A DNA stretch of 64,000 nucleotides from Maricaulis sp. Its GTDB lineage: Bacteria > Pseudomonadota > Alphaproteobacteria > Caulobacterales > Maricaulaceae. A program made the position numbers and the translations under genes. The stretch is taken from positions 1 to 64,000 of the forward strand of contig NZ_JAEPOL010000016.1 in the NCBI RefSeq assembly GCF_017642925.1, in the 5' to 3' direction. This document shows positions 1 to 64,000 of the stretch, piece by piece (the first letter of the stretch is position 1; every line of letters begins with the position of its first letter). The notes beneath the pieces are model-generated. The model saw nothing but the letters and a program-made list of their open reading frames with translations, made no database searches and was not told where the DNA came from.

Positions 1-158
1 CACGCCGGAGCCTGATGCTGTCACCCACCAGGCGCGGACGAGCTCCGCACGCTCCCGGGCACAAGGGACTGAGCTCATGCCTCCCATCCCGGAAACCGTC
101 TGCGAGCATACGCGCAGTTGAGAGGGCGGGGATAAGTTTCCGGCCCCGCCCCCACAAA

Positions 159-308
159 CCGTCATCCTGACGAAAGTCAGGACCCAGATCGCAAAGCGGA
201 ATTTTGGCTGGAAAGGCTCAGATCGAATGTCGGCGATGTGCGGGATAAGTGCGAACTCGCGGCCACCCGGCTCTATGAACTGGGCCCTGACTTTCGTCAG
301 GGTGACGG
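159..308. repeat. Family B inverted-repeat element, full copy
   Basis: The left end (CCGTCATCCTGACG followed by AAAGTCAGGACCCAG) and the right end (280-308) are inverted copies of each other with two mismatches over 29 bases. This gives a ~150-bp element with long terminal inverted repeats and no coding capacity. A solitary end of the same family is at 62514-62542. It resembles the small dispersed intergenic palindromic elements of alphaproteobacteria. Confidence 0.7.
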
Positions 309-350
309 TGCTTGTGGGAGCGTTGGTACCTTCTCTCCCAATTGCCTCAC

Positions 351-480
351 TTTTTCCCGGACGGAGGCCCGCGGAAGCGGGCCGTAGATCCGGGATCTAC
401 CGAAGATCACTTCAAGCGATGAGCTTCCCGTCGGTCCCGGCACTCTGCCCGGCCGTCGCCGGGCTTGCAGCCGGGAAAAA
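351..480. repeat. Family A repeat, copy 1
   Basis: Begins TTTTTCCCGG and ends CCGGGAAAAA, so its 10-bp ends are perfect inverted repeats. The body shares the segments GAAGATCA, AGCGATGAGCTTCCCGT and a GC-rich hairpin with three other copies at 11940, 12518 and 12655. At 130 bp it is slightly longer than the others, and its right third (Cys-Gly-rich hairpin part) is divergent. Confidence 0.75.
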
Positions 481-553
481 CGGAATGGTGTTCAGGGTGA
501 TGACTGCAGTTTCAACGCCCCCTCTCCCCACCGGGGAAAAGGCGCGACGCCGC

Positions 554-892
554 CTACGCGTCCTCGAGAACCTTCACATCCTTCATCGGCCGGGCGGTGA
601 CGCAGATGCGGGGGCGTTCGCCTTCGGTCTTGGTGACCAGCAGGCGTTCGACCTGGCTGTCATCGTGGAAGACCACGCCGGTCAGCGCGTCCAGCACCGC
701 CTTGGCGACATTGTCGACATCGTGGGTGGGACTGTTGGGTGTGCGCTGGATCTCGATCACGACCTCGTAAGGCCCCCATTTCGGGCGCGCGCGCTTGAAT
801 TCGAGGCGGAAGAATTCCCCGATCAGCGCCTTGAAACGCCGCGACTGCGTGGTCAGTGCGTCCACGCGCAAATTGAGCTCGTCGCCAGACAT
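554..892 (-). CDS. RusA-like Holliday junction resolvase
   Basis: 112-residue protein. Its core reads DVDNVAKAVLDAL then GVVFHDDSQV, the aspartate-rich signature of the RusA crossover-junction endonuclease family, in which these acidic residues bind Mg2+ and cut four-way junctions. The start at 892 is chosen because GAGGGAAGG lies about 10 bases upstream. In-frame ATGs at 988 and 1024 would add a low-complexity N-terminus and reach into the fumC leader. The gene stands alone, divergent from fumC. RusA is often phage-borne, but no phage genes surround it. Family call good; in vivo role inferred. Confidence 0.75.
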   Translation of the reverse strand: MSGDELNLRVDALTTQSRRFKALIGEFFRLEFKRARPKWGPYEVVIEIQRTPNSPTHDVDNVAKAVLDALTGVVFHDDSQVERLLVTKTEGERPRICVTARPMKDVKVLEDA

Positions 893-1064
893 CAAGGCCT
901 GAACCTTCCCTCTACCGACCCAGTTTTGCGCCTGCCCCCCGCGGGCACCCGATCTGCGGCCTTGCGCATCGCCATCTTGATCGTTCATCTGCCGGTGATA
1001 CACGTTCCCACCGATCACAGCCATATTCCTCCCGCACAATGCGGCCTGCAAGGAGCCTCCCCTG

Positions 1065-2459
1065 ATGAGCGAGATGCGTACCGAGACCGACAGCTTCGGC
1101 CCCCTGGAAGTCCCGTCGGCAAAACTCTTCGGCGCCCAGACCGCGCGTTCGCTGATCAACTTCCCGATCGGCACGGAAACCATGCCCAAGCCGCTGATCC
1201 GCGCGCTGGGCATCGTCAAGCGCTCGGCCGCCCTGGCCAACAAGCGCCTGGACAATATCGAACCGGAGCTGGCCGACGCCATTGCCCAGGCCGCGCTGGA
1301 AGTCGCCGAAGGCAAGCTGGACGACCATTTCCCCTTGTCTGTCTGGCAGACCGGCTCGGGCACCCAGTCGAACATGAACACGAATGAGGTCGTCTCGAAC
1401 CGCGCCATCCAGATCCTGGGCGGCACGGTCGGTTCGAAGGATCCGATCCATCCGAACGACCACGTGAACCGCGCGCAGAGCTCGAACGACACCTTCCCGA
1501 CGGCGATGCATATCGCCGCCGCCGAGGAGATCGTGCACAGCCTCGTGCCCGCCCTGCAGACGCTGCACAACGCACTCAACGACAAGTCGAACCAGTTCAA
1601 GGACATCATCAAGATCGGCCGCACCCACACCCAGGACGCCACGCCGCTGACCCTGGGCCAGGAATTCTCCGGCTATGTCGCGATGGTGAAGAACTCGATC
1701 CGCCGCGTGGAAGCGACGCTGCCCGCCCTGCTCGAGCTTGCCCAGGGCGGCACGGCCGTCGGTACCGGCCTCAACACCAAGAAGGGCTTCGCCGAAGCCT
1801 TCGCCGACGAGGTCGCGGCCTTCACCAAGCTGAAATTCGTCACCGCACCGAACAAGTTCGAGGCCCTGGCCACCAAGGACGCGCTGGTCGAGGCCCATGG
1901 CGCCCTCAACTCGGTCGCCGTCTCCCTGTTCAAGATCGCCAACGATATCCGCTTCCTGGGCTCCGGCCCGCGCTCGGGTCTGGGCGAGATCGCCCTGCCG
2001 GAGAACGAGCCGGGCTCGTCGATCATGCCGGGCAAGGTGAACCCGACCCAGTGCGAGGCGATGACCATGGTCTGCGCCCAGGTGATGGGCAATAACACGA
2101 CGGTCAGCTTCGCCGGCAGCCAAGGCCATTTCGAGCTGAACGTGTTCAAGCCGGTCATCATCTACAATGTGCTGCAGTCGATCCGCCTTCTGGCCGACGC
2201 CGCCAACACTTTCACCGACAAGTGCGTTGTCGGCATCCAGGCCCGCGAGGACAATATCCGGGCGCTGATGGAGCGCTCGCTGATGCTGGTCACCGCGCTC
2301 AACTCGACCATCGGCTATGACAACGCCACCATCGTCGCCAAGACCGCCCACAAGAACGGCACCACGTTGCGCGAGGAGGCCGTCAAGCTGGGCTTCGTGA
2401 CGGAAGAACAGTTCGACGCCATCGTGCGCCCGGAAAACATGCTGGGTCCGAAGGACTAG
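1065..2459 (+). CDS. fumC: Class II fumarate hydratase
   Basis: Catalyses reversible hydration of fumarate to malate in the TCA cycle. The 464 residues match the usual length of the iron-free, homotetrameric class II enzyme. The fumarase/aspartase signature [11 protein letters not shown] is present near residue 320 and supplies the flexible catalytic serine loop. The segment [10 protein letters not shown] near residue 185 contains the catalytic histidine. The substrate-binding stretch SSNDTFPTA is near residue 143. The start follows AAGGAGCC at a sensible spacing. A small DUF4169 gene follows 13 bases downstream and is probably co-transcribed. Confidence 0.97.
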
Positions 2460-2472
2460 GTCAAAGGCCGCC

Positions 2473-2661
2473 ATGACCAAGCCCGTCAATCTCCGCCAGT
2501 ATCGCAAGCGCAAGCAGCGCGAGGACAAGGCCGCGGCCGCCGAGGCGAACCGTGTGAAGCATGGCACGCCGAAAGCGGTCTCGGACCTGGCGAAAGCGCG
2601 GGCGGAGATGGCGGCGAAGACGCTGGACGGGCACAGGCGGGACGAGCCGAACGGGCAATAG
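2473..2661 (+). CDS. DUF4169 family small basic protein
   Basis: 62 residues, highly charged, starting MTKPVNLRQYRKRKQRE and ending in a conserved LDGHRRD motif. This is the pattern of the alphaproteobacterial DUF4169 family, whose function is unknown. No signal peptide or membrane segment. It lies 13 bp behind fumC on the same strand, so it is likely read through from the fumC transcript. A family C inverted element begins 13 bases after its stop and may form the transcript end. Confidence 0.85.
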   Translation: MTKPVNLRQYRKRKQREDKAAAAEANRVKHGTPKAVSDLAKARAEMAAKTLDGHRRDEPNGQ

Positions 2662-2674
2662 CAACAACGCACGC

Positions 2675-2841
2675 TGTCATCCCGGCCGAATGCCCCGCGA
2701 AGGCGGGGCGCAGAGCAGGGACCCATACGCTTCGGCGACGGCCCAAAGCAGGCTCGATGCCTGCGACAGCTGGATCGACACCGTGACTATGGGTCCCGGA
2801 CTTCCGCCCGGCCCCAGGCCGGGCATCCATCCGGGATGACA
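2675..2841. repeat. Family C MITE-like inverted element, copy 1
   Basis: Bounded by TGTCATCCCGG on the left and its exact reverse complement CCGGGATGACA on the right. Total 167 bp. Inside each end sits a second hairpin (ATGCCCCGCGAAGGCGGGGC on the left, a GGCC-rich one on the right) and then inward-facing GGGACCCATA / TATGGGTCCC blocks. A second copy of nearly identical size and architecture lies at 54537-54702. No coding capacity. Confidence 0.8.
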
Positions 2842-2854
2842 CTTAAGATGCGCG

Positions 2855-3160
2855 CTAAAACGGCGAGTTCAGTACCGGCACGCGGCCGTGCTTGCGGCGG
2901 TATTCGGTTATCAGGCGCTGGGCCTCTTCCGCGTCGGCGCGGGATTCCATGAACATCATGGCGGTCGGGATGGCGGGCTGGCGTTCACCGGCGGGTTCGA
3001 GCTCGCGGGCGAAGGCGCGGCGGAGCGAGCGGGCCGGGCCGATCTTCAGCACCGAGGAAATGTCCCGCTCGTCGCACAGCAGCACGTAGACGCCCGGGAC
3101 ATCCGGAACCATCTCCGTATTGAAACGCGACAGGGCGACCGGCTTGTGCCAGCGCTTCAT
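2855..3160 (-). CDS. Small protein with GIY-YIG-like N-terminal pattern
   Basis: 101 residues. The N-terminal part reads PGVYVLL, then VLKIG about 14 residues later, resembling the two strands of a GIY-YIG nuclease fold. The C-terminal part (AEEAQRLITEYRRKHGRVPVLN) is strongly patterned and looks conserved. The usual catalytic arginine and glutamate cannot be assigned with confidence, so this may be a non-nuclease relative. The start at 3160 has AGGAGA nine bases upstream; an upstream in-frame ATG at 3187 has no better site. Function unknown. Confidence 0.7.
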   Translation of the reverse strand: MKRWHKPVALSRFNTEMVPDVPGVYVLLCDERDISSVLKIGPARSLRRAFARELEPAGERQPAIPTAMMFMESRADAEEAQRLITEYRRKHGRVPVLNSPF

Positions 3161-3258
3161 TCCGGCTTCTCCTGCAAGGCGTGGCATGACGCCTCCAAAT
3201 CGTTCGGACAGATTTGCCCGATCCGGTAATCAGGCAATTAACGCTGCTGCATACGGTA

Positions 3259-3927
3259 TCAACCGGTCGAGAAGGCGAGGATGCGGCTGATCTCGCTCTG
3301 GCTCCTGCCGCTCTCCTCCGACCAGGCCGTGATCGCCGCCTGCGCTTTTGCAATGGCCGCTTTCGACGTTGGCGGCTTGTCGACCACGCCTTCCCTCACC
3401 AGCGCCGCGCCGACATCCTTCGACAGGATCCAGGCGTCCCAGCCGGAAAAGCGCAGGAAATACTGCGCCGTCATGCCCGACAGACGCGAGCCGCGTGTCT
3501 TCAGCACGTCCAGCAGGCCGGGCTGGTCGCCGGCCGGCCAGTTGGCCATGAAGCGGCCGAACCCGCCATGCTCCTTTGAGATATCGGCGACGAAGCCGGC
3601 ATTGTGGACGGTGGCGAGGATCTTCTGGCCATTGCGCACGATACGTTCGTCCGAGGCCAGCCGGGCCACATCATCGTCGGAATAGAAGCTGACCGTCGCC
3701 GGGTCGAACCCGTCGAAAGCGGCCTCGAAACCGGGCCATTTCGCCTCGATCACCTTCCACACGAAACCGGCCTGGAAGACGCAGCGCGTCATGGTGGAAA
3801 GCCAGCGATCGTCCGGGATATCCGCGATTTCCTGCACTGTGCGCAGGTGGCCATGGGCCGCCAGACGCGTATCCAGATCGGGATGGTGCATCCGGGCCAT
3901 CGCCTCGATCTCGCTGAAGTTTTTCAT
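3259..3927 (-). CDS. DNA-3-methyladenine glycosylase I family protein (divergent)
   Basis: 222 residues. The segment STMTRCVFQAGFVWKVIEAKWPGFEAAFDGFDPATV closely follows the helical region of Tag (alkylated-base glycosylase of the HhH superfamily). The Tag N-terminal zinc motif (Cys-Gly-Trp) is absent, so this is the divergent branch of the family and its substrate is uncertain. The start at 3927 is preceded by GGGGAG. A canonical Tag paralogue is at 12964-13542. It is transcribed away from the endolysin-like gene at 4033. Confidence 0.8.
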   Translation of the reverse strand: MKNFSEIEAMARMHHPDLDTRLAAHGHLRTVQEIADIPDDRWLSTMTRCVFQAGFVWKVIEAKWPGFEAAFDGFDPATVSFYSDDDVARLASDERIVRNGQKILATVHNAGFVADISKEHGGFGRFMANWPAGDQPGLLDVLKTRGSRLSGMTAQYFLRFSGWDAWILSKDVGAALVREGVVDKPPTSKAAIAKAQAAITAWSEESGRSQSEISRILAFSTG

Positions 3928-4032
3928 TCCGTATCTCCCCTCGTCAGCCAGATATGGCATCGTTTTTACCGCGCGCAACTTGTCCCCGCCCCTCCTGGCC
4001 CGGCCTAGGCTGGATGGAAACGGGAGACGGAC

Positions 4033-5046
4033 ATGCCAGAACTCAATCGCACCGCCCTTGACGCCGTGGCGTCAACGCGCCCGCAAAGCGCCGCCATCAT
4101 CGCCGCCATCCGGCCGCACCTGCCGGGCGCGCTCACGGCCGCCGCTATCGATACGCCCCTGCGGCAGGCGCATTTTCTCGCCCAGATCGCCCATGAGAGC
4201 GACGGCTTCGCCACCCTCACCGAATATGCCAGCGGGCGCGCCTATGAGGGGCGGACCGATCTGGGCAATACCCGGCCCGGCGACGGGGTGCGCTACAAGG
4301 GCCGCGGCCTGATCCAGCTGACCGGACGCGCCAATTACCGCCGAATGGGCCGCCGGCTGGGTATCGGCCTGGAGGCTGAACCCCGGCGCGCCGCGGATCC
4401 GGATATCGCCGTGCGCACGGCCTGTGCCTACTGGCAGGACCGGCAGCTGAACACTTATGCCGATCGCGACGATCTGATCGCCGTCACCTTTGCCGTCAAT
4501 GGCGGTCTCAACGGTCTTGCCGACCGGCGCGAGCGGCTGACCCGCGTGCGGACCGCGATGGGCCGCAATCTCGACTGGAGCCCGGCACCGCATCCCGTGC
4601 TACAGCGCGGCGGGCGCGGCCCGGCGGTCGCCAGCCTGCAATATGCACTGCGTCAGGCGGCCTGCGATGTGCGGATCGATGGCGATTTCGGCCCCGCGAC
4701 AGAGCGCACGCTGCGGCGCTTCCAGACGCAGACCGGACTGGCGGCCGACGGGATCGCCGGACCGGCCGCCTGGGCGGCGCTCTTGAGGCGGCCCGCGCTT
4801 GCCAGCGCGCACGCGCCGGGCGACAAACCGGACATGCCGCTTGTCAAACGCTCGCTTTCCCTTGCCGGTCACCGCACCAGCCTGTCGCTCGAACCGGAAT
4901 TCTGGGAGGAGATCGACCGAGCCGTTGCCGAGGACGGCCGCTCGCTGGCCGGGCTTGTCGCCGAGATCGACGAGGCGCGCGGCGAGGATCCGCTGGCCTC
5001 GTCCATGCGGGTCTGGGTGCTCGAACGCCTGCGTGCCGGGCGCTGA
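4033..5046 (+). CDS. GH19 endolysin-like protein with PG-binding and ribbon-helix-helix domains
   Basis: 337 residues with three apparent parts. Residues ~1-185 look like a glycoside hydrolase 19 / lysozyme-like domain (AHFLAQIAHESDGF with the likely catalytic Glu, then YKGRGLIQLTGRANY). Residues ~190-255 are a PG_binding_1 domain (GRGPAVASLQYALR, DGDFGPATERTLRRFQ). Residues ~270-337 read KRSLSLAGHRTSLSLEPEFW and on to SSMRVWVLERLR, matching the RHH_4 ribbon-helix-helix DNA-binding family. No signal peptide is evident. The start follows GGGAGA. A cell-wall lyase fused to a DNA-binding-type domain is odd: no stop or frame change separates them. Domain calls are by pattern; the joint function is unknown. 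Confidence 0.8.
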   Translation: MPELNRTALDAVASTRPQSAAIIAAIRPHLPGALTAAAIDTPLRQAHFLAQIAHESDGFATLTEYASGRAYEGRTDLGNTRPGDGVRYKGRGLIQLTGRANYRRMGRRLGIGLEAEPRRAADPDIAVRTACAYWQDRQLNTYADRDDLIAVTFAVNGGLNGLADRRERLTRVRTAMGRNLDWSPAPHPVLQRGGRGPAVASLQYALRQAACDVRIDGDFGPATERTLRRFQTQTGLAADGIAGPAAWAALLRRPALASAHAPGDKPDMPLVKRSLSLAGHRTSLSLEPEFWEEIDRAVAEDGRSLAGLVAEIDEARGEDPLASSMRVWVLERLRAGR

Positions 5047-5052
5047 CCAGGC

Positions 5053-5667
5053 TCAGTGGCTGCGCGCCAGCCAGGCTCCAACGTCCGGATTGGTATCGTC
5101 AAAGAGGACCGGTTCCTGCGAACAATCCCAGCCCGGCGCCAGCCGGTCGGCTGCCTCGCGGGCGATGAGATTGGCATCGCGCAGGGCCGAGGCGTCGACA
5201 TGAGCGACGGCGCAGGCCGTGTCCGCTCCGTGCGGGTCGAGCGTGGTGACGATCAGCGTGTTCGGCTCTTCCAGCCCGCCGGAGACTTCCAGCATTTCCG
5301 GCGGATTATAGTGGATATAGCGGTGGATGGTGGCGAAAGCCGCGCCATCGCGCAGACGCCATTCGACAACATCGTTGAACCCGCCGAACAGGCCGCGCAT
5401 GGGCGGTGCGATGAAGTCTGACATTGCCCCGCCGGGACGGGCGTAAGCGATCGCCGCCCCGTGCTCGCCCGCCGCGATCTGAAACGACCAGTCATCATGA
5501 CCGGCGCACCGGATCTCGACCCCGGGCTCGTCCGGCAATTGCCGCTCGGTGCAGGTCTCGTCGATGCGCGTATAGGTGCTGTCGACCGACCGAGCCGCGG
5601 CTCCGCCCGCCAGCGATACTGCCAGCGATACGGGCAGCGCGGCCGCAAACAAGATCGTTCTGGACAT
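5053..5667 (-). CDS. Secreted protein of unknown function
   Basis: 204 residues with a clear Sec signal peptide (MSRTILFAAALPVSLAVSLA, predicted cut after GGAAA). The mature part contains two well-spaced cysteine pairs (CTERQ..IRCAG and TACAV..GWDCSQ), suggesting disulfides in the periplasm. I recognise no family. It is convergent with the endolysin-like gene, ending 6 bases from that gene's stop, and is separated by 62 bp from the SRPBCC gene upstream. Confidence 0.7.
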   Translation of the reverse strand: MSRTILFAAALPVSLAVSLAGGAAARSVDSTYTRIDETCTERQLPDEPGVEIRCAGHDDWSFQIAAGEHGAAIAYARPGGAMSDFIAPPMRGLFGGFNDVVEWRLRDGAAFATIHRYIHYNPPEMLEVSGGLEEPNTLIVTTLDPHGADTACAVAHVDASALRDANLIAREAADRLAPGWDCSQEPVLFDDTNPDVGAWLARSH

Positions 5668-5729
5668 TCCGCTCTCCCCCTACAGGCACCGCAGCCTAGC
5701 GTGCCCGCAGGGAGAGGCAACCGGCGCCG

Positions 5730-6164
5730 CTAGCCGGCCATGGCCGGTTCGGTGACGCGAACCCGCAGCTTGACGAAATGCTCGTCCCAGCCGGCGTCAT
5801 GGCCGCACAATTGTTCGAACACATCGACCGGCGCGCCCTCGAACCCGTCATGCACCAGCTTGACCAGCGTGCCCGAGGCGACCTCGCTCAGCGTCCATTC
5901 GACCCGTGTCAGATGCTCACCGAGCCATTTGTGGGTGAAAGTGTAGACCAGCCGGGACGGTGCCTCGGCTTCGACCACCTCGCCCCACATGCACCGCTCG
6001 GGCTCTTCAAGGCTCTTGAGAAACATGTAGGGGCCGGGCGTTACCAGCGACCGGTCAACGGGATGGAACCAGCGCGCCAGATTGTCCTGGCCGGTGAGGA
6101 AGTCCCAGACGCGCTCGCGCGGCGCCTTGAGGAACAGCGATTTCTCGATGCGTGGCTCAGCCAT
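5730..6164 (-). CDS. SRPBCC (AHSA1-like) domain protein
   Basis: 144 residues. The start IEKSLFLKAPRERVWDFLT followed by LARWFHP and a C-terminal GWDEHFVKLR is typical of the START-like SRPBCC/AHSA1 fold, a cavity that binds hydrophobic ligands. It overlaps the ArsR-type regulator gene by 8 bases, an arrangement common in bacteria where a small winged-helix regulator and an SRPBCC protein form an autoregulated pair. The ligand is unknown. Confidence 0.88.
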   Translation of the reverse strand: MAEPRIEKSLFLKAPRERVWDFLTGQDNLARWFHPVDRSLVTPGPYMFLKSLEEPERCMWGEVVEAEAPSRLVYTFTHKWLGEHLTRVEWTLSEVASGTLVKLVHDGFEGAPVDVFEQLCGHDAGWDEHFVKLRVRVTEPAMAG

Positions 6165-6471
6165 GCTCTTTCTCCACTTCTTGTTTCAGTTTGCTCAGCT
6201 TGTCGTCCCAGAAGGCGTCGAAGCGGGAGACCCAGTCGGCGACCTGCTGCAGGGGGGCGGCGTTGAGCCGGTTGAACCGCTCGCGGCCGCGCGCCTCGAC
6301 GCTGATCAGCCCGCCATCGCTGAGCACTTTGAGATGCTTGGCGACAGCGGGACGGGTCATGTCGAACCGGTCCGCCACATCCCCGACGGTCATCGCCCCT
6401 TCGGAGAGAAGCGCGAGAATTTCCCGCCGTGTCGGGTCGGCGATTGCCCTGAAGATATCCGGCCGGTCCAT
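6157..6471 (-). CDS. ArsR family winged-helix regulator
   Basis: 104 residues. DIFRAIADPTRREILALLSEG and MTRPAVAKHLKVLSDGGLI are the classic ArsR helix-turn-helix and dimer elements. No metal-binding cysteines are present, so it belongs to the metal-independent group usually paired with SRPBCC genes. GGAGGG lies five bases before the start. Two inverted-repeat operators and a strong promoter lie immediately upstream (6487-6533), which argues for autoregulation of this two-gene operon. Confidence 0.92.
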   Translation of the reverse strand: MDRPDIFRAIADPTRREILALLSEGAMTVGDVADRFDMTRPAVAKHLKVLSDGGLISVEARGRERFNRLNAAPLQQVADWVSRFDAFWDDKLSKLKQEVEKEHG

Positions 6472-6486
6472 GCGGGCCCTCCATAT

Positions 6487-6533
6487 GAAACCATCTGGTT
6501 TCTTTTATATGGAACCGATTGGTTTCATGTCAA
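6487..6533 (-). promoter_or_regulatory. Autoregulated promoter with two ArsR operators
   Basis: Read on the minus strand: a consensus -35 TTGACA (6533-6528), 17 bases, then an AT-rich -10 (ATATAA, 6510-6505). The spacer is almost filled by GAAACCAATCGGTTCC (6526-6511). A second, perfect palindrome GAAACCAGATGGTTTC (6502-6487) follows at the expected transcription start. The two centres are 24 bp apart. Both sites match each other at 12 of 16 positions or better, which strongly suggests binding by the adjacent ArsR protein. Confidence 0.85.
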
Positions 6534-6587
6534 GCGCCACCGCGGTTCGGCTTGACGCTTGGCGCATTCCGCAGTGAAACCGGAGAT

Positions 6588-8219
6588 GTGAGCGATTCAG
6601 ATGGGCAATCCTGGCTGGGACAGATCGCCAAGGCCTTCCGCGACGGCCGGGGTCCGGCCCTGTGGGTTCTGGGCATCGGCGTCGGCCTCGTCGCCGGCTA
6701 TGCCACCCTCGCCCTGAGGCTGGGCATTTCCGCCGTCGAGCGCGGCGCGTTCGGCGTCACGGAAATCCATCTCGCCTCCGCCGCCTCCCACCTGCCCGCC
6801 TGGCGCGTCATCCTGATCCCGCTCGCCGCCGGCTGCGTCATCGCGGCCATGCTGTGGCTGGGCAAGCGCTGGAACCTGTCGCCGGACACGCGCGGCAAGG
6901 GCGTCGCCGACGTGCTGGAAGCGCGCGCCGTGAATGCCGGACGGATCGACCTGAAGTCGGGGCTCTATTCCGCTGTCATGTCGGCGATCTCGCTGGGCGG
7001 CGGCGCCAGTGCGGGCCGCGAGGGCCCGGCCGTGCATCTGGGTGCCACCCTCGCCTCGCAATTCGGCAAATGGCTCGACATGCCCGCCCGCGGCAGCCGC
7101 ATCCTGCTGGCCTGCGGTGCGGCAGCGGCGGTCTCGGCCAGCTTCAACGCGCCGGTCGCCGGCGCCCTCTTCGCCTTCGAGGTCGTGCTGGGCCACTACG
7201 CCCTGCGCTCCATCGCGCCAGTCGCCTCCTCCTCCATCGTCGGCGCCCTGATCGTGCGGCATCATTTCGGCCAGGACCCGGTCTTCGGCCTGCCGGAGAT
7301 GGCCGCGGCCAGCGTGTGGGATTTCCCGGCCGCCGCCCTGCTGGGCTTTGCCGCGGCGGGGCTCGCCATCGTCTTCAATCGCGGCGCCATCTTCCTGCCG
7401 GCCCGGCTGGGCCAGTGGATGGAGCGCATGCATCTGCCGGTCTGGCTTCTGCCCATTCCCGGCGGGCTCCTGATCGGCCTCATCGCGCTCATCGCGCCGG
7501 AAATCCTCGGCGTGGGTTATGAGGCCACCTCCAACGCCCTACGCGGCGAATACGCCTTCCAGCAGCTCATCCTCTTCATCGCGCTGAAGACCCTGGCGAC
7601 CGTGCTGTCGCTCGGCTTCCGCTTTGCCGGCGGCGTATTCTCGCCCTCCATGTATCTGGGCGCCATGCTGGGCGCGGCCTTCGGCATCGCGCTGAGTGCG
7701 ATACTGGGCGAACACACGGCGGGACCGGCCTTCTTCGCGGTGATCGGCATGGGCGCCGTCTCCGGCGCCGTGCTGGGCGCGCCGCTCTCGACCACGCTGA
7801 TCGTGTTCGAGCTGACCACGAGCTATGAAGCCTCGGTCGCGGTACTGCTGGCCGTCTCGCTGGCGACCGTGCTGTCGCAATCGGCGCTGGGCGGCTCGCT
7901 GTTCCAGCTGCAGGTCCAGCGCAAGGGCTATGACCTCTCCGGCGGATCGAGCCGGCTGGTGCTGCAGACCGTGCGTGTGCGCGACGTGCTGGTGCCGCTG
8001 GACGACTGGGGCAAGTCGGAAATCCCCGACAAGACCTGCGTCTTCGAGGACGACACGCTGGGCCGGGCGCTCGGCGTGCTGGATGCCGAACAGGTCGACG
8101 GCGCTGCTGTACGGCAACGTACGGGGGAACAGGCCATCATCGGCTGGATCGCCAAGGCCGACGCCCAGGCCGCCTATGCCCGCCGCCTCGCCGAGATCAG
8201 CGAAGAGGAACACCGTTAA
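6588..8219 (+). CDS. ClC-family chloride channel/antiporter with CBS-like tail
   Basis: 543 residues. Contains the ClC selectivity-filter elements: GREGPAVHLGA (the gating glutamate) near residue 148, FNAPVAGALFAFE near 190, and FRFAGGVFSPSMYLGAMLGAAFG near 345. About ten to twelve membrane segments, inner membrane. The last ~95 residues (from VRDVLVPL) look like a single degenerate CBS regulatory module. Start choice is uncertain: GTG at 6588 has GGAG only two bases away, and TTG codons at 6519 or 6558 are in frame. Cl-/H+ exchange versus channel activity cannot be told by eye. Confidence 0.85.
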   Translation: MSDSDGQSWLGQIAKAFRDGRGPALWVLGIGVGLVAGYATLALRLGISAVERGAFGVTEIHLASAASHLPAWRVILIPLAAGCVIAAMLWLGKRWNLSPDTRGKGVADVLEARAVNAGRIDLKSGLYSAVMSAISLGGGASAGREGPAVHLGATLASQFGKWLDMPARGSRILLACGAAAAVSASFNAPVAGALFAFEVVLGHYALRSIAPVASSSIVGALIVRHHFGQDPVFGLPEMAAASVWDFPAAALLGFAAAGLAIVFNRGAIFLPARLGQWMERMHLPVWLLPIPGGLLIGLIALIAPEILGVGYEATSNALRGEYAFQQLILFIALKTLATVLSLGFRFAGGVFSPSMYLGAMLGAAFGIALSAILGEHTAGPAFFAVIGMGAVSGAVLGAPLSTTLIVFELTTSYEASVAVLLAVSLATVLSQSALGGSLFQLQVQRKGYDLSGGSSRLVLQTVRVRDVLVPLDDWGKSEIPDKTCVFEDDTLGRALGVLDAEQVDGAAVRQRTGEQAIIGWIAKADAQAAYARRLAEISEEEHR

Positions 8220-8285
8220 GACGGTTTTCGCCTGTCGCGCGAACCGGTTAGCGCTCTGGAAAGGATGTCCCGCTAAGGTGGCAGG

Positions 8286-8816
8286 ATGACACTGGGCGGG
8301 CTGCATATGACAACGCAGGACGAAACGGCTCTCGGCACGGGCGTGCTGAGTGCGGACGCGCTTGCCGCCGCCAATATCAATCCCGTCACCGGTCTGGCTA
8401 CGGACTATCTCAACCACTTCAACGAGGTGGTGATGCTGATGGAAATGCTGCCGGACATGCCCGATTGCGCCGAGGATGTGCTGGACTGGCAGCCGCTGGA
8501 TTATTGCGGCCATTTCCGCCAGTCCGCCTTCAAGGACAAGGACCTGGCCATCCTCGCCTATGCCGCGGCACCGCGGGCGGTGCGCGCGCATCTGGAAACG
8601 CTGATCCTGCAGATCGACAATGCCGTGATCGAGGCCCAGGACCGGCTGCGCAGCGGCAGCGACGCGGCGACCTGCCGGGCCGTCGCACACCTGGCGACCG
8701 AAGAGATCAAACCGCTGATCGCGGCCGCCTCCGGCACGATCCATGGCCGCGCGGAAGGCGAGGACGACTTCGCCGACGAGACCGCCCAGGCCGGCATCGA
8801 CGCCCTCTTCGGCTGA
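8286..8816 (+). CDS. Conserved hypothetical protein
   Basis: 176 residues, acidic, soluble, no signal peptide. The block INPVTGLATDYLNHFNEVVMLMEMLPDMPDCAEDVLDW is highly patterned and recalls uncharacterised alphaproteobacterial proteins, but I can assign no function. AAGGTGG precedes the ATG at 8286; a second ATG at 8307 is also possible. It lies 123 bases ahead of the hemerythrin gene on the same strand. Confidence 0.7.
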   Translation: MTLGGLHMTTQDETALGTGVLSADALAAANINPVTGLATDYLNHFNEVVMLMEMLPDMPDCAEDVLDWQPLDYCGHFRQSAFKDKDLAILAYAAAPRAVRAHLETLILQIDNAVIEAQDRLRSGSDAATCRAVAHLATEEIKPLIAAASGTIHGRAEGEDDFADETAQAGIDALFG

Positions 8817-8939
8817 CCGTCACACACCGCATTCTCATATAATATTGACGAATCCGGCCGGTTTTGCGCCGCCGGATTAACCGTGTCTTGGACGCCGGCG
8901 AGTCATAGCTCGGGGAAAGACAGACACCGGAGACCGACC

Positions 8940-9347
8940 ATGCCGATCATGAACTGGGATGCCTCGCTCGATGTGGGCGTGGAGTCGATGAATGACGAAC
9001 ACAAGCAGATCCTGGACCTGATGAACGCGATCCACGATCGCGCCGCGACCGGCGAAACCGGTGCGTCCATGACCGCGCTTGTCGACGAGCTTGCCCGCGT
9101 GACGATCGAGCATTTCCGCGACGAGGAAGCCTATATGGCCAGCGTCAATTTCGCCGGCCTCGCCTCGCACAAGCTGATCCATGCCGACCTCCTGAAGAAA
9201 TTCGCGGCCCATGCCGACACGATCCGCGCCAATGGCGGCCAGGTCCCGTCCGAATTCCTGATGTTCCTCAAGCTCTGGCTGACCGCCCATATCAAGGGCA
9301 TCGACATGAAATACTCGCCGACCATGCCGCTGAAGATGGCGGGGTAG
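8940..9347 (+). CDS. Bacteriohemerythrin
   Basis: 135 residues. The di-iron ligands of the hemerythrin four-helix bundle are visible: His and Glu in NDEHKQIL, the HFRDEEAYM segment with His and Glu, SHKLIHADLL with two His, and HIKGIDMKY with His and Asp. It therefore probably binds O2 reversibly in the cytoplasm, for storage, delivery or sensing. GGAGA sits seven bases before the start. Single-domain form with no fused signalling module. Confidence 0.93.
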   Translation: MPIMNWDASLDVGVESMNDEHKQILDLMNAIHDRAATGETGASMTALVDELARVTIEHFRDEEAYMASVNFAGLASHKLIHADLLKKFAAHADTIRANGGQVPSEFLMFLKLWLTAHIKGIDMKYSPTMPLKMAG

Positions 9348-9402
9348 CGGGGAGCGGACTCACCCCCTTCGACCTCACCCGGCGCATGGCCGGGTTCGGC
9401 CA

Positions 9403-9520
9403 CTTCCCCCGCTTCGCAGGGGAAGCCTTGGCTCAGGGCTCGGCCCGCTTGCGGGGGAGCTGTCGGCAAAGCCGACTGAGGGGGCGGTGCGCAGCACCGC
9501 AGAGCGCGCAGCGCGCACAA
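9403..9520. repeat. Run of four short hairpins
   Basis: Successive palindromes: CTTCCCC/GGGGAAG (9403-9425), GTCGGC aaa GCCGAC (9462-9476), CGGTGC gca GCACCG (9485-9499) and a GCGCGC pair after 9505. With the GC-rich arm at 9442-9460 this looks like a dispersed intergenic repeat of the kind common in alphaproteobacteria. It fills most of the gap between hemerythrin and the helicase gene and may end the hemerythrin transcript. Confidence 0.55.
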
Positions 9521-9627
9521 AGACCCCGAACAAAATACGAACAATTGCACATCCCGGTCTTGGGATTGATCGCCAATCGGTCCAGACTGCACAGTCATTG
9601 CGACTCGAAGGCGGCACCCAAGACACG

Positions 9628-11913
9628 ATGTCCAACCTCTCCATTTCCGACATGGCGCGCCCGGCGCCGCCGACGCCCTATCTTGAAGGGCTGAACGAGC
9701 AGCAGCGCGCCGCGGTGGAAGCGCTGGACGGGCCGGTGCTGGTGCTGGCCGGGGCCGGCACGGGCAAGACGCGCGTGCTGACGACCCGCCTGGCCCATAT
9801 CCTCGCCACCGGCCGCGCGCGGCCGTGGGAGATTCTCGCCGTCACCTTCACCAACAAGGCCGCGCGCGAGATGAAGGAGCGTGTCGGCCAGATCATCGGC
9901 GAGGCGGTCGAGGGCGTGCCCTGGCTGGGCACATTCCACTCGGTCTCCGCCCAGATCCTGCGGCGCCATGCCGAACTGGTGGATCTCAAGTCCAACTTCA
10001 CCATCCTGGATACGGACGACCAGCTGCGCCTGCTCAAACAGATCATCCAGGCGGAAAATATCGACGAGAAGCGCTGGACGCCGCGCCACCTTTCCAGCCT
10101 GATCGACGGCTGGAAAAACCGCGGTCTCAAGCCCGAACAGCTCGGCGAGGAAGACAAGTGGTCCTTTGCCGAAGGCCGCGGCCAGGGTCTCTACACCCTC
10201 TACCAGGAGCGGCTGCAGACGCTCAATTGCTGCGATTTCGGCGATCTCCTGCTGCACACGCTGCACATCTTCAAGGACAATCCGGACGTCCTGAAGACCT
10301 ATCACGACAAGTTCCGCTACCTCCTCGTCGACGAGTATCAGGATACCAATGTCGCCCAGTATCTCTGGCTGCGGCTGCTGGCCCAGGGCACGGGGAATAT
10401 CTGCTGCGTGGGCGATGACGACCAGTCGATCTATGGCTGGCGTGGCGCCGAGGTCGACAACATTCTGCGCTTCGAGAAGGACTTCCCGGGCGCCGAGGTG
10501 ATCCGGCTGGAGCGCAATTATCGCTCGACCGCCCACATTCTGGGCGCGGCCTCGGGCCTGATCGCCGCCAACCGCTCGCGCCTGGGCAAGACGCTGTGGA
10601 CCGAGGACGAGGCCGGCGAGAAAGTCGCCGTGCGCGGCATCTGGGACGGCGAGGCCGAGGCGCGCTATGTCGCCGAGGAGATCGAGAACTGGGTCTCTTC
10701 CGGCCGCGCCTATTCCGGCAGCGCCGTGCTGGTGCGCGCCGCCTGGCAGATGCGCGCTTTTGAAGACCGTTTCATCATGCTGGGCCTGCCCTACAAGGTG
10801 ATCGGCGGGCCGCGCTTCTTCGAGCGCGCCGAAGTGCGCGACGCCCACGCCTATCTGCGGCTGGTGCGCTCGCCCGAGGACGATCTCGCCTTCGAGCGCA
10901 TCGTCAACACGCCGAAGCGCGGCATCGGCGATACGACTGTGCAGAAGATCGCCGTCACGGCCCGCGAGATGGGCGTGCCGATGACCGAGGCCGCCCGGGT
11001 CATGGTCGGCACGGACGAGATCCGCGGCAAGGCCCGCACCGCGCTGCAGGTCTTCCTGCGCGACATGGAACGCTGGCGCGACCAGGCCGAACAGAGCCGG
11101 CTGGACGAGCTCGCCGAGATCGTGCTCGACGAAAGCGGCTATACGGCGATGTGGCGCGAGGACAAGACGCCCCAGGCCGCCGGCCGTCTGGAAAACCTCA
11201 AGGAACTCGTCCGCTCCATGGGCGAGTACGACACGCTGGAAGCCTATCTGGAGCACGTCGCCCTGCTGACCGACGCCGACCGCGCGGCCGACGAGGACGA
11301 GGTCTCCCTGATGACGCTGCACGGCGCCAAGGGGCTGGAATTCCCGCTCGTCTTCCTGCCGGGCTGGGAAGAGACCGTCTTCCCCTCCCAGCGCTCGCTC
11401 GACGAGGGCGGCACGCGCTCGCTGGAGGAGGAACGGCGCCTGGCCTATGTCGGCATCACCCGGGCCCGCGAACGCGCCATCATCACCTTCACCGCCAACC
11501 GCATGATCTATGGCCGCTGGCAAACGGTGATCCCCAGCCGCTTCATCGACGAATTGCCGATGGACCATGTCGAGGCCCGCTCGGAGACCGGCTATTATGA
11601 TGGCGGTCCGGGCTTCGAGAGCGTGCGTCAGCAGCCCGACGCCATGGCCTCGAGCTACTCCAGCCCCGGCTGGAAGCGCTACCAGGCCAGCCAGACCGAA
11701 GGCCGCCGCTCGGCCCCGCCCACCATCAACGCCAAAGCCACCCTGATCGAAAGCGGCGACACAAACGGCCGCTGGAAATCGGGCGACCGCGTCTTCCACG
11801 ACAAGTTCGGCTACGGCACGGTCAGGAAAGCCGACGGCGCCAAATACACCGTCCGCTTCGACAAGGCCGGCGAGAAAAAGGTCGTCGAGAATTTCCTGCG
11901 GGAATTGCCTTAG
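9628..11913 (+). CDS. uvrD: UvrD/PcrA-type superfamily 1 DNA helicase
   Basis: 761 residues. Q-motif LNEQQRAAVEA, Walker A AGAGTGKTR (near residue 40), motif II VDEYQDTN (near 235), motif III GDDDQSIYGWRGA, motif IV LERNYRS, motif V TLHGAKGLEFPLVF and motif VI YVGITRARE are all present in order. It thus unwinds DNA 3' to 5' with ATP in excision repair, mismatch repair and removal of recombinase. The C-terminal RVFHDKFGYGTVRKADG is the Tudor-like tail of UvrD/PcrA that contacts RNA polymerase. The start at 9628 gives the usual N-terminus; earlier in-frame starts run into the hairpin repeat. Confidence 0.94.
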   Translation: MSNLSISDMARPAPPTPYLEGLNEQQRAAVEALDGPVLVLAGAGTGKTRVLTTRLAHILATGRARPWEILAVTFTNKAAREMKERVGQIIGEAVEGVPWLGTFHSVSAQILRRHAELVDLKSNFTILDTDDQLRLLKQIIQAENIDEKRWTPRHLSSLIDGWKNRGLKPEQLGEEDKWSFAEGRGQGLYTLYQERLQTLNCCDFGDLLLHTLHIFKDNPDVLKTYHDKFRYLLVDEYQDTNVAQYLWLRLLAQGTGNICCVGDDDQSIYGWRGAEVDNILRFEKDFPGAEVIRLERNYRSTAHILGAASGLIAANRSRLGKTLWTEDEAGEKVAVRGIWDGEAEARYVAEEIENWVSSGRAYSGSAVLVRAAWQMRAFEDRFIMLGLPYKVIGGPRFFERAEVRDAHAYLRLVRSPEDDLAFERIVNTPKRGIGDTTVQKIAVTAREMGVPMTEAARVMVGTDEIRGKARTALQVFLRDMERWRDQAEQSRLDELAEIVLDESGYTAMWREDKTPQAAGRLENLKELVRSMGEYDTLEAYLEHVALLTDADRAADEDEVSLMTLHGAKGLEFPLVFLPGWEETVFPSQRSLDEGGTRSLEEERRLAYVGITRARERAIITFTANRMIYGRWQTVIPSRFIDELPMDHVEARSETGYYDGGPGFESVRQQPDAMASSYSSPGWKRYQASQTEGRRSAPPTINAKATLIESGDTNGRWKSGDRVFHDKFGYGTVRKADGAKYTVRFDKAGEKKVVENFLRELP

Positions 11914-11939
11914 GCGGGCTTTTTTCCAATTCACGCACA

Positions 11940-12057
11940 TTTTTCCCGGCCGGAAGCCCGCGCAGGCGGGCTGAAGACGCCGGGACCGACCGAAGATCAT
12001 TTCGAGCGATGAGCTTCCCGTAGATCCCGGATAGCGCTCTCGCGCTTCCGGGAAAAA
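11940..12057. repeat. Family A repeat, copy 2
   Basis: 118 bp bounded by TTTTTCCCGG and CCGGGAAAAA. Contains the hairpin AGCCCGCGCAGGCGGGCT, then GACCGAAGATCATTTCGAG, AGCGATGAGCTTCCCGTAG and a final AGCGCTCTCGCGCT hairpin before the right end. It lies 26 bases after the uvrD stop and 48 bases before the GIY-YIG gene. Confidence 0.85.
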
Positions 12058-12105
12058 GCTCCGAACGGGTTGCATCAAGAAATATATAAATCTACAATTG
12101 CATTC

Positions 12106-12447
12106 ATGAGCAATGCACCCGAAGCCGTCTACATCATGGCGAGCCGGCCGCGCGGAGCCCTGTATGTCGGACGGACGACGAACCTGATCTGGCGCACCTG
12201 GCAGCATCGGACCGGTGCGATGCGCGGATACACGCGGCGCTACGCGATCAAGCAGCTCGTCTGGTTCGAATGGCATGAGGGGTTCGAGACCGCCGCCCGG
12301 CGCGAATATCTCCTCAAGCGCTGGCGCCGCGCCTGGAAGATCAACCTGATCGAGGCGATGAACCCCGGCTGGAAAGATCTCTGGTTCGACATCCGCGGCG
12401 ATTTCGACGAAGCCGCACCCGTTCTCGCCTCAGCGCCCGAGGTCTGA
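12106..12447 (+). CDS. GIY-YIG nuclease family protein
   Basis: 113 residues. VYIMASRPRGALYVGRTTNLIWRTWQH reproduces the GIY (here VYI), YIG (YVG) and catalytic-arginine pattern. ARREYLLKRWRRAWKINLI carries the conserved glutamate and basic helix of the small single-domain GIY-YIG proteins widespread in bacteria, whose substrates are mostly unknown. Start at ATG 12106; a TTG at 12070 is in frame but its extension looks non-coding and AT-rich. The gene sits inside a cluster of family A repeats (copy 2 before it, a fragment and copies 3 and 4 after it). Confidence 0.88.
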   Translation: MSNAPEAVYIMASRPRGALYVGRTTNLIWRTWQHRTGAMRGYTRRYAIKQLVWFEWHEGFETAARREYLLKRWRRAWKINLIEAMNPGWKDLWFDIRGDFDEAAPVLASAPEV

Positions 12448-12517
12448 GCGCGTCTCCTGGCTGGAAGCCCTCGAAACCGGACCTTTTCCCGGCCGCATGA
12501 CCCGCGAAGGCAAGCTG

Positions 12518-12634
12518 TTTTTCCCGGCCGTAAGCCCGCGAAAGCGGGCTGAAGAAGCCGGGATCGACCGAGCGCGATGCCAAGCGGTGAGCCTCCTGTA
12601 GATCCCGGGTAGCGCTTTGCGCTTCCGGGAAAAA
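12518..12634. repeat. Family A repeat, copy 3
   Basis: 117 bp, ends TTTTTCCCGG and CCGGGAAAAA. Same internal order as copy 2, with the left hairpin AGCCCGCGAAAGCGGGCT; the middle differs (GAGCGCGATGCCAAGCGGTG instead of GAAGATCATTT). A truncated left end of the same family directly precedes it at 12484-12512. Confidence 0.85.
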
Positions 12635-12654
12635 TTCCCTCATACTCCCCGAAC

Positions 12655-12771
12655 TTTTCCCGGCCGTAAGCCCGCGAAGGCGGGCTGAAGATGCCGGGAT
12701 CGACCGAAGATCATTTCCAGCGATGAGCTTCCCGTAGGTCCCGGATAGCGCTCTCGCGCTTCCGGGAAAAA
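12655..12771. repeat. Family A repeat, copy 4
   Basis: 117 bp, ends TTTTCCCGG and CCGGGAAAAA. Nearly identical to copy 2 in the central GACCGAAGATCATTTC and AGCGATGAGCTTCCCGTAG segments, in direct orientation, 20 bases after copy 3. Confidence 0.85.
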
Positions 12772-12963
12772 TGACGCTTTGGGTTTCCTGGGAAGTACGG
12801 CGCTCCGGCCGCGCCTTCCCCCCTCTCCCTCGATCCCTCTCCCAAGGGAGAGGGAGGTTGGAGCCACTCCTGCCACGACGCTGTCAGCACGCTCTGCCAT
12901 CGCGGCTTGGCAGGCGGGCGCAGGCGGGGTGGAGTGTGGCGGACACGAGAACGAGGCCAGGCC

Positions 12964-13542
12964 ATGCTCCAGCGCTGCGGATGGGTGAATATCGACGATC
13001 CGATCTATGCCGAGTACCACGACACCGAATGGGGTGTGCCCGAGTATGACAGCCGGGCCCTGTGGGAGAAGCTGATGCTGGACGGGTTCCAGGCCGGCCT
13101 CGCCTGGATCACCATATTGCGCAAGCGCGAGACGATGCGCGCCGCCTTTGACGGTTTCCAGCCCGAGATCATCGCCCGCTATACCGATGCCGACCGCGAA
13201 CGCCTGCTAGCCGATCCGGGCATTATCCGCTCGAAATCGAAGATCGAGGCCGCCATCGGCAATGCCCAGGCCTGGCTGGACATGCGCGAGCGCGGCATCG
13301 ATTTCTCGGACCATTTGTGGAGCTTTGTCGGCGGCGCACCGATCCAGAATGCCTGGCCGTCGCTGAAGGACACGCCGACCAAAACCGCCGAGAGCGAGGC
13401 CCTGTCGAAGGATCTCAAGAAACGCGGCTTCAAATTCGTCGGCCCGGTCATCGTCTACGCCTTCATGCAGGCCGTCGGCATGGTCAATGACCACGAACCC
13501 CGCTGCCACCGCCACGAACCGGTGAAACGGCTGGTGCGCTAG
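12964..13542 (+). CDS. tag: DNA-3-methyladenine glycosylase I
   Basis: 192 residues, the usual Tag length. The N-terminus LQRCGWV then YHDTEWGVP has the zinc-binding cysteine and conserved DNA-binding residues. GFQAGLAWITILRKRE and the C-terminal MQAVGMVNDH followed by CHRH complete the zinc-ribbon (Cys, His, Cys/His) pattern. It excises 3-methyladenine from alkylated DNA in base excision repair. Start at 12964 follows the repeat cluster; an in-frame TTG at 12907 adds an implausible Arg/Gly-rich leader. Confidence 0.94.
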   Translation: MLQRCGWVNIDDPIYAEYHDTEWGVPEYDSRALWEKLMLDGFQAGLAWITILRKRETMRAAFDGFQPEIIARYTDADRERLLADPGIIRSKSKIEAAIGNAQAWLDMRERGIDFSDHLWSFVGGAPIQNAWPSLKDTPTKTAESEALSKDLKKRGFKFVGPVIVYAFMQAVGMVNDHEPRCHRHEPVKRLVR

Positions 13543-13851
13543 TCAGCCTCTCCCCCGAACGGGGGATCGTGCGGCTGGCGTGGCGGGTCTAGTCGTGATC
13601 GTGCGGCCACCACTTCATCCCGGTCCCGGTGGCCGTGCGATGCGGGACCCTCCAAGGCCGCACCAGCCCAGCGTCCTCGCACCCTCGCAAGACTGGTGCG
13701 GTGGTTCCCGCATCGCCTCCCCACCCCTTTCCAGACAGGCTTTTCACCCCGCCCGGCGGCCCTCCCCTGAACCGGGGATACCGGTGCGCCGGCCCCGCTC
13801 CTAGGCTCCCCATCGTTGTGAGGGACCTGAATGCTCCAAGGAGGGGACACC
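13543..13851. other. Gap with large interrupted palindrome
   Basis: 309 bases without a supportable gene. Contains CCCCCGaaCGGGGG just after the tag stop (possible terminator stem) and a two-armed palindrome at 13638-13715: CGATGCGGGA pairs with TCCCGCATCG and, nested inside, CCGCACCAG pairs with CTGGTGCGG. The last ~45 bases carry the leader of the next gene with AAGGAGGGG. Confidence 0.6.
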
Positions 13852-14298
13852 ATGAAACGCCTTGCTACTTTCGCCCTGACCGCCGCCATCGGCCTTGCCG
13901 CGCCGGCTTCGGCCCAGACCTTCGGTTCGGTCAATCTGCGCGCCGGCTTCACGCCGGACCCGTATCGCACGACGGTGACGTCCGGCGGCGCCATTGCGGC
14001 CAGCAATCTGTTCACCAACTGCACCGGCTGGGTCGCCGACAATGTCGACTTCGCCGTCTACTACACCGCCGGCAGCTTCAACCTGACCTTCTCGGCCAGC
14101 TCGAACGCCGACACGACGCTGATCATCCAGGCGCCGAACGGCAACTGGTATTGCGATGATGACAGCGGCAACGGTCTCAACCCGATGGTGACGATCGGCA
14201 ATCCGACCTCGGGCCGCTATTCGGTCTGGATCGGCTCCTACCGCCAGGGCGAATACGCCCAGGCCACGCTGTCGGTCTCGGAAATCGGACGGCAGTAG
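13852..14298 (+). CDS. Secreted protein with PPC-like beta domain, paralogue 1
   Basis: 148 residues with a Sec signal peptide cut after APASA. The mature part opens FGSVNLRAGFTPDPYRTTV and contains VYYTAGSFNLTFSA, DTTLIIQAPNGNWYCDDDSG and SVWIGSYRQG, the strand pattern of small pre-peptidase C-terminal-like beta-sandwich domains. The CDDDSG acidic loop may bind Ca2+. Two cysteines probably form a disulfide. AAGGAGGGG precedes the start. The next gene, starting 3 bases after its stop, encodes a lipoprotein version of the same domain. Confidence 0.8.
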   Translation: MKRLATFALTAAIGLAAPASAQTFGSVNLRAGFTPDPYRTTVTSGGAIAASNLFTNCTGWVADNVDFAVYYTAGSFNLTFSASSNADTTLIIQAPNGNWYCDDDSGNGLNPMVTIGNPTSGRYSVWIGSYRQGEYAQATLSVSEIGRQ

Positions 14299-14300
14299 TG

Positions 14301-14795
14301 ATGAAGGCGCATCATCTTGCACTCATTCCGGCGCTGGCCCTCGCGGTCAGCGCCTGCGCCAGCACGTCGGGCAGCGGCGGTGGTGGCGGTGGCGGCAGCC
14401 GGGTCAATGGCGTGTTCGGCTCGGTCTCCCTGCAGGCCGGCTTCACGCCGGATCCCTACCGGGTCAATGTCGTCGCCGGCGGCACGTACGAATCCGCCCG
14501 CGAACTGGGCACGCAATGCCGCGGCTGGACGACGGGCGACGGCACCTATGTGCTCTACTACACGGCCGGCCAGTATCCGCTGACCATCTCCGCCACCTCC
14601 GATACCGACACCACGCTGATCGTGAGTCTGCCGGGCGGCGGCTTCCTGTGTGACGATGATTCCGGTCCGGGTCTGAACCCGCAGGTCACGATCAACCGTC
14701 CGGGCAGCGGCGGCTATGCGATCTGGGTGGCGACCTATTCCAGCGGCCAGACGGCTCCGGCCACCCTCTCGATCTCCGAGATCGGCCAGCGCTGA
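14301..14795 (+). CDS. Lipoprotein with PPC-like beta domain, paralogue 2
   Basis: 164 residues. The signal peptide ends in a lipobox (LAVSAC), so it should be lipidated and membrane-anchored. A Gly-rich linker (SGSGGGGGGG) leads into FGSVSLQAGFTPDPYRVNV, which aligns end to end with the preceding gene's product, including CDDDSGPGLNP and TLSISEIG. A GTG at 14298 overlapping the upstream stop is an alternative start. The pair is a tandem duplication with one soluble and one lipid-anchored copy. Function unknown. Confidence 0.82.
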   Translation: MKAHHLALIPALALAVSACASTSGSGGGGGGGSRVNGVFGSVSLQAGFTPDPYRVNVVAGGTYESARELGTQCRGWTTGDGTYVLYYTAGQYPLTISATSDTDTTLIVSLPGGGFLCDDDSGPGLNPQVTINRPGSGGYAIWVATYSSGQTAPATLSISEIGQR

Positions 14796-14937
14796 TCCTG
14801 TGTGCCGGGGGCAGGACGGGCGGTCCTGTCTCCGGCACGCCACACGCCCGGCCATGTAACGCGGGTTTCACGTGACAGACGCGCCGGCGCGGCGCTAGTT
14901 TTCCGGCTCCTTCACCCGATGAACCGGAGCCGCCCCC

Positions 14938-15162
14938 GTGACCCGTCTTCTCACCCTTCTTGCCGCCAGTTTCGCCCTCACCGGCTGTGCCTATCTGGAA
15001 GGCGGCCGCAATGAGGACCTGCCCTCGGCCTCCGAGCTGGGTGCCGGCGATTGCCGCCAGGCCGGACCGCAGGACGCGGCCGCACCGGGCGAGTGGATCT
15101 GCGACAATGGCGACAGCCCCTTCCAGCGCACCCGGCCGCGCCACCGCGTCGAGGACAACTGA
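14938..15162 (+). CDS. Small lipoprotein, unknown function
   Basis: 74 residues from a GTG start. The N-terminus TRLLTLLAASFALTGC is a clean lipoprotein signal with lipobox LTGC. The mature ~58 residues include two more cysteines (GDCRQ and WICDN) and are otherwise low in hydrophobics. No family recognised. It follows the paired PPC-like genes by 142 bases and is convergent with fghA. Confidence 0.65.
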   Translation: MTRLLTLLAASFALTGCAYLEGGRNEDLPSASELGAGDCRQAGPQDAAAPGEWICDNGDSPFQRTRPRHRVEDN

Positions 15163-15172
15163 TCCGGCCGGA

Positions 15173-16012
15173 TCAGTCCTTCAGCGCCTTCGCGTGATGG
15201 CGCAGATGGTCTTCCATGAAGCTGGCAATGAAATAATAGGAATGATCGTATCCGGGGTGCCGGCGCAGGGTGAGTGACTGGCCCGCCTCGCGGCACGCCG
15301 CCTCGAACAGTTCCGGCTTCAGCTGTTCCTCGAGGAACTGGTCGGCCTCGCCCTGGTCGATCAGGATATGGGCGTCGGATGGCTGGCGCTTCACCAGCTC
15401 GCAGGCATCGTGCTCGCCCCAGGCCGGGCATTCATCGCCCAGATAGGCCTGGAAGGCCTTGCGGCCCCAGGGCACTTTCGACGGCGCCACGATGGGCGAA
15501 AAGGCCGAGACCGAGCGATAACGGGCGCGCTGCTTGAAGTGCAGGGTGAGCGCGCCGTGTCCGCCCATGGAATGGCCGAAAATCCCCTGCCGCTCCATGT
15601 CGGCGGGAAAGGCCGAACCGATCAGGGCGGGCAATTCCTCGGTGATGTATTGCTGCATGCGGAAATGCGGCGCCCAGGGCATTTCCGTGGCGTCGATATA
15701 GAAACCCGCCCCCTGGCCCAGATCATAGGCCTCGTCATTGGCCACATCCTCGCCGCGCGGCGAGGTGTCCGGCGCCACGACCATCAGGCCCAGCTCGGCC
15801 GCCATGCGCTGCAGGCCGGACTTCTCCATCACATTCGACCAGTTACAGGTCAGCCCGGAGAGATACCACAGCACCGGCACCGGTCCGTCCTTGGCCTGGG
15901 GCGGCGTGAAGACGGCGAAGCGCATCGTGCAGGCACAGGCCTCGCTGTCATGATCATGGACAGACAGCGTGCCGCCGAAAGACGTCCAGCTGGAAACGGG
16001 TTGGAGGGTCAA
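15173..16012 (-). CDS. fghA: S-formylglutathione hydrolase
   Basis: 279 residues, the usual family length, when started at TTG 16012, which has AAAGGA about eight bases upstream. An upstream in-frame TTG at 16048 overlaps the vapC stop as TTGA and would add 12 residues. The esterase-D fold is shown by WYLSGLTC, the nucleophile GHSMGGHGAL, and the late acid and His (PGYDHSYYF). It hydrolyses S-formylglutathione to formate and glutathione, the second step of glutathione-dependent formaldehyde oxidation after frmA, which lies beyond the vapBC pair on the same strand. Confidence 0.93.
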   Translation of the reverse strand: MTLQPVSSWTSFGGTLSVHDHDSEACACTMRFAVFTPPQAKDGPVPVLWYLSGLTCNWSNVMEKSGLQRMAAELGLMVVAPDTSPRGEDVANDEAYDLGQGAGFYIDATEMPWAPHFRMQQYITEELPALIGSAFPADMERQGIFGHSMGGHGALTLHFKQRARYRSVSAFSPIVAPSKVPWGRKAFQAYLGDECPAWGEHDACELVKRQPSDAHILIDQGEADQFLEEQLKPELFEAACREAGQSLTLRRHPGYDHSYYFIASFMEDHLRHHAKALKD

Positions 16013-16044
16013 GGCGATGTCCTTTCGGATGAAGGGATGGGCGG

Positions 16045-16464
16045 TCAAGACGGGTTGATGTCGTCAAGGCTGATCGTTTGCAGGCCGAGGCGGTCGCGCG
16101 CCAGAGTCAAGAGCCGCTTGTCCGCACTTATGAGCGGTAGCCCCTCCCGGCGTGCCAGAGCAATATAGAGACAGTCATACACAGGGTGGTCCTGCTCACA
16201 GGCGATCTGCAAGGCTTCCGGTTGCAGCGTCAGATCAGGCCGCAGTTCGGGATAGACTGCGAAGCGCCGGATCACATCCAGACTTGTCGCTCGGTCCAGG
16301 TCGCCGCGCCGGTGATACTTCCAGATTGCATTGGCCACTTCGGTGACGATCAGGGCCGGCGCCACCATCGCATAGCGGTCGATGGCAGCTTCCGCCTGTC
16401 TGTACCCCGGCCCCCGTATAAACGCCCGCACGGCGACGCTGGCATCGAAAACGGCCGGCTTCAA
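16045..16464 (-). CDS. vapC: VapC-type PIN-domain toxin ribonuclease
   Basis: 139 residues from a TTG at 16464 that overlaps the antitoxin stop by four bases (TTGA). PIN acidic residues are visible: Asp in VFDASVAV, Glu in VTEVANAIW, and Asp residues in HPVYDCLYIAL and LISADKRL. Such enzymes cut tRNA or rRNA when released from antitoxin. The order antitoxin then toxin with overlap is typical. The module lies between frmA and fghA on the same strand, so its transcript probably continues into fghA. Confidence 0.88.
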   Translation of the reverse strand: MKPAVFDASVAVRAFIRGPGYRQAEAAIDRYAMVAPALIVTEVANAIWKYHRRGDLDRATSLDVIRRFAVYPELRPDLTLQPEALQIACEQDHPVYDCLYIALARREGLPLISADKRLLTLARDRLGLQTISLDDINPS

Positions 16465-16688
16465 CGATCCCGGTCCTCGCGGATCAGATCTGTCGGATCG
16501 ATATCCGTCGGCTTGCACCGTTCACGAACACCGCGCGCAAATTCCAGAAAATCTTCCCGCTGGCGATAAATGCGCTCCTCCAGAACCTCCCGCAGGAATT
16601 GCTCCAGCGACTTGCCGTCATTTGCCGCCATGCGCTTGAGGTTGGCAACGACGTGATCGTCGAGATTGCGGATGATGACCTGGCCCAT
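16461..16688 (-). CDS. vapB: FitA/VapB-type ribbon-helix-helix antitoxin
   Basis: 75 residues. GQVIIRNLDDHVVANLKRMA is the N-terminal strand and first helix of an Arc/FitA ribbon-helix-helix DNA-binding domain; the C-terminal half (RQREDFLEFARGVRERC) is the toxin-binding tail. AGGAGG sits six bases before the ATG. It should neutralise the adjacent VapC and repress its own promoter at the twin palindromes upstream. Confidence 0.9.
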   Translation of the reverse strand: MGQVIIRNLDDHVVANLKRMAANDGKSLEQFLREVLEERIYRQREDFLEFARGVRERCKPTDIDPTDLIREDRDR

Positions 16689-16699
16689 GGCGCGCCTCC

Positions 16700-16743
16700 T
16701 GATATCATGATGATATCATAGCAGACCCGCAGGCTAGGCCCAA
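16700..16743 (-). promoter_or_regulatory. vapBC promoter with twin palindromic operators
   Basis: On the minus strand: -35 TTGGGC (16743-16738), 17 bases, -10 TATGAT (16720-16715). Two copies of the perfect palindrome TGATATCA (16711-16718 and 16700-16707) sit 11 bp apart, one helical turn, the first overlapping the -10 and the second ending at the Shine-Dalgarno. This is the expected layout for repression by a ribbon-helix-helix dimer pair. It starts just 8 bases beyond the frmA stop. Confidence 0.82.
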
Positions 16744-16750
16744 GCGTGGA

Positions 16751-17860
<1,110 letters not shown>

Positions 17861-18045
17861 GGAGCTCTCCCGGGGTTTCCAGACCGATTGCAGACCCCGT
17901 GTTTCGCACTCCGGGACCGGGAGGTCAAAGGCGTACGCAGCTGCGAAAAGCAGATTTTGCTGCGCAGCAAACCTCTTGAAACGCGGAGGGAACGAAACGA
18001 CGTCGCATCCCGTTGGGTCTCTGGGGAGGGCGCAAGGAGTATGTC

Positions 18046-19401
18046 ATGTTTCCGTCTCTTCCCCCCGCCGGCTGGCGCGTCTCCGCGACCGCCATCCTGA
18101 TCGCCCTTTCCGGCACAGCCGCCCACGCCGAGGGTTTCCGCATCCAGGAATACAGCGTGCGCGATCTCGGCCTCGCCAATTCGGGCAATGCCGCCTATGC
18201 CGCCGACGCCTCGACCGTCTTTTCCAATCCCGCCGCCCTGCCACAGCTTGACGGGCGCCAGCTCAATGTCGGCCTGCACGGCATTCTGGGCCGCGGCGAG
18301 TTCACCGATACGGGCTCGACCGATGCCACCGGCGCCCCGCTGAGCGGCGGCAATGGCGGCGATCTGTTCAACGACGCCGTCATCCCCAATGCCTACTACG
18401 CCCAGCCCATCGGCGACGGGCGATTCTGGTTCGGCGTCGGCCTGACCGCGCCCTTCGGCCTGACGACCGACTATGACAATGGCTGGACCGGCCGCTACCA
18501 GACGCTGGAATCCGAGCTGACGGTGATCGATATCAACCCCTCGCTCGGCTTCGTCGTGAATGACTGGCTGTCGCTGGGTCTCGGCGTGAGCGCGCAATAT
18601 GCCAGCGTGAAACTGACCAATGCGATCGATTTCGGATCCCTGTGCCTGGGCCAGGTCGAACCGGCCGCGCCGGGCACGTGCTCATCCATCGGCGCCCTGC
18701 CGCAGCAGGCCGACGGTTTCGTCAAGCTGGACGGGGATGACTGGACGCTGGGCTATAATCTGGGCGCGCTGATCACGCTGAGCGATGCGACCCGGCTGGG
18801 TCTCGCCTACCGTTCGGGGATCGATCACGGCATCGAGGGCGATGCACAATTCTCCGCCCCCGCCGCGATGGGCGCCCTGCTCGATCCCGCCTTCACCGAC
18901 AGCCAGGCCTTTGCGCCGCTGAACCTGCCGGCCCGCTTCTCGGTCAGCCTGCATCACCAGGCCACTGAACGCCTCGCCCTGACCGGCGATGTCAGCTGGT
19001 CGCAATGGGAGCGGTTTGACGGGATTTCCGTCGATTTCGACAATCCGGCCCAGCCGGACACGGTGGAAACCCTCAATTACGACAACACGATCCGCTATTC
19101 TGCCGGTGCCGAATATGCCGTGAATACGGCCTGGACCGTGCGCGGCGGTGTTGCCGTCGAGGAAACGCCGACCGATCCGGACTTCCGCTCGCCGCGCGTG
19201 CCCGATGCCGACCGCACCGTCGCTGCGCTGGGCGCTTCCTGGACCCCGCGCGAGAACATCACGCTGGACGCCGGCTACCAGCACATCTTCTTCGAGGATG
19301 CCGAAATCGACGAGACCGGATCGGGCGGTGACACGCTGACCGGGGTCTATGACGAGAACGCCGCGGACCTGGTCGCCCTGGGCCTGAGCTGGCGCTTCTG
19401 A
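18046..19401 (+). CDS. FadL/OmpP1 family outer-membrane long-chain fatty acid transporter
   Basis: 451 residues. Signal peptide ends AAHA before EGFRIQEYSVRDLGLANSGNAA, which is the conserved N-terminal hatch segment (with the downstream NPAALPQL) of the FadL family. The C-terminus LGLSWRF ends in aromatic Phe, the outer-membrane assembly signal. AAGGAG precedes the ATG at 18046. It probably takes up fatty acids or other hydrophobic compounds. The next gene encodes a KAS III of the type thought to feed acyl-CoA into fatty acid synthesis, which supports lipid uptake. Confidence 0.9.
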   Translation: MFPSLPPAGWRVSATAILIALSGTAAHAEGFRIQEYSVRDLGLANSGNAAYAADASTVFSNPAALPQLDGRQLNVGLHGILGRGEFTDTGSTDATGAPLSGGNGGDLFNDAVIPNAYYAQPIGDGRFWFGVGLTAPFGLTTDYDNGWTGRYQTLESELTVIDINPSLGFVVNDWLSLGLGVSAQYASVKLTNAIDFGSLCLGQVEPAAPGTCSSIGALPQQADGFVKLDGDDWTLGYNLGALITLSDATRLGLAYRSGIDHGIEGDAQFSAPAAMGALLDPAFTDSQAFAPLNLPARFSVSLHHQATERLALTGDVSWSQWERFDGISVDFDNPAQPDTVETLNYDNTIRYSAGAEYAVNTAWTVRGGVAVEETPTDPDFRSPRVPDADRTVAALGASWTPRENITLDAGYQHIFFEDAEIDETGSGGDTLTGVYDENAADLVALGLSWRF

Positions 19402-19495
19402 CGCCGGCCGGACCGGACAACCGCGCTAGAAGGGTGACGCCGCGGCGTTGCCGGACTAGTTTCGCGCCTCTTGCGTACGTCCCGGAGTGATGTGA

Positions 19496-20611
19496 ATGAA
19501 CGCGGTTATCCGGTCCACCGGTCTTTGGACCCCCGACGAGTCCGTTTCCAACGATGAACTCGTCGCCTGCTTCAACGCCTATGTCGAACGTTTCAACGCC
19601 GAGAATGCCGACGCCATCGCGCGCGGTTCGGTCGAGGCGAAAAACCCCTCCTCCTCCGGCTTTATCGAGAAGGCCTCCGGCATCAAGTCGCGCTACACGA
19701 TCGACAAGGCCGGCGTGCTCGATGTCGATCGCATGCGCCCGCGGGTGAAGCCGCGCGCCAATGACGAGCTCGCGCTGACCGCGGAAGCCGGCGTCGCCGC
19801 CGCCCGCGACGCGCTGGAACGCGCCGGCCGCGACCCCAAGGATGTCGACGCGGTGATCTGTTCGGGCACATCGATGCAGCGCACCTATCCGTGCATGGCG
19901 ATCGAGATGCAGGACGCGCTGGGCATTGAGGGCTTCGGCTTTGACATGACGGTGGCCTGTTCGTCCGGCACGTTCGGCGTGGTCAATGCGATCAACATGA
20001 TCGATACCGGCATGGCAAAATCCGTACTGGTCATCGTGCCGGAAATCACCACGCCGCAGCTCAATTTCCGCGACCGCGACAGTCATTTCATCTTCGGCGA
20101 TGTCGCCGTGGCCATGCTGATCGAGCACGAGGATGTCGCCGGCGGAGAGGGCTGGCGCGTTCTCGGCCGCAACATGATGACGAAATTCTCGAACAATATC
20201 CGGTCGAACTTCGGCTTCCTCAACGCCTCGGAAGACCCGGAACCGGATTTCGAGGATCGCTATTTCGTCCAGGAAGGCCGCAAGGTCTTCAAGGAAGTCT
20301 GTCCCATGGTCGCCGAGATGATCCTCAACGACATGGCGAGCTTCGGTCTCAAGCCCGACCAGATGAAGCGCCTCTGGCTGCACCAGGCCAATATTAACAT
20401 GAACATGCTGGTCGCCAAGAAAGTGTTCGGCCGCGAGTTCGAGCCGGACGAAGCGCCGGTCATCCTCGACGAGTTCGCCAACACGGCCGGGGCCGGCTCG
20501 CTGGTCGCCTTCCACCGCCACAATGACGGGTTCGAGGCCGGCGAGAAGGGCCTGATCTGCTCTTTCGGCGCGGGCTATTCCGCCGGCACGGTGTTTGTCG
20601 AGAAACTCTAG
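19496..20611 (+). CDS. Beta-ketoacyl-ACP synthase III, PA3286-like (paralogue 1)
   Basis: 371 residues, longer than FabH (~320) and similar to the Pseudomonas PA3286-type condensing enzymes that elongate medium-chain acyl-CoA. Active-site Cys in TVACSSGTFG, His in LWLHQANINM and Asn in EFANTAGAG complete the Cys-His-Asn triad. The N-terminal ELVACFNAYVERFNAENA and PSSSGFIEKASGIKSRY are family hallmarks. A second copy is at 25598. Position right after the FadL porin suggests use of imported fatty acids. Exact substrate is inference. Confidence 0.88.
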   Translation: MNAVIRSTGLWTPDESVSNDELVACFNAYVERFNAENADAIARGSVEAKNPSSSGFIEKASGIKSRYTIDKAGVLDVDRMRPRVKPRANDELALTAEAGVAAARDALERAGRDPKDVDAVICSGTSMQRTYPCMAIEMQDALGIEGFGFDMTVACSSGTFGVVNAINMIDTGMAKSVLVIVPEITTPQLNFRDRDSHFIFGDVAVAMLIEHEDVAGGEGWRVLGRNMMTKFSNNIRSNFGFLNASEDPEPDFEDRYFVQEGRKVFKEVCPMVAEMILNDMASFGLKPDQMKRLWLHQANINMNMLVAKKVFGREFEPDEAPVILDEFANTAGAGSLVAFHRHNDGFEAGEKGLICSFGAGYSAGTVFVEKL

Positions 20612-20627
20612 GCGGAAACGGAGCGGC

Positions 20628-22040
20628 CTATCTGCGGCCGCTATAGGCCACCGCCAGCCTGAAGACCGCGAAACCCACGCCGCACACCGACCCGGCGATC
20701 AGCAGGATCGTCATGTCCGGCTGGTAGAGATTGAAGGTCGCAAGCGGAACGCCGAAGAGTCTGGGGATCAGGTCCACAAACACCCAGGCCATCGCCAGGG
20801 TCGCGACCAGGGGGAAGAAAAGGCTGAAAGCGCCGAAAGCACCCGACTTCGCCCGCAGGCCCGCTCGGCGTAGCCACGCCGTCGCGATGCCGGCCAGGAA
20901 GAGAACCGGCAGCACCAGCAGCATGAGATAGAGGCTCTTTGCCCCGAGGTGATTGCCGCCACTTTGCGGTGTCTCCCCCAGCGCAATCGCCGCGAAGCCG
21001 GAGAGAATGTCTCCGGTCACGCCAAACCCCATGCCGCTATTGGCATTGACCAGAACCACCCCGCCTCTTCGCTCCGCGCGGGACAGGACAGCGATGGTTT
21101 CGACCCCCGGGGTCAGTCCCGTGTGGTAGGCCGCATCGGCCTCGGCATCGAGAAACCAGCCGAAGCCGTAATGCGGTGAGGCGGCATTGGCCGGGCGCAT
21201 CATCATGGCCTTGTGGTCGGCGCTGATCAGATCGTCCTCGCCATTCATCATCATCGCCAGATAGCGGGCCATATCAGCAGCGCTGGCCATCACGCCCCCC
21301 GCCGGCGCCATGCCGCGCACGGTCCGGCGATCGGCAACCGGGCGCCGGCCGCCAAACCAGGGCGTATGGCCGATCGCCATGGCCTCATGCACCTCGCCAT
21401 CGGCGACGAAACTGTCATCCATCCCCAGCGGCTCAAGGATCCGCGTCTCGATATAGTCGCCGTATTCCAGCCCGCTGACCGTCTCGATCAGCCCGCCCAG
21501 AATGAGATAATTGGCATTGGAATACTGCCACCGGCCGCCGGCCTCGCCGGCCGGCGCCATAGCCGCCAGCTGACGGACCCGGTTGGCCAGCCCGTCAGTC
21601 TCGCCGGCGCCGTCGGTATGGGACTGATTGCCCTGCAGTGTGGAATAGCCGCTGGTATGGCTCAGCAGCTGGCGGATCGTGATCGTCCCGCCGGGCTGGC
21701 CGTCGAACACATCCAGATACTCGCCAATGCCATGATCGAGCTCGATCCGGCCCGCCTCGACCTGCTGCAGGATGGCGAGCGCCGTGAAACTCTTCGAGAT
21801 CGAGCCGAGCGCGAAGGGCGTGTCTTCGGTGACCGGCAGGCCACTGCCTGCCACGCGCTCACCGCGCTCGCCCAGCCGCACATCGCCATTCTCGACAAGC
21901 GCATAGGCCAGACCGGGCGCCGCCGCCCGGGGAACAGCCCGGTCGAGAAAGGCCTCGACCCCGCCGGATTGCGGTTCATCTTGTGACAGGGCCGCTGCCG
22001 TCAGACACAGCAGTCCCAGGATCGCCAGATAACGCCACAT
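20628..22040 (-). CDS. Serine beta-lactamase-like hydrolase with membrane tail
   Basis: 470 residues. Signal peptide, then a beta-lactamase/class C fold with SxxK as SISK (GSISKSFTAL), YxN as YSN (WQYSNANYLILG) and a late HTGLTPG in place of KTG. The last ~120 residues contain three or more hydrophobic membrane segments, so the catalytic part is probably tethered on the periplasmic face. Members of this family are peptidases or esterases more often than true beta-lactamases. Convergent with the KAS III gene, 16 bases apart. Confidence 0.85.
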   Translation of the reverse strand: MWRYLAILGLLCLTAAALSQDEPQSGGVEAFLDRAVPRAAAPGLAYALVENGDVRLGERGERVAGSGLPVTEDTPFALGSISKSFTALAILQQVEAGRIELDHGIGEYLDVFDGQPGGTITIRQLLSHTSGYSTLQGNQSHTDGAGETDGLANRVRQLAAMAPAGEAGGRWQYSNANYLILGGLIETVSGLEYGDYIETRILEPLGMDDSFVADGEVHEAMAIGHTPWFGGRRPVADRRTVRGMAPAGGVMASAADMARYLAMMMNGEDDLISADHKAMMMRPANAASPHYGFGWFLDAEADAAYHTGLTPGVETIAVLSRAERRGGVVLVNANSGMGFGVTGDILSGFAAIALGETPQSGGNHLGAKSLYLMLLVLPVLFLAGIATAWLRRAGLRAKSGAFGAFSLFFPLVATLAMAWVFVDLIPRLFGVPLATFNLYQPDMTILLIAGSVCGVGFAVFRLAVAYSGRR

Positions 22041-22113
22041 TCGATATCCCCCCGTTTGTCTTTACCTGACCTAGCAGGCAGCGGCCGCCGGCACCACTGT
22101 CCGGCTTGTATCC

Positions 22114-22668
22114 CTAGCCATCATGCTCGACGCAGATCGCCTCGCTGTCGGCAGGCGTGAGCGCTTCGTTCAACAGGGCGCATCGCGCCTGACCTGCCAC
22201 GCCCGGCTCCGGCCGGTAATGCCGGCAGGTCCGGCACACGCCGAAGGCCCGGCCGCCGCGCCGGCGCAGAAGGTCTGACAGCACCGCCCGCAGCCCGCCG
22301 GACAGGTCCTCGCCGCGTGCCGCCTCCACGCTCCGAGCCGCCGCGTCCAGCGCGTCCATCGGATCGCCGGCCAGCATCTCCTGTCCCGCCGCGGTCAGCG
22401 CCAGCGTCAGTCGCCGCCGGTCACCGGCGACCGGCTCCTTCGTCACAAGCTGCTTGGTCTCCAGCGCATTGAGCGATTGCGACACCGTGCCCTTCGTCAG
22501 GTTGAGATAGGCGGTCACGGCCGAGGGCGTGCGGGAAAACCGGTTGGCCAGACGCAGGAAGCGCAGGATTTCCCACTGCACGGGTTTGAGCCCGCTTGCA
22601 TGCGCCTCGTTCTGGATGAGGCGGGACAGGCGTTCGAGCAGGTGCGTGGTCGGCGAGTGTCCGGACAT
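22114..22668 (-). CDS. MarR family regulator with C-terminal cysteine cluster
   Basis: 184 residues. Residues ~25-105 are a MarR winged helix (PVQWEILRFL, TPSAVTAYLNLTKGTVSQSLNALE, GDRRRLTLALT). Residues ~140-184 add CRTCRHY then CALL and ICVEH: four cysteines with flanking histidines, suggesting a zinc site or redox switch not found in standard MarR proteins. It is divergent from a CMD/redoxin operon, and shared GTATCGA palindromes lie between the genes, so it probably controls itself and that operon in response to oxidative or thiol stress (inference). Confidence 0.85.
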   Translation of the reverse strand: MSGHSPTTHLLERLSRLIQNEAHASGLKPVQWEILRFLRLANRFSRTPSAVTAYLNLTKGTVSQSLNALETKQLVTKEPVAGDRRRLTLALTAAGQEMLAGDPMDALDAAARSVEAARGEDLSGGLRAVLSDLLRRRGGRAFGVCRTCRHYRPEPGVAGQARCALLNEALTPADSEAICVEHDG

Positions 22669-22676
22669 GCCTGAAC

Positions 22677-22746
22677 GTATCGAGTCAAAACAGGTCTTGC
22701 AAACCCCGGATCCGCTTCCTAGCTTTTAAATGTATCGAGTCGATAC
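22677..22746. promoter_or_regulatory. Divergent operators for the MarR regulator
   Basis: A perfect palindrome GTATCGA-G-TCGATAC occupies 22732-22746, 22 bases ahead of the CMD gene. A related site GTATCGAGTCAAAAC at 22677-22691 lies eight bases ahead of marR, with the left half identical. The spacing places one site over each gene's expected start region, consistent with coordinate repression. A possible -35 TTGCAA at 22697 lies between them. Confidence 0.75.
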
Positions 22747-22768
22747 TTTTAGAGCGAAAGGACACCCC

Positions 22769-23314
22769 ATGCCCCACATCACCCCCTTCCCGCACGCCGA
22801 CGCCTCGGGCGAACGCAAGCAGCTGATGGACGCCGTGAAGGGCCAGTTCGGCGCCGTCATCAACATGTTCGGCACCGTCGCCCACTCGCCGGCCGCGCTG
22901 AAATCCATGCTCGGCAGCTTCCAGGCGCTGGGCGGCGGACGCATCGATGCCGCGCTGGGCGAAAAGATCGCCGTGGCGATCGCCAACCGGAATGATTGCG
23001 AATACTGCCTCTCCGCCCACACCGTGCTGGGCACCCAGGCCGGCGAAACGCCCGCCGCGATGGAAGCCGCCCGCGCCGGCAAGGCCGCCGATCCGCGCAC
23101 CCAGGCCGCGCTCGACTTCGCGCTCGCCGTCGTCGAACAGCGCGGCCATGTCGGCGCCAGTGCCGTCGAGCGGCTGCGTGCGGCCGGGTTCGACGATGAG
23201 GAAATCGTCGAGATCGTCGCGCATGTCGCACTCAACCTCTTCACCAATTACGTGAATGTCGTGTTCGGCGTCGAGGTCGACTTCCCCCGCGTCAAACCCC
23301 GCCAGGCCGCCTGA
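22769..23314 (+). CDS. Carboxymuconolactone decarboxylase / AhpD-like protein
   Basis: 181 residues. The active-site motif NDCEYCLSAHTVLG (Cys-x2-Cys-x3-His) is that of AhpD-like alkylhydroperoxidases, which use a redox cysteine pair; AALDFALAVVEQRG and FTNYVNVVFG are typical of the wider CMD fold. Likely a cytoplasmic thiol-peroxidase partner. GAAAGGA precedes the ATG at 22769. A thioredoxin-fold redoxin gene follows 58 bases downstream on the same strand. Confidence 0.88.
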   Translation: MPHITPFPHADASGERKQLMDAVKGQFGAVINMFGTVAHSPAALKSMLGSFQALGGGRIDAALGEKIAVAIANRNDCEYCLSAHTVLGTQAGETPAAMEAARAGKAADPRTQAALDFALAVVEQRGHVGASAVERLRAAGFDDEEIVEIVAHVALNLFTNYVNVVFGVEVDFPRVKPRQAA

Positions 23315-23372
23315 TAAAACGGATAGCCCGCCGGCGCCGCCGCTGGCGGGCATCCATCCGGAGGATACCGGG

Positions 23373-23936
23373 ATGAAACTCAAACCCGCCCCCGAACTCA
23401 CCGTATCCGGCTGGCTGAACACTGCGGAGCCGTTGAGCCTGGCCGGCCTGCGCGGCCGGATAGTGCTGCTGGAAGCCTTCCAGATGCTGTGCCCGGGCTG
23501 TGTCTCACACGCCCTGCCGCAGGCCCGGCGCGTCGCCGAGCATTTCACCGCACACGGCGTCGCCGTGATCGGCCTGCACAGCGTGTTCGAACATCATCAG
23601 GCCCAGGGCAGCCGCGAGGCGCTGGCTGCCTTCCTGCACGAATACCGGATCGCCTTTCCCGTCGCGATGGATGCGCCCGGAGATGCGCCCGGAGATGCGG
23701 CCGGAGATCGGGGCGGCCTGCCCCGCACCATGGCCGCCTATGCCATGCAAGGCACGCCGACCACGATATTGATCGACCGGCAGGGCCGCATCAGGCGGCA
23801 CAGTTTCGGTGCGGTCACCGATCTCGCACTCGGTGCCGCGATCGGTTCGCTCCTCGCCGAGGGCGATCCGGTATCCGCACCGGACGGGAGCGATCCTGCC
23901 CTGGCATGCACGCCCGAGGGATGTCCTGCGCCCTGA
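23373..23936 (+). CDS. Redoxin / TlpA-like thioredoxin-fold protein
   Basis: 187 residues. VLLEAFQMLCPGCVSHALPQA has a CPGC active site after the first strand, and GTPTTILIDRQGRI supplies the cis-proline of the thioredoxin fold, so it is a thiol-disulfide or peroxiredoxin-like protein. No signal peptide, hence cytoplasmic. GGAGGA precedes the start. Residues ~100-111 are an in-frame DAPG triplet repeat encoded by a 12-bp microrepeat. Two extra cysteines near the C-terminus (ACTPEGC). Part of the MarR-linked redox operon. Confidence 0.85.
   Translation: MKLKPAPELTVSGWLNTAEPLSLAGLRGRIVLLEAFQMLCPGCVSHALPQARRVAEHFTAHGVAVIGLHSVFEHHQAQGSREALAAFLHEYRIAFPVAMDAPGDAPGDAAGDRGGLPRTMAAYAMQGTPTTILIDRQGRIRRHSFGAVTDLALGAAIGSLLAEGDPVSAPDGSDPALACTPEGCPAP
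23670..23705 (+). repeat. 12-bp tandem microrepeat, three units
   Basis: GATGCGCCCGGA at 23670-23681 and 23682-23693, then GATGCGGCCGGA at 23694-23705 (one change). In frame within the redoxin gene, encoding DAPG, DAPG, DAAG. Expansion or loss by slippage would keep the frame. Confidence 0.9.
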
Positions 23937-23975
23937 TCCTCTTCTCCTGGTCTTCAGCCTCAAAAAAGCGGGGCC

Positions 23976-24010
23976 AAAAAAAGACCCGGTCCGCCGCAGC
24001 GAACCGGGTC
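23976..24010 (-). terminator. Rho-independent terminator of the ammonium transporter gene
   Basis: On the minus strand: stem GACCCGGT / ACCGGGTC (24010-24003 and 23990-23983) with a 12-base loop, followed by seven T residues (23982-23976). It lies 136 bases past the amt stop and 40 bases past the end of the convergent redoxin gene. Confidence 0.85.
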
Positions 24011-24145
24011 AGTCTGACGTCTCGAGGCCGGGGAGGACATGGCCTGGACGCGAAACGGTTCAAAACAGGTCGGGGGTAAGCGCCGCAACCCCTTACAGCG
24101 CTCACCCCCGTTCCGGCCCCCAACCGGCCGAACCATGAGCCGGTG

Positions 24146-25357
24146 TCAGCCGCCGACGGACTCGCCGTGGAGGCTGGTATCGAGACCGGAGACTTCGGAT
24201 TCCTCGTCGACGCGCAGGGACATCAGCTTCGACAGGACAAACAGGATGGCGAAGGTCACGGCGCCGCAATAGACCGCCGCGGCCAGGGCGCCCCAGGTCT
24301 GGGTCCAGACCTGCAGCAGATTGCCTTCGATGGCGCCCGGCGCGCCGCCGATCGCTTCGCTGGCAAAGACACCCGTCAGGATGGCGCCGACCAGACCGCC
24401 CACACCGTGCAGGCCGAACGCGTCGAGTGCGTCGTCGATCTTCAGCGCCTTCTTCAGGGCGGTGACGCCCCAATAGGCCGCAAAGGCCCCGCCGGCACCG
24501 ACGAAGAAGGCCGCCCAGGCCGGCACGAAGCCGGCGGCCGGGGTGATCGCGACCAGGCCGGCCACGGCACCGGACGCCGCGCCGAGCACGCTGGCCTTGC
24601 CGCGCAGGATCCATTCCAGCCCCATCCACACCAGGACGGCGGTCGCGGTGGCCAGCTGTGTGGTGACCAGGGCGTGCGCTGCCGCGCCGTCAGCTGCCAG
24701 CGCAGAGCCGCCGTTGAAACCGAACCAGCCGACCCAGAGAATGCCGGCACCGGCGACCGTCAGCACCAGATTGTCCGGCGCCAGGTTCGATCCGGGATAG
24801 CCCTTGCGCGGGCCAACGAATTTCGCGAGCACCAGGCCGGCCACACCGGCATTGATGTGCACCACGGCGCCGCCGGCAAAGTCGAGCACGCCCGCCTCGC
24901 CCAGGAAGCCGCCGCCCCACACCCAGTGGCAGATCGGCGCATAGACCAGCACCACCCAGACCGCCGAGAACACCATGAAGGCGGAGAATTTGATCCGCTC
25001 GACCGCCGCACCGGCGATGATCGCGACGGTGATGATGGCAAAGGTCAGCTGGAACATCAGGAAGAGGTTTTCGGGCAGGTCGCCGGACATCGTGTCCGGT
25101 GCGATCCCCGCCATGCCAAGACGGCCGAGCCCGCCGACAAAGGCGTTCAGCCCGCCCCCGTCGGAGAAGGCGAGCGAATAGGCGATCAGCGCCCACAGCA
25201 CGGTGACGATGGCCGCCGCACCGACGCTCTGCATCAGCGTGGAGAGCACGTTCTTGCGGCGCACCATGCCGGCATAGAAAAGCGCCAGCCCCGGCAAGGT
25301 CATGAACAGGACCAGGGCGGTCGAGGTCAGGATCCAGGCATTGTTTCCAGTGTCCAT
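24146..25357 (-). CDS. amt: Ammonium transporter
   Basis: 403 residues, about eleven membrane segments. ALFYAGMVRRKNVL is the Amt signature near residue 30. HINAGVAGLVLA and DAFGLHGVGGLVGAI carry the twin pore histidines. It conducts ammonium across the inner membrane. GGAGG lies seven bases before the start; an upstream in-frame ATG at 25555 would add an Arg-rich leader and is rejected. No glnK (PII) gene is next to it, unlike the usual glnK-amtB pair. Confidence 0.95.
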   Translation of the reverse strand: MDTGNNAWILTSTALVLFMTLPGLALFYAGMVRRKNVLSTLMQSVGAAAIVTVLWALIAYSLAFSDGGGLNAFVGGLGRLGMAGIAPDTMSGDLPENLFLMFQLTFAIITVAIIAGAAVERIKFSAFMVFSAVWVVLVYAPICHWVWGGGFLGEAGVLDFAGGAVVHINAGVAGLVLAKFVGPRKGYPGSNLAPDNLVLTVAGAGILWVGWFGFNGGSALAADGAAAHALVTTQLATATAVLVWMGLEWILRGKASVLGAASGAVAGLVAITPAAGFVPAWAAFFVGAGGAFAAYWGVTALKKALKIDDALDAFGLHGVGGLVGAILTGVFASEAIGGAPGAIEGNLLQVWTQTWGALAAAVYCGAVTFAILFVLSKLMSLRVDEESEVSGLDTSLHGESVGG

Positions 25358-25597
25358 GCGGGGCCTCCGGCGAGCGGTTGAGTGCTTCTTGCTGTCTGCC
25401 CATGAGCTAGGCGCCGGATTTTCCGGGAGTCGACGCCGCCGCGGGAAAATCGCGGTTTTGCGCCGTGTGCGCTGCACAATCGGGCAGGCTTGCTCGTTTT
25501 TCGGGCGGCCGCCCGGGCGCGGCAATGCGCGCATGGATTGATCGGGGGCAGGCATGCTTTACGCTGACGAAAAGTCGGGAAGAAAGAGTCGGGAACC

Positions 25598-26713
25598 GTG
25601 CCAGACAGCGTCATCCGGGCGACCGGTTACTGGGCCCCGCCCAGTGTCATCGACAATGACGAGCTCGTCGCGAGCTACAATGCCTATGCCGAGCGGTTCA
25701 ATGCCGAACACGCCGCAGCCATTGCGGCCGGCGATGTCGAGCCTGTGCCCCTGTCCAGCGCCGAGTTCATCGTCAACGCTTCGGGCATCCAGCGCCGGCA
25801 TGTCTACGAGAAGTCCGGCATCCTGGATATCGACCGCATGGTGCCGCAAATCCCGCCGCGCCCGATCGAGGAGGTCTCGGTGCAGGCCGAGTTCGCCATG
25901 AAGTCGGTGACGCCGGCACTGGAGGCCGCCGGCTATGACGGGTCGGACATTGACGGCGTGATCGTCGCCTCCTCGGCCCAGCAGCGCAATTTCCCCGGCG
26001 TTTCCTGCGAGATCCAGAACATCATCGGCTCGGACGGCTTCTCCTTCGACCTGACCATGGCCTGCGCCTCGGCGCTCTACGGGCTGCACATCGCCAATGG
26101 CATGATCCGCTCGGGCCAGGCGAAACGCCTGCTGATCTGCTCGCCGGAACTGATGACCTGCATCAATGTGCACTCGCGCCGCGAAGTGCACTTCATCTTC
26201 GGCGACGCCTCGGCGGCGATGATCGTGGAGGCCGATGACGGCCGGCCGGGCGGCTGGGACGTGCTGGGCACCCATGCCCAGAACAAGTGGTCCTCGGCGC
26301 TGCGCTCGGATTTCGGCTTCATCAACATCGCCGAACGCCAGGTCGATCCGGACTTCGAGCCGCATCTCGACCAGGACGGCCACCGCGTCTTCAAGGATGT
26401 GGTCGGCTTTGCGCCCACGGTCGCGCGCTCGATGATGGAGGATATCGGTCTGGCACCGGAGGATGTGCGCCGCGCCTGGCTGCACCAGGCCAATATCCGC
26501 ATGGTCGACATGATCGCCAAACGCATTCTCGGCCGCGACCGGACAGAGGAAAACGCACCGGCCATCCTGACCGAGTACGGCAATACGTCCTCCTCCTCCG
26601 TCGTGATGAATTTCCAGATGCATTCCGACGATATGAAAGCCGGCGAGACCGGCGTGATGTGCGCTTTTGGTGCCGGTTACGGTGTCGGCGCGGCTGCCGT
26701 GAGGAAACGCTGA
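25598..26713 (+). CDS. Beta-ketoacyl-ACP synthase III, PA3286-like (paralogue 2)
   Basis: 371 residues from a GTG start, the same length as the paralogue at 19496. Active-site Cys in TMACASALYG, His in AWLHQANIRM, Asn in EYGNTSSSS. The family hallmark ELVASYNAYAERFNAEHA is present. Alignment by eye shows moderate identity along the full length, so the two are old paralogues rather than a recent copy. The stop overlaps the start of the next gene (TGATG). Acyl substrate unknown. Confidence 0.87.
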   Translation: MPDSVIRATGYWAPPSVIDNDELVASYNAYAERFNAEHAAAIAAGDVEPVPLSSAEFIVNASGIQRRHVYEKSGILDIDRMVPQIPPRPIEEVSVQAEFAMKSVTPALEAAGYDGSDIDGVIVASSAQQRNFPGVSCEIQNIIGSDGFSFDLTMACASALYGLHIANGMIRSGQAKRLLICSPELMTCINVHSRREVHFIFGDASAAMIVEADDGRPGGWDVLGTHAQNKWSSALRSDFGFINIAERQVDPDFEPHLDQDGHRVFKDVVGFAPTVARSMMEDIGLAPEDVRRAWLHQANIRMVDMIAKRILGRDRTEENAPAILTEYGNTSSSSVVMNFQMHSDDMKAGETGVMCAFGAGYGVGAAAVRKR

Positions 26714-27732
26714 TGCGCCCGATACACACCCTGGCCGCACTGGCCGGCCTGAGCCTGATCGCTGCCTGTTCCGACCCCGCACCCGAACCGGAAGCCGCTG
26801 ACGGCCCGGGCGCCCTTGAAGAGACTGCCACGCCGCAGCCGGCAGGCGGGGACACGGCCCAGACGGACGCCGAGGACGAGGCCGAAACCGCCGGCCTGCC
26901 CGGTGTCGACATCTACATCGCGCCGCTCAGCTGGGTCGGCAATATTCCGGCCATCGGCACGCTGACCAATGCCACCGCGCGGCCCGGCTATGACAACCAG
27001 CCCGCCTTCACCGAAGACGGTACCAGCTTCTACTTCACCTCCGGCGACAGCGAGCACACCGATATCTGGCGCTGCAGCCTGGACTGCACCGTGCGCACGC
27101 AGATCACCGACACGCCCGATGCCGGGGAATACTCGCCGCGGCCGACTCCGGCCGGCGGCGCGCTGTCCTATATCTACCAGGCGCCCGGCGGTTATGGCGG
27201 CGAGGTCTGGCTGGACGCGCCGGGTGGCGGCAATGCCCGCTCGGCCTCCGATGTCGGCCCGAACGGCTATTACGCCTTCAATGCCGACATGACCCGGCTG
27301 GCCGTGTTCAGCCTTGAGGACAACTTCCCGCTGAAAGTCTTCGGCCGGTTCGAGGATACCGGGATTGTCACCGCCGCCGAAGGCATCGGCCGCGCCCTCT
27401 ATGCCGCGCCGGACCATGACAGCGTCTACTTCACCCTGCCGCACGAGGATGGCGGCTTTGCCGTCTTTGAAACCGGGTTCGACGGCGCCACGCCGGAACA
27501 CCGTTTCGACCTGCCCGGCGAGACCGAGGACTATGCCGTCTTCACCCTGCCGGACGGCACGGACGGTTTCTTTGCGGTCGACGAGAATGTGCTGATGACG
27601 CGCACGCTGAATGCGCCCTGGCACTCGGTCGCCGATCTGGCCGTGCACGATATCGACGGGGTCACCCGCCTCGCCGTCAGCCCGGACCGCCGCCATATCG
27701 CCCTCGTCGCGAACGATCCGGCCGGCGAATAG
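26713..27732 (+). CDS. Lipoprotein with TolB-like beta-propeller
   Basis: 339 residues. Signal ends in lipobox LIAAC, followed by an acidic Pro/Ala-rich linker to about residue 60. From there, repeated strands such as NQPAFTEDGTSFYFTSGDSEHTDIWR and GEYSPRPTPAGGALSYIYQ look like PD40/TolB propeller blades. Probably anchored in the outer membrane facing the periplasm. Its start overlaps the KAS III stop by one base, suggesting co-translation. Function unknown. Confidence 0.82.
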   Translation: MRPIHTLAALAGLSLIAACSDPAPEPEAADGPGALEETATPQPAGGDTAQTDAEDEAETAGLPGVDIYIAPLSWVGNIPAIGTLTNATARPGYDNQPAFTEDGTSFYFTSGDSEHTDIWRCSLDCTVRTQITDTPDAGEYSPRPTPAGGALSYIYQAPGGYGGEVWLDAPGGGNARSASDVGPNGYYAFNADMTRLAVFSLEDNFPLKVFGRFEDTGIVTAAEGIGRALYAAPDHDSVYFTLPHEDGGFAVFETGFDGATPEHRFDLPGETEDYAVFTLPDGTDGFFAVDENVLMTRTLNAPWHSVADLAVHDIDGVTRLAVSPDRRHIALVANDPAGE

Positions 27733-27746
27733 CCGGCGCCGCGATC

Positions 27747-28802
27747 ATGCAGGAACACGGGCGGCACACGACCATTGTCGAGATTCAGCACCTGCGCATG
27801 GTCGCGGTCCTGCTCGTCGTGCTCGCCCATATCCATCAGGCCGATGCGCGCTTCCTCACCACGACGCTGCTCGACCAGACGGCCTATTTCGGCTTTGCCG
27901 GCGTCGACGTCTTCTTCGTCCTGTCCGGCTTCATCATCCACCATCTCTACCGCGACCGTCGCGGGCTGGATGTGCGCTACTTCCTCAAGCGGCTGAACCG
28001 GATCTTCCCGCTCTACTGGATATTCACCGGGCTGACACTGGCGGGCTATCTCGTCTTCGGCGACAGCCTGACCCGCTCCTTTGCCGAGCTCGACCTCATC
28101 GCCTCGCTGACCCTGATCCCGCATCACGACCTGCCCGTCCTGCTGGTCGGCTGGACGCTGACGCACGAGCTCTATTTCTATGCCCTGTTCGGACTGGCGC
28201 TGGCCCTGCCGCCGGTCTGGCGGGTCCGGGCAGCCGCGCTGTGGGCGGCGGCAACGATTGCCGCGACCGCCCTGATGCCGCGGGATGTCTCGCCCTGGCT
28301 GAGCGTCGCCTTCAGCCCGTTCAACCTGCTCTTCCTGTCGGGCATTGGCCTCTCGGTGCTGCGCGACCGGCTGCCGGCCTGGCGCTGGCCGCTCACGGTC
28401 GTCGCGCTGGCCGGTGCGATCGGCGGACTGGTCTGGACCCATGGCGGCGGGCTCGACGCGATCGACGCGGCCGCCCTGCGCGTGCCGGTCTTCGCCCCCT
28501 TCGCCATCGGCATCACCGCGGCCTGGCTGGCCTGGAAACCGCACCTGCCCGCCCTCGCCGCGCGCATCGGCGACTGGTCCTATGCGATCTATCTGGGCCA
28601 TCTGCTGGCGATCAGCGCGCTGGCGCGCGTGCTGCCCGACAGCCTGTGGAGCCCGCTCTTCTATCTCGTCGCCCTGGCCGCCTGCATCGCCCTGGGCTGG
28701 CTGACCCATATCGCCGTCGAGATGCCGCTCCTGAAAGCCGGCCGGCGGCTGATCGACACAATAAAACCGCCCGCTGACACGCAGCGGGCGGCCAAGGACT
28801 AG
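27747..28802 (+). CDS. Acyltransferase 3 family integral membrane protein
   Basis: 351 residues, about ten membrane segments. IVEIQHLRMVAVLLVVLAHIHQ near the N-terminus (with the catalytic-type His), FFVLSGFIIHHLY near residue 60 and GWTLTHELYFYALFG are the hallmarks of acyltransferase 3 proteins that O-acetylate or acylate sugars and peptidoglycan. It follows the propeller lipoprotein by 14 bases, so KAS III, lipoprotein and acyltransferase may form one operon. Confidence 0.88.
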   Translation: MQEHGRHTTIVEIQHLRMVAVLLVVLAHIHQADARFLTTTLLDQTAYFGFAGVDVFFVLSGFIIHHLYRDRRGLDVRYFLKRLNRIFPLYWIFTGLTLAGYLVFGDSLTRSFAELDLIASLTLIPHHDLPVLLVGWTLTHELYFYALFGLALALPPVWRVRAAALWAAATIAATALMPRDVSPWLSVAFSPFNLLFLSGIGLSVLRDRLPAWRWPLTVVALAGAIGGLVWTHGGGLDAIDAAALRVPVFAPFAIGITAAWLAWKPHLPALAARIGDWSYAIYLGHLLAISALARVLPDSLWSPLFYLVALAACIALGWLTHIAVEMPLLKAGRRLIDTIKPPADTQRAAKD

Positions 28803-28817
28803 CGAAAGCGGGTCCGG

Positions 28818-29192
28818 TCAGACCGCGACCGCCTCCGTGATGCGGTAGGTCAGGTCGTCGCCATCGGCTTCGTGGATGGTGAGATAGTCTCCGACGCGCA
28901 GCGTGTGGTCGCCGAGGCGGAAGACCGGTTCGTCCGGGCCCTCGTCTTCCTCGTCATAGCGGAAATACCAGTGCGAACCGCGATGGGAGAGCCAGCCATC
29001 GGCCTTCTCGTCCGGATCGGGCGAGAAGCGGTCGACGGTGCATTTCTCCTTGTGGGCGCGCCACAATTCGAGGTCCAGCTTGCCATCCTTGTCGAGCGGC
29101 GCGACCACGACATAGCCGTGATGCTCGTCGCCATCGGGATAGCCGGCGTCAGGATTGCGGCCCAGCCGCATCACCACACGTGTCAGACCCAT
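28818..29192 (-). CDS. Conserved hypothetical protein
   Basis: 124 residues, acidic, soluble. GLTRVVMRLGRNPDAGYPDGDEHHGYVVVAPLD and GSHWYFRYDEEDEGPDEPVFRLGDHTLRVGDYLTI have the feel of a conserved alphaproteobacterial family, but no function is known to me. The ATG at 29192 has AGGAGA nine bases upstream and is preferred over the in-frame start at 29210. It is convergent with the acyltransferase gene. Confidence 0.7.
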   Translation of the reverse strand: MGLTRVVMRLGRNPDAGYPDGDEHHGYVVVAPLDKDGKLDLELWRAHKEKCTVDRFSPDPDEKADGWLSHRGSHWYFRYDEEDEGPDEPVFRLGDHTLRVGDYLTIHEADGDDLTYRITEAVAV

Positions 29193-29284
29193 CTCGGTCT
29201 CCTGTTCCAAGTCAACGATATCGCACCCCTTTTTCGCCGTCGGGTCAATCCGTCCGGCCGCGATGCGGCGATCTCACGCACACC

Positions 29285-31168
29285 CTAGCGTGCGCGAACG
29301 ACCGGCAGTTCGATATAGGAGGCGTGCCCGGGCGAATGGTGCACGGAATTCGTCGCCACACGGCCCTCGCTCTCGTCGTAATTGTTCCCGCCCGTGTTCA
29401 GATTGCGCACGAATTTCGGGAAGTTGGACGAGGTGATCTCCACCTGGATGCGATGGCCCGGCTGGAAGACGATGCTCGACGTCATCGGCGTGAAGTCGAG
29501 TTCATAGACCTCGCCCTCTTCCATCATCTGCGGCGTGTCATAGCCATTGCGATAGCGGGCCCGCAGGATGGTGTCGTCGACGATCCAGGCCGTGCCGTCC
29601 GGAGCGACATCGACGAGTTTCACGGCGAAGTCGGTATCCGGCGCGTCCGAGGAAACATAGAGCACGGCATCGATGAAGCCGGTCACATCCAGCGGCTCGG
29701 TGAGCACGTCGGAGGTGTAGACCAGCACGTCGTCACGTACCTGGACCGGCCGCTGGTCGCGCGCGCCGGGATGCACGATGCCGCCATTGCAGCAATCGCC
29801 ACCGCCAATGGTCTGCACGGGCACCATGGGATCGTAGACATAGGTGTCGGCGGGCTCCTCACCCTCCGGCGCCTCGAAGCTCAGACGCCCGTCGCCATAG
29901 CGGCTGTTGGCATCGCCGCCGGAATGCAGATAGAGCCGCACCGGCTCGGCCGCGGCCGGCGGCCATTCCTCCGCGCCGCGCCACTCATCGGCGCCCATGG
30001 CGTAGTACTGCACGCGCGGCGTGTCGCGGTCCCAGGCATTGCGCTCGCCCTTCAGCCAGCGGTCGAACCAGGCGAAGATCAGCCCCGTCGTGTCGAAGCT
30101 CGTGTCGCCGACATTGCGCTCGCCGACGACCGTATCCGGGCCGTAGTTGAAGAAGTTGCAGTGCACATTGGGACCGGCGACGACATACTGGTTGTCGCGC
30201 ACCTCGCGGTCGGAGGCGTTTTCGCGGACATGGTTGTAGAGCGCCATGTTCGGGCCGATCGACACGTCATACCAGGAATTGAACCAGAGCGCGGGCACGC
30301 CCCAATCCTCATTGTCATGGTAGAGCCCGCCCTCATACCAGCCCTCATCGGCCGGACCGCGGACGATGAATTCGTCGAAAGTCGCCGGCGGCTCGCCCAG
30401 CGTGGACAGCAGTTCGGAGACCGGCAGGAAGGCGATATGGCTGGCCCAGTCGACCTCCGGCTTGTCGGTCGCCAGGTCATTGTACTGCGCGATGCGGCTG
30501 CGCATCTGCGGGTCGAGACCGGCCGGGATCTGGGCGCGCAGCGGATTGTCGACATTGTAGAGCCAGACAAAGAAGAGATTGCGCGGCACGCCGCCGGTAT
30601 ACCAATTGCCCTGTTCGTGGAATTCGCCGACCCGGCCGATGCCCGCGCCGGACGCCATCGGCACCATCGCCGCGTGGGCCGGGTGATCCATCGCCGCCAG
30701 CGCCAGCTGCCATTCCGCCGAGGAGGAGCAGCCCCAGGTGCCGACCCGGCCGTTCGACCAGTCCTGCGCCGCCAGCCAGTCGAGCGCGTCATAGCCATCG
30801 GTGCGCGGATAGCCGAGAATCTCGAACTCGCCCTCGGAGAAATAGCGGCCGCGCTCATTCTGGATCACGAAGGCATAGCCGCGATTGACCGCCTCGACCG
30901 CCATGCGCAGGCGGCTGCCTGACAGGGTGTTGAAATTGTACGGGGTGCGCCAGAAGATCACCGGCACGTCTTCATCGGCCTCGCGCGGCCGGTAAATATC
31001 CGTCGACAGGCCGATCCCGTCGCGCATCGGCACGAGGACTTTCGTCTCGGCCGTCGCGATCCGCGCCAGCTCGGCGCGCAGCGCATCCTCGGAATAGTTG
31101 GAATAGTCCTGGGCCAAGGCCGGCGCCGTGAAGGCTGCCAGCGCCGCAATCATCGCAATCAGTCGCAT
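29285..31168 (-). CDS. Secreted CocE/NonD (X-Pro dipeptidyl-peptidase-like) hydrolase
   Basis: 627 residues with a signal peptide cut after PALA. The alpha/beta-hydrolase part has PVIFWRTPYNF, FVIQNERGRYFSEGEF and the nucleophile elbow GTWGCSSSAEWQLA, then a C-terminal jelly-roll domain (VTGFIDAVLYVSSDAPDTDFAVKLVDVAPDG). This is the architecture of glutaryl-7-ACA acylases, cocaine esterase and PepX. Probably a periplasmic or secreted peptidase/esterase. GGGGGA precedes the start at 31168. The substrate cannot be deduced. Confidence 0.88.
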   Translation of the reverse strand: MRLIAMIAALAAFTAPALAQDYSNYSEDALRAELARIATAETKVLVPMRDGIGLSTDIYRPREADEDVPVIFWRTPYNFNTLSGSRLRMAVEAVNRGYAFVIQNERGRYFSEGEFEILGYPRTDGYDALDWLAAQDWSNGRVGTWGCSSSAEWQLALAAMDHPAHAAMVPMASGAGIGRVGEFHEQGNWYTGGVPRNLFFVWLYNVDNPLRAQIPAGLDPQMRSRIAQYNDLATDKPEVDWASHIAFLPVSELLSTLGEPPATFDEFIVRGPADEGWYEGGLYHDNEDWGVPALWFNSWYDVSIGPNMALYNHVRENASDREVRDNQYVVAGPNVHCNFFNYGPDTVVGERNVGDTSFDTTGLIFAWFDRWLKGERNAWDRDTPRVQYYAMGADEWRGAEEWPPAAAEPVRLYLHSGGDANSRYGDGRLSFEAPEGEEPADTYVYDPMVPVQTIGGGDCCNGGIVHPGARDQRPVQVRDDVLVYTSDVLTEPLDVTGFIDAVLYVSSDAPDTDFAVKLVDVAPDGTAWIVDDTILRARYRNGYDTPQMMEEGEVYELDFTPMTSSIVFQPGHRIQVEITSSNFPKFVRNLNTGGNNYDESEGRVATNSVHHSPGHASYIELPVVRAR

Positions 31169-31358
31169 GTTTTCCCCCGGAGTTCCGGTCTCACGAACCG
31201 TTCTGGTCGGCGCAGAGTGAACCCCCTGACCGCGCCGTGCAAGGCAGACAGGCGCGGCGTTCTCTGCAGCGCAAAGCCCGGCCTGACAGTGCGCAGAGTG
31301 GAGTGATGGCAGCATCGGTGCTATCTCCGCTCTCCGCCAAACCGGAGGTCCGACCCGC

Positions 31359-31979
31359 ATGCCTGCTGCCGCCCGCAAGAAAGCCGTCGCACCGCGCGCC
31401 TGGCAGCGCATGATTTCCGGCCGCCGGCTCGACCTGCTCGACCCCTCGCCCTTCGACGTGGAGATCGAGGACATCGCCCACGGCCTGGCCCGCGTCGCCC
31501 GCTGGAACGGGCAGACCCATGGCGATCATGCCTTTTCCGTCGCCGAACACTCGGTCGTCGTGCTCGATATTCTCGATCACCTCTATCCGGACCTGGAACA
31601 GAAATGGCGCCTCGCCGCCCTGCTGCACGACGCCTCGGAATACGTGATCGGCGACATGATCAGCCCGTTCAAGGCCGCACTGGGCGTGAACTACCGCGAG
31701 TTCGAGGACCGGCTGGAAGCGGCCATCCATCTGCGTTTCGGCCTGCCGCCGAAACTGCCCAGGGAAACCAAGCGCAAGATCAAGCGGGCCGATGTGATCT
31801 GCGCCTATTTCGAGGCGACCCAGATTGCCGGCTTCAGCCATGACGAGTCGCTGAAATTCTTTGGCCGCCCGCCGGGCGAGCTGGAAATCGAGATCGTGCC
31901 GAAATCGGTGAAACAGGCCCAGATCCTTTTCCTCGACCGTTTCGAGACGGTGCTGGGCCAGTTCGAAGGACGGCGCTGA
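31359..31979 (+). CDS. HD-domain (YfbR-like) phosphohydrolase
   Basis: 206 residues. HGDHAFSVAEHSVVVLDIL supplies the first His ligands and LAALLHDASEYVIGDM the HD pair, with Asp later in KRADVICAY: the metal site of YfbR-like 5'-nucleotidases. ISGRRLDLLDPSPFDVEIEDIAHGLARVARWNG is characteristic of this branch. The stop overlaps the ATG of the next gene, a Nudix/winged-helix regulator, by one base, which points to a shared role in nucleotide or NAD turnover. Confidence 0.85.
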   Translation: MPAAARKKAVAPRAWQRMISGRRLDLLDPSPFDVEIEDIAHGLARVARWNGQTHGDHAFSVAEHSVVVLDILDHLYPDLEQKWRLAALLHDASEYVIGDMISPFKAALGVNYREFEDRLEAAIHLRFGLPPKLPRETKRKIKRADVICAYFEATQIAGFSHDESLKFFGRPPGELEIEIVPKSVKQAQILFLDRFETVLGQFEGRR

Positions 31980-32950
31980 TGCAGCCGGCCGGCCAGTCGA
32001 TCTCCGTCGGTCTGAACGCGGTCATTCTCTCGGTCGACGGCGACACGCCGCAGCTTCTCATCGTGCCGCAGGAAGGCGGCGGGGTCGCCCTGCCCTTCGG
32101 TCCGTTCGATCCCGCCCGGCACCGCACGTTCGAGATCGGTCTGCGCCGCTGGGTGGCCGAACAGGCCCACTTCCAGCTGGGCTATGTGGAACAGCTCTAC
32201 ACTTTCGGCGATCGCGGCCGCGAGGCGCCGGTTGCCGCGATGACAGGTTCCGAGGACGCCCGCATCGTGTCGATCGGCTATCTCGCCCTGACGCCCGACA
32301 AGAGCACCCCGCCCGATGGCGGCGGACGCTGGCGCGGCTGGTATGATTTCTTCCCCTGGGAAGACTGGCGCGACGGCAAGCCGGCGCTGATCGAGGCCGA
32401 GATCATTCCGCGCCTGTCAGCCTGGGCCGACGAAGCCGGCGTGCCCGGCCGCCGGGCCTCGCGCCACGACCGGTTGAAAACCGTTTTCGGTGTCGGCGGC
32501 GGCGGATGGAACGAGGAACGCGTGCTCGACCGCTACGAGCTGCTCTACGAAGCCGGGCTTGTCGCCGAGGCGGCGCGCGACGGCCAGGTGGAAAACCCGT
32601 CGCAATGCCCGGCCTTCGGCTTGTCCATGGCCTCGGATCACCGGCGCATCCTGGCGACGGCGATCTCGCGCCTGCGCGGCAAGATCAAATACCGCCCCAT
32701 CGTCTTCGAGCTGATGCCCGACCTTTTTACACTTTCCGCACTGCAACAGGTGGTCGAGGCTATTGCAGGATACCGGCTTCACAAGCAGAACTTCCGCCGC
32801 GCGCTGGACCGCACGGGATTCGTCGAGGGGACGGGCCGGATGGAAAGCCGTACGGGCGGGCGGCCGGCCGAACTTTTCCGTTACCGCCGCGAAGCACTGG
32901 CGGGCCTGCCCTCGCTGGGCCTGGCCATTCCCAGGTTGCGTGACGGGTAA
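31979..32950 (+). CDS. NrtR/NadQ-type Nudix-winged-helix regulator of NAD synthesis
   Basis: 323 residues. The N-terminal ~150 residues follow the Nudix fold seen in NrtR-like regulators (SVGLNAVILSVDGDTPQLLIV, then LRRWVAEQAHFQLGYVEQLYTFGD) but lack a normal Nudix catalytic box, so it probably senses rather than hydrolyses an NAD-related nucleotide. The C-terminal half (LFTLSALQQVVEAI, KQNFRRALDRTGFVEGTG, GRPAELFRYR) is the winged helix of this regulator family. The gene lies ~1.6 kb upstream of nadA, whose promoter holds three matching palindromes. Role as repressor of nadABC is inferred from family and context. Confidence 0.86.
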   Translation: MQPAGQSISVGLNAVILSVDGDTPQLLIVPQEGGGVALPFGPFDPARHRTFEIGLRRWVAEQAHFQLGYVEQLYTFGDRGREAPVAAMTGSEDARIVSIGYLALTPDKSTPPDGGGRWRGWYDFFPWEDWRDGKPALIEAEIIPRLSAWADEAGVPGRRASRHDRLKTVFGVGGGGWNEERVLDRYELLYEAGLVAEAARDGQVENPSQCPAFGLSMASDHRRILATAISRLRGKIKYRPIVFELMPDLFTLSALQQVVEAIAGYRLHKQNFRRALDRTGFVEGTGRMESRTGGRPAELFRYRREALAGLPSLGLAIPRLRDG

Positions 32951-33005
32951 TTTGTGTTGCAGCTGAGAGTTGTTCAGGCTTAGAATGCAGGCGTCTGACG
33001 ACAGT

Positions 33006-33353
33006 ATGAGTACACTGAGGGGGTACGTTTTGAGCGGGACGGCTATCCGTAACGCCTTTTTGGCTTTTGCGATTTGCGCTGCCATTGTGCTCGCCTTGCG
33101 GCTGATTGCTGCCGAACTCTACCTGCCCGTCATTCCCGTAATTCTCGTCGTGGCTGCCATCGTCGCCGTCATCCCCAGAAACCGGCTGATCCAGGTCCAG
33201 ATCCTGGTCCCTGCCGCGCTCGGCGTGGCTGCGGTCGAAGTGCTGATGGTCAACGGCATCCCGCTGGCACCGGCTTTTGCCCTGGCCCTGGCCCTGGCTT
33301 CGCTGGGCACCGGCGTCTGGCTGTCCGGCCTGCGCCCCCGCACCGCACACTGA
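33006..33353 (+). CDS. Small integral membrane protein
   Basis: 115 residues with three or four hydrophobic helices (AFLAFAICAAIVLALRLIAA, LPVIPVILVVAAIVAVIP, a third around ILVPAALGVAAVEVLMV, and a fourth). No family recognised. The start is uncertain: ATG at 33006 has a weak ribosome site, while an in-frame TTG at 33030 is preceded by GAGGGGG at a good distance. Placed between the NAD regulator and nadA, but nadA has its own promoter. Confidence 0.6.
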   Translation: MSTLRGYVLSGTAIRNAFLAFAICAAIVLALRLIAAELYLPVIPVILVVAAIVAVIPRNRLIQVQILVPAALGVAAVEVLMVNGIPLAPAFALALALASLGTGVWLSGLRPRTAH

Positions 33354-33406
33354 TCACCTTCATTCCGGAATTCGCACGGCGAGGCATCGCGTCGCACGCC
33401 TGTGCC

Positions 33407-33524
33407 TTGCACTGTGCTCAGGGTGAGCATATATACGGATCACGTTAAAGCTCATTTCGAGCATAAGGGCGGCACCGGAAAACAGCCGCCCATTTTCGGG
33501 CCCCAATATTGCTCACATTGAGCA
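33407..33524 (+). promoter_or_regulatory. nadA promoter with three operator palindromes
   Basis: -35 TTGCAC (33407-33412), exactly 17 bases, -10 TATATA (33430-33435). Site 1 TGCTCAGGGTGAGCA (33415-33429) fits between them. Site 2 AGCTCATTTCGAGCA (33449-33463, two mismatches) covers the region just after the expected start. Site 3 TGCTCACATTGAGCA (33510-33524) ends six bases before the AGGAGA ribosome site of nadA. All share the form TGCTCA-3-TGAGCA. The nearby Nudix/winged-helix protein is the obvious candidate ligand. Confidence 0.85.
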
Positions 33525-33538
33525 AAAGGGAGGAGAGA

Positions 33539-34648
33539 ATGGACCGATTGAACTGGGACGGCACGCCTGAAGGCTTTGAACAGTCCCGGCCGGAACTGGC
33601 GTATACGGATGAGGTCAAGGCCGCGACGGACCATCTCTACGAGAAGGTGAAGGACATCATCACCCCGATGGAATGGCCGGCCAAGGCGCCGCTGATCCAT
33701 GCCATCAACCAGCTGAAGGCGGAAAAGAACGCCGTCATTCTCGCCCACAACTACATGACCGCCGACATTTTCCACTGCGTCGGCGATCTGATGGGTGACA
33801 GCCTGGCCCTGGCCCGCATGGCCGCCGAGAGCGAGGCCGACATCATCGTCCAGGCCGGCGTCCACTTCATGGCCGAGACCGCCAAGGTGCTCGCGCCGGA
33901 GAAGAAAGTGCTGATCCCCGACACCCGCGCCGGCTGCTCCCTCGCCTCCTCGATCACCGGCGAGGATGTGCGCCGCATCAAGGCTACCTATCCCGGCGTG
34001 CCCGTCGTCACCTATGTGAACACCTCGGCCGATGTGAAGGCCGAGTGCGATATCTGCTGCACCTCCTCCAATGCCGTACAGGTCGTCGAGAGCCTGGGCG
34101 CCGACACGGTGATCCTGCTGCCCGACCAGTATCTCGCCAAGAATGTCGCCGCCCAGACCGATGTGCGCATTCTCACCTGGGCCGGCAGCTGCGAAGTGCA
34201 CGAGAAATTCACCGCCCAGGACGTGCAGGACCTGCGCGACGCCCATCCCGGCGTGCTGATCATCACCCACCCGGAAAGCCCGCTGGAGGTGGTCCAGGCT
34301 GCCGACTATGCCGGCTCCACCGCCGCCATGGCCGACTATGCCCGCAATTCCGGAGCGAAGAAGGCCGTGCTGCTGACCGAGTGCTCGATGAGCGACAATG
34401 TCGCCGTCGAAGTGCCCGAGGTGCAGTTCATCCGGCCGTGCAATCTGTGCCCGCACATGAAGCGGATCACGCTGGAAAACATCTATGACTGCCTGCGTCT
34501 GGAACAGCACGAAGTGACCGTGCCCGACGATGTGATCGACGGCGCCCGCCGCTCCGTCCAGGCCATGCTCGACCTGCCCAAGCCCGACAAGCCCGCCAGC
34601 TTCGACCCGGCCAAGCAGGAAAAGCCCGTGGACCTGGTCTCGATCTAG
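33539..34648 (+). CDS. nadA: Quinolinate synthase
   Basis: 369 residues, matching the NadA length. The three [4Fe-4S] cysteines lie in AGCSLASSI, DICCTSSNA and PCNLCPHMKRI. VILAHNYMTADIFHCVGDLMGDSLALA is the N-terminal substrate segment. It condenses iminoaspartate with dihydroxyacetone phosphate to quinolinate, the second step of de novo NAD synthesis. AGGAGA is directly upstream. It heads the cluster nadA, chimeric gene, nadB, nadC. Confidence 0.96.
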   Translation: MDRLNWDGTPEGFEQSRPELAYTDEVKAATDHLYEKVKDIITPMEWPAKAPLIHAINQLKAEKNAVILAHNYMTADIFHCVGDLMGDSLALARMAAESEADIIVQAGVHFMAETAKVLAPEKKVLIPDTRAGCSLASSITGEDVRRIKATYPGVPVVTYVNTSADVKAECDICCTSSNAVQVVESLGADTVILLPDQYLAKNVAAQTDVRILTWAGSCEVHEKFTAQDVQDLRDAHPGVLIITHPESPLEVVQAADYAGSTAAMADYARNSGAKKAVLLTECSMSDNVAVEVPEVQFIRPCNLCPHMKRITLENIYDCLRLEQHEVTVPDDVIDGARRSVQAMLDLPKPDKPASFDPAKQEKPVDLVSI

Positions 34649-34656
34649 GAGGACGG

Positions 34657-34712
34657 CCATGACCCGTCCCGTCCTCATCTGCGGCGCCGGGATTGCGGGG
34701 CTGTGGGCGGCG
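34657..34712 (+). repeat. 56-bp direct repeat, left copy (original nadB start)
   Basis: Identical over 56 bases to 35631-35686. Comprises CC followed by the first 18 codons of nadB. This copy keeps the AGGAGG ribosome site behind nadA, so it is probably the original nadB start position. Confidence 0.95.
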
Positions 34713-35636
34713 TTCCAGTTGACTCTGGCCACGCCAGCTCAGGCCTACGTCGCTCCGGCTGAACACTCCGTGCCGTCTGAAGCATCGTGTCCGCGGCATC
34801 CAGAAGATTCACGCCCGCAACCATCCGACTTCGACGAACTGTTCATCACTCTGCCAGAACTCGCACCGGTGCTGTCTGACGACAGCATCCATTGTCGACA
34901 TGTCGTCCTTCAGGGACACTTCCGCGCCGGACATCGCGACGGCTATGCCGGAAGCCTCTACTCGAGTGTCGCCGCAGCCTATGCGGACAGCCCGGCCCGC
35001 CCCGCGGACGTGGTCGCCGTTTTCGCCTTCGAGGATCCATTTCAAAGCTTCGCGTTGAACGGTGCGACGCTTACGCTGGCGGGGTATGCGCACCCGGTCT
35101 GCCTCCCGAACAGTTTGAACCCGGCGCCCCGCACGGCCCGGGACACGATCGGGTCATCGCATCTGCAATGCCGGGAGGGTGAACACCTCGAGTGGGGGCT
35201 GGAGCACCCGACTGTCGTCAGCGTCGACACGCTTCCCGGTCAGTTCCTGACGGGCGAATCCCGCCGGGATACCGTTGGTCAGCTGCGTCGAATTGAAATG
35301 ACGCCGAGTGCACAGCAGGAAATCGAGATCATCTGGTCCGACTTTGTCCTCGCCCTTCCTTCGTTCACAGATGATCAGACCCCAGCCTGGGATCATTTTC
35401 TCGCGCATTCGGAACTTTCTCCTCTCCGAACGCGCGAATTTGCTGCCGCCTCACAGAGCGTGGTTCTATTTGAGCCGCTTGCGCCAGGCGCAGACCCTGA
35501 CAGGACGATCACCTGTTTGTGCACAACAAGCGACTGCTCCGACAGTTGGCCACTCTTTGAAATCGATACCCGGTACGCATTCCGGGAGTTCGTTTGCATG
35601 GACCTGTATGGCTCTCCGACTGGAGAGCATCCATGA
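34659..35636 (+). CDS. Chimeric secreted protein with captured nadB leader
   Basis: 325 residues. Codons 1-18 (MTRPVLICGAGIAGLWAA) are identical in DNA to the start of nadB; from residue 19 the sequence is unrelated and begins FQLTLATPAQA, a textbook signal-peptidase site. Together they make a convincing Sec signal peptide (basic Arg3, hydrophobic core, AQA cut). The mature ~295 residues contain eight cysteines (SEASC, IHC, PVC, LQC, CLC, SDC, FVC), consistent with a disulfide-bonded exported protein. No family recognised. The DNA is visibly lower in GC than nadA and nadB. The stop (TGA) overlaps the nadB start (ATGA). Expression from the nad operon is expected; function unknown. Confidence 0.72.
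   Translation: MTRPVLICGAGIAGLWAAFQLTLATPAQAYVAPAEHSVPSEASCPRHPEDSRPQPSDFDELFITLPELAPVLSDDSIHCRHVVLQGHFRAGHRDGYAGSLYSSVAAAYADSPARPADVVAVFAFEDPFQSFALNGATLTLAGYAHPVCLPNSLNPAPRTARDTIGSSHLQCREGEHLEWGLEHPTVVSVDTLPGQFLTGESRRDTVGQLRRIEMTPSAQQEIEIIWSDFVLALPSFTDDQTPAWDHFLAHSELSPLRTREFAAASQSVVLFEPLAPGADPDRTITCLCTTSDCSDSWPLFEIDTRYAFREFVCMDLYGSPTGEHP
34713..35630 (+). other. 918-bp insert between nadA and nadB
   Basis: Unique DNA lying between the two 56-bp copies of the nadB start, giving a 974-bp duplication period. Two 60-base lines counted by hand (35341-35460) are 52% and 60% G+C, against 77% for one line inside nadB (35881-35940). No transposase, terminal inverted repeats or short target duplication are seen, so it is not a normal insertion sequence. 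Confidence 0.8.
35611..35628 (+). promoter_or_regulatory. Hairpin holding the nadB ribosome-binding site
   Basis: GCTCTCC-GACT-GGAGAGC is a perfect 7-bp stem with a four-base loop. Its right arm GGAGAG is the only Shine-Dalgarno candidate for nadB, whose ATG is at 35633. Ribosomes finishing the chimeric gene would open the stem and stop on the overlapping ATGA, so nadB translation is probably coupled to it. Confidence 0.7.
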
Positions 35637-35686
35637 CCCGTCCCGTCCTCATCTGCGGCGCCGGGATTGCGGGGCTGTGGGCGGCG
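35631..35686 (+). repeat. 56-bp direct repeat, right copy (current nadB start)
   Basis: Perfect copy of 34657-34712, including all wobble positions, which implies a recent event or ongoing conversion. Sequence before and after the 56 bases differs from the left copy. Confidence 0.95.
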
Positions 35687-37159
35687 CTGAAGCTGGCGCC
35701 GCGGCCAGTCGTGCTGCTAACCGGGGCGCCGCTGGGTGAAGGCGCAGCCTCCGGCTGGGCCCAGGGCGGAGTCGCGGCCGCGCTGGCGGACGATGACAGC
35801 GCCGCCCTGCACACCGCCGACACGGTCACCGCCGGTGCCGGACTGGTCGACGCGGATGCGGCACGGGCACTGGCCGAAGGTGCGGCGCAGGAAGTCCGCG
35901 AGCTTGCCGCCCTGGGCGCGCCTTTCGAGCGGCGGGGCGAGGCCTGGTCGCTCTCCCGCGAAGCCGCCCATGCCCGCCACCGGGTTGCCCGGGTGAAGGG
36001 CGACGGCGCCGGGGCCGCGATCATGTCCACCCTGATCGCCGCCGTGCGCCGGGCGCCGCACATCGAGATCCGCAATGGCTGGAAAGCCGCCGCCCTGCTG
36101 GGCGATGCTGCCGGCTGTACCGGCGTGCTGGCCCGCTCGCCGGACGGGCAAACCGAAGCGATCGAAGCCGGAGCCACCATCCTCGCCATGGGCGGGGCGG
36201 GCGGCCTGTTTGCACTCACCACCACACCGGCCGGCGCCCAGGGCCAGGCCATGGCGATGGCGGCACGCCTGGGCGCGGTGATCCAGGATCCGGAATTCGT
36301 CCAGTTTCACCCGACCGCCCTCAATGCCGGTCTCGATCCGGCACCGCTGTGCACCGAGGCCCTGCGCGGCGAAGGCGCGACCCTGGTCGACCGCACGGGC
36401 CACCGTTTCATGAAAGCCGTCCACGCCGATGCCGAACTCGCCCCGCGCGATGTCGTCGCCCGGGCGGTGCACCGGCAGAACCTCTCCGGCAAGGGCGCTT
36501 TCCTCGATTGCCGCACCGCGATCGGCGCGGCTTTCCCGGAGGAATTCCCTGCCGTTTTCGCGGCTTGCATGCAGGCCGGTATCGATCCGCGCCGCGAACT
36601 TATCCCCGTCGCCCCCACAGCCCATTATCATATGGGCGGAGTGATGACCGATATCGACGGAGCGACCAGCATCCCAGGCCTCTATGCCATCGGCGAATGC
36701 GCCTCGACGGGCCTGCACGGCGCCAACCGTCTCGCCTCCAACTCGCTGGCCGAGGGCCTGGTGAGTGCGGCACGGGTGGCCAGGGCTCTGCCGGAGCGCA
36801 AGTCCAGCGGCAATGCCGTTGCGCCGGCGCCGGACCTTCCGCCCGAACTTCCCGCCGACGCACTCGCGACACTCCGCGCCGCCATGAGCCGGGCCTGCGG
36901 TGTGGAGCGGAATGGTGGCGCTATGGTGCAGCTATGTGACCTCATTGATGGTCTTGTGCGCACACATGGTGACGCGGATGCATTGCTTGCGGCACGCTTC
37001 ATCGTCACCGGCGCCCTCAACCGGAATGAAAGCCGGGGCGGGCATTTCCGCACCGATTGCCCCGCCACCGACACCGTGGCACAGCATAGCCGGATGACCC
37101 TGGCCGACCTTGCCGCCAGCACCACCAGTCCGGCCCGCTACCGCGAACCTGCCGAATAG
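35633..37159 (+). CDS. nadB: L-aspartate oxidase
   Basis: 508 residues, full family length. FAD-binding GAGIAGLWAA at the N-terminus, SGWAQGGVAAAL, FVQFHPTAL, the catalytic-region PTAHYHMGGV and ANRLASNSLAEGLV are all present. It oxidises aspartate to iminoaspartate, which NadA uses. The gene is intact despite the insert: its start overlaps the stop of the chimeric gene and its ribosome site comes from the inserted DNA. nadC follows six bases after its stop. Confidence 0.95.
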   Translation: MTRPVLICGAGIAGLWAALKLAPRPVVLLTGAPLGEGAASGWAQGGVAAALADDDSAALHTADTVTAGAGLVDADAARALAEGAAQEVRELAALGAPFERRGEAWSLSREAAHARHRVARVKGDGAGAAIMSTLIAAVRRAPHIEIRNGWKAAALLGDAAGCTGVLARSPDGQTEAIEAGATILAMGGAGGLFALTTTPAGAQGQAMAMAARLGAVIQDPEFVQFHPTALNAGLDPAPLCTEALRGEGATLVDRTGHRFMKAVHADAELAPRDVVARAVHRQNLSGKGAFLDCRTAIGAAFPEEFPAVFAACMQAGIDPRRELIPVAPTAHYHMGGVMTDIDGATSIPGLYAIGECASTGLHGANRLASNSLAEGLVSAARVARALPERKSSGNAVAPAPDLPPELPADALATLRAAMSRACGVERNGGAMVQLCDLIDGLVRTHGDADALLAARFIVTGALNRNESRGGHFRTDCPATDTVAQHSRMTLADLAASTTSPARYREPAE

Positions 37160-37165
37160 GACGCC

Positions 37166-38014
37166 ATGCCCGTTTCTCCCCTGCCCCGCTTCGTCGTCAC
37201 CGACGCCGTCACCCGTGCCTTCGCCGAAGACCAGGGCGGCCGCGGCGACGTGACATCGCTGGCCTGCATCCCGGAAATCCAGGAGGCGAAATTCTATTTC
37301 GTCGCCCGCGAAGCCGGTGTGATCTGCGGCCTGCAGCCGGCCGTGGAGGCGATCTGGCAGATGGATCCGGACGCGCTGGTGAATGTCCAGGTGCGCGATG
37401 GCGACACCGTGAAGGCCGGCGACGTGCTCGCCGCCATCAACGGCCAGGCCCGTGCCCTGCTCTCGGCCGAGCGGATCGCCCTGAACTTCCTCGGCCGCAT
37501 GAGCGGCATCGCCAGTTTCACCCGCCGCTATGTCGATGCCGTCGCGGGGACGAAGGCCCGCATCGCCCACACCCGCAAGACCACGCCGGGCTTCCGCGCT
37601 TTCGAACTCCAGGCCGTCCAGGCCGGCGGCGGCGCGCTGCACCGCTACGGGCTGGATGACGCCATCCTGATCAAGGACAATCACGTCGCCGTCTGTGGCG
37701 GGGTCGCCGAGGCCGTGAAGGCCGCCCGCAACCATGCCGGCCACATGACCCGCGTCGCCGTGGAGATCGACCGGCTCGACCAGCTCGACGCCGCCATCAA
37801 TGCCGGTGCCGAAAGCGTATTGCTCGACAATTTCCCGCCCGACGATCTGCGGGCCGCCGTCGCGGCCGCCAGCGGCAAGGTCACGCTGGAGGCATCCGGC
37901 GGGGTCAATCTCGACACGGTGCGCGATATCGCGCAGACCGGTGTCGATGTAATCTCGGTGGGCGCGCTGACCCATTCGGCGCCCAATTTCGACATCGGCC
38001 TGGACGAGGCCTGA
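37166..38014 (+). CDS. nadC: Nicotinate-nucleotide pyrophosphorylase (carboxylating)
   Basis: 282 residues. Shows EDQGGRGDVTS near the N-terminus, ALNFLGRMSGIAS, the phosphoribosyl-site IAHTRKTTPGFR and LIKDNHVA, all NadC hallmarks. It converts quinolinate and PRPP to nicotinate mononucleotide, third step of the pathway. Six bases behind nadB, so co-transcribed. Confidence 0.96.
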   Translation: MPVSPLPRFVVTDAVTRAFAEDQGGRGDVTSLACIPEIQEAKFYFVAREAGVICGLQPAVEAIWQMDPDALVNVQVRDGDTVKAGDVLAAINGQARALLSAERIALNFLGRMSGIASFTRRYVDAVAGTKARIAHTRKTTPGFRAFELQAVQAGGGALHRYGLDDAILIKDNHVAVCGGVAEAVKAARNHAGHMTRVAVEIDRLDQLDAAINAGAESVLLDNFPPDDLRAAVAAASGKVTLEASGGVNLDTVRDIAQTGVDVISVGALTHSAPNFDIGLDEA

Positions 38015-38028
38015 GGGGAGCAAAACGC

Positions 38029-38421
38029 ATGTTCAATCACATCATGGTCGGCGCCAGCGATATCGAGCGCTCGAAAACCTTCTACGATGCGGTCCTGGGC
38101 ACGCTGGGTGCCGGCGAGGCCGTGCGCAATGAAGCGCCGACGGGGCATGTGCGCTATTTCTACCGGCATGACGGCAACACGTTCGGCATTTCCGAGCCGA
38201 TCAATGGCGAGGCCGCCTGCGGTGCCAATGGCGGCACGATCGGCTTCAAGTGCACTTCGCCCGAGCAGGTGAAGGCCTTCCACGATGCCGGTATCGCGAA
38301 TGGCGGCACCTCGATCGAGGACGCGCCCGGCCTTCGCGAAACCAGTATGGGCCCGATGCACCTGGCCTATGTCCGCGACCCCGACGGCAACAAGCTGTGC
38401 GCCATCCACCGGGTGAAGTAG
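38029..38421 (+). CDS. VOC (glyoxalase/bleomycin-resistance-like) family protein
   Basis: 130 residues. FNHIMVGASDIERSKTFYDAVLGTLG and MGPMHLAYVRDPDGNKLCAIHR are the two halves of a vicinal-oxygen-chelate domain; the first His and late Glu-like ligands suggest a metal site but the enzyme activity cannot be named. AGGGGAG precedes the ATG. It is 14 bases behind nadC and probably the last gene of that transcript. Confidence 0.88.
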   Translation: MFNHIMVGASDIERSKTFYDAVLGTLGAGEAVRNEAPTGHVRYFYRHDGNTFGISEPINGEAACGANGGTIGFKCTSPEQVKAFHDAGIANGGTSIEDAPGLRETSMGPMHLAYVRDPDGNKLCAIHRVK

Positions 38422-38499
38422 GGAGGGCCGGGCGTCACGTCTTTTGCGGGTTCCGGCGGCGTGATACACTTCATCAAAGCTGATTACAAAGCCGGGATT

Positions 38500-38745
38500 A
38501 TGAAAAATATCTCCATCCGCATCGACGATGCCGCCATCGACAAGCTCGACACCCTGGCAAAGGCGCAGGACCGGTCCCGCAACTGGGTCGTCAAGGAAGC
38601 CCTGCAACAATATTTCGATCGTCAGGACTGGATGGTTGAAGCCATCCGGGACGGTATCCGCGATGCCGATGCCGGCAAGACCGTGCCGCATGACCAGGTC
38701 GTCGCAGAGATCGACACGCTGATCGAGGCGGCCCGCAAGGCATGA
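38500..38745 (+). CDS. parD: Ribbon-helix-helix antitoxin (ParD/CopG-like)
   Basis: 81 residues. KNISIRIDDAAIDKLDTLAKAQDRSRNWVVKEALQQYFDRQ is a CopG/ParD ribbon-helix-helix domain, followed by a toxin-binding tail (HDQVVAEIDTLIEAARKA). The ATG at 38500 is preferred over an in-frame GTG at 38461, whose extension is unlike the family. Ribosome site weak. It overlaps the toxin gene by four bases (ATGA). Confidence 0.87.
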   Translation: MKNISIRIDDAAIDKLDTLAKAQDRSRNWVVKEALQQYFDRQDWMVEAIRDGIRDADAGKTVPHDQVVAEIDTLIEAARKA

Positions 38746-39017
38746 CGATCGCTTGGTCCGTCCGCGCGAAAGACGACCTGATTGCCATTTTCACCCGGAT
38801 CGCCGCCGACAATATCGACGCCGCCACCCGTCTTCGCGATCACATGTTCAAAGCCGTCGGCATGCTGGGTACTTACCCGTCGATGGGCCGCACCGGGCGT
38901 GTCGCATCAACGCGGGAACTGGCCCTGCCGGGAACGGCCTATCTCATCATCTACCGGCAGAACGGCGACGGCATCGAGATCCTGCGCATCCTTCACGGTG
39001 CCCGCGACTGGCCGTGA
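38742..39017 (+). CDS. parE: ParE/RelE-type toxin
   Basis: 91 residues. TIAWSVRAKDDLIAIFTRIAADNIDAATRL and LPGTAYLIIYRQNGDGIEILRILHGARDWP are the conserved ends of the ParE/RelE fold, including the C-terminal Arg-Asp-Trp-Pro. By relation to ParE it may block DNA gyrase; RelE-like mRNA cleavage is the alternative. Starts inside the antitoxin stop, typical of a co-translated module. Second toxin-antitoxin pair in the window. Confidence 0.9.
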   Translation: MTIAWSVRAKDDLIAIFTRIAADNIDAATRLRDHMFKAVGMLGTYPSMGRTGRVASTRELALPGTAYLIIYRQNGDGIEILRILHGARDWP

Positions 39018-39020
39018 CCG

Positions 39021-39575
39021 CTAGTCCAGCACCGCCGCGCCGGCTGCGCCCTTGGTGCGGATCTCGTCGTCGGTGAGACCGCAGATCTCGTGCGGGAAGA
39101 CCAGCCAGTCATCGGTTTCCTCGACGAAGAAGTCCGGCTTGCCGCCGGTGCGGTTCCGGGCCGGCTTGTAGTAGACCGTGGCCACTTTCACCTCGCCGGG
39201 ATAATTGCGGCGGCACTTCTCCTGCAGAACACGCTGCAGGGCCTCGATCGAGCGGCCGCTGTCGAAGACATCGTCGACGATAAGCAGACGGTCCTCCGCA
39301 TTCAGCGTGTCGACCAGATAGCCCTCGCCGAACACGCGCACGACCGGCGCCTGCCGGTCGATTCCGGTATAAGAGGCCGTCCGCACGGCGATGTGCTGGG
39401 TCTCCAGCCCCCGGTATTCGAGATATTCCTGCACCGCGATGCCGACCGGCGCACCGCCCCGCCAGACGGCGACGATATGGGTCGGCCGGAAGCCGGCATC
39501 GTGAATCTGGCGCGCCAGACGGATACTGTCGACCAGCAGCCCGTCGGCAGAGATGAAGCGCTTGTCCTGGACCAT
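39021..39575 (-). CDS. Phosphoribosyltransferase (Hpt/Gpt-like)
   Basis: 184 residues. The PRPP motif LLIVDDVFDSGRSIEAL and THIVAVWRGGAPVGIAVQEYL near the N-terminus define a type I phosphoribosyltransferase similar to hypoxanthine/xanthine PRTases; DDWLVFPHEI contributes the base-binding region. Probable purine salvage in the cytoplasm. Exact base specificity is not clear. It ends three bases from the parE stop (convergent) and is divergent from the esterase gene. Confidence 0.83.
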   Translation of the reverse strand: MVQDKRFISADGLLVDSIRLARQIHDAGFRPTHIVAVWRGGAPVGIAVQEYLEYRGLETQHIAVRTASYTGIDRQAPVVRVFGEGYLVDTLNAEDRLLIVDDVFDSGRSIEALQRVLQEKCRRNYPGEVKVATVYYKPARNRTGGKPDFFVEETDDWLVFPHEICGLTDDEIRTKGAAGAAVLD

Positions 39576-39667
39576 GCAGCAGGATCACCCGCTTCGCGCT
39601 GCATCTCAAGCACTTGCCCGCGAGGACATGCACTCTAGTGTGGCCGCGCAAGCCAATGGGGAAAGCC

Positions 39668-40678
39668 ATGCGCCGAGAACGTCACCTGCCGGCCGGAACG
39701 GTCACCACGCACTTTGTGAAGAGCGAAGCGATCGCCAACAACATGCTCGGCGAGGACCTGACGCGGCGGATCGATGTCTACATCCCGCACGGCCACGATC
39801 CGGCCTGTCTGCCCCTGCTCGTCGATCTGGTCGGCTTCACCGGCGGCGGCCCGGCCCACACCAACTGGAAAAGCTTCGGGGAAAGCGCCCCCAGCCGCGC
39901 CCAGCGCCTGATCGATGCCGGCGAGATGAAACCCTGCGTCATCGCCTTCCCGGACTGTTTCACCCGCCTGGGCGGCAATCAGTACGTCAACTCTGCGGCC
40001 ATGGGGAATTGGGACGATTTCCTGCTGCAGGAGGCCGTGCCGTTCATTGAGCAGACCTTCGGCTGCGGCGGCCCGGGCCGGCGCGGCGTGTTCGGCAAGA
40101 GCTCCGGCGGTTATGGCGCCATGGTCCACGCCCAGCTGCACCCCGATTTCTGGTCAGCCGCAGCCTGCCATTCCGGCGATATGGGGTTCGATCTGATGTT
40201 CGCCGCCGACTTTGCCTTCACCCTGCGGCGCCTCGCCAAGCATGGCGGCAATATCCAGGATTTCGTGGAGGCTTTCGAAGCCTCCGACAAGGTCAATGGC
40301 GACGATCTGCACGCCATGATGACCCTGGCCATGGGCGCGACCTACGACCCCGATCCCGACGCCTTCCTGGGCATCCGCCTGCCGGTGACAACCGACACCT
40401 GCGAACGCATTCCCGAGCGCTGGGCCGAGTGGATGAAATGGGATCCGCTGGAAATGCTCGACGCCCATGCCGAGGGGCTGAAATCCCTGAAGGGCCTGTT
40501 CATCGATTGCGGCGATGTCGACCAGTACAATCTGGTCTATGGCGCGCGCCGCATGAACAAGGCGCTCGCCGCCCGCGGCATCGACCATGTCTATGAGGAG
40601 TTCCCGGACAACCACTCCTCGATCGACTACCGCATGGACCGCTCCCTGCCCTTCCTGGCAGACCGTCTCAGCGCCTAA
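39668..40678 (+). CDS. Esterase-family alpha/beta hydrolase
   Basis: 336 residues. RIDVYIPHGHDPACLPLLVDLVGFTGGGP, the nucleophile GVFGKSSGGYGAM and the late His in FPDNHSSIDYR identify an esterase-D/enterochelin-esterase-like hydrolase. No signal peptide at the chosen start (ATG 39668 with GGGGAAA); an in-frame ATG at 39614 gives an unlikely N-terminus. Substrate unknown. Confidence 0.83.
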   Translation: MRRERHLPAGTVTTHFVKSEAIANNMLGEDLTRRIDVYIPHGHDPACLPLLVDLVGFTGGGPAHTNWKSFGESAPSRAQRLIDAGEMKPCVIAFPDCFTRLGGNQYVNSAAMGNWDDFLLQEAVPFIEQTFGCGGPGRRGVFGKSSGGYGAMVHAQLHPDFWSAAACHSGDMGFDLMFAADFAFTLRRLAKHGGNIQDFVEAFEASDKVNGDDLHAMMTLAMGATYDPDPDAFLGIRLPVTTDTCERIPERWAEWMKWDPLEMLDAHAEGLKSLKGLFIDCGDVDQYNLVYGARRMNKALAARGIDHVYEEFPDNHSSIDYRMDRSLPFLADRLSA

Positions 40679-40684
40679 CGCGGC

Positions 40685-41332
40685 TCAGGCCGGAACCTTG
40701 ATGGTCTCGGTCTTGCCGCCGGTGACCGAATTCCACGCCGCCGTGAACGCGGTCGCCACGAGGGCGATCAGCACACGGGCGATGATGGTGAAGAAGAGCA
40801 GCAGGATCTTGTCGTCCGACACGGCAAACCGTACGCCGGAGCGCCAGCGTCCGGCCAGCGGCAGATGCGCAAGCTGATCTTCCACCCAGTCGGCCATATC
40901 GAGCATGGAATGCAGCACATGCTCCATGGTCAGTGCGATAAAGGCCAGCATCAGTATGGCCACGACGAAAGACAGGAAGAGCGTGGCGATCATCGAGGAG
41001 ATGCGGCTGATGAAGGGCGGCTCGGCCACACGGACTTTCGCGACCCGGGTCGCGGCCGTGAAAGCCGTGCCGAAAATCGCCAGAATGAAGCGCGCGATGA
41101 CCGTGAAGATCAGCAGGACGATCTTGTCGTCGCTGGCATAGATGCGCACGAGATTGTTGTACTGCTCGGGAATGGGAATGGCCGACACGCCGTCCTCGAC
41201 GAGATCGGCGCCATCCTGCACCCAGCCCAGCCATTCAGGCAGGTAGAACCAGAGCAGGACGAGCATGCCCATGGCCATGAGCATGGACACGAACAGCGTC
41301 GCCGAAATCTTGGACAGACGTGCGAACAGCAT
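40685..41332 (-). CDS. Membrane protein with internal duplication
   Basis: 215 residues with four membrane helices in two matching halves. Each half has a helix, an amphipathic stretch, then a closely repeated block: IYASDDKIVLLIFTVIARF in the first and FAVSDDKILLLFFTIIARV in the second, each ending GTAFTAA or ATAFTAA. No family recognised. It is convergent with the esterase gene, six bases apart, and 98 bases downstream of the response regulator on the same strand. Confidence 0.72.
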   Translation of the reverse strand: MLFARLSKISATLFVSMLMAMGMLVLLWFYLPEWLGWVQDGADLVEDGVSAIPIPEQYNNLVRIYASDDKIVLLIFTVIARFILAIFGTAFTAATRVAKVRVAEPPFISRISSMIATLFLSFVVAILMLAFIALTMEHVLHSMLDMADWVEDQLAHLPLAGRWRSGVRFAVSDDKILLLFFTIIARVLIALVATAFTAAWNSVTGGKTETIKVPA

Positions 41333-41430
41333 GGAATTCCCCTCCCCCGAAGGCCGCCAGGAGGGACACTAGACAATAATTGCGTCGAAGTCGCGACCGC
41401 TCGCGCGAAAGGCGATTCGCCTGAGCGGCG

Positions 41431-41913
41431 CTATTCCTCGTCGTCCAGGTCCTCGGCCGGGCCTTCCGCCGACGGCACCTCGACAATCTGCACCCAGTAT
41501 TCGCCGATCGAGTTCACCACCCGCATCAGCCGGTCGAGCGAGATCGGCTTGACGATATAGGACGACGCCCCCAGCCCGTAGCTGGACAGGATATCGTCCT
41601 CATCCTTCGAGGTCGTCAGGACGATGATCGGGATGTGCCGCAGCTCATTGTCATTCTTGATCTCTTCCAGCGCCTCACGCCCGTCCTTGAGCGGCATGTT
41701 GAGGTCCAGCAGGATGATCCCCGGATAGGGCGTACCCTCCAGGTTCGCATAAGCGCCGCGGCGCTTGAGATAATCGACAAGCTGTTCGCCATTCTCGAGG
41801 AATTCCAGTGGATTGCGCAAGCGCACTTCCTCGCAGGCTTCCTTGAAGAGCAGACGATCATCCGGATCGTCGTCGACCATGAGAATGGTGAAAAGCCGGT
41901 TGTCCTGGCTCAT
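41431..41913 (-). CDS. Single-domain (Rcp1-like) response regulator
   Basis: 160 residues, receiver domain only. TILMVDDDPDDRLLF gives the acidic pocket, ILLDLNMPLKDG the phosphorylated Asp (near residue 70), LTTSKDEDD the Thr, and SSYIVKPI the Lys. The spacing and the long loop before the Asp fit the Rcp1 group that partners phytochrome-type kinases. It follows two histidine kinase genes on the same strand and likely takes phosphate from one or both. No DNA-binding output. Confidence 0.9.
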   Translation of the reverse strand: MSQDNRLFTILMVDDDPDDRLLFKEACEEVRLRNPLEFLENGEQLVDYLKRRGAYANLEGTPYPGIILLDLNMPLKDGREALEEIKNDNELRHIPIIVLTTSKDEDDILSSYGLGASSYIVKPISLDRLMRVVNSIGEYWVQIVEVPSAEGPAEDLDDEE

Positions 41914-41931
41914 GATGAAAGCCTCGTCGAA

Positions 41932-42909
41932 TTAGTCGGCCCTGCGGGCCGGGTCGGATAACAGGTTCGCCTGTCGGCGGGGCAAGATCAAGGTGAAGCA
42001 AGCGCCCGAACCGGGTTCTCCACGGGCGGAAAGCGACCCGCCGTGACGTTCGGCAATCTTGCGGCATGTGGCAAGCCCCACACCGGCCCCCGGATAGGCG
42101 TCGCGCGAGTGAAGACGCTCGAACAGACCGAATATGCGCTCGGCATGGCGCGGATCGAAGCCGATCCCGTTATCGCTGATCTCGATTGTCACGCGCCCGC
42201 CTGCCTCGTCCCCGCCGGCCTGAGTGGAAATAAGAATATTCACACTCGCGTCCGAACGCCGGTATTTCAAGGCATTATCGATAAGATTTTCCAAAAGTGT
42301 CCGCATCTGGACCGCGTCGGCCTCGACCATGCCCAGCGGGTCGCTCTCGATTTTCGCCTTCGCCGCCTGGATGCCGGGCGCACGATCCTCGAGAATCCCG
42401 GCCAGGACAGCATCCAGATCGACGGATGTGATGGCCGTCCGGTCATCGCGCACCCGGACGTGTACCAGCAGCGCATCGAGCAGGTCGCGCATGCGCCCGG
42501 CCGCGGCGGTCATCCGGTCCAGCGGTTGCGCGAGGGCCGGATCGGGCAGGAGGCCCAGCTTGTCGCGCAGGCGGTCGCCGAAAACCTGGATCTTGCGCAG
42601 GGGTTCGTGCAGGTCGTGGGTCGCCGCGTTGACGAAGATCTCCAGATCCGCCTTCTCAGCTTCCAACCGTGCGATCCGGGCACGGTCCGAACGCTGCCGG
42701 GTCAGGGCCCGGTCTGCCTGCCGCCAGCTGATGATAACCACCGCCAGCAGCAGGGCGACGAGTGCCAGCACAACCGTCAGCGCCGCCGGGTTCTCCCGAG
42801 CCAGTGGCAGGCCCGCCCCGGCAGCCAGCAGAAGACAGATCGCCGCCAGCACGGGCACGATACGCTGCTGCAGTCCTGCCCTGTCCGGGTCCGGCTGGCT
42901 CATGAACAT
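41932..42909 (-). CDS. Membrane histidine kinase (short)
   Basis: 325 residues. Two membrane helices (~residues 17-35 and 42-62), a coiled linker, then HisKA NAATHDLHEPLRKIQVFGDRL with the phospho-acceptor His, and HATPase motifs LENLIDNALKYR, ISDNGIGFDPRHAERIFGLFERLH and GAGVGLATCRKI. The HDLxEPLRKI box is that of phytochrome-like kinases and is shared with the larger kinase upstream. ATGs at 42909 and 42903 are both possible. It has no obvious sensing domain. Ends 18 bases before the response regulator. Confidence 0.9.
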   Translation of the reverse strand: MFMSQPDPDRAGLQQRIVPVLAAICLLLAAGAGLPLARENPAALTVVLALVALLLAVVIISWRQADRALTRQRSDRARIARLEAEKADLEIFVNAATHDLHEPLRKIQVFGDRLRDKLGLLPDPALAQPLDRMTAAAGRMRDLLDALLVHVRVRDDRTAITSVDLDAVLAGILEDRAPGIQAAKAKIESDPLGMVEADAVQMRTLLENLIDNALKYRRSDASVNILISTQAGGDEAGGRVTIEISDNGIGFDPRHAERIFGLFERLHSRDAYPGAGVGLATCRKIAERHGGSLSARGEPGSGACFTLILPRRQANLLSDPARRAD

Positions 42910-42939
42910 GTCACGGGACGCGCCGCCCCGCGCCTCCCG

Positions 42940-45267
42940 TCAGGTTACACTGCCCTGGCGCACCGGCAGCAACAGGGTGAAGACCGCGCCGGCATCCGGC
43001 TCGCCCCAGGCCGTCAGCTCGCCGGCATGGCGTTCGGCAATCTTGCGGCAGGTCGCCAGACCGACACCCGTTCCATCGAACTCGTCGCGGCCATGCAGGC
43101 GTTCGAACATGCCGAAGATGCGCTCGGCATGGCGCGGCTCGAAACCGACACCATTATCGGCGACCGCAATCCGCGCCATGGCCCCGTTCTCGCCGACCTC
43201 GACACTGCCCTCGATGGAGATGGACGGCTGGACGCCGGGGCGGCGGAATTTCAGGGAATTGGCGATCAGGTTGAGGAAGAGCTGGTGCATCTGGCCCGGA
43301 TCGGCCTCGATCGCCGGCAATTCGCCGACGCGGATTTTGGCGTTCTCTGCCGCGATCCGGGGCTCCAGATCGGACAAGACATCCGCCAGCACCGTCGCCA
43401 GCTCGACCGGCAGGAAGGAGGTCGTCTTCGAATTGACCCGTGAATAGCTCAGCAGGTCGTCGATCAGCCGGCGCATCCGGGTCGCGGCATCGACCATGCT
43501 CTCCAGATAGTGCCGACCGGTATCGTCCAGCGCGTCATAGCACTTGTTGTTCAGCCGTTCGCCGAAAGCCTGGATCTTGCGCAGGGGCTCCTGCAGATCG
43601 TGCGAGGCGGCATAGGCAAACTCCTGCAGCTCGGAGTTCGACCGTTTCAGCTCCTGGGCGTAGCGGCGCAGGGCCAACTCGTCGCGCTTGCGATTGGTGA
43701 TATCGCGGAAGGTGATCACCGCGCCCTTGGCCGGATCGGACGGATCGAGCGACGAACTCGCCGATTCGATCGGGATGGGTTGTCCGCTCTTGGTCCAGAA
43801 CACATCGCCATCCACCGTCTCACCGGTCGTGCCGGGATGGTGAAGCGGGCATTCCTCGCGCGGATAGAGCGAACCGTCCCGGCGGGAATGGTGTATCACC
43901 GCATGGATATCCCGGCCGATCAGCTCACTCTCGTCATAGCCCAGCATCTGGCAGGCCCGCGGGTTGATGAAGGTCAGCACGCCCTGGCCATCGATGCCGT
44001 AAATGCCCTCGGCCGCCGTCATCAGGATCTGCGACAGGCGCTGGTTGGCCGCAGCCGTCGCCTGCGCCCGGCGCCGGGTGATCGTCCTGTGTGCACTGAA
44101 CAGGACCGCCAGCAGGATGAAGGACAGGGCCATCGCCACGGCGAAGACCCGCAGCACGGCGCGGGCCTGGTTGGCGCCCGCCAGCGCGTCGATGACCTCG
44201 ATCTCGGTAATGACGCCGATATCGCGGCTGTCATCCCACACCCACGCGCCCATGACGAGAACGCCGCGCGCATCGCGGTAACCGCGCAGATTATAGCCGC
44301 GCCCTTCGGTGGTGACACTCCGCGCCGCCTCGGTCAGAGGCCATTCGGCGTAGGGACGGGACGGGATCGCGCCACGGGTGACATTGACCCCGGGATCACG
44401 CACTTCCAGATGCAGCATCGAGGGATGACCGTCGGCCAGCAGCCCTGCTTCGACGAATTCCTCACTGTAGCGGGTCTCGGTCAGGAGCCGGCCGGTCCGG
44501 TCGATCGCATAGGTCTCGCCGGACACGCCGGTACGTCCCACACGGAAGGTGGCGGAATACTCGGCCAGCGGATCGACCCGCAGGGCCAGATAGCCCACGA
44601 CCTCGCCTTCATCGCGGATCGGCGCAACCGAGTACATCAGGATTTCCTCGTCGATCGGCGCGCCCTCCATGTCCGGCGACGGCAGGGCCAGATCGACGAT
44701 ATGCGGGCGCGTCAGAACCGAGCCGCTGCGCTGGAAGCGCCCCTCGGGCAGGAGATCGAGCACCAGCGCCGGCTGCGCCAGCACGCTGTCGCGCATCGAG
44801 GACAGCGTCGTGCCGTTGGACGAGATCAGCAGATAGCCGCGATAGCCGTATTCGGTGAGCCAGGGCCCCAGCGTCTCGCGCAGCCGCGCCTGGGCAGGCG
44901 AGCGTTCCAGCTCGGAGCGGACGGGCGCGCGCGACAATTCCGCCAGGGCTTCGACAACGACCTCGTTTTCCGCCCAGACACGGACATCGTTCTCGCGATC
45001 CTGGGCCCAGTCCTCGAAACGCTGGATCGTGTTGCGCAGCACGGTCTGCAGCGCGGACAGGTTGGTCGAGCGGGCAGACGCCATCAAGGCGCCCTCGCCG
45101 GCCATCACCGCAAGCGCAACGACGACGATGAAGGACACCGCGACGAGGCCGGGCAGGACCTGGCCGACCCAGCCGTCAATATCGGCAAGGCGCTGCAAGG
45201 CAGACCGCGCCACGGCCTGCTCCGGTTCGTCACGGAGATAGGTATCTTCGTCCGCATCTGCGGTCAT
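42940..45267 (-). CDS. PAS-containing membrane histidine kinase
   Basis: 775 residues. Membrane helix at ~38-58, a ~300-residue periplasmic sensor that looks like a double-Cache domain (GYRGYLLISSNGTTL, YSVAPIRDEGEVVGYLALRVDP, RTGVSGETYAIDRTGRLL), a second helix near 370-390, a PAS domain (ILMTAAEGIYGIDGQGVLTFINP), HisKA (AYAASHDLQEPLRKIQAF) and HATPase (LFLNLIANSLKFR, VADNGVGFEPRHAERIFG, GTGVGLATCRK). First gene of the kinase-kinase-response regulator operon. Ligand unknown. Confidence 0.92.
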   Translation of the reverse strand: MTADADEDTYLRDEPEQAVARSALQRLADIDGWVGQVLPGLVAVSFIVVVALAVMAGEGALMASARSTNLSALQTVLRNTIQRFEDWAQDRENDVRVWAENEVVVEALAELSRAPVRSELERSPAQARLRETLGPWLTEYGYRGYLLISSNGTTLSSMRDSVLAQPALVLDLLPEGRFQRSGSVLTRPHIVDLALPSPDMEGAPIDEEILMYSVAPIRDEGEVVGYLALRVDPLAEYSATFRVGRTGVSGETYAIDRTGRLLTETRYSEEFVEAGLLADGHPSMLHLEVRDPGVNVTRGAIPSRPYAEWPLTEAARSVTTEGRGYNLRGYRDARGVLVMGAWVWDDSRDIGVITEIEVIDALAGANQARAVLRVFAVAMALSFILLAVLFSAHRTITRRRAQATAAANQRLSQILMTAAEGIYGIDGQGVLTFINPRACQMLGYDESELIGRDIHAVIHHSRRDGSLYPREECPLHHPGTTGETVDGDVFWTKSGQPIPIESASSSLDPSDPAKGAVITFRDITNRKRDELALRRYAQELKRSNSELQEFAYAASHDLQEPLRKIQAFGERLNNKCYDALDDTGRHYLESMVDAATRMRRLIDDLLSYSRVNSKTTSFLPVELATVLADVLSDLEPRIAAENAKIRVGELPAIEADPGQMHQLFLNLIANSLKFRRPGVQPSISIEGSVEVGENGAMARIAVADNGVGFEPRHAERIFGMFERLHGRDEFDGTGVGLATCRKIAERHAGELTAWGEPDAGAVFTLLLPVRQGSVT

Positions 45268-45489
45268 TCGAATCGACCCCGCCTGAACGCCCGAAGTCCA
45301 TGTTAGCGATTTTGTGGCGCTTGTCGCGTAAGACCGCCAAATTCATGGCACAAATTGGCCCGTTCCAGTCAGCCCGGGTTCACCGCAACGCCCCTAATGT
45401 CGTCAGCGTGCGCCCCGCGGTGTATCGGTCCGGACCGGGCAACAACCCTCGCTTTGCTCCGGACCGGGCCGGTACACCGCACCTTTTTC

Positions 45490-45960
45490 TCACCACGCAT
45501 CCGACGGATTGGCCGTTCCTGCATACTCGCGAAGCCGGCGCAGTGTTGCCGGCGATGTGTCGTGCGGCAGGTCGTCCGGATGGAACCAGTCCACCGCCTC
45601 GATCTCGCCGGCATGATCTGTCGGACAGACCCGCCAGTCGCGAACCGAGAACAGCACGACATGATCGCCGCGAAAGCTTGCGTGATTGCTGTAGATGCCA
45701 AACAGATCGGCCGGCCCCGTCACCTCCACGCCGGCTTCCTCGGCGAGTTCGCGACGCAAGGCCTCGCGAACCGGCTCGCCCCGCTCCACCCCGCCACCGG
45801 GCAGATACCAGCCATCGATATAGGTGTGACGGACCAGTACGACACGCTTTTCACTGTCCGTGACAATCGCCCGGACCCCGATCGTGGTTCCCCGCGACAG
45901 GCGCCACCAGGACTGCATGATCGGGCGTACCGCCGGCTCGATGCGTGCGCGCCAGCTCAT
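45490..45960 (-). CDS. Nudix hydrolase
   Basis: 156 residues. A complete Nudix box is visible as GGGVERGEPVREALRRELAE followed by EAGVEV, preceded by the strand VVLVRHTYIDGWYLPG. Such enzymes hydrolyse nucleoside diphosphates linked to another group. Substrate cannot be told. ATG at 45960 chosen; no strong ribosome site is seen. Confidence 0.88.
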   Translation of the reverse strand: MSWRARIEPAVRPIMQSWWRLSRGTTIGVRAIVTDSEKRVVLVRHTYIDGWYLPGGGVERGEPVREALRRELAEEAGVEVTGPADLFGIYSNHASFRGDHVVLFSVRDWRVCPTDHAGEIEAVDWFHPDDLPHDTSPATLRRLREYAGTANPSDAW

Positions 45961-46032
45961 GCCGCTTCCACCGCTAGCCACCGCCTGTTCGTCACGCTAT
46001 GTACGGGACATCTGACTGCCATTTTCGGGAAA

Positions 46033-46119
46033 ATGATCATGTACGCTCTTGTTGCCATCCTCGGTGTCGCGGCAATTTTCGGACTGCTCAACCTTATCGA
46101 ATACCGCCGCCTCGACTAG
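46033..46119 (+). CDS. Very small single-pass membrane protein
   Basis: 28 residues: two Met codons, about 18 hydrophobic residues (ALVAILGVAAIFGLLNLI) and a polar tail ending IEYRRLD. CGGGAAA precedes the ATG. The NLIEYRRLD-type ending after one helix recalls tiny membrane proteins found in other proteobacteria, though I cannot verify this. It lies 23 bases before the exchanger gene and may be co-transcribed. Confidence 0.55.
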   Translation: MIMYALVAILGVAAIFGLLNLIEYRRLD

Positions 46120-46142
46120 TCCGCACTTTTAGAGGTTCCGGA

Positions 46143-47132
46143 ATGGCTGCACCCCTGTTCATCGCCCTGATCCTGGGCGGGATCGTCGTTCTTTTGTTCG
46201 GCGGGGACCTCTTGGTCCGGGGTAGTGCGGGCCTGGCCCGGATCTGGCGGCTGCCGCCGCTGCTGGTCGGCCTCACCATCATCGCCTTCGGGACATCGGC
46301 GCCCGAGCTGGTGGTCTCGGTGCAATCGGCCCTGGAAGACGTGCCCGGCCTCGCGCTGGGTAATATCGTCGGCTCCAACACCGCGAACTTCCTCCTGATT
46401 CTCGGCCTGCCGGCGATTTTCGGCGCCATTCCCACCACCACGCCCGGTGTCCGGCGCAATGCGATCATCGCACTCCTGGCCGCCCTCGCGCTGGTGGCGG
46501 TCAGCTGGGACCGAACGATCGACACGGTCGAAAGTGCCGTCCTGTTTGCCCTGATCATTGGCTATGTCAGCCTGATGGGCGTGCTGGCCGGCAAGAAGAG
46601 CGACGACCCCTCGCTGGCGGAACTCACCGATCTCGAACATATGGAAGGCCTGCCCACCGGTGTGGGGCGCAGCGTCGCCGCTGTTCTGATCGGCCTTGTC
46701 GCCCTGCCCGTGGGTGCCCAGATGATCGTGACGGGCGGCACCGAAGCAGCGCTCGCCCTCAATGTCGACGAAGCCCTGATCGGCCTGACCGCTGTCGCCT
46801 TCGGCACCTCCCTGCCCGAGCTCGCGACCGTCGTGATGGCGTCGATGCGGCGACAGGCCGACATGGCGATCGGCAATGTGCTCGGCTCGAATATTTTCAA
46901 CGTCTTCGCCGTCGGCGGCGCGACCGGTCTCGCCGCGTCGGCAACGGGCGACAATCTGCCGGTCCCGGCCGGCTTCTTCGCCCTCGATCTGTGGGTGATG
47001 GTCGGCGCGAGCGTCGCGATCGCCGCGATCATCCTGGCGCGCCAGCCGATCAGCCGCCTGTTCGGCCTCCTGCTCTTCATCGCCTATATCGGCTATATGG
47101 TCGTGCTGGCCCGGTCTGCACTGGGCAGCTGA
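46143..47132 (+). CDS. Calcium/sodium antiporter (YrbG-like)
   Basis: 329 residues, ten membrane helices in two inverted halves. The alpha repeats are GLTIIAFGTSAPELVVSV with NIVGSNTANFLLILG, and GLTAVAFGTSLPELATVV with NVLGSNIFNVFAVGG, which line the ion path with their Glu and Asn residues. Family members exchange Ca2+ for Na+ (or H+) across the inner membrane; actual ions inferred. ATG at 46143 chosen from homologous N-terminus PLFIALILGGIVVLLFGGDLLVRG. Confidence 0.93.
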   Translation: MAAPLFIALILGGIVVLLFGGDLLVRGSAGLARIWRLPPLLVGLTIIAFGTSAPELVVSVQSALEDVPGLALGNIVGSNTANFLLILGLPAIFGAIPTTTPGVRRNAIIALLAALALVAVSWDRTIDTVESAVLFALIIGYVSLMGVLAGKKSDDPSLAELTDLEHMEGLPTGVGRSVAAVLIGLVALPVGAQMIVTGGTEAALALNVDEALIGLTAVAFGTSLPELATVVMASMRRQADMAIGNVLGSNIFNVFAVGGATGLAASATGDNLPVPAGFFALDLWVMVGASVAIAAIILARQPISRLFGLLLFIAYIGYMVVLARSALGS

Positions 47133-47227
47133 TCGCCGCAGGGGACGATCCGGACGAAAGTCCCGCAGACATTCGCCCTGTCCCGTCGTAACCTCCCGCT
47201 GGCGGCTATTATTCCGAGGGGGGACTC

Positions 47228-48430
47228 ATGGCTTCACCAAACACCGAGCGTCTGGTCAGTATCGACGCGCTGCGCGGAATCGCCGTCCTGGGCATTCTGA
47301 TGATGAATGTGCAGGGCTTCGCGATGACGCCCTTCGCCTATGACGATCCGACGATGCAGATGGATCTGACCGGCGCCAACCTGTCGGTCTGGGCTATCGC
47401 CCATACCTTCTTCCATCTGAAATTCATCACGATTTTCTCGACCCTGTTCGGCGCCGGCATTGTCATGATGGCAGGAACCGGTGAAGACACCGGGCGCCAT
47501 TATCCGCGCATGCTGTGGCTGCTGCTGATCGGTGCGATCCACGCCTACCTGCTCTGGTGGGGCGATATCCTCGTGAGCTACGCCCTGCTGGGCATGCTGG
47601 CCGTCAAGGCCCGCCGCATGTCGCCGGGCGCACTGGTCACCTGGGGCATCGTGCTGATCGGCGTGAGCGCCCTCTTGATGGTGGGTGGCGCCTGGCTGGC
47701 CGTGCCGTTCGCGGGCATGTCCGAGACGTCCGAGCAAGACGCCATGATGGCCGAGATGATGGCCGGCATGACGCAGGCCTACCAGGCCGGCTATCTTGAG
47801 CGGCTGCCCTGGAATGCCGGCTTTGCCGCGATCGGCCAGATCGGCGGGCTGATCGCCTTCGGACCGCGCCTGATGGGGCTGATGTTCATCGGCATGGCCC
47901 TGTTCAAGTCGGGCTTCCTGTCGGCGAGCTGGAGCCTGGGGCGGTATGCCGTTCTGGCAGCCGTGACGCTGGTGGCCGGCTATCTGCTGTCGCACATGGG
48001 CACGCAGTCGATGATCGCCGGCGAATTCGATACCGAGGCGATGGCCGTGGGCACGAGCTACAGTTATTTCGGCAGCCTGGTCCTGTCCTTCGGTTATGCA
48101 TCCGCCGTGATGCTGCTGGCCAAGATCGGCGCTTTCCGGCTCCTGCTGATGCCCTTCGCCGCAGCCGGCCGGATGGCCTTCACCAACTATATCGCCCAAA
48201 CCCTGATCATGACCTTCATCTTCGTGGGCACGCCGGGTCTCGGCCTGTTCGGCACGGTCGAACGGGTCGACCAGGCCAAGCTGGTGCTGGTCGTCTGGAC
48301 TGTGCAGCTGATCTGGTCGCCGCTCTGGCTGTCGGTCTTCCGCTTCGGCCCGCTGGAATGGGTCTGGCGCTCGCTGACCTACAAGCAGGCCCAGCCGCTG
48401 CTCAAACAGCGCGAACCCGCTGCCGGATAG
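47228..48430 (+). CDS. DUF418 family membrane protein
   Basis: 400 residues, about nine to ten helices. RLVSIDALRGIAVLGILMMN at the N-terminus and AAGRMAFTNYIAQTLIM with WTVQLIWSPLWLSVFRFGPLEWVWRSLTY at the C-terminus are the DUF418 signature (YeiB-like). Possibly an acyl or sugar-transfer-related membrane protein by distant likeness to acyltransferase 3, but no function is established. GGGGGGA precedes the ATG. Confidence 0.9.
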   Translation: MASPNTERLVSIDALRGIAVLGILMMNVQGFAMTPFAYDDPTMQMDLTGANLSVWAIAHTFFHLKFITIFSTLFGAGIVMMAGTGEDTGRHYPRMLWLLLIGAIHAYLLWWGDILVSYALLGMLAVKARRMSPGALVTWGIVLIGVSALLMVGGAWLAVPFAGMSETSEQDAMMAEMMAGMTQAYQAGYLERLPWNAGFAAIGQIGGLIAFGPRLMGLMFIGMALFKSGFLSASWSLGRYAVLAAVTLVAGYLLSHMGTQSMIAGEFDTEAMAVGTSYSYFGSLVLSFGYASAVMLLAKIGAFRLLLMPFAAAGRMAFTNYIAQTLIMTFIFVGTPGLGLFGTVERVDQAKLVLVVWTVQLIWSPLWLSVFRFGPLEWVWRSLTYKQAQPLLKQREPAAG

Positions 48431-48451
48431 ACATCGGGGCGCTGCAGCCAG

Positions 48452-49345
48452 TCAGACCAGCTGTGGCGCCCACTCTTCCAGCAGAAAATCGAGAAAGGCC
48501 CGGCGAACGGGCGAGTCGGTCCGCGTTGCTGGCCAGACCGCGTGCAGGTCGATGGGCGGGACGGTCCAGCCCGGCGCAGGGTCGACCAGACTGCCGGCCT
48601 TCAACCTGTCCTCCACCAGATGGGCGGGCGGTGTGGCCAGCCCCATGCCGGCAAGCGCCAGCTCGATCATGGCATCGATACTGCCCACGACGACATTGCC
48701 GGATGTCTCGACATCCACCGACTGGCCATCCGGAGCGATCAGCGTGCGCCAGGCCGGCATGGCGTCCAGCCGAATCCAGCGCCGTTGCGCCAGCATTTCG
48801 GCGTCGACAGCGATGGTGTGGGCAGAGAGGAACGCCGGCGCGCAGACAAGCTGGCGCCGGATATGCCCGATCCGGCGAGCCTTCAGAGCACTGTCAACCA
48901 GACGCCCGGCGCGCAGGCCGAGATCGAACCGGCCGGCGCCGAGATCCGCAACCGCGTCGGAAACATCCACCCGCATCTCCACGCCCGGATGGGCGCCGGA
49001 GAACGCCGCAACCGCCTCGCCCAGCCCGGCTCCGATCACCGCCGATGTACAGGTCACGGCAAGGCTGCCGCGCAGCTGACCTGTATGACGGCTGGCGAGC
49101 GCGAAAGCATCGTCGCAGGCGGCGGCGATCGCGGCGGCATGGCGGCCAACCTCTTCACCCAGTGCCGTGGGAGACAGGCGACGGGTGGTGCGGTTGAGCA
49201 GCGGAGCGCCCAGGAAACGCTCCAGCTCGCTGATGTGATAGCTCACCGTGGATGGCGCCACGCCGAGCCTGACCGCAGCCGCACGGAAGGAGCCTTCCTG
49301 CAGGACGGTCCCGAAGGTCGCCAGGGATTTGAGCCGATCCAGCAT
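48452..49345 (-). CDS. LysR family transcriptional regulator
   Basis: 297 residues. LKSLATFGTVLQEGSFRAAAVRLGVAPSTVSYHISELERFLGAPLLNRTTRRLSPT is the LysR helix-turn-helix; the rest is a periplasmic-binding-like effector domain (RGSLAVTCTSAVIG onward). An in-frame TTG at 49375 would add ten residues. It is divergent from the LysE-type exporter gene, with an imperfect palindrome around ATCGATgattttTCGATCAAT (49346-49366) between them, so it probably controls that exporter. Confidence 0.9.
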   Translation of the reverse strand: MLDRLKSLATFGTVLQEGSFRAAAVRLGVAPSTVSYHISELERFLGAPLLNRTTRRLSPTALGEEVGRHAAAIAAACDDAFALASRHTGQLRGSLAVTCTSAVIGAGLGEAVAAFSGAHPGVEMRVDVSDAVADLGAGRFDLGLRAGRLVDSALKARRIGHIRRQLVCAPAFLSAHTIAVDAEMLAQRRWIRLDAMPAWRTLIAPDGQSVDVETSGNVVVGSIDAMIELALAGMGLATPPAHLVEDRLKAGSLVDPAPGWTVPPIDLHAVWPATRTDSPVRRAFLDFLLEEWAPQLV

Positions 49346-49435
49346 ATCGATGATTTTTCGATCAATGAGTTTCAACTCACCAGCCTAATCGACCGCAAAG
49401 CGAATTGATAGATCAGCTGAAACGGGAGACACGCG

Positions 49436-50047
49436 ATGGGAAACCTGCTGGCGATGGGCGTCTTCGCCCTGACGATGTCGATCTCGCCGGGACCGGCAAA
49501 CATGATCACACTATCGGCTGGCCTGCATCACGGCGCGCGCCGGGCCCTGCCCTTCGTGCTCGGCTGCACGATCGGTTTCACCGCCCTGCTTGTTACCATC
49601 GGCCTGGCGGCCAGCCTTCTGGCCCGGCTGGGGCCGGTCTGGCAGATCGGCATGGCCGTCCTGGGCGCCGCTGTGATCGTCTATTTCGGTGTCCGCATCG
49701 CCTTCGCCCCGACCGGCTTGCAGACCGAAGAGCGGCCAGCCCTGCCCGGCCTCTGGCAGGGTGTGCTGCTGCAATGGGTGAACCCGAAGGCCTGGGGTGC
49801 CTGCCTGGCGGCTGTGTCCCTGTTCGAACTGGCAGGAGCGGGCGACCGTCTGGCGGTGTTCTCCAGCCTCTATTTCGTGATCTGCCTGTTCGGGATCGGC
49901 ACCTGGGCGGTGCTCGGACGCAGTATCCGCCGATTCCTGGTCTCACCCCTGCGCATGCGGCTGTTCAACCTGGCAATCGGCGGCACGCTCGTCCTGCTCG
50001 CGGCGGGGCTGGTCGCTGACGGGTTGATGCGATCTGCGGCGAGCTGA
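49436..50047 (+). CDS. LysE/RhtB family amino-acid exporter
   Basis: 203 residues, six membrane helices. AMGVFALTMSISPGPANMITLSAGLHHGARRALPFVLGCTIGF is the conserved LysE family N-terminus (SPGPN-type motif), and LLQWVNPKAW the mid motif. It exports an amino acid or similar metabolite across the inner membrane. The divergent LysR gene is its likely regulator. Substrate unknown. Confidence 0.9.
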   Translation: MGNLLAMGVFALTMSISPGPANMITLSAGLHHGARRALPFVLGCTIGFTALLVTIGLAASLLARLGPVWQIGMAVLGAAVIVYFGVRIAFAPTGLQTEERPALPGLWQGVLLQWVNPKAWGACLAAVSLFELAGAGDRLAVFSSLYFVICLFGIGTWAVLGRSIRRFLVSPLRMRLFNLAIGGTLVLLAAGLVADGLMRSAAS

Positions 50048-50053
50048 CCCGGC

Positions 50054-50461
50054 TCAGCTCTTCGGGCGGCAGCGAAAGCGCGTGAGGCCGACGGCATCGG
50101 CGTCGGGATAGGCGTCGACCTTGCGGGTGGTCACCTGGGCCGCGGCGACAGCCGCCGGCTCAAGCGCCAGGTCGAGTATCGTGCCGCACAGGGTTTCCTG
50201 CAGGTCGAACTGCTGGTTTTCCAGAGCCTTGATGCCGTGCAGGATGTAGTCGTAGTCAACGACCGTAGCGATGTCGTCCGTGCCGCACCAGGCTTTGGAC
50301 ACCAGGGTAACAACGTCGACCAGAACGCGCTGCTTCACTCCGCGCTCATAATCGTGGATGCCGATCTCGACATCCAGCTTCACGCCTTCCAGGCGGTAGA
50401 CGAAGACATCTTCGCCGGTGGCACTGGCAAGCGCGTTCTCGATCACCTGATCCAGTCTCAT
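50054..50461 (-). CDS. folB: Dihydroneopterin aldolase family protein
   Basis: 135 residues. VFVYRLEGVKLDVEIGIHDYERGVKQRVLVDV, with the active-site Glu-Ile-Gly-Ile-His-x2-Glu pattern, and VVDYDYILHGIKAL are typical of the FolB fold. It forms 6-hydroxymethyl-dihydropterin in folate synthesis; the neighbouring short-chain reductase looks like a pteridine reductase, supporting a pterin role. Gap to that gene is six bases, with both on the minus strand. Confidence 0.87.
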   Translation of the reverse strand: MRLDQVIENALASATGEDVFVYRLEGVKLDVEIGIHDYERGVKQRVLVDVVTLVSKAWCGTDDIATVVDYDYILHGIKALENQQFDLQETLCGTILDLALEPAAVAAAQVTTRKVDAYPDADAVGLTRFRCRPKS

Positions 50462-50467
50462 GCGGCG

Positions 50468-51226
50468 CTACTCCTCCGGCACACCGGCGGCATACATCAC
50501 ATCGCCGTCGCGGGCGTCGAGATGCTGGCCGCCATCCACGATGATCGTCTCGCCCGTCATCGACGGGGTCGCAAGGATGAAGCGCACCGCCCGGATGATG
50601 TCCTCGGGCGTGGACCCGCCCCGCATCGGGTTCATCCGGTGTGCGCGGGCGAATTCCTCGGGCGACTGACCGCCGGATGGCAGGGTGATCCCCGGCGCCA
50701 CACCATTCACCCGCACGCGCGGGGCAAAAGCCATGGCCATTGTGGTCGTCGCACCCAGAAGCGCCTGCTTGGCCAGGGTGTAGGAAAAGAAGTCGGGATT
50801 GAGGTTGAAGAGCTTCTGGTCGAGCAGGTTGATGATACAGCCTGACGCGCGGTCCTCGTGTCGCTTTGCCATGACAGAAGCGAGCAATACCGGCGCCACA
50901 AGGTTTACACGCAGCGTACGTTCGAGTTGCACAGGTGTGACATTTTCCGGACGGTCGGGCTCGAAGATCGACGCGGAATTGATCAGCGCATCGACACGCC
51001 CCACCCCGTCCATGAAACCCTCGATGCCAGCCGTGTCGTCCATGTCGAACCGGACCGTGTCCGCCGAACCGCCCGCATCGCGGATCGCCGCCGCGACGGC
51101 CTCCGCCTCTGTGCCGGACGTGTTGTAGTGCACGACGACGTGCCAGCCATCCGCACCGAGCGCGGCAGCTATTTTGGCACCCAGGCGCTTGCCGCCGCCG
51201 GTCACGAGGGCGATCTTGTCGGACAT
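50468..51226 (-). CDS. Short-chain dehydrogenase, pteridine-reductase-like (FolM-type)
   Basis: 252 residues. NAD(P)-binding [18 protein letters not shown], with the Arg typical of NADPH-dependent pteridine reductases, NSASIFEPD, the catalytic region [13 protein letters not shown] (Tyr-x3-Lys) and GVAPGITLP. Probably reduces dihydropterins or dihydrofolate. GAGG is six bases before the start. The start codon overlaps that of uvrC on the opposite strand by two bases. Confidence 0.87.
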
Positions 51227-53117
51227 GGCAACCTCGAAGTCTCAATCAGGTCCGATAGATGGCCTTTCCGAACCGGCGAAGCAATCGCTCGCCGGACCGA
51301 AAGTCATCGCCGACTACGTCAAACGGCTACCGCCCAAGCCCGGCGTCTACCGGATGATCGGCGAGGACGGGCAGATTCTCTATGTCGGCAAGGCGCGCAA
51401 TCTGAAGAACCGGGTGAGCAATTACGCCGCCGGCCGCGGCCATTCCAATCGCATCGCGCTGATGATCGCGCTGACGCACTCCATGGAGTTCGTGGTCACC
51501 CAGACCGAGACCGAGGCGCTGCTGCTGGAAGCCAATCTCATCAAGCGCCTGAAGCCGCGCTTCAACATCCTGCTGCGCGACGACAAGAGCTTCCCCTACA
51601 TCCTGATCCGCAAGGACCATCCGGCGCCGCAATTGCTCAAGCACCGCGGTGCCCGCAAGACCAAGGGCGATTATTTCGGCCCCTTCGCCTCGGTCGGCGC
51701 CGTGAACCAGACGCTGAACACGCTACAGAAAGCCTTCCTGATCCGTACCTGTACCGACAGCGTCTATGAGGGCCGATCGCGTCCCTGCATGCTCTACCAG
51801 ATCAAGCGTTGCGCCGGGCCCTGTGTCGATCTGGTCGAACCGGCCGCCTATGACGAGCTGGTCAAGGAAGCGACGGATTTCCTGCGCGGCCGTTCCAACG
51901 CCCTGCGCCAGGAGCTGCAGGCCCGTATGAGCGAGGCCGCCGAGGCGATGGATTTCGAGACGGCGGCCAAGCTGCGCGACCGGATCCGCGCGATTGCGGC
52001 CGTCACCACCGATCAGGGCATAAATCCGGACGGGGTGGAGGAGGCCGATGTCATCGCCATCGCCCAGGACGGCGGCAAGTCCTGTGTCCAGGTCTTCTTC
52101 TTCCGGGCCGGTCAGAACTGGGGCAACCAGTCCTTCTTCCCGCGCCATGAAAGCGATGCCGAACCGGCTGACGTTCTGGCCGCCTTCCTGGCGCAATTCT
52201 ACGACGACAAGCCGGCTCCGGGCCTGATCCTCCTGTCGCACGAGATCGAGGAAGCCGAGCTGCTAGCCGAGGCGCTGTCGCTGCGGGCCGAGCGCAAGGT
52301 CCAGCTGCACACGCCCCAGCGCGGCGAAAAGCGCAAACTCGTTGAACGCACCACCACCAATGCCAAGGAAGCCCTCGCCCGGCGCCTGTCGGAAAGCGCC
52401 ACCCAGACCCAGCTTCTCAAAGGCGTGCAGCGTGTCTTCGAGCTGGAGGACATCCCCCAGCGTATCGAGGTCTACGACAACTCCCACATCCAGGGCACGA
52501 ACGCGCTGGGCGCGATGATCGTGGCGGGACCGGAGGGTTTCGAGAAAAACTACTATCGCCGTTTCAACATGAAGGGCGATGACGCCGCCACGAACGATGA
52601 TTTCGCGATGATGCAGGCCATGCTGCGCCGCCGCCTGTCACGCCTGATCAAGGAGCGCGAGGAAGGCGCCGCCGTGCCCGACCTGATCCTGATCGATGGC
52701 GGCAAGGGGCAATTGTCCTCGGTATTGGAGGTCGCCGAAGAGCTGGGCGTGACCGATATCACCATCGCCGCTATCGCCAAGGGACCCGAGCGCGATGCCG
52801 GCCGCGAAGCCTTCTACCTGCCCGGCAAGGCGCCGTTCAAACTGCCGCAGAAAGACCCGGTGCTCTATTATCTCCAGCGCCTGCGCGACGAGGCGCACCG
52901 CTTCGCCATTGGCGGCCACCGGGCCAAGCGCAAGAAGCAGATGGCGGAGAACCCGCTGGACGATATTCCCGGCATCGGCCCGTCCCGCAAGAAGGCCCTG
53001 CTGGCGCATTTCGGCTCGGCCAAGGCGGTGCGAAATGCAGCCCTGGCCGATCTTGAAGCGGTTGACGGCGTGTCGAAAGCCATGGCCAAAAGGATCCACG
53101 ACTGGTTCCAGAGGTAA
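51225..53117 (+). CDS. uvrC: Excinuclease ABC subunit C
   Basis: 630 residues. N-terminal GIY-YIG nuclease ([29 protein letters not shown]), the Cys cluster [25 protein letters not shown], a UVR segment around [16 protein letters not shown], the RNase H-like second nuclease ([32 protein letters not shown]) and C-terminal helix-hairpin-helix repeats ([20 protein letters not shown]). It makes both cuts in nucleotide excision repair. TTG at 51216 is an alternative start. pgsA follows five bases later. Confidence 0.95.
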
Positions 53118-53122
53118 TCCGC

Positions 53123-53734
53123 GTGCTGAAAGCCCTGCCGAACATCATCACCGTCTTGCGCATCGTGCTGGCCATCGGCGGCGGCTGGGCCCTGTGGCAG
53201 TCCTATTTCTGGTCGGTCGACTACAATGTCCCGCTCTGGCTGGGCGATGCCTCGGTCGCTGCGCGCTCGCTGGGCGCCTTTGCGGTGGCCGCTTTCGTTG
53301 TCGCCGCGATCAGCGACTGGCTGGACGGCTGGCTCGCCCGGCGCCTGTCGGCCGAATCCCGCCTGGGCTCGGTGCTCGACCCCATCGCCGACAAGCTGCT
53401 CGTCGATGCCTATCTGTTGGTCTACACGATGATCCTGGGCAGCCCTGTCACGCTGGCCGTGCCGGTCGCCGCCATCGTGCTGCGCGACGCCGTCATCACG
53501 CTCACCCGCATGGTCGGCCGCGGCGGACCGGAACCCGCCCTGCCGGTCTCGGCCTCGGCCAAGCTGAAAACCGCCATCGCCATGGTCGTGACGGCCTTCC
53601 CCCTCATCGCCGCTCTCGCCGGCTTTCATACGGTGCTGTGGGTCGTGGAGGCGTGGATCATTGCCGTCTGGATCACCGCCGCGATGAGCCTGGCGACCGG
53701 GCTGGGTTATCTGCGCCGCAAGCCGCAGGCCTGA
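53123..53734 (+). CDS. pgsA: CDP-diacylglycerol-glycerol-3-phosphate 3-phosphatidyltransferase
   Basis: 203 residues from a GTG start, four or five membrane helices. The CDP-alcohol transferase motif is complete: SDWLDGWLARRL followed by GSVLDPIADK, giving D-x2-D-G-x2-A-R-x8-G-x3-D-x3-D. It makes phosphatidylglycerol phosphate in the inner membrane. The uvrC-pgsA order, five bases apart, is widely conserved. Confidence 0.94.
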   Translation: MLKALPNIITVLRIVLAIGGGWALWQSYFWSVDYNVPLWLGDASVAARSLGAFAVAAFVVAAISDWLDGWLARRLSAESRLGSVLDPIADKLLVDAYLLVYTMILGSPVTLAVPVAAIVLRDAVITLTRMVGRGGPEPALPVSASAKLKTAIAMVVTAFPLIAALAGFHTVLWVVEAWIIAVWITAAMSLATGLGYLRRKPQA

Positions 53735-53791
53735 ACTTGAGCCACGCGGCGGCACAGGCCATTCTGGACACGAGACAGATCAGGAGACGGC

Positions 53792-54493
53792 ATGGCGGAG
53801 CTGGCTGGCGGTGATGCCCATATTCTCGTCGTCGATGATGACGACCGGATCAGGACCCTTCTCAAGCGCTACCTCCAGGAACGCGGCTTCCGCGTCTCCA
53901 CGGCACCGAATGCCGCCAAGGCCCTGTCGACGCTGAACTCCCTCGCCTTCGACCTCCTGGTTCTCGATGTGATGATGCCGGGCATGAACGGGTTCGAGCT
54001 GACCGAAGCCGTGCGCAGGCGGGGCGACACGCCCATCCTGCTGCTCACGGCGCGCGGCGAGGCCGAGGACCGTATCAAGGGTCTGTCGCTGGGCGCCGAC
54101 GACTATCTGGCCAAACCCTTCGAGCCGGAGGAACTGGTCCTGCGTATCAATGCCATCCTGCGGCGGGCACGGCCGGTGACGGCCGCCATCCGTCAGGTCG
54201 CTTTCGGCGACTGGCATTTCGATATCGGCCGGGAAAGCCTGAGCCGCCGCGGCGAGCCGGTCCGGCTGACCGGCGGCGAAGCAGCCCTGCTGGCGGCACT
54301 GGCAGCATCGGCCGGACAGACCGTTTCGCGGCTGTCCCTGTCCGAGCGCACGGGCGGCGGCGAACGGGCCGTCGACGTCCAGGTCACACGGCTGCGGCGC
54401 AAGATCGAGGCCGACCCCAAGGAGCCGCTCCACCTTCAGACCGTCCGCGGCGAAGGCTATCGCCTCGCGGCCGATCCGATCTTCGAGGATTGA
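53792..54493 (+). CDS. OmpR-family response regulator
   Basis: 233 residues. Receiver domain: ILVVDDDDRIRTLL, phospho-Asp in LLVLDVMMPGMNG, LLLTARGE and DDYLAKPFEPEEL. The C-terminal winged helix (GEPVRLTGGEAALLAALAAS, VDVQVTRLRRKIEADPKEPLHLQTVRGEGYRL) is of OmpR/PhoB type. AGGAGA precedes the start. Its partner kinase is the next gene; a 166-bp family C repeat lies between them. Confidence 0.93.
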   Translation: MAELAGGDAHILVVDDDDRIRTLLKRYLQERGFRVSTAPNAAKALSTLNSLAFDLLVLDVMMPGMNGFELTEAVRRRGDTPILLLTARGEAEDRIKGLSLGADDYLAKPFEPEELVLRINAILRRARPVTAAIRQVAFGDWHFDIGRESLSRRGEPVRLTGGEAALLAALAASAGQTVSRLSLSERTGGGERAVDVQVTRLRRKIEADPKEPLHLQTVRGEGYRLAADPIFED

Positions 54494-54536
54494 GCCTCGT
54501 GGAGATGCGCGCCCTTCCTGACATATCGCCACGGCT

Positions 54537-54702
54537 TGTCATCCCGGATGGATGCCCCGCGCAGGCGGGGCGCAAGTCCGGGACCTATAATCCCGGTGCG
54601 CGTTCAGCCATCTGCAATGCCGGGCCTGCTTCCATCCGACAGCAGCGCGTATGGGTCCCGGCTCTGCAGCCCGCCTGCGCGGGCTATCCGGCCGGGATGA
54701 CA
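54537..54702. repeat. Family C MITE-like inverted element, copy 2
   Basis: 166 bp bounded by TGTCATCCCGG and CCGGGATGACA, inner hairpins ATGCCCCGCGCAGGCGGGGC and CCCGCCTGCGCGGG, and facing GGGACCTATA / TATGGGTCCC blocks as in the copy at 2675-2841. It interrupts a response regulator-kinase pair that in related operons is usually closely spaced. Confidence 0.85.
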
Positions 54703-54749
54703 GCGTATTTGAGTGATAGTCTAGAACTTCCGCGGGCACGGGGCCGGCC

Positions 54750-56066
54750 ATGGGCCTGATGCGCCGTTACCTGCCCAAGGGGCTGTTTGCCCGCACCCTG
54801 CTGATCATCGTCCTGCCGGTGGCGCTGATGCAGGTCGCCGTGGCGTGGTCCTTCTTCGAGGAGCACTGGGAGACGGTGACCAGCCGCCTGTCCGAAGGCG
54901 TGGCCGGCGATATCGCCATGATGACGGCGCTTTACGAGTCCGACCAGGAAACGCCTGCCGCTTTCGAGCGCCATGCCGAGATGGCCTATGAAACGATGCG
55001 GCTCTCGGTGGATTTCCGCCCCGGCGAGACCCTGCCCACCTCGCGGCGCTCCTCCTTCTTCCGCACGCTCGACCGCACCCTGCGCAGTGCCCTCTCGGCC
55101 CAGATCGACAATGATTTCTGGTTCGATACCACGCGCTATCCCAGCTATGTCGATGTGCGCGTCGAGGTGGAAGGCGGGGTGCTGCGCTATATCGCCTTGC
55201 GCGAACGGGTGTTTGCCACCACGGGCCATATCTTCCTGTTGTGGATCATCGGCGCGACGACGCTGCTGACGGCCGTCTCGATCGTCTTCATCCGCAACCA
55301 GGTCAAGCCGATCCGCCGGCTCGCCGACGCGGCGGAACAATTCGGCCGCGGTCAGGATGTCGATCATTTCCGCCCCGCCGGCGCGACCGAGGTCCGCCAG
55401 GCTGCCCACGCCTTTCTGGAAATGCGCGCCCGTATCCGCCGCCACCTGGAACAGCGCACGGCCCTGCTGGCCGGGGTCAGCCATGACCTGCGCACGCCGC
55501 TGACCCGGCTGAAGCTGCAACTGGCCCTGATGCCCCAGAGCCCCGAGCGCGACGACGCCAAGAAGGACATCGCGGAGATGGAGGAGATGCTGGACGAGTA
55601 TCTCGACTTCGCCCGCGGCCAGGCAAGCGAGGAGACGGCGCGCAGCGACCTGGTGGAACTGGCCCGGGAAACCGTGGATGCCGCCGTGCGCCAAGGCGGG
55701 GATATCGAATTTGTCGCCGACGGTGCCATCGAAAGCGATATCCGGGCCGGCACGGTGAAACGCTCGCTTGCCAATCTGATCTCGAACGCGCTCGCCTTCG
55801 GCAAGAAAGCGCGCGTCACCGTGCGGCGCGCCGGGTCACGGGTGGAGATCGTGGTCGAGGATGACGGCCCCGGCATTCCGCCGGACCAGTATGAAGAGGC
55901 GCTCAAACCCTTCAACCGGCTGGATGAGAGCCGCAACCAGAACCGCAAGGGCGTCGGCCTCGGCCTCGCCATCGCCCGCGACGTGGCCCGCAATCACGGC
56001 GGCGACATCCGCCTGGGCGAAAGCGATCTGGGCGGCTTGAAGGCTGTGATCAGCCTGCCGGGGTAG
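54750..56066 (+). CDS. EnvZ-like sensor histidine kinase
   Basis: 438 residues. Membrane helices at ~12-32 and ~162-185 flank a ~130-residue periplasmic domain; then HAMP (VKPIRRLADAAEQFGRGQDV), HisKA (LLAGVSHDLRTPLTRLKLQLAL) and HATPase (NLISNALAFG, VEDDGPGIPPDQ, GVGLGLAIARDV). This EnvZ-type design pairs with the OmpR-like regulator upstream and probably monitors envelope state. Signal not known. Confidence 0.93.
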   Translation: MGLMRRYLPKGLFARTLLIIVLPVALMQVAVAWSFFEEHWETVTSRLSEGVAGDIAMMTALYESDQETPAAFERHAEMAYETMRLSVDFRPGETLPTSRRSSFFRTLDRTLRSALSAQIDNDFWFDTTRYPSYVDVRVEVEGGVLRYIALRERVFATTGHIFLLWIIGATTLLTAVSIVFIRNQVKPIRRLADAAEQFGRGQDVDHFRPAGATEVRQAAHAFLEMRARIRRHLEQRTALLAGVSHDLRTPLTRLKLQLALMPQSPERDDAKKDIAEMEEMLDEYLDFARGQASEETARSDLVELARETVDAAVRQGGDIEFVADGAIESDIRAGTVKRSLANLISNALAFGKKARVTVRRAGSRVEIVVEDDGPGIPPDQYEEALKPFNRLDESRNQNRKGVGLGLAIARDVARNHGGDIRLGESDLGGLKAVISLPG

Positions 56067-56118
56067 TTTCTACGCCACAAGCGACACGTACCATAGGTAC
56101 ATGTCCCTCTGGACGCCT

Positions 56119-56976
56119 CTAGCGTTCGCGTCCGCCATTGCCGCTGTTGGCGGCCAGCTGGCGGGAGCGGCGCTCGGCCGCAGCAACGGCCTGGCGGACC
56201 AGCTCGGGCAGTCCGCCGCCACCGCCCATCAGCACATCGAGCGCGGCCTGGGTGGTCCCCCCGACCGGCGTGACGGCCCGGCGCAATTCCTGCGGCGATT
56301 TCTTGGACGAGGCGAGCAGCGCGCCGGCACCGACAATCGTCTCGCGTGCCAGGCGTTCGGCCAGGTCCCGCGGCAGGCCTTCGGCAACGCCGGCCCCTGC
56401 GAGGGCTTCGGCGAGCAGGAAGACATAGGCCGGACCGGCACCGGACACGGCACCGACCGCGCCGATCAGGCGTTCGTCATGCACCCATTCCACACTGCCT
56501 GCGCCCTTGAGCAGGCGCGTGATTTCCGCCTCCAGCGCATCGCCGGCCTCATTGGCCACGCACACCGTTACCCCGGCCCCGATTTCCGAGGCGGTATTGG
56601 GAATGGCACGCATGATCGGCCGGTCGCCAAAGGCCAGCGCCAGGCGGTTCAGCGACACGCCGGCAATGGTGGAGAGCAGCGCGGTGTCGTCGCGCATGAC
56701 CTGGTTGAGATGGGCCGCGACAGTGTCGGCGGCCTGCACCTTGATGGCCAGGACGACGAGATCGGCCCGCTCGGCCTGCTCCAGGCTCAGCGCTTCGCTG
56801 ATCGTGAAATCGTGCTTCTCGGCGAGTGCCTGGATGGTCTCGCCCGGCGACGGATCGACCACGACCAGGTTTTCGGCCGCGACCTTGGCGCGCTTGCCAC
56901 CGCGCAGCCAGGCGGCAGCCAGGGCCCCGCCCATATGACCCCCGCCGATAAGGGCAATCTTTTCAATCTTCGACAT
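56119..56976 (-). CDS. proC: Pyrroline-5-carboxylate reductase
   Basis: 285 residues. NAD(P)-binding IALIGGGHMGGALAAAWL, MRAIPNTASEIGAGVT and the signature AVGAVSGAGPAYVFLLAEALA fit ProC, the last step of proline synthesis. The C-terminal TPVGGTTQAALDVL is also conserved. It ends 52 bases from the kinase gene (convergent), and the YbjN gene lies eight bases upstream on the same strand. Confidence 0.94.
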   Translation of the reverse strand: MSKIEKIALIGGGHMGGALAAAWLRGGKRAKVAAENLVVVDPSPGETIQALAEKHDFTISEALSLEQAERADLVVLAIKVQAADTVAAHLNQVMRDDTALLSTIAGVSLNRLALAFGDRPIMRAIPNTASEIGAGVTVCVANEAGDALEAEITRLLKGAGSVEWVHDERLIGAVGAVSGAGPAYVFLLAEALAGAGVAEGLPRDLAERLARETIVGAGALLASSKKSPQELRRAVTPVGGTTQAALDVLMGGGGGLPELVRQAVAAAERRSRQLAANSGNGGRER

Positions 56977-56984
56977 GGTGCGCC

Positions 56985-57488
56985 TCAGGCCTCACCTGCC
57001 GTTTCGAACATCGCGGCAGCGGCCGCCTCCTCGACATTCTTTCCGCCCCAGACGAGGAAGTGGAAGGCCGGATAGAAACGCTCGCCGGCCTCGCGCGCGG
57101 CCGAAATCATGGCGGCGGCCTGGGCCGGCGACACGGTCTCGCCATTGGGCAGGGACAGGGCGTGGCGGTAGACGATCGACCCGTCCTCGAACCAGACGTC
57201 GAAATGGCCCAGCCACAGTTTCTCGTTCAGACGCGCCACAAGTTCGCAGACATCGCGGAACTTGTTGGAGGGCACTTTCAGGTCGAGGCTGGCACAGATG
57301 TGCAGCGCCTCAAGCTCTTCACGCCAGGCGAACCAGATCTGGTGATCGCGCCAGGCGCCGGACGCCGTCAGGTGCAGCTCACCCATCTCGTCGCGATCGT
57401 AAGGATATTGCTCGGCAATAACCGCCTGTTCGACCGCGTCGAGCGGGTCGGTGACAGAGGGTGCGAATTCATCTGACAGGAGGTCCAT
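56985..57488 (-). CDS. YbjN domain-containing protein
   Basis: 167 residues. LHICASLDLKVPSNKFRDVCELVARLNEKLWLGHFDVWFEDGSIVYRHAL is the YbjN/T3SS-chaperone-like fold pattern seen in a conserved alphaproteobacterial protein usually next to proC. Function unknown; YbjN proteins are linked to stress tolerance in other bacteria. The ATG at 57488 is chosen; an in-frame start at 57530 gives an unlikely leader. Confidence 0.85.
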   Translation of the reverse strand: MDLLSDEFAPSVTDPLDAVEQAVIAEQYPYDRDEMGELHLTASGAWRDHQIWFAWREELEALHICASLDLKVPSNKFRDVCELVARLNEKLWLGHFDVWFEDGSIVYRHALSLPNGETVSPAQAAAMISAAREAGERFYPAFHFLVWGGKNVEEAAAAAMFETAGEA

Positions 57489-57585
57489 GGAGTACGTTCC
57501 TTCGTCTGCGCTGCACATCACACCGTGCATGGACGGTATGACCGCGCTGCGTCAGGCGCAATAAAAAGCGGCGTGTGCGGCCGTG

Positions 57586-57894
57586 TCAGTTCGTGGATTT
57601 CGGCGCGCGGGCCTTCGTGGCCGGCTTCTTTGCGCGGCTCGCCGCCTTCGGCTTGGCCGGCGTTTCCAGCGCCTCGATACGGGCTTTCAGCGCATCGATC
57701 TCGGCCCGCGAATCGTCGAGCGCCGCCTTCACGGCGTCGAATTCCTCACGGCTCACCAGATCCATGTCGGCAATCATGCGATCCGCACGCGCCCGGAAAA
57801 CGGCACGAGCCTCCTCGCCCATCGCCTGTGCGGCGCCGAAGGCGTCGGTCATCAGATCGGCAAAATCATTCAGAAGCGGGTTGCGCGTTTGCAT
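57586..57894 (-). CDS. ubiK: UbiK-like accessory factor (BMFP/YqiC family)
   Basis: 102 residues. NPLLNDFADLMTDAFGAAQAMGEEARAVFRARADRMIADMDLVSREEFDAVKAAL and a C-terminal coiled coil (ALDDSRAEIDALKARIEALE) match the YqiC/UbiK family that supports ubiquinone synthesis and has membrane-fusogenic properties. A Lys/Ala-rich tail follows. Divergent from lgt. Ribosome site weak. Confidence 0.85.
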   Translation of the reverse strand: MQTRNPLLNDFADLMTDAFGAAQAMGEEARAVFRARADRMIADMDLVSREEFDAVKAALDDSRAEIDALKARIEALETPAKPKAASRAKKPATKARAPKSTN

Positions 57895-58008
57895 CAAAGA
57901 AAGCCATTAGAGTGACGAACGGCCACCTATATGCGGCCCATGGCGGAAAAGCGCAACGCGCCGATCCGTCACATCTGCATGTGCCACCCGCAACCCGCTG
58001 AGTCATTC

Positions 58009-58890
58009 ATGGAATTCTGTCCGCCGAGCTTCGACCTGATCGACCCCATCCTGTTCACGATCGGCCCGTTCGACCTGTTCGGCATGGAATTGCGCTTCGA
58101 CCTGCGCTGGTACGCGCTGGCCTATATCGCCGGACTGCTGATCGGCTGGCGCTACATGATCGCCCTCGCCCGGCGGCCGCAGATCTGGCATCCGGCCGGC
58201 ACGAAGAAGCCCAAGCCCCCCTTCACGGAAACCCAGGTGGACGATCTTCTGATCTGGGCCACGCTCGGCGTCATCGCCGGCGGGCGGCTGGGCTATGTCA
58301 TCTTCTACATGCCCGACATGATCTGGGAGCGGCCGCAGGACATTGTGCTGGGTATCACCGATGGCGGCATGGCTTTCCATGGCGGGCTGATCGGTGTCTC
58401 GCTGGCACTCTTCATCTTCGCCCGCCGCGAAAAGCTGGACCTGATGCGCATCGCCGATGCGGCAGCCGTGGTAACCCCGATCGGCCTCCTGTTCGGCCGG
58501 CTGGCCAACTTCATCAATGGCGAGCTGTGGGGCCGGCCGACCGATCTGCCCTGGGGCCTGCGCTTTGCCACCGACCCCTTGTGCACGCCGCGTCACCCCA
58601 GCCAGCTTTACGAAGCAGCTTTGGAAGGCCTGGCCCTGTTCGCCATCGTCAATATCGCGACCTGGAAATTCCGCTCGCTGGAGAAGCCGGGCCTCAATGC
58701 CGGTCTCTTCCTGTTGAGCTATGGCCTGTTCCGGGCCCTGCTGGAGACCGTGCGCGAGCCGGACGCCCACATGCCCGAAGCGCTGCGCGGCTATGTCACC
58801 ATGGGCATGCTGCTCTCGCTGCCGATGATTGCCGCCGGTATCTGGCTGATCCACCGCGCCCTCAAACCCGCCGCTGCCGCCAGGGCCTGA
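58009..58890 (+). CDS. lgt: Prolipoprotein diacylglyceryl transferase
   Basis: 293 residues, seven membrane helices. GGMAFHGGLIG, GRLANFINGELWGRPTD (the Lgt signature with catalytic Arg and Asn) and RHPSQLYEAALEG are all present. It attaches diacylglycerol to the lipobox cysteine of prolipoproteins, such as those at 14301, 14938 and 26713. ATG at 58009 gives the typical N-terminus (FDLIDPILFTIGPF); upstream in-frame ATGs at 57931 and 57940 add an atypical leader. Confidence 0.94.
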   Translation: MEFCPPSFDLIDPILFTIGPFDLFGMELRFDLRWYALAYIAGLLIGWRYMIALARRPQIWHPAGTKKPKPPFTETQVDDLLIWATLGVIAGGRLGYVIFYMPDMIWERPQDIVLGITDGGMAFHGGLIGVSLALFIFARREKLDLMRIADAAAVVTPIGLLFGRLANFINGELWGRPTDLPWGLRFATDPLCTPRHPSQLYEAALEGLALFAIVNIATWKFRSLEKPGLNAGLFLLSYGLFRALLETVREPDAHMPEALRGYVTMGMLLSLPMIAAGIWLIHRALKPAAAARA

Positions 58891-58893
58891 GCC

Positions 58894-59976
58894 ATGATTG
58901 CCGACCGCCTGCGTGACCGGATCCGTCAGACGGGTCCGATGTCCATCGCCGCCTTCATGACCGAAGCGCTGTTCGATCCGCGCGACGGCTATTACGCCAC
59001 CAAGGATCCGATCGGCGCCGGCGCGGATTTCATCACCGCACCGGAAATCAGCCAGATGTTCGGCGAACTGATGGGGCTGTGGGCAGCACAGTCCTGGATG
59101 GACATGGGCAAGCCTGGGGCCTTCCAGCTCGTCGAGCTGGGTCCGGGCCGCGGCACGATGATGGCGGATGCGCTGCGGGCCGCCCGCACGGTGCCCGGCT
59201 TCATGGATGCGGCGCATGTCGTGCTGATCGAGGCCTCGGCTGCGCTGAAGGCCGTGCAGGCGCAGACGCTGGGCCCGACCGGCGCGCAGATCCGCTGGGT
59301 CGACCGGCTGGAGAGCGTACCGCCGGGGCCGGCCATTGTGCTGGGGAATGAATTCCTCGACTGCCTGCCCGTGCGCCAGGCCATCCGCCGCGGCGATGAC
59401 TGGCATGAGCGGATGATCGGGCTGGACGCGGACGAGGCCTTCGTCTTCGTGCTCGGCCCGCCACTGGGTGCCGATGCGGATCTGATTCCCGAACGCCTGC
59501 GCGATGCGCCGGACGACAGCCTGGTCGAGCTGCGGCCCGGCGACCGCCAGGTCGTCGATGCGCTGGCTGCCCGCTTTGCCCAAGCCCCCGGTCGTGCGCT
59601 TTTCATCGATTACGGCCCCGCCCTCAGCGAGACCGGCGATACGCTGCAGGCCGTCAAGGCTCATAAGAAAGTACCGCCGCTGGAAGCCCCGGGTACGGCC
59701 GACCTTACCGCCCGTGTCGATTTCGAAAGCCTCGCGACCGCCGCCCGCGCTGCAGGACTGGCCGTCAGCGGTCCGGTCACCCAGGGCGATTTCCTTGTCG
59801 GACTGGGGCTCGAGGCGCGTGCTGCCGCGCTGTGCCAGGCCGCACCGGACAAGCGCGCCGTGTTCGCCCGCCAGGTCTGGCGGCTGACCGATCCGGAGCA
59901 GATGGGCACGCTGTTCAAACTCGTCTGCCTCGACGCGGACGGTCTGCCGGCGCCGCCGGGATTTGCCGCACGCTGA
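58894..59976 (+). CDS. SAM-dependent methyltransferase, MidA/NDUFAF7 family
   Basis: 360 residues. SIAAFMTEALFDPRDGYYATKDPIGAGADFITAPEISQMFGELMGLW and FQLVELGPGRGTMMADALRA (SAM-binding), then VLGNEFLDCLPVRQ, are the defining parts of this family. The mitochondrial member methylates an arginine of a complex I subunit during assembly; a similar role in respiratory complex I is plausible but not shown for bacteria. It starts three bases after lgt ends, a conserved pairing. Confidence 0.91.
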   Translation: MIADRLRDRIRQTGPMSIAAFMTEALFDPRDGYYATKDPIGAGADFITAPEISQMFGELMGLWAAQSWMDMGKPGAFQLVELGPGRGTMMADALRAARTVPGFMDAAHVVLIEASAALKAVQAQTLGPTGAQIRWVDRLESVPPGPAIVLGNEFLDCLPVRQAIRRGDDWHERMIGLDADEAFVFVLGPPLGADADLIPERLRDAPDDSLVELRPGDRQVVDALAARFAQAPGRALFIDYGPALSETGDTLQAVKAHKKVPPLEAPGTADLTARVDFESLATAARAAGLAVSGPVTQGDFLVGLGLEARAAALCQAAPDKRAVFARQVWRLTDPEQMGTLFKLVCLDADGLPAPPGFAAR

Positions 59977-60048
59977 GCATTTCAGCTTCAATCCCCGGCG
60001 TGCGTCTGTTAATCAGCGCGCGACTGTGACTGCCGGGGACCACCAGCC

Positions 60049-60981
60049 ATGAAACTGATGTCGGGAACGGCCAATCGCGAGTTGGCCAGAGCGATTGCCG
60101 ATTACCTGGATGCGCCCCTGTGCGCGAGCGAGATCGAACGCTTCGCCGATGGCGAGATCTTCGTGCGGATCGACGAGAATGTGCGGGGCGAAGACGTCTT
60201 CGTCATCCAGTCGACCTCCTCGCCGGCCAATGACCATCTGATGGAGCTGCTGATCTGCATCGACGCACTGGTGCGTGCCAGTGCGCGGCGGATCACGGCG
60301 GTCATCCCCTATTTCGGCTATGCCCGGCAGGACCGGAAGACCGGCGGCCGCACGCCGATCTCCGCCAAGCTGGTCGCCAATCTGATCGCCAAGGCTGGCG
60401 CCGACCGCGTGCTGACGGTCGACCTGCACGCCGGCCAGATCCAGGGCTTTTTCGACATCCCGACGGACAATCTCTTCGCCACCAAGGTGATGGAAGACGA
60501 TATCCGCCGCCGCTACCAGACCGACAATCTGCTGATCGTCTCGCCGGATGTCGGCGGTGTGGTGCGGGCCCGCGCGCTGGCCAAGCTGCTCGATGCCGAG
60601 ATCGCCATCGTCGACAAGCGCCGCCCCAAGGCCGGCGTCGCCGAAGTGATGAACATCATCGGTGAGGTCGAAGGCCGCCGCTGCATCCTGTTCGACGACA
60701 TGTGCGATTCGGGCGGCACACTGGTCAACGCCGCCGACGCGCTGCTGGCCAAGGGCGCGACCGAAGTGTCCGCCTATGTCACCCACGGCGTTCTGTCCAA
60801 GGACGCCCAAGGCCGGGTCGCCAAGTCGCAGCTGCGCGAACTGGTCGTCACCGATTCCATCGTCGTGCCGCCCAACTCCACCGAGACAGAAAAAGTGCGC
60901 CGCCTCTCCGTCGCCCCGCTGCTCGGCGAAGCGATCCGCCGGATCGCCAATGACGAGTCGGTCTCCAAGCTGTTCGACTGA
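60049..60981 (+). CDS. prs: Ribose-phosphate diphosphokinase
   Basis: 310 residues. The PRPP synthetase signature [19 protein letters not shown] and the PRPP loop [15 protein letters not shown] are complete, as is the ATP region [25 protein letters not shown]. It makes PRPP for purine, pyrimidine, His, Trp and NAD synthesis (substrate of NadC and the PRTase in this window). Class I enzyme. No strong ribosome site is seen, only a purine-rich GGGG at 60034. Confidence 0.96.
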
Positions 60982-61144
60982 ACCGCGCGCGTTCGCTGAC
61001 TCTTCCCTGCCGTCGCGGTTGCGCGGCGCTTGTGGATCGGTTATAGCCCGCCGCTCGAAATAACACTGTGGCACGAGGCCATGACAGATCGCCGCCCGCC
61101 CTAACCCGGCTGGAGGCGGCGTTTGCATTTAAGGAACAGGACCG

Positions 61145-61792
61145 ATGAGCTCCAACATCGTTCTCAACGTCGACGTTCGTGAAGGCACCGGCAAGGGCGC
61201 AGCCCGCGCGGCGCGCCGTGAAGATCTGGTCCCGGGCGTCCTCTATGGCGGCGACCAGGATCCGGTTTCCATCAACCTGCGCGGCAATGAAATCCGCAAG
61301 GCCCTGCTGACCGGCCAGTTCATCTCCCACATGATGGAGCTGGAGCACGAAGGCAAGCGCCAGAAGGTGATCGCCCGCGACATCCAGTTCCACCCGGTCT
61401 CCGACGCCCCGATGCACATCGACCTGTTCCGCGTGAACGAGAAGACCCGCATCGACGTGGAAGTCACCGTTCACTTCATCAATGAAGAGAAGTGCCCGGG
61501 CCTGAAGCGCGGCGGCGTGCTGAACGTGGTCCGCCACGTGGTCGAGCTGAACTGCCCGGCCGGTGCGATCCCGGAAGCCATCGAAGCCGACCTGAGCGGC
61601 CTGGATATCGGCGACTCCATCCACATCTCGGCCATTCCGCTGCCGAAGGGTGTGAAGTCGACCATCACCGATCGTGACTTCACCGTCGCCACCCTGCAGG
61701 GTTCGCGCGCCGTTCTGACGCCGGAAACCGAAGAAGGCGACGAGACCCCGGCCGAGCCGGAAGTCATCAACCAGAAGAGCGACGACGAGTAA
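61145..61792 (+). CDS. rplY: 50S ribosomal protein L25/general stress protein Ctc
   Basis: 215 residues: N-terminal L25 5S-rRNA-binding domain (NVDVREGTGKGAARAARREDLVPGVLYGG, YxDIQFHPVSDAPMHIDLFRV) plus the C-terminal TL5/Ctc beta domain and an acidic tail. AAGGAACAGG precedes the ATG. It shows the usual lack of rare features of highly expressed genes (codon use dominated by C-ending codons). The order prs, rplY, pth, ychF is widely conserved in alphaproteobacteria. Confidence 0.95.
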   Translation: MSSNIVLNVDVREGTGKGAARAARREDLVPGVLYGGDQDPVSINLRGNEIRKALLTGQFISHMMELEHEGKRQKVIARDIQFHPVSDAPMHIDLFRVNEKTRIDVEVTVHFINEEKCPGLKRGGVLNVVRHVVELNCPAGAIPEAIEADLSGLDIGDSIHISAIPLPKGVKSTITDRDFTVATLQGSRAVLTPETEEGDETPAEPEVINQKSDDE

Positions 61793-61821
61793 TCACTCGC
61801 CGCGACATTTCTGGAGCGTAC

Positions 61822-61853
61822 AATCAGCGAAGCCGGGCCCGGCTTCGCTGATT
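61822..61853. terminator. Perfect 32-bp palindrome, probable terminator
   Basis: Arms AATCAGCGAAGCCGGG and its exact reverse complement abut with no spacer; in RNA the central GGGCCC would form the loop. It lies 29 bases after the rplY stop and 37 before pth. The T run is short (ATTTCAT), so it may act as a processing or attenuating stem rather than a full terminator. Confidence 0.6.
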
Positions 61854-61890
61854 TCATATCCGGCCTGCGCAATGACGGGAGCAGACGCCG

Positions 61891-62496
61891 ATGATGATCC
61901 TCGCCGGCCTCGGCAATTACGAACCGAAATACCTGCGCAACCGCCACAATGTCGGCTTCATGGCGCTGGACGTGATCGCCAATGCCTGGAGCGCCGGCCC
62001 CTGGCGCAAGCGCTTCCAGAGCCAGGCCTGCGAACTGGTGATCGGCTCGCAGAAGCTGCTCCTGCTCAAGCCGCAGACCTTCTACAACAATTCCGGACAC
62101 GCCGTCGGCGAGGCCGCGAATTTCTACAGGGTCGCGCCGGAGAACGTCGTCGTCTTCCATGACGAGCTGGACCTGGCGCCCGGCAAGTTCCGCATGAAGA
62201 CCGGCGGTGGTGCCGCCGGCAATAACGGCATCAAGTCGATCACCACCCAGATCGGTCCGGACTTCCGCCGCGCCCGCATCGGCATCGGCCATCCCGGCGA
62301 CAAGGGCCAGGTCACCGGCTATGTCCTGTCAGACTTCGCCAAGGCCGAGGAAGACTGGCTGATCGACCTCCTCGACGCCATCGCCGACAGTCTCGACCTC
62401 CTGGCCAAAGGCGAATTCGACGCCTTCCAGACCCGCGTGACGCACAAGGCGCCGGCGCCAGAGCCGGTGAAGCGGGGACGACCGGACGAGGTTTAG
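61891..62496 (+). CDS. pth: Peptidyl-tRNA hydrolase
   Basis: 201 residues. GLGNYEPKYLRNRHNVGFMALD carries the catalytic His, and KPQTFYNNSG, HDELDLAPGKFRMKTGGGAAGNNGIKSI the Asn, Asp and substrate loop. It recycles peptidyl-tRNAs released from stalled ribosomes. The usual GLGNPG is GLGNYE here, a tolerated change. Start chosen at ATG 61891. Confidence 0.95.
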   Translation: MMILAGLGNYEPKYLRNRHNVGFMALDVIANAWSAGPWRKRFQSQACELVIGSQKLLLLKPQTFYNNSGHAVGEAANFYRVAPENVVVFHDELDLAPGKFRMKTGGGAAGNNGIKSITTQIGPDFRRARIGIGHPGDKGQVTGYVLSDFAKAEEDWLIDLLDAIADSLDLLAKGEFDAFQTRVTHKAPAPEPVKRGRPDEV

Positions 62497-62513
62497 GTCT
62501 GGATCGTTTATCA

Positions 62514-62542
62514 CCGTCATCCTGACGAAAGTCAGGACCCAG
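62514..62542. repeat. Family B solitary end
   Basis: Identical over 29 bases to the left end of the element at 159-308 (CCGTCATCCTGACG then AAAGTCAGGACCCAG). No matching right end is found nearby, so it is a solo or truncated copy. Confidence 0.8.
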
Positions 62543-62650
62543 AAAATCCGCGCGACCGGGCTCCGCTTTCGCCGGAATGGCGGTTGTCAGCTCGCATAGC
62601 TGGACGAGCGTCGCTCGCAACATTCCATACTTGGCTTGTTGGCCAGCAGG

Positions 62651-62728
62651 CCGTATCCGCTTCTCGCCGTCAAGGGCCCGAAGGGCCGCAAAGCGGGCAT
62701 ACCCCTTGACGGCGAGAAGCGGATACGG
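62651..62728. repeat. 26-bp perfect inverted repeat
   Basis: CCGTATCCGCTTCTCGCCGT then CAAGGG (62651-62676) is the exact reverse complement of 62703-62728, with a 26-base spacer that can fold further (GGGCCCGAAGGGCC). The long stem has no T run, so a terminator is only one of the possible readings. Confidence 0.8.
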
Positions 62729-63143
62729 CGTCGTCTCGGCAAGCAAACAATGGATATTCAGAGCAGCCTGACCGCCTTTCCTCCCCACTCCATGGGCAGG
62801 TGGATCGCCGCAAAGCGGCGAGACGGAGGGGCGCCGCGTGAGCGGCGTTGTGTTTGAGACAAGCTCCGCCTCGGCAGACGACCTGCGCAGCATGCTGAAA
62901 CGGCCGGCAGGGAAAGGGCCGGGGCCTGTGATTGCTGACGGCCTGAACACAAACGTCTTCTTGTGCCAGGCCCCGGAACAGGGGCCGGGGAAAGAAGAAA
63001 GTATTTCCGGCGACCCGATGCTGCGCATCGGCCCACTTCCCCACACGTGGGGAAGAAACATCTCCCACCCCACTGACACGACAGTCGACCCCGCGGCGCA
63101 TTCTTCTTATAAGGCGCGCTCGGACCAGCAAGGGACATCCATC

Positions 63144-64000
63144 ATGGGATTCAAATGCGGCATCGTCGGTCTGCCGAATGTCGGCAAGTCGACCCTGTTC
63201 AACGCCCTCACCCAGACGGCGGCGGCGCAGGCGGCGAATTATCCCTTCTGCACGATCGAGCCGAATGTCGGCGATGTCGCCGTGCCGGAGCCGCGCCTGA
63301 AAAAGCTGGCCGAGATTGCCGGGTCCAAGGAAATCATCCCGGCGCGGATGAATTTCGTCGACATCGCGGGCCTTGTGGCCGGCGCCTCCAAGGGTGAAGG
63401 CCTGGGCAACCAGTTCCTCGCGAATATCCGCGAGACCGACGCCATCGCCTATGTGCTGCGCTGTTTCGACGATGACGACGTCACCCACGTCGCCAACAAG
63501 ATCGACCCGCTCGCCGATCTGGAAACGGTCGAGACCGAGCTGATGCTGGCCGACCTGGAAAGCCTGGAGAAGCGCCGCGCCAATCTGGAGAAAAAGGCGA
63601 AGACCGGCGACAAGGAAGCCAAGGCTGCCCTGTCCCTGATCGACCTGGCCCTGGAACAGCTGAACAATGGCCGCCCGGCGCGCTTTGCCGAAGTGCCCAA
63701 GGAAGAGCGCAAGGCCTGGCGCGGCCTGCAACTGCTGACCACCAAGCCGGTCCTGTTCATCGCCAATGTCGATGAAGACTCCGCCGCCACCGGCAATGCC
63801 TATTCCGAACTCGTCTTCAAGCGCGCCGAGGAAGAAGGCGCCGAAGCCGTCGTGATCTCGGCCAAGATCGAGAGCGAGCTGGCCCTGCTCGAGGACGAGG
63901 AGCGCGAGGAGTATCTTGAGACGCTGGGCCTGGAAGAGGCCGGTCTCGATCGTCTCATCCACACCGGCTACAAACTCCTGGACCTGCAGACCTATTTCAC
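63144..64000 (+). CDS. ychF: YchF family ATPase (partial, runs off the window)
   Basis: First ~285 residues of an OLA1/YchF-type P-loop protein. [23 protein letters not shown] is the P-loop, [12 protein letters not shown] the switch I region and [32 protein letters not shown] switch II; the [12 protein letters not shown] motif stands where GTPases have NKxD, explaining ATP preference. These proteins bind the ribosome and respond to oxidative stress. Start ATG at 63144 with AAGGGA upstream. The C-terminal TGS-like part lies beyond the edge. Confidence 0.95.

Follow-up and report, generated by a model that had tools for sequence, protein, structure and literature searches.

How a single repressor might make use of several binding sites strung between a promoter and a start codon is the question raised by the nadA locus of this Maricaulis genome. 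In the window (the whole stretch of 64,000 nucleotides that was analysed), the gene at 31979 stands ahead of nadA, and its product had been placed by the initial annotation in the NrtR/NadQ group of regulators. The product is similar over its full length to a solved NadQ structure, matching PDB 7q91 ("NADQ transcription factor") over residues 12-318 of 323 (E 5.6e-88). It has the domain arrangement of COG4111, an NrtR-like winged helix at the C-terminus (NrtR_WHD, PF21906, E 5.8e-20) and an N-terminal domain unlike a standard Nudix; no NUDIX domain was detected with Pfam at E 0.001. The gene also clusters with nadABC in the manner of nadQ genes, the four starting at 31979, 33539, 35633 and 37166. 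The NrtR half of the assignment falls away, as the product scores 70.8 bits against NF050029, for which the cut-off is 400. The regulator beside nadA is NadQ (COG4111; PDB 7q91-7q94), not NrtR. Leyn et al. (2016) described NadQ in alphaproteobacteria, with the motif ttATRCTCannntGAGYATaa and nadABC as targets (PMC5343134). Thus, the core of the finding is already known. The title of Minazzato et al. (2022) calls NadQ Nudix-like and ATP-responsive, and ATP should be added to the candidate ligands listed earlier (NAD, ADP-ribose and NMN).

Table 1. Features of the nadQ-nadABC region, in window coordinates
Feature	Coordinates	Strand	Basis
nadQ, NadQ repressor (COG4111), 323 aa	31979..32950	+	PDB 7q91, Pfam NrtR_WHD
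-35 element TTGCAC of the proposed nadA promoter	33407..33412	+	Sequence; CTTGC columns common to genus leaders
Distal NadQ operator TGCTCAGGGTGAGCA, perfect palindrome, in the -35/-10 spacer	33415..33429	n/a	Motif match, genus alignment
-10 element TATATA of the proposed promoter	33430..33435	+	Sequence; aligned in genus leaders
Middle (O1-type) NadQ operator AGCTCATTTCGAGCA; genus form asymmetric, RGCTCAnTTCGAGCA	33449..33463	n/a	Motif match, genus alignment
Leader stem-loop, 7-bp stem GGGCGGC/GCCGCCC, loop of 11	33467..33491	+	Fold; stems at same place in relatives
T-rich tail ATTTTC after the stem	33492..33497	+	Sequence; T-rich in 84 loci
Proximal (O2) NadQ operator TGCTCACATTGAGCA, perfect palindrome	33510..33524	n/a	Motif match, genus comparison
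Shine-Dalgarno-like GGGAGGAG	33528..33535	+	Sequence
nadA, quinolinate synthase	33539..34648	+	Pfam NadA E 5.5e-110; NF006878 above cut-off
nadB, L-aspartate oxidase	35633..37159	+	NF005701 640 bits, cut-off 528
nadC, quinolinate phosphoribosyltransferase	37166..38014	+	TIGR00078 312.8 bits, cut-off 198.4

Two side observations concern the genes around the operators. The stop codon (31977-31979) of a YfbR-like HD-domain gene (31359-31979) overlaps the nadQ ATG at 31979, which suggests that a nucleotidase-like protein is co-expressed with the NAD regulator. Between nadA and nadB lies an open reading frame (34659-35636, 325 aa) without a Pfam or NCBIfam match. It opens with 54 bp identical to those at the start of nadB, so that the N-terminus encoded by nadB resembles the beginning of a signal peptide. 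The nadA-nadB junction spans 1.06-1.58 kb in four other genus members (L077, L084, L089, L090), where it shows short, weak protein-level similarity to this frame, and 431 bp in two others (L085, L086).

Within 110 bp ahead of nadA, TGCTCAnnnTGAGCA occurs twice in perfect form and once in degenerate form. The sites had been described as three palindromes of the same form, a description that fits the outer two; the middle site has mismatches at 2 of 12 positions and retains 4 of 6 palindromic pairs. The distal operator takes up the last 15 bp of the 17-bp spacer between TTGCAC and TATATA, the position originally given to it. We consider the promoter reading plausible: of the 16 genus leaders in the alignment, at least 13 share the CTTGC columns, and bases adjoining the -10 element are also conserved. 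A consensus promoter scan of 32900-33700 returned no promoter. The predicted start site would put the middle operator at about +8 to +22.

The motif is rare elsewhere in the genome (3,612,559 bases). The exact palindrome occurs at two places, both ahead of nadA, and the extended published motif TTATGCTCAnnnTGAGCATAA, with up to three mismatches, at exactly three, again all ahead of nadA (none for a reversed-pattern control). Sites with up to two mismatches number 6 in the window against 2.24 expected, and genome-wide there are 126 two-mismatch places in all against 41 for the control. Four one-mismatch places elsewhere in the genome are inside long open frames, none of which is recognisable as a NAD gene by reading alone. 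Across the genus, 18 of 21 exact-palindrome places precede nadA, and such places occur in 16 of 19 genomes. Given that the exact palindrome and the extended motif are confined to the nadA leader, we conclude that the operator set, including its degenerate middle member, did not arise by chance; at this strictness, the genome scan proposed at the outset does not find the motif frequent at random sites. The three sites also match, within the mismatches allowed, the pattern RCTCAnnnTGAGY expected of NadQ at nad genes. No other NadQ target was found in this genome at the level of the exact palindrome, of one mismatch to it, or of the extended motif with up to three mismatches. NadQ sites at nadE and nadD have been reported for Caulobacterales (PMC5343134); neither was found here with the extended motif at up to three mismatches.

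Comparison of presence and absence in relatives ties the operators to the regulator far better than does the window alone. In a first set, operators occur within 500 bp ahead of nadA in 47 of 47 relatives with NadQ and in none of 8 without it. Among further family members they precede nadA in 23 of 24 genomes with NadQ (the exception, G106, has a partial NadQ match) and in none of 32 without full NadQ (three of these, G093, G096 and G100, match NadQ over the C-terminal domain only, and one, L201, has just 179 bp of upstream sequence). Combined, the counts are 70 of 71 and 0 of 40, with the proviso that a few NadQ matches scored as present hold one in-frame stop. For the first set nadA was found in 57 of 61 genomes, and 55 besides our own were used, a fragment (G011) being left out. 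For the further set it was found in 100 of 116 genomes, of which 67 were new and 60 used; seven (G076, G085, G091, G094, G127, G129, G141) were excluded because they were fragmentary, lay at contig edges, contained stops or were surplus. For the further set, NadQ status was assigned by genus and checked against protein matches, which exist for every one of the 24 positives. In one genus (g7, genomes G128-G141) the NadQ-like proteins are divergent (33-40% identity) and none of four leaders has canonical operators; these proteins perhaps recognise an altered motif. The recurrence of the motif in nadA promoters of relatives, together with the 7q91 match, supports the proposal that this protein acts on the nadA sites, and NadQ is strongly supported by these comparisons as the cognate regulator of nadA. 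Beyond the family, a class survey identified NadQ in 81 of 290 genomes. From these, 60 stretches of other orders were taken, 41 of them with nadA in reach (19 were dropped), and 4 of the 41 lack an operator.

The layout of the sites differs between groups. Three operators can be aligned across sixteen genus leaders, ours included. The distal one, within the promoter spacer, is perfect in 15 of the 16; the middle one preserves its asymmetry across the genus (it is weaker in G006); and the proximal one lies ahead of the ribosome site. In the rest of the family most leaders have O1 and O2 and some have O2 alone. No third site of like strength near the promoter was found in the family outside the genus (two further-family loci have one near -390), so the distal promoter-spacer operator appears to have been gained at the level of the genus. 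Three sites are also listed for one locus from another order (L297). In the other orders, 18 of 41 loci have an O1 that overlaps the -10 element of a TTGnnn-N15-19-TAGCAT promoter. O2 is closer to the consensus than the nearest O1 in 56 of 61 nonredundant loci (worse in one, equal in four), under limits of up to two mismatches for O2 and up to three for O1 that somewhat favour the better O2 match. Such an advantage of O2 would be odd if promoter occlusion alone mattered.

The initial annotation accounted for the three sites by cooperative repression, possibly with DNA looping; helically phased operators are one form that this could take. The 95 bp from distal to proximal operator in our locus, about 9 turns, would suit this idea, as would the 34-37 bp at which the distal-middle spacing is held in the genus, a value that is probably set by promoter geometry. 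Across loci, however, the distance from the proximal site to the nearest upstream site ranges over 53-103 bp and shows no periodicity of 10.5 bp (Rayleigh R 0.21, p about 0.13, 45 loci). The best-matching upstream site gives R 0.25 and p about 0.056 (46 loci), likewise non-significant, and helical phasing was rejected. Within the family, moreover, the promoter-spacer site is limited to the genus. We therefore regard looped or phased repression as very improbable.

A feature that the initial annotation did not see, a hairpin with a T-rich tail, is located between the middle and proximal operators. The window's own inter-operator segment folds with z -1.04, unremarkable for its composition, and some relatives reach -3 to -5 (dinucleotide-preserving shuffles). 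With four Ts and an 11-nt loop, it fails an intrinsic-terminator rule that calls for a GC-rich stem, a loop of 3-8 and at least 5 T in 8, and, judged by sequence, the hairpin of the window would terminate only weakly. Relatives have a stem in the same position with quite different stem sequences, except in families f2 and f4, where no consistent stem was found. The position is nonetheless sharply defined when loci are aligned on O2. Over 53 loci (L128 omitted), the mean best-stem score peaks 19 nt before O2, at 17.8 against 7.8 for shuffled sequences (sd 0.45, max 9.2; stem-score shuffles keep mononucleotide content only). A set of 84 nonredundant loci, which includes L128, peaks at the same 19 nt (13.8, shuffle max 8.9); it was derived from 113 loci by keeping 108 (L175 and four operator-less class loci were dropped) and then removing near-duplicates. 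The 34 other-order loci within this set peak at 18 nt (12.4, shuffle max 9.5).

In many loci the tail and the pairing recur along with the position. The T fraction over the 84 loci is 0.56-0.71 at -18 to -14 before O2, and about 0.1 at -21 and -10. A joint stem-plus-T criterion picks out 44 loci and misses 40, where shuffles give a mean of 0.83 and a maximum of 3, and there are 39 different outer stems among the 44. Arms from the same locus score 20.5 (for stems chosen at a score of at least 15), as compared with 11.0 for arms exchanged between loci. Thus the arms have diverged and yet still pair. The strict terminator rule is satisfied by 20 of the 84 (shuffles, mean 0.32, max 2), 12 of these being among the 34 other-order loci. 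In a small hold-out of named loci, 3 of 7 satisfy the stem-plus-T criterion (shuffles, mean 0.06, max 2); 49 of the 80 hold-out loci had no nadA in reach, and the other 31 all have an operator, many coming from the same genomes as the earlier sets.

Several other identities for this element were considered. A known leader RNA was rejected, as the best Rfam matches score 16.6 and 12.2 bits against gathering thresholds of 50 and 42.5. Sequestration of the Shine-Dalgarno sequence is allowed by the fold of our leader; judged by eye from alignments, the pairing is not kept in all relatives, and this reading was set aside. The sole terminator-like site returned by a consensus scan is on the minus strand (33488-33501) and is different from the leader hairpin. 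None of the reports found links a terminator with a NadQ operator; the literature searched covers few subscription papers and is weak evidence of novelty. The hairpin appears to be a new part of the NadQ/nadA system.

We next consider what the hairpin is anchored to. In 52 of the 84 loci, the stem ends 18.8 nt before O2 (sd 1.13), and exactly 19 nt before it in 28. This spread is partly selected, because the 52 were chosen by a stem score of at least 15 with a tail range preset at 15-22; the less selected profiles over 53 and 84 loci peak at the same place. In our locus the distance is 18 nt. The same 52 loci vary widely in the distance from O2 to the ATG (sd 17.7) and in hairpin span (sd 6.5). 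Thus, the hairpin is tied to O2 and not to the start codon. Distances to the upstream operator are also looser, with sd 7.5 from the nearest O1 to the stem and 9.7 from O1 to O2 (45 loci). These figures supersede an O1-to-stem sd of 14.5 obtained with the best-matching upstream site, often the distal one in the genus. The stem begins 3-5 nt after O1 in 23 of 45 loci, and for this reason part of the positional lock may be to O1.

These data bear on the simplest alternative, that NadQ represses only by blocking initiation, perhaps with a simple roadblock, and that the hairpin is a NadQ-independent leader terminator or an mRNA-stabilising stem that lowers basal expression. Published NadQ control of the operon would accommodate this (PMC5343134), as would the weakness of our own hairpin. 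Further, six loci in other orders (L277, L285, L286, L297, L299, L300) have a second nadA architecture with NadQ sites 22-26 bp apart and no hairpin between them, so NadQ control does not need a hairpin. A NadQ-independent element would not, however, be expected to keep its distance to O2 while O2 drifts relative to the ATG. Nor would its rarity in NadQ-less leaders be expected: terminator-like stems (score at least 17) occur in 75% of 53 NadQ-bearing and 12% of 40 NadQ-less nadA leaders. A caveat is that leader GC differs between these groups (0.54 and 0.44, respectively), although their within-sequence z differs too (2.29 and 0.18). We regard plain repression as a serious but somewhat doubtful explanation.

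The distance to O2 takes on meaning when compared with where polymerases stop. When EcoRI E111Q stops RNA polymerase, the active site is 12-13 nt short of the recognition site (PMC3913778), and bacterial terminators release about 8 nt past the hairpin (PMC12366685). Carried over to O2, this stall distance puts the RNA 3' end 6-8 nt beyond the stem in 40 of 52 loci, close to the usual release distance and either within the T-rich tract or at its end. The leader thus has the layout expected of a roadblock-dependent terminator, in which a protein site lies one stall distance away from a hairpin with its T-rich tract. Based on this geometry and on the order of parts in RNA polymerase I terminators (below), we propose that NadQ at O2 triggers hairpin-dependent release.

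The steps would be as follows. NadQ on the distal and middle operators would occupy the core promoter (in the spacer and at about +8 to +22) and block initiation. Bound at O2, just ahead of the ribosome site, it would be a roadblock to polymerases that escape, and a blocked polymerase would halt shortly after the hairpin, its transcript ending within the T-rich tail. The hairpin would then free the halted polymerase, a form of roadblock-triggered intrinsic termination. With NadQ off the DNA, polymerase would pass the weak terminator before it could act, and nadABC would be expressed. We put at about even the chance that NadQ represses nadABC twice in this way, by promoter occlusion and by an O2 roadblock that triggers hairpin termination. 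The wider proposal, of a repressor-gated intrinsic terminator in several alphaproteobacterial orders where NadQ halts polymerase at the release point of the hairpin, so that one protein both blocks initiation and triggers termination, is made more tentatively, with a likelihood a little short of even. Roadblocking, raised initially for the distal site, finds unexpected support in the O2-locked hairpin; it would operate at the proximal operator and be coupled to an element that was not part of the original idea. Overall, the first observation of repeats before nadA was largely right and is partly confirmed, and its interpretation is partly supported.

The geometry is also open to other readings. 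If the NadQ footprint adds about 3 bp to the core (the 15-nt case), the stall in most loci would come about 4-5 nt after the stem, which is early for release. By preventing forward translocation, a roadblock can itself work against release. A hairpin placed just behind the predicted stall might bar a NadQ-blocked polymerase from sliding back, and so hold it poised, without termination, to push through or to restart quickly once NadQ departs; a review of roadblocks cites restriction of polymerase movement by a nascent hairpin. The predicted 3' end lies over T-rich sequence, however, and several other-order loci carry six or seven consecutive Ts there; this favours release over holding, and we consider the anti-backtracking role unlikely. 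In some families the hairpin loop contains TTGA, which makes a second promoter possible there, formed by the loop and T-rich element with a -10 overlapping O2; TATAnn stands at the operator edge in some loci of f5 and of other orders. No such -35 is apparent by eye in the window, in the genus or in many other hairpin loci, and the upstream TTGnnn-N15-19-TAGCAT promoter is recognisable in the other-order loci noted above. A second promoter is thus highly unlikely as a general explanation.

The repressor-triggered terminator proposed here can be placed among known systems. It shares with the published NadQ regulon the regulator family, the motif and the nadABC target; the triple-operator layout and the O2-locked leader hairpin are not mentioned in the accessible part of that report (PMC5343134). 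Repressors that act as roadblocks, including PurR, GalR, ArsR, CcpA, CodY and LacI, likewise bind DNA past the start and block elongation, and, unlike the nadA leader, are described without a dedicated fixed-distance terminator hairpin in the accessible portions of the sources (PMC10310618, PMC4132739). In RNA polymerase I terminators (Reb1, Nsi1, TTF-I), too, a hairpin is followed by a T-rich tract and then by a roadblock site, and polymerase stops 15 bp before the Reb1 site (PMC12366685). Those terminators are eukaryotic, stand at gene ends, have the hairpin about 20 nt behind the stall and involve backtracking (PMC12366685), whereas the NadQ/nadA case is bacterial, is found in a leader, uses a metabolic repressor and has its hairpin a predicted 6-8 nt behind the stall.

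Attenuators and riboswitches place a terminator hairpin between a promoter and a biosynthetic gene. The nadA leader resembles them in the position of its hairpin and differs in that no antiterminator, aptamer or leader peptide was recognised, and nothing in Rfam came near its thresholds.

In summary, the nadA leader would offer a compact and easily tested system for cooperation between a roadblock and a hairpin. The signature, a stem end about 19 nt and a T-tract 13-18 nt before an operator, can be searched for at other repressors. If the proposal is correct, the leader would be a bacterial, metabolite-controlled counterpart of the hairpin, T-tract and roadblock terminators of RNA polymerase I. 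Should the result on the hairpin stand, repressors could be linked to intrinsic terminators through spacing alone, for tight repression that leaves no stalled polymerases for Mfd or for replication to encounter.
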